Shown here: piece by piece, positions 1-8,547 of the stretch | Position numbering within the stretch: position 1 is the first letter of the stretch | Layout of the letters: every line of letters begins with the position of its first letter | Source: Nitrospina sp. | GTDB lineage: Bacteria > Nitrospinota > Nitrospinia > Nitrospinales > VA-1 | Direction of reading: 5' to 3' | NCBI GenBank assembly: GCA_018647025.1 | Contig: JABGTQ010000198.1 | Span: forward strand, 1 to 8,547 | DNA length: 8,547 bases | Made by a program: the position numbers and the translations under genes | Notes under the pieces: generated by a model | Seen by the model: only the letters and a program-made list of their open reading frames with translations | Told to the model about the DNA's origin: nothing | The model's database searches: none

Positions 1-159
1 AAAAAAATTTCTTATGAAATAGACGGAATGCCTGAGCAGTTAATGATACGTATCCCAGAAAAATTTCCCCATGGTGGAAAATTAAGAATCAAAGGTAAGG
101 GACACTCTAAAGATAAAAAAAGAGGTGATCTGATACTTCAAGTTAAAGTAAGTCACTAA
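1..159 (+). CDS. DnaJ/CbpA-type chaperone, C-terminal fragment (5' end outside window)
   Basis: Reading frame 1 is open from the window edge to TAA at 157-159 and gives the last 52 residues of a protein. The visible segment contains IRIPEKFPHGGKLRIKGKG followed by a GDLILQVKV end. This is the signature of the second C-terminal substrate-binding beta-barrel of DnaJ/Hsp40 proteins, where a P-x-G-x-x-x-G-x-x-L-R-I-K-G-K-G strand pair is followed by RGDLIV-V-V. In that family the domain binds unfolded clients and delivers them to DnaK/Hsp70. The J domain and any zinc-finger region lie outside the window, so I cannot tell DnaJ from CbpA or a more divergent Hsp40. It ends soon after the barrel, as CbpA-like proteins do. 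The next gene starts 64 bp downstream on the same strand. Confidence 0.8.
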   Translation, partial: KKISYEIDGMPEQLMIRIPEKFPHGGKLRIKGKGHSKDKKRGDLILQVKVSH

Positions 160-223
160 TGCCTCGATACATTTCTTCACTAAATATTAACCAAGAATCG
201 TCTCAATAAAATTTTTTTTTCAC

Positions 224-916
224 ATGAACAAAGAAAAAATTACCAACCATTGGCGAATTTTTTTTTCGGACCTTTTAATTGGAACTTTCAAAAAACTTAT
301 TCTATTCGGATTCATTGGTTTTATCTTTGGCCTAATCGGTCTTTTCTTAATGAATCATTTTTTTATAGATGAATTGGAATGGAGTACATGGATTGTATCA
401 TTAGTCCTTATTTTATCATTCGGATGGTATACAGGGTTTGGTATTATTTTTGGGCTTATTGCCTCTATAATTCAAATTACCAGTAAAAAAATCACCGAAG
501 CACTAGCCGGCATTCATGAACTGATTGATCTGTTGACGCATGGGGTAGTCGAAAAAATTCCTCGATTTAACAAAAACATTCCTCGTAATCAACTTGAAGA
601 TACGTTTGATGGTATCGGAAAAAATTTTCTCGAACAGTTGCGGCTTAAACAAGGAATCACGGCTTTTATATCACGTATCTTGTTTGGGACTATCCTTAAG
701 GTAATTAAATTCTTCTTTCTAGATAATGTAGTCGAAGAGTTATCAAAAAAAGACGGTGATATCACATCATCTGATATCGAGCATGCAGTAAGGCGAGTTG
801 GCGTTGAAATGGTAACAGAACCAATTTTAGAAAAATTTCTTTATATTCAAATTCTCAATATTTTCCTCTTATCAATATGCTTCAGTATTCCCATTGGAAT
901 TCTAATTTTTTTTTAA
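224..916 (+). CDS. Integral membrane protein of unknown function
   Basis: A 230-residue protein I do not recognise. Two hydrophobic segments near the N-terminus (about 25-45 and 55-83) are rich in Gly/Phe/Ile, and a strongly hydrophobic helix ends the protein (about 207-230, ending in FF). Between them is a helical, partly amphipathic cytosolic or membrane-surface region (about 86-205) with a weaker hydrophobic stretch at 147-168. The ATG at 224 follows a T10 tract and has no clear Shine-Dalgarno sequence, but no other start gives a better N-terminus. The gene lies 64 bp after the DnaJ-like fragment on the same strand and could be co-transcribed with it; that is inference. No catalytic motif is visible. 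A structural membrane or stress protein is possible, but there is no evidence for a specific role. Confidence 0.75.
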   Translation: MNKEKITNHWRIFFSDLLIGTFKKLILFGFIGFIFGLIGLFLMNHFFIDELEWSTWIVSLVLILSFGWYTGFGIIFGLIASIIQITSKKITEALAGIHELIDLLTHGVVEKIPRFNKNIPRNQLEDTFDGIGKNFLEQLRLKQGITAFISRILFGTILKVIKFFFLDNVVEELSKKDGDITSSDIEHAVRRVGVEMVTEPILEKFLYIQILNIFLLSICFSIPIGILIFF

Positions 917-971
917 AATTACCAAATTAAGTTCTAGGTTAAAGTAATTCTAAAGAGAGGTGTACCAAAAA

Positions 972-993
972 ACTATTTTAGTCGTTTTTTTTT
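972..993 (+). terminator. Weak candidate intrinsic terminator after the 224-916 gene
   Basis: ACTA (972-975) and TAGT (979-982) form a 4-bp stem with a TTT loop, followed by CG and a run of nine T (985-993). Upstream A residues (966-971) could pair with the T-tract to extend the stem around the CG bulge. The stem is AT-rich and short, so this is only a plausible Rho-independent terminator. Confidence 0.3.
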
Positions 994-1049
994 AGAGTTT
1001 TAAGGCTAATTTAAAAATCTGGTATATGAAAAAACCTACACTGGTCTAG

Positions 1050-1065
1050 CCAATTCTTTAACTGG
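1050..1065 (-). terminator. Weak hairpin just downstream of the potassium channel gene
   Basis: On the minus strand CCAGTT and AATTGG (plus-strand 1060-1065 and 1050-1055) form a 6-bp stem with one G-U pair around an AAAG loop. It lies 6 bp past the channel stop codon. A T6 run (plus-strand A6, 1029-1034) follows only after about 15 nt, so this is not a textbook intrinsic terminator. It may still help define the transcript end. Confidence 0.25.
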
Positions 1066-1071
1066 AGGATG

Positions 1072-2187
1072 TTAAGTCAGTTTTTTTATTTGTTCTACAA
1101 TTTGGCTACTATTTCCCAACCAATCAAAACGCTTCTTAGCCATATAGACTATATGGTCAATAGAGGCTAGGACTAGTTTGTTTTCAGGGTTTAAAATTGG
1201 CTTTTCATTAGTTGCTTTTTGAATACCCAAAATCTCTACAGGAAGATTAAGCTGAGTAGCTGCAATCTTTAAACATCCAAAGCTAAAATTCTGCGCATTC
1301 TCTCCCCAAGAACCCACTTTAGAATGGCTGATATAAATCTGATTCCCTCCCGAATTAGACGATAACTCACTATAGACTTTATATATTCCAGGATCTTCCA
1401 ATTCCTGAACTAAAAGTCCCATTTGCAAATCAGTGGTACTGATACCTCCATCAATGCCAAAAGTACTCAGGTTTCCCAAAGTTTCAGAGCGACTACAGGT
1501 CATAACTGTGATTACTTGCGGCCAGTTTTTTTCGATGAGGCCTGCTGTGAGAGTATTGGTATCATCCAACGCAGGATCGGAAGCTGCAGAAGTAAAAACG
1601 CAAGCTTTAGCCTGACCCGCGTTCGCCCGCTCCAAAGTTTCCAAAGCTGAAGGTAGGCCCATAATAAATGTACCTATTTTTTGAGATAAAAAACTAGGTA
1701 TTTCCCTGTCGTTATTAGGTAAATGTGAGGCTACCAAGACCCGAGGGATATGTTTGTAATCAGGGCTGTAGTCTAGTTCTTTCATTAATTCCATTGTCTC
1801 TGAATAGGATGGGACATTAACAATTAACAAGTGTCCTGTACCAGTATGTTTACCTTCGCCTTTCATTTTTTTTAATCTCCTTTGCATGGCCCGTTCTAGA
1901 ATAATTCCTGTCAATATACCGAAGCAACCTATACCCAGCATGGATGTCAAAACAGTGACCCATCGCCCCTGAGGAGTAGCTGCAGAAACATCCCCATATC
2001 CAATCGTTGTTAATGTAATATAAGCGGTCCAAAGGCCATCTAAGAATGTCACATTCTTTTCGTAGGCTGACATTACAAACGCAAAAACTAATATCATTAA
2101 AAAAAAGACCGCACCCAAAACAATCAATATTCGAATTTCAGGTTGACTGAGTTTTTTGAGAATGCGTTTAAAAAAATAAAAATGCAT
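1072..2187 (-). CDS. Two-TM potassium channel with cytoplasmic RCK-like domain
   Basis: Inner-membrane K+ channel of 371 residues. TM1 is about residues 20-41, a pore helix follows (about 48-60), the selectivity filter TIGYGD is at 61-66, and TM2 is about 76-97. The filter matches the K+ channel consensus exactly, so K+ selectivity is well supported. The basic linker (RRLKKMK) leads to a cytoplasmic region from about 117 onward resembling a TrkA-N/RCK Rossmann fold, then a C-terminal segment (about 280-355) reminiscent of TrkA-C. The first Rossmann strand, GHLLIVNVPSYSE, lacks the G-x-G-x-x-G nucleotide-binding loop, so NAD or ATP binding by the classical mode is doubtful. The start at 2187 gives a basic N-terminus before TM1; only a weak ribosome site is visible. 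Transcribed divergently from the lipoprotein-DUF350-SpeE operon. Related channels occur with PspA/DUF350 genes in other bacteria (from memory). Confidence 0.9.
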   Translation of the reverse strand: MHFYFFKRILKKLSQPEIRILIVLGAVFFLMILVFAFVMSAYEKNVTFLDGLWTAYITLTTIGYGDVSAATPQGRWVTVLTSMLGIGCFGILTGIILERAMQRRLKKMKGEGKHTGTGHLLIVNVPSYSETMELMKELDYSPDYKHIPRVLVASHLPNNDREIPSFLSQKIGTFIMGLPSALETLERANAGQAKACVFTSAASDPALDDTNTLTAGLIEKNWPQVITVMTCSRSETLGNLSTFGIDGGISTTDLQMGLLVQELEDPGIYKVYSELSSNSGGNQIYISHSKVGSWGENAQNFSFGCLKIAATQLNLPVEILGIQKATNEKPILNPENKLVLASIDHIVYMAKKRFDWLGNSSQIVEQIKKLT

Positions 2188-2261
2188 GCTATTTATATCT
2201 GTCCAAAAAATATATTGTTAAGGAATAATTTTTGCGGTTTACTTCATTACAACAAAAAAAC

Positions 2262-2286
2262 ATATAAAACAAACATATGTTTATAT
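2262..2286. promoter_or_regulatory. Palindrome in the divergent promoter region, candidate operator
   Basis: In the 206-bp gap between the channel start (2187) and the lipoprotein start (2394), a perfect 12-bp palindrome AAACATATGTTT occupies 2271-2282. It is overlapped by a second inverted repeat, ATATAAA (2262-2268) and TTTATAT (2280-2286). The position between divergent genes suits a shared operator for a dimeric regulator. High AT content makes chance palindromes common, and no regulator gene is present in the window. No convincing -35/-10 pair stands out; TTGCAA at 2326-2331 with GTTAAT at 2350-2355 is a weak plus-strand candidate. Confidence 0.3.
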
Positions 2287-2393
2287 TAACGGAGCTGATA
2301 TGATAACTGTGTTAATCTAAGTCTGTTGCAAAAATAATTCTAAAACTTTGTTAATTGTCTAAAAATGAATTCGAGGAAATTTTAATTAAGTCT

Positions 2394-3101
2394 ATGCTAT
2401 TACTCAGAGCAAAATTAATTTTTTTTCTTTGCATTTTTTCTCCAGTTGTTTTTCTTTTACAAGGCTGTGGAGTTGGGCAGAACCCAATAGAGAAAATTCA
2501 ACGCGAACTGCAAGACCAAAAAGAATACACTATTATTCTTAATGATATGCGTGAAGAAGGCAACTTCTTTCCTTCCTATTACCACCAATACCGAATTGAT
2601 ATTGGAGATCAAAAAATTCAGCGACCTTTCATCGAAGTAGATGAATCAATATACAAAAAAAATGAACCCTATTTAGGCATGGCTTTATCAGGTAAAACAG
2701 CTGATGGTGTAGTCACTAATACCCCCTTTCCCAACGGATATCAATATGTAGGGAATCCTCAATATGGTACCTGGAGAGAAAATGACCGTGGAGGTAGCAT
2801 GTGGGAGTTTTATGGGAAATATATGTTGATGTCGCAGGTGATGAATTGGGCTGGATTCGGTCTTCAACGTAATCATTATAACGACTATTCGTCTTTCAGA
2901 GGCAGAGGACAACCTTATTACGGACCAAATCGGCAATATGGAACCGCCGGAACGGTGACACAAAAACAGAAACCTGATTTCTTTAAAAGAAAAATGGCGA
3001 AGAAATCTCGATCTCAAAACCGGTTTCAAAATAAAGTCGGCCAACGTATGGGTCGCAGTAAAAATACCTTTAGAAATCGTGGCTTCAGTTTTGGTAAATA
3101 A
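2394..3101 (+). CDS. Lipoprotein with conserved GNPQYGTW motif and basic C-terminal tail
   Basis: Predicted outer- or inner-membrane lipoprotein, 235 residues from the ATG at 2394. This start yields a classic signal peptide: Arg/Lys near the N-terminus, hydrophobic core, then lipobox LLQGC with Cys25 as the lipidation site. An in-frame TTG at 2355 would add 13 residues ahead of the signal peptide and is less likely. GAGG at 2373-2376 is rather far (17 nt) from the ATG. After the lipid anchor comes an alpha/beta-looking segment (about 45-85), then YVGNPQYGTWRENDRGG and MWEFYGKY (about 118-143), an aromatic/Arg/Gly-rich low-complexity part, and a 45-residue tail with many Lys/Arg but few acids. 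I recall similar proteins next to DUF350 genes, but no function. It is two bases from the DUF350 start and so is the first gene of that operon. Positionally it matches DUF4247 or DUF1190 proteins of related loci; homology is not shown. Confidence 0.8.
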   Translation: MLLLRAKLIFFLCIFSPVVFLLQGCGVGQNPIEKIQRELQDQKEYTIILNDMREEGNFFPSYYHQYRIDIGDQKIQRPFIEVDESIYKKNEPYLGMALSGKTADGVVTNTPFPNGYQYVGNPQYGTWRENDRGGSMWEFYGKYMLMSQVMNWAGFGLQRNHYNDYSSFRGRGQPYYGPNRQYGTAGTVTQKQKPDFFKRKMAKKSRSQNRFQNKVGQRMGRSKNTFRNRGFSFGK

Positions 3102-3103
3102 CT

Positions 3104-3949
3104 ATGAACCTTGATCATTTTTTATCTTCATTAACATACCTGGGCTCTTGCTTCGCTATACTTGCTGTTGGACATTGGGTATTTATTTTATTCCGCAGAA
3201 GTTATGCTATTCAATCTGAGTTGGTTGAAAAAGATAATGCTGCCTTTGCCCTCGTTCTTTGTGGTTATTATCTAGGATTGACCTTTTCTATTGGTGGAGT
3301 AATTGTCGGGCCTTCTACAGGACTAGAGAATGACTTAATAGACATGCTTGTTTATGGTCCTTTAGCAATAATTCTACTTAACTTGTCAGCATTGATTAAT
3401 GATCGTTTTATTCTTAGTGAGTTTAATATTAAAAAAGAAATACTGCAGGATCAAAATTGCGGCACAGGGGTTATAGAATTCGCTATTTTTATTGCCACAG
3501 GGCTCAATATTTTTGGTGCGTTATACGGTTTGGGCGGATCTATGGTTACAGCCGTTGTGTTTTGGTTTATAGGACAGATCGTTTTGATATTGGCGAGCAA
3601 ATATTACAACTTAATCACACAATATAATATTCACGAACAGATTGAAAATGACAATGTTGCTGTAGGAATAGGTTTTGCCGGAGCGTTAATTGCCATTGGT
3701 AACTTGTTGCGTGCAGCTTCAGCAGAAAATTTTATTTCCTGGCAAGATAATTTAACGACATTTATTATTTTTATAGGGATTGGAATCATCCTACTGCCCG
3801 TTATCAGAATGTTAACAGACCGTATTCTTTTGCCGGGACGTAGCCTGTCTGATGAGTTGGTTAATCAAGTAAAACCGAACCAAGGGGCCGCTTTTTTAGA
3901 AGCCTCTTCCTACATAGGCTCCTCTTTTCTTATCACTTGGTGCATTTGA
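3104..3949 (+). CDS. DUF350 (YjfL-like) membrane protein, duplicated form
   Basis: Polytopic inner-membrane protein of 281 residues, about eight TM segments. It shows a four-times repeated half-unit in which an acidic/Asn-rich turn precedes a Gly/Ala-rich helix: EKDNAAFALVLCGYYLG from 42, DQNCGTGVIEFAIFIATG from 116, ENDNVAVGIGFAGALIAIG from 181, and NQGAAFLEASSYIGSS from 259. The E. coli YjfL/DUF350 protein (about 132 aa) carries two such half-units, so this is a tandem duplication, as is usual in many non-enterobacterial members. Function is unknown; a channel-like or membrane-lipid-interacting role has been guessed for the family. The ATG follows the lipoprotein stop by two bases and its own ribosome site is weak, which suggests translational coupling. 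The aminopropyltransferase-like gene starts 24 bp downstream, or overlaps more closely if a TTG start is used. Confidence 0.88.
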   Translation: MNLDHFLSSLTYLGSCFAILAVGHWVFILFRRSYAIQSELVEKDNAAFALVLCGYYLGLTFSIGGVIVGPSTGLENDLIDMLVYGPLAIILLNLSALINDRFILSEFNIKKEILQDQNCGTGVIEFAIFIATGLNIFGALYGLGGSMVTAVVFWFIGQIVLILASKYYNLITQYNIHEQIENDNVAVGIGFAGALIAIGNLLRAASAENFISWQDNLTTFIIFIGIGIILLPVIRMLTDRILLPGRSLSDELVNQVKPNQGAAFLEASSYIGSSFLITWCI

Positions 3950-3973
3950 TTTTTGTTAGGGCACCATCAATTC

Positions 3974-5551
3974 ATGTCGTCACCCCAAATAAAGAGTTCT
4001 GAAAAACTCAAACTTCAACGCCTAAGCTTTATCTTAAAGACCTGTATCTTTGCTACCGGGTGCGCCGCAATCGTGACTGAGTATACTCTAGCTACCTTGG
4101 CCAGCTACTTATTAGGGGATTCCATCCTTCAATGGACAATAGTGATATCTCTTATGTTGTTTTCTATGGGATTGGGAAGCCGCTATAGCCGAAAATACGA
4201 AGACTCATTGTTAAACCGTTTTATATTAATTGAGTTTGGCCTATCGTTTCTTTGTACTTTTTCTGCAATGTTCTGTTTTTGGATTTCAGCCTATACTATT
4301 CACTTTGGATTAGTGGTTTATAGTCTCGTTTGTATGATCGGGTTTATGACTGGGCTTGAAATTCCTTTAATTATGAGGATCAACCAAACTTATGAATCGT
4401 TAAGGGAAAATATTTCATCGGTCATGGAATATGATTACTACGGTGGGTTGTTGGGTGGAGCATTATTTGCCTTTGTTTTGCTTCCTTTTCTTGGTCTAAC
4501 TTACACTCCCGTTCTCATCGGCAGCCTTAATTTACTAGTCGCTTCATTAGTCCTATGGAACTTTTCCAAACATTTGATACGGCCTCGCATTCTTAACATA
4601 CAATTCGCAGTCCTTCTTATAATTTCAGTGCTAGCATTTTCTGTTGCTAAACCTATTGTTCTGTACGGCGAGCAACATAAATATAAAGATAAAATTATTT
4701 ACCAAGAGCAAACTCGCTACCAAAAAATTGTGGTCACTCAATGGAAAGAAAATTTTTGGTTATTCATTAATGGGAGCACACAATTTAGTACTTACGATGA
4801 AGAAAGGTATCATGAGCCTCTGGTACACCCTGTGATGAGTTTGATAAAAGAACATAAAGACATTCTACTTCTAGGAGCAGGCGACGGTTTAGCCGCCAGA
4901 GAAATTCTAAAGTACCCTGATGTAGAAAGTCTTACTCTAGTGGATCTAGATCCTGCGATGACTCGCTTAGCCCGACAGCACAAAATGTTTCTTGAAATCA
5001 ACCAAGGATCGCTCAATGATCCTCGTGTTCAAGTATTTAACAAAGATGCTTATCAATTCATGAAAGAGTCATCTGATTTATACGATGCCATTATAATAGA
5101 CCTCCCCGACCCTAAATCAGTTTCCTTGTCACTACTATATTCACTTGGTTTTTATAAGATGGTTGAAAAACACCTCAAACCTTTTGGGGCTATGGTCACT
5201 CAAAGTACCAGCCCCTTATATTCTCCCGAGGCTTTTCTTTGCATAAAAAAAACAATACAGGCTGCTAATTTTTCGACCCTACCTTATCAGAATTCGGTAC
5301 CAAGCATGGGTCAGTGGGGTTGGGTACTTGGCATACGTAAAAAAACAATGCCTGCTAAGCGGCTTAAGCAAAAAATAATAGAACAAAAATTATCAGATAT
5401 TGAGACACGTTTTTTTAATCAGAATGCAATGATATCCATGGCATATTTCGGCAAGGGATTGTTTGAGAAAGAGGGGAAAATTGAACCTAACACTCAGTTC
5501 AATCACAATATTTTGAAGTATTATCAACAGGGAAGTTGGGATTTATATTAA
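3974..5551 (+). CDS. Membrane-anchored spermidine synthase-like aminopropyltransferase
   Basis: 525 residues from the ATG at 3974. An in-frame TTG at 3953 would add seven residues (LGHHQF) and is less convincing. About seven TM segments occupy residues 19-225, followed by a cytosolic spermidine-synthase-fold domain: TRYQKIVV (247-254, the YQ motif), NGSTQFSTYDEERYHEPLVHP (substrate-site loop, from 267), GAGDG (301-305, decarboxylated-SAM/SAM loop), LVDLDP (322-327) and DAIIIDLPDP (371-380, with the catalytic-type Asp). All landmarks of SpeE are in order, with Asp in place of the usual Glu after LV and DLPDP where DSTDP is typical. So the catalytic core looks intact but the acceptor may not be putrescine. 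In the family, decarboxylated SAM donates an aminopropyl group; no SAM decarboxylase is visible here. Last gene of the plus operon; convergent with the DUF4178 gene 31 bp away. Confidence 0.88.
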   Translation: MSSPQIKSSEKLKLQRLSFILKTCIFATGCAAIVTEYTLATLASYLLGDSILQWTIVISLMLFSMGLGSRYSRKYEDSLLNRFILIEFGLSFLCTFSAMFCFWISAYTIHFGLVVYSLVCMIGFMTGLEIPLIMRINQTYESLRENISSVMEYDYYGGLLGGALFAFVLLPFLGLTYTPVLIGSLNLLVASLVLWNFSKHLIRPRILNIQFAVLLIISVLAFSVAKPIVLYGEQHKYKDKIIYQEQTRYQKIVVTQWKENFWLFINGSTQFSTYDEERYHEPLVHPVMSLIKEHKDILLLGAGDGLAAREILKYPDVESLTLVDLDPAMTRLARQHKMFLEINQGSLNDPRVQVFNKDAYQFMKESSDLYDAIIIDLPDPKSVSLSLLYSLGFYKMVEKHLKPFGAMVTQSTSPLYSPEAFLCIKKTIQAANFSTLPYQNSVPSMGQWGWVLGIRKKTMPAKRLKQKIIEQKLSDIETRFFNQNAMISMAYFGKGLFEKEGKIEPNTQFNHNILKYYQQGSWDLY

Positions 5552-5582
5552 AAGATTAGTTTAAAGACTTCATCCAACTGAA

Positions 5583-6134
5583 TCACTCACTGGGTAGGAT
5601 ATTGGTAAATTGAAACTCCTCAACCATAGTCCCGAGTTGCATATCAAATTTTTTTTCGCCCCATTGCTCAATGGTCAAAAATTGTTTCCCCTGTTCATCC
5701 GAATAGTCCCAAGAAACAAAACTAAGCCCTTCCTCTGAACCGTCACGAAAAAACTCACCGATATCGTCTTCCTCAAAATGGAATGTTTCACCTTTCAACA
5801 CAACTTTTTCAGGGGGGTCTTCATTTCGAACGATTTCTCCAGCGATATCGCCTTCCAACTCAGAAATAGACAGTTTATGACAAAAACTCCATTCAACTTC
5901 ACCATCCTCCTCGGAGCGTTCTAAAAAAAATGTTTCGCTTCCAGAAGTCAACTCCCATTCATCGGAGACTCCACCCTCGTTCCACTGATAGTTATTACAT
6001 GCAGAAACCCTATAGGTTTTTAAGTCGTAATCAACCAAAAAACCGACTTTAAGTTTACTGAGCACAAGATCTTCAATACGAAATTCTTCTTTTTGAAGTT
6101 CATCTTTTTTATTTTTAAAAAAATCGAAAACCAT
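5583..6134 (-). CDS. DUF4178 domain protein
   Basis: Soluble acidic protein of 183 residues, matching what I remember of DUF4178: LKVGFLVDYDLKTYRV near 28-43, then DEWELTSG and FLERSEEDGEVEW in the middle, EDPPEKV..GETFHF, and a C-terminal YSDEQGKQFLTIEQWGEKKF stretch. The pattern is an all-beta domain with conserved Trp/Asp/Glu positions. No signal peptide or TM segment is seen, so it is presumably cytoplasmic, perhaps peripheral to the membrane. Function is unknown; the family is repeatedly found with PspA, DUF350 and SpeE-like genes. The start lies two bases after the PspA stop codon with a poor ribosome site, pointing to translational coupling. Last gene of the minus operon; no hairpin terminator follows. 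Confidence 0.85.
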   Translation of the reverse strand: MVFDFFKNKKDELQKEEFRIEDLVLSKLKVGFLVDYDLKTYRVSACNNYQWNEGGVSDEWELTSGSETFFLERSEEDGEVEWSFCHKLSISELEGDIAGEIVRNEDPPEKVVLKGETFHFEEDDIGEFFRDGSEEGLSFVSWDYSDEQGKQFLTIEQWGEKKFDMQLGTMVEEFQFTNILPSE

Positions 6135-6136
6135 GA

Positions 6137-6847
6137 TTACTTAATATTCATTTTGGCTTTAAGTGCAGCAAGACTATCGGAAACACCTGGCATTGAGGAA
6201 CCTTCACCTAAAGCTTTATTAATTTGATCATCTACACTTTGCCCTGAATCAGCCATATCACCATAGGCTTGAGATAAGGATTCATCTTCTTCAACTTTGT
6301 CTCGCATTTTTTCAAGCATGGCTATGGTGCTATCGGATCCAACACGAGCAATTTGGGCATTTAATTTTTTTGTTGCAGCAGCTGTTTTAGAACGAGCACG
6401 TAAAGTGACAAGGTCATTCTCATAAGTCTGAATAGTCGTCCTTAGTTTTTCAACGTTTCGTTGCAATTGAAGAACCATGCTTTCCTGGGAGGTCACCTCT
6501 TTACTGAGTCGAAGAGCTTCTTTTCCTGCAACCTCTTTGCGTGAAAGAACATCGGTTGCCAATCTCTCTGCCTCAGAAGTATCCAGTGAACCTTGCTCGG
6601 CTTTTTGTAATAAAGCCATCGCCTTACTTTCATAGTCGGCGGCGAGCTTTTTTTTATTTTCCGCATCATTTCTCATGCGAATAACAATACTTTTCACTTG
6701 AGCCAGGCTTTTCATGGATTCTTCTAAATCTTTTTTGAGCTCACGTATGCCCTGCTCAGTCATTTTGATAGGGTCTTCAAACTTGTCCACTGCTGAATGT
6801 GCCTCCGCTTTACCTAGCCGCAGTATCCTTGTAAACAATCCATTCAT
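6137..6847 (-). CDS. PspA/IM30 (Vipp1) family membrane-stress protein
   Basis: 236 residues, nearly all predicted coiled-coil helix. An N-terminal amphipathic helix (NGLFTRILRLGKAEAHSAV) precedes the conserved DPIKMTEQGIRELKKDLE segment (about 24-41). Helical hairpin heptads run to about 160, and the end has VDDQINKALGEG and a final SLAALKAKM helix as in Vipp1/YjfJ-type members. Family members are ESCRT-III-like proteins that polymerise on damaged or stressed inner membrane. I chose the ATG at 6847 rather than the one six bases upstream (6853): GGAG at plus-strand 6856-6859 sits 8 nt from it, and the protein then starts M-N-G-L-F as typical members do. It follows the YbjN-like gene by 26 bp and precedes DUF4178 by two bases. 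It resembles E. coli YjfJ more than PspA proper by gene context (no PspB/C/F here). Confidence 0.93.
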   Translation of the reverse strand: MNGLFTRILRLGKAEAHSAVDKFEDPIKMTEQGIRELKKDLEESMKSLAQVKSIVIRMRNDAENKKKLAADYESKAMALLQKAEQGSLDTSEAERLATDVLSRKEVAGKEALRLSKEVTSQESMVLQLQRNVEKLRTTIQTYENDLVTLRARSKTAAATKKLNAQIARVGSDSTIAMLEKMRDKVEEDESLSQAYGDMADSGQSVDDQINKALGEGSSMPGVSDSLAALKAKMNIK

Positions 6848-6853
6848 TTTCAT

Positions 6854-6860
6854 CTCTCCA
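6854..6860 (-). promoter_or_regulatory. Ribosome binding site deciding the PspA start
   Basis: Minus-strand TGGAGAG directly abuts the upstream ATG (6851-6853) but lies 8 nt from the second ATG (6845-6847). The second is therefore the likely initiation codon. Confidence 0.65.
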
Positions 6861-6873
6861 TTAAATTTATTAT

Positions 6874-7266
6874 TTAACCATTTGTAAAGGAAACCAGTTC
6901 GCTGGCGTATTCAGCCAATGCAAGACTCAATGCATCAATGCTTCCTTCTAGTTCATTTCGATCTAGGTTTTCTGTTTGCAGAGTATCTCTAAATAGCAGT
7001 GTTGTACCTTCTTCATCAAGAACAAAAGCCCCGTGAACCAAGGTACGATTGATTTGAAGAATACGTTTACAGAAATCAGCTGAATTCTGGGGCATCGGTA
7101 TGATGACTTGCTCAAGAATTAGAATAGGAGACTCACAATCTATCACCAGATTATTAATTCCTCGTTCATCATCATTTATAACAACTAACTCTTCCTTAGT
7201 ATCCTCATGGCTTATGGAGAACCCCATATCCATTATAAAACTTTTTACTTTGTCAAAATCAGACAT
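6874..7266 (-). CDS. YbjN / type III secretion chaperone (CesT-like) fold protein
   Basis: 130-residue soluble acidic protein. An opening helix (about 3-14) leads to ELVVINDDERGINNLVIDCESPILILEQVI strands (from 26), then helix NSADFCKRILQINRTLVHGAF (61-81), strands FVLDEEGTTLLFRDTL, and a closing helix NELEGSIDALSLALAEYASEL. This strand-helix arrangement with the N-R-x-L-V-H-G-A-F motif is what I associate with YbjN/CesT-like proteins found with PspA. The E. coli yjf operon has YjfI (DUF2170) at the equivalent place upstream of the PspA homologue. The members may act as small chaperones or adaptors, but the client is unknown; PspA is the natural guess from gene order. Translation is well supported: AGGAGAT at plus-strand 7271-7277 is 4 to 6 nt from the ATG. 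It is 12 bp downstream of the J-domain gene. Confidence 0.75.
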   Translation of the reverse strand: MSDFDKVKSFIMDMGFSISHEDTKEELVVINDDERGINNLVIDCESPILILEQVIIPMPQNSADFCKRILQINRTLVHGAFVLDEEGTTLLFRDTLQTENLDRNELEGSIDALSLALAEYASELVSFTNG

Positions 7267-7270
7267 TATT

Positions 7271-7277
7271 ATCTCCT
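7271..7277 (-). promoter_or_regulatory. Strong Shine-Dalgarno of the YbjN-like gene
   Basis: Minus-strand AGGAGAT lies in the 12-bp gap between the J-domain stop and the ATG at 7266. It is the best ribosome site in the operon, which suggests the YbjN-like and PspA products are made at higher level than the genes before them. Confidence 0.7.
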
Positions 7278-7278
7278 A

Positions 7279-7629
7279 TTACTTTTTTAAAAATTCAGAA
7301 CTTAGAACGCGATATGCTTCATTTAATTGGCGTGTAAGGTTTTCAGCAATCATTTTTTTTTCTGGGTCAGAACAATGAAGATCTGGATGGTATTTTTTCA
7401 ACTGGCTTTTCCAAGCATTTTTAATAATTGTCTGATCGGACCCAACAGGTATTTCTAGATTAGCATAATATTTGGCTAAAGGATCGGGGGCAGAAAAATT
7501 ATCTTTACACTCCGACTGTTCCTGAAAGTTAATTGTTTTATCAGACGACGAATAGTTTTCAAAAAATTTATTCTTCAGCACAAAATCATTAAATTCGGCT
7601 TTAGCAATTTTCAGAATACGTTTAATCAT
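7279..7629 (-). CDS. Small J-domain co-chaperone with PspA-like N-terminal helix
   Basis: 116-residue Hsp40-type protein with the J domain at its C-terminus (about 53-114): KYYANLEIPVGSDQTIIKNAWK (helix I/II), KKYHPDLH with the HPD triad at 81-83, then LTRQLNEAYRVLSS (helix III). HPD is required to stimulate Hsp70 ATPase, so it is likely functional. It lacks the Gly/Phe region, zinc finger and substrate barrels. Residues 1-17 (MIKRILKIAKAEFNDFV) have the basic/hydrophobic pattern of PspA/Vipp1 helix 0 and resemble the RILRLGKAE of the PspA encoded here. Residues 23-50 are a polar linker. The family is known to act in trans on Hsp70; membrane or PspA targeting by the N-helix is my inference. 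The start ATG overlaps the upstream TGA (ATGA), giving coupling without an own ribosome site. Confidence 0.9.
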   Translation of the reverse strand: MIKRILKIAKAEFNDFVLKNKFFENYSSSDKTINFQEQSECKDNFSAPDPLAKYYANLEIPVGSDQTIIKNAWKSQLKKYHPDLHCSDPEKKMIAENLTRQLNEAYRVLSSEFLKK

Positions 7630-8165
7630 TTTACTATGGATAAACTAGGTAATTCAATATTGGTTGAACTTATAATAGAAATACCGATTTCCGGGTATGT
7701 GTGAACAGTATAAAAGGTATTTGTTTCCGAGCTTAAGACCAAACCGGTAAAAGGCAATGGTACCTCATAGTCTTCCGAACTAGCAGTAAACACATGAGTC
7801 AATGTATCTGAAAGAGAAACATCACCCAAAAAACCAGTGTAGTCATCCATAGCATTAAAAATCTGGGAAACATGTTCAACATTAACTCGATACTTTAGGT
7901 CCCCATATTGATATTCCTGGTTATGAATGATACCCGGTTTTAAACATTTAGATTCCAACGAGTTTTCAGGTAAATTATGATCAAAACAGGTAATAAATTC
8001 GGTGAGACAGTCACTTCCTTTACGACTTATCACTCGATGGCTCTTACCAATTATACTAACTTTAAGTGTCACTCCATTACTGAGAGCCCAATCAACACTT
8101 TGAAATATTCGCACAAAGTAATCTGGGGTTTGCTGGTAAAGACTAAAGTAGATTGATTTACTCAT
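7626..8165 (-). CDS. DUF2617-like protein of unknown function
   Basis: 179-residue soluble protein, first gene of the minus operon. Landmarks: KVSIIGKSHRVISRKGSDCLTEFITCF (from 35), a middle segment YGDLKYRVNVEH (87-98), and near the C-terminus FYTVHTYPEIGISIISSTN (151-169). The G-x-SH-x-V, L-T-E-x-x-x-C and H-x-YPE-x-G patterns agree with what I remember of DUF2617 (a W/T-x-H-x-YP-x-x-G end), so I call it DUF2617-like with moderate confidence. Biochemical function is unknown. No signal peptide or TM segment is seen. Its stop TGA overlaps the J-domain start. No Shine-Dalgarno precedes the ATG at 8165; a hairpin lies in the presumed 5' leader. Confidence 0.7.
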   Translation of the reverse strand: MSKSIYFSLYQQTPDYFVRIFQSVDWALSNGVTLKVSIIGKSHRVISRKGSDCLTEFITCFDHNLPENSLESKCLKPGIIHNQEYQYGDLKYRVNVEHVSQIFNAMDDYTGFLGDVSLSDTLTHVFTASSEDYEVPLPFTGLVLSSETNTFYTVHTYPEIGISIISSTNIELPSLSIVK

Positions 8166-8478
8166 ATATTTAAAGACATTTTTTTAGTAATTTTCTAATG
8201 ATAACTTTGGGAAACAAAGTATCATGGCATTTCAAAACAACTTTACAGCAAATAAAAAATCAGCAGAAAAGTAATACTGATAATTATTTACATAGTCGGC
8301 AATCAAAGATAACTACATAAATGCAATTCTAAATTTTTAGGGTTTAACTTTACTAGTTACATATACCTACAAAAGGTCTTTATTCTTTTAGCTTCATACA
8401 ACTCTTGATGATTAGATTGCTATATTGTAATAGTTGTTAATTATAACCGTAAAATATTATTTAAATAGGTATTACATT
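8166..8478. other. Gene-free intergenic stretch with leader hairpin and presumptive divergent promoters
   Basis: About 313 bp, very AT-rich, with stops in all frames and no credible ORF, tRNA or repeat array. It must hold the promoter of the minus operon (starting 8165) and, if real, that of the gene beginning at 8479. I see no clean sigma-70 pair: TTGATG at 8405-8410 followed by TAATAG or TGTAAT near 8426-8433 is only a weak plus-strand candidate. The one clear structure is the hairpin at 8198-8225. Confidence 0.5.
8198..8225. promoter_or_regulatory. Bulged hairpin or operator upstream of the PspA operon
   Basis: ATGATA (8198-8203), a single unpaired A, CTTTG (8205-8209), loop GGAAA (8210-8214), CAAAG (8215-8219) and TATCAT (8220-8225): an 11-bp stem with one bulge. 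It lies 33-60 bp before the ATG of the DUF2617-like gene. It could be a 5'-leader hairpin or a dimer-binding operator; it has no T-run for termination. It is symmetric enough to stand out from the surrounding AT-rich sequence. Confidence 0.4.
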
Positions 8479-8547
8479 TTGAGTACTAAATTTTTTATTT
8501 TTTTATGCATTTTTATTGGAGGTCTTTATTTTTTGTGGCCTTTAATA
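8479..8547 (+). CDS. Possible N-terminus of a secreted or membrane protein (truncated by window end)
   Basis: A TTG at 8479 opens a frame that stays open for 23 codons to the window edge and encodes STKFFIFLCIFIGGLYFLWP, which looks like a signal anchor or signal peptide. AGG at 8467-8469 (9 nt before) could serve as ribosome site. Two other frames are also open here (ATG at 8505, or GTG at 8535 behind GGAGG at 8518-8522), so the start and even the frame are uncertain. Confidence 0.4.
   Translation, partial: MSTKFFIFLCIFIGGLYFLWPLI

Follow-up and report, generated by a model that had tools for sequence, protein, structure and literature searches.

A J-domain protein with a PspA/Vipp1-type helix 0, encoded beside pspA in Nitrospinota, as a candidate co-chaperone of PspA polymers

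The stretch of DNA analysed here (the window, 8,547 nucleotides from a Nitrospina draft genome of 1.82 Mb that is 71.5% complete) encodes a small J protein whose predicted N-terminal helix resembles helix 0 of PspA/Vipp1 proteins and whose gene adjoins those of a CesT/Tir-like chaperone and of PspA itself. Given that this helix matches the membrane helix of the PspA family, we propose that the J protein brings DnaK to PspA coats: it would recruit DnaK to PspA polymers on the stressed membrane, where the ATP cycle of DnaK would dismantle them, a reading to which we assign a probability of about one half.

Gene block and architecture of the J protein

The genes and protein segments on which the analysis is based are located in the window as follows.

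7279..7629, minus strand: J protein gene, 116 aa (ORF; helix 0, linker and J domain)
7564..7629, minus strand: predicted N-terminal amphipathic helix of the J protein, residues 1-22 (profile test, resampling, hydrophobic moment, AlphaFold2)
7477..7563, minus strand: variable linker, residues 23-51, predicted disordered (pLDDT and column conservation)
7294..7473, minus strand: J domain, residues 53-112 (Pfam PF00226, E 1.3e-10)
7381..7389, minus strand: HPD motif, residues 81-83 (sequence; codons 7389..7381)
7626..8165, minus strand: DUF2617 protein, first gene of the block (PF10936, 30.5 bits versus 22.3)
6874..7266, minus strand: CesT/Tir-like chaperone (PF22550, 168.6 bits)
6137..6853, minus strand: PspA, PspA_IM30 family (PF04012, 152.1 bits; PDB matches to Vipp1/PspA)
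6782..6838, minus strand: PspA helix 0, residues 6-24, aligned with J protein residues 1-19 (sequence)
5583..6134, minus strand: DUF4178 protein, last minus-strand gene of the block (PF13785)
3953..5551, plus strand: membrane spermidine-synthase-like protein (NCBIfam PRK03612, 582.5 bits versus a cut-off of 472)
3104..3949, plus strand: DUF350 membrane protein (PF03994)
2355..3101, plus strand: putative lipoprotein (LQGC near the N-terminus; matched near the block in several relatives)
1072..2187, minus strand: potassium channel (PF07885)

Five minus-strand genes thus follow each other head to tail in the order DUF2617, J, CesT/Tir-like, PspA and DUF4178. The DUF2617 gene overlaps the J start codon by four bases (ATGA), and the remaining gaps measure 12 (J/CesT), 20 (CesT/PspA) and 2 bases (PspA/DUF4178), a spacing so tight that we predict a single operon for all five. 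A σ54 promoter drives the psp operon of E. coli; the 13 matches to a σ54 promoter pattern in the window, each with 3 mismatches, compare with 11.1 expected and were rejected as candidates, and scans of the window for σ70 promoters and terminators gave nothing above expectation. On the opposite strand, the putative lipoprotein, which may be of the Ctha_1186 type, reached no family above its cut-off. The left edge of the window (positions 1-159, plus strand) cuts into another DnaJ-type protein, of which the C-terminal 52 residues (DnaJ_C, PF01556) are included. The full gene is present in G048 (L211:4181-5032), where it encodes 283 aa with a J-domain-like start that includes HPD and precedes a relative of the membrane protein encoded at 224-916 of the window; in G027 it was not recognised among the ORFs listed around the operon. 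A motif scan for DnaK in the fetched stretches matched only in L194, which belongs to another genome.

The J protein (ORF 7629..7279, minus strand) begins with MIKRILKIAKAEFNDFV and matches the Pfam J domain with 41.6 bits against a cut-off of 27.8. Its sole further Pfam match, RAD24_helical, stays below its cut-off, and no PF04012 match, that is, no PspA_IM30 core, was found at E up to 1. Like class C (type III) J-domain proteins, the J protein combines a J domain and HPD with no zinc-finger or DnaJ_C match in Pfam; unlike them, it carries a PspA-type helix 0 and a linker ahead of the J domain. AlphaFold2, run with 58 sequences, predicts helices at residues 2-22, 52-57, 66-80, 82-85 and 89-115, of which 66-80 and 89-115 flank the HPD motif. 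The J domain is predicted with confidence, helix 2-22 at low to middling confidence (block means of pLDDT, 62 and 48), and residues 16-47 have pLDDT values below 50. The top Foldseek matches of the predicted protein are J domains, including the DnaK-bound one in 5nro, all at E >0.001; nothing was returned at E ≤0.001.

Conservation among orthologues follows the same division. Across 64 genomes of the order, the J protein has 25 strong matches (E <1e-20), and in all 25 of these M1 and R4 are unchanged. The mean fraction of the commonest residue per column is 0.77 for residues 1-12, 0.70 for 1-17, 0.37 for 18-49 and 0.77 for 50-112, and HPD is kept in 58 of 58 aligned J sequences. As judged from these columns, the N-terminal helix and the J domain are held and the linker between them drifts. 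The preliminary description of this DNA had divided the protein into an N-terminal helix, a linker and a C-terminal J domain with intact HPD, and had expected the N-terminal pattern to recur in orthologues; the domain match and the conservation profile bear out both.

Comparison of the N-terminal helix with helix 0 of PspA and Vipp1

The PspA of the same block contains RILRLGKAE at residues 9-17, and a gapless alignment of J protein residues 1-19 with PspA residues 6-24 gives 8 identities in 19 positions. For a quantitative comparison, 46 helix-0 stretches of PspA/Vipp1 proteins, including two taken from solved structures of Vipp1, were combined into a 17-column profile. The first test profile used 20 of the 46 and left out the PspA proteins of Nitrospinota, and a further one contained Vipp1-type helices only. 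As controls, we took 684 mechanically called ORFs (≥100 aa) from an 800-kb portion of a relative assembled as one contig, scoring each control N-terminus also at every Met within the first 60 residues. Residues 1-17 of the J protein reached 18.3 bits on the first profile, compared with a control maximum of 4.5, and none of 100,000 shuffles of its N-terminus attained this score; on the Vipp1-type profile it scored 15.2 bits against a control maximum of 3.9. The resemblance to helix 0 and to the RILRLGKAE stretch that had originally been noticed from the sequence alone therefore stands.

A more demanding control, in which residues are resampled within their own class, asks for more than amphipathicity. 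Here, 16 of 4,000 resamplings were at or above the score of the window protein on the first profile and 73 of 4,000 on the Vipp1-type profile. Among 11 J sequences put through this test, 7 fell below 1 in 100 with the first profile (L009, G064, G123 and G308 missed it) and 5 with the Vipp1-type profile, the window protein itself being one of the 6 that missed. We also scored 33 J N-termini, namely the 25 orthologues and 8 wider relatives. With the first profile, 27 of these outscore the whole control set, 6 do not, and none of the 33 falls outside the top 1%. The Vipp1-type profile puts 30 ahead of the whole control set and 32 within the top 1%, P0142 being outscored by 54 controls. The J proteins of G064 and G123, the most divergent pair linked to pspA, score 3.7 and 3.4 bits, under the best two controls, and both fail at 1 in 100 when residues are resampled within their class, whichever profile is used.

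The hydrophobic moment, which had been put forward as a check, gave a divided answer. Its value for residues 1-18 of the window protein (0.50) is PspA-like, close to the mean of the 25 orthologues (0.55) and to the 46 PspA/Vipp1 helices (0.52). Control N-termini average 0.22 with a 95th percentile of 0.44, which 24 of the 25 orthologues exceed; this percentile rises to 0.51 when the best of 8 offsets is taken, so that the moment by itself is not decisive. Taken together, the profile scores place the helix-0 match of the J N-terminus beyond chance and, for the window protein, also beyond plain amphipathicity. With respect to the PspA/IM30 family and the ESCRT-III superfamily to which PspA and Vipp1 belong, the J protein thus has the sequence pattern of helix 0 and, unlike PspA and Vipp1, lacks the core domain.

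Linkage to pspA within and beyond Nitrospinota

The 77 Nitrospinota genomes include 26 in which J is matched over its full length, 30 with CesT_Tir_1 and 29 with PspA above the cut-off. The survey of J genes near pspA that the preliminary description had called for gave a clear result: J directly adjoins CesT-PspA in 25 of the 26 J genomes, and in the 26th (G036) the contig stops within CesT. Four genomes have PspA and no J match. In two of these (G038 and G059; L106 and L107) the contig stops at CesT, where J would be expected, and the other two (G065 and G066, of another family) have a divergent CesT-PspA pair with no adjoining J. Neither J nor PspA above the cut-off was found in 47 of the 77 genomes, one of which (G072) has a PspA match below it. 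The hypergeometric P value for co-occurrence is 5e-15 when relatedness is ignored. Restricting the set to the 31 genomes that are ≥90% complete and ≤5% contaminated leaves 12 with both genes, 1 with J only (G036, the contig end), 1 with PspA only (G065) and 17 with neither. J and PspA therefore appear and vanish together, even inside single genera; since many of these genomes are drafts, some absences are assembly gaps and genes may be hidden. As to the remaining neighbours, two of the 25 loci (L027 and L028) and G064 lack a DUF2617 match next to J, and the surroundings of J in L109 and L111 (19 and 18 kb) contain no DUF350 or synthase match. In G064 (L103:8229-9263), a potassium channel gene ends 2 bases ahead of J in the same orientation.

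A profile of 25 J sequences (A1) was run on 387 genomes, of which 310 lie outside Nitrospinota. It matched proteins of G180, G308, G170 and G378 along the greater part of the sequence and one of G123 in the J domain. G123 belongs to another phylum and has J, CesT and PspA in the order of the window, with a DUF2617 match upstream. A wider profile (A2) includes the J proteins of G123, G180 and G308, whose retrieval is thus by construction; its matches span helix and J domain in 7 of the 310 genomes (G123, G180, G308, G170, G378, G296 and G173), two of which (G308 and G170) are of the same genus. CesT_Tir_1 is found in 6 of these 7 genomes versus 24 of the 310 overall (P 8e-7), and PspA in all 7, the base rate having been counted for CesT_Tir_1 only. 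In the six genomes other than G123, the fetched surroundings of the J gene contain no PspA match, and PspA lies elsewhere in all six. On the first helix-0 profile, G180 scores 20.6 bits, G173 13.6, and G308 and G170 about 2. The N-terminus of G296 was rejected as a helix 0 (3.0 bits, reached by 2 of 684 controls; -6.0 on the Vipp1-type profile), and that of G387 was left uncounted, as its start codon was not found. The J protein of G173 (L206:2569-2994) starts with MGYLTRRISILLKSNLNHWIDK, close to a Vipp1-type helix 0 (21.5 bits on the Vipp1-type profile), and its gene lies on a separate contig from the CesT-PspA pair of that genome. The phyla of G123, G180 and G308 are represented by only 1, 2 and 5 genomes, so that linkage is not countable there.

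Viewed from CesT, stretches from 17 of the 24 CesT genomes outside Nitrospinota were examined (G123 and 16 others), the remaining 7 having weak CesT scores. G128 has no PspA match near its CesT. Besides that of G123, all 15 CesT-PspA pairs (L179-L193) are without such a J gene in the fetched stretch, some of which are short contigs, and five of the 15 come from genomes that have J elsewhere. The pair can thus do without J. We regard the J protein as an optional partner of PspA whose gene belongs to the pspA block in Nitrospinota and G123.

Database searches extend this picture. A wider protein search returned 2,920 matches; among the matches listed, 95 of 120 have an N-terminus above every control, a share that is biased upward because the query contained the helix, and the names include Calditrichaceae, Candidatus Tectimicrobiota and Gemmatimonadetes. 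The corresponding figures are 120 of 120 for the proteins of the first search and 13 of 28 for those first found with the G064 protein. One match, P0164, shares its first eight residues, MAGIFQRL, with the PspA of G123. Three further matches of about 165 residues (P0153, P0160 and P0256) seemingly have tandem J domains and no helix 0, among matches that mostly do have it. A plasmid search with the J protein of G064 (rather than that of the window) as query gave no match to it; three PspA matches were obtained, and a Hymenobacter plasmid carries a CesT-PspA pair with no J annotated within the 16.7 kb viewed. Proteins of this kind are accordingly more widespread than had been assumed at the outset, with similar ones located away from pspA in several phyla.

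Proposed function, alternatives and relation to known systems

J domains act on Hsp70 via HPD. In the mechanism that we propose, helix 0 of the J protein would draw it to the stressed membrane patches of PspA or to the PspA coat itself. Tethered by a linker of about 30 residues, the J domain could then contact DnaK and, through HPD, would set off the hydrolysis of ATP, whereupon DnaK would pull on PspA as its substrate until the polymers come apart. PspA would have a second chaperone in the CesT/Tir-like protein, one that works without ATP. Co-assembly of the J protein with PspA, the other route suggested in the preliminary description, is the least likely variant and finds no support, since the polymer-forming PspA_IM30 core is absent from the J protein. 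Several reports on related systems provide the setting for this proposal. Helix 0 of Vipp1/PspA is described as binding the membrane inside the polymer (PMC8281802, PMC10602608), HSP70B-CDJ2-CGE1 as both assembling and disassembling VIPP1, with E. coli DnaK able to stand in for HSP70B (PMC10602608, PMC6882379), and Synechocystis Vipp1 as associating with DnaK2 and DnaK3 (PMC4297356). A 2026 review calls the regulation of polymerisation and disassembly on and off membranes unclear and states that chaperones appear to be involved (PMC13051332).

The alternative that survives best, although we consider it unlikely, is that the helix serves membrane targeting only, so that the J protein would bring DnaK to damaged patches for the benefit of misfolded proteins, working alongside PspA without having it as a client. 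The description of helix 0 in PspA/Vipp1 as a membrane-binding element (PMC8281802, PMC10602608) and the J relatives encoded away from pspA would both fit this explanation; against it, the J gene adjoins CesT-PspA in G123 and in every Nitrospinota J genome except the one interrupted by a contig end, which points to PspA or CesT as the partner. Less probable still is that the J protein works for a different product of the nearby genes, be it the CesT/Tir-like chaperone, DUF2617, DUF4178 or the DUF350/spermidine-synthase membrane complex. The overlap with the DUF2617 gene, the 12 bases to CesT and the DUF2617 match upstream of J in G123 speak in its favour, yet DUF2617 is missing beside J in L027, L028 and G064, the DUF350/synthase genes around J of L109 and L111, and the J helix resembles PspA and none of the DUF2617, CesT, DUF4178 or DUF350/synthase proteins. 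It is very improbable that the J protein uses its helix to enter or cap the PspA lattice in a structural role without DnaK. The N-terminal helices are reported to stand in columns in Vipp1 baskets (PMC10602608), among which a foreign helix 0 could fit, but the invariant HPD argues for use of DnaK and the polymerising core is missing. A generic amphipathic helix that resembles PspA by chance deserves equally little credence: the low scores of some divergent members and the misses at 1 in 100 in the class-preserving test (4 of 11 on the first profile; 6 of 11, window protein included, on the Vipp1-type profile) are outweighed by a window score that no control or shuffle and only 16 of 4,000 resamplings attained, and by the high share of top-scoring N-termini listed in the wider search, whose query contained the helix.

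By function rather than by sequence, the proposed recruitment of DnaK to PspA would liken the J protein to CDJ2 in the CDJ2/HSP70B/CGE1 system of Chlamydomonas chloroplasts, where a J protein is devoted to a member of the PspA/Vipp1 family. Unlike CDJ2, it has its J domain at the C-terminus behind a PspA-type helix 0, and its gene adjoins pspA in bacteria; CDJ2 itself reportedly has no cyanobacterial homologue (PMC3720927). The gene block in turn resembles an operon class described by Ravi et al. in 2024, in which CesT/Tir-PspA occurs with a 7TM spermidine synthase, DUF350, a lipoprotein and DUF4178 (PMC11237479): the window has adjacent CesT/Tir and PspA genes and DUF4178, plus DUF350 and PRK03612 on the opposite strand. 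Unlike that class as described, the block of the window carries the J protein and DUF2617 alongside CesT/Tir-PspA, and neither "DnaJ" nor "J-domain" occurs in the main text of PMC11237479. The same source places DUF2617 in a variant without the CesT/Tir-PspA pair, which it accompanies in the window. Among the titles and abstract openings of the open-licence papers listed, none describes a J protein of bacteria that carries a PspA helix, or a pspA operon that includes a J gene. Chloroplasts already provide a J protein dedicated to a PspA/Vipp1 polymer; the present design and its bacterial gene block appear to be new.

It is tempting to speculate, if only tentatively, that a whole bacterial class of J proteins borrowed helix 0 from PspA and, together with DnaK, would form the ATP-driven disassembly arm of bacterial ESCRT-III. 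This role would be analogous to that of Vps4, the ATPase that remodels ESCRT-III polymers at the membrane, with the difference that the ATPase would here be DnaK, recruited via the J protein. A J protein with helix 0 beside pspA may answer how PspA coats, which have no ATPase of their own, get recycled, a question that its PspA-type helix and its linkage to pspA make testable with four purified proteins. If the proposal is true, the J protein would be a co-chaperone that locates its client by sharing the client's own targeting helix.
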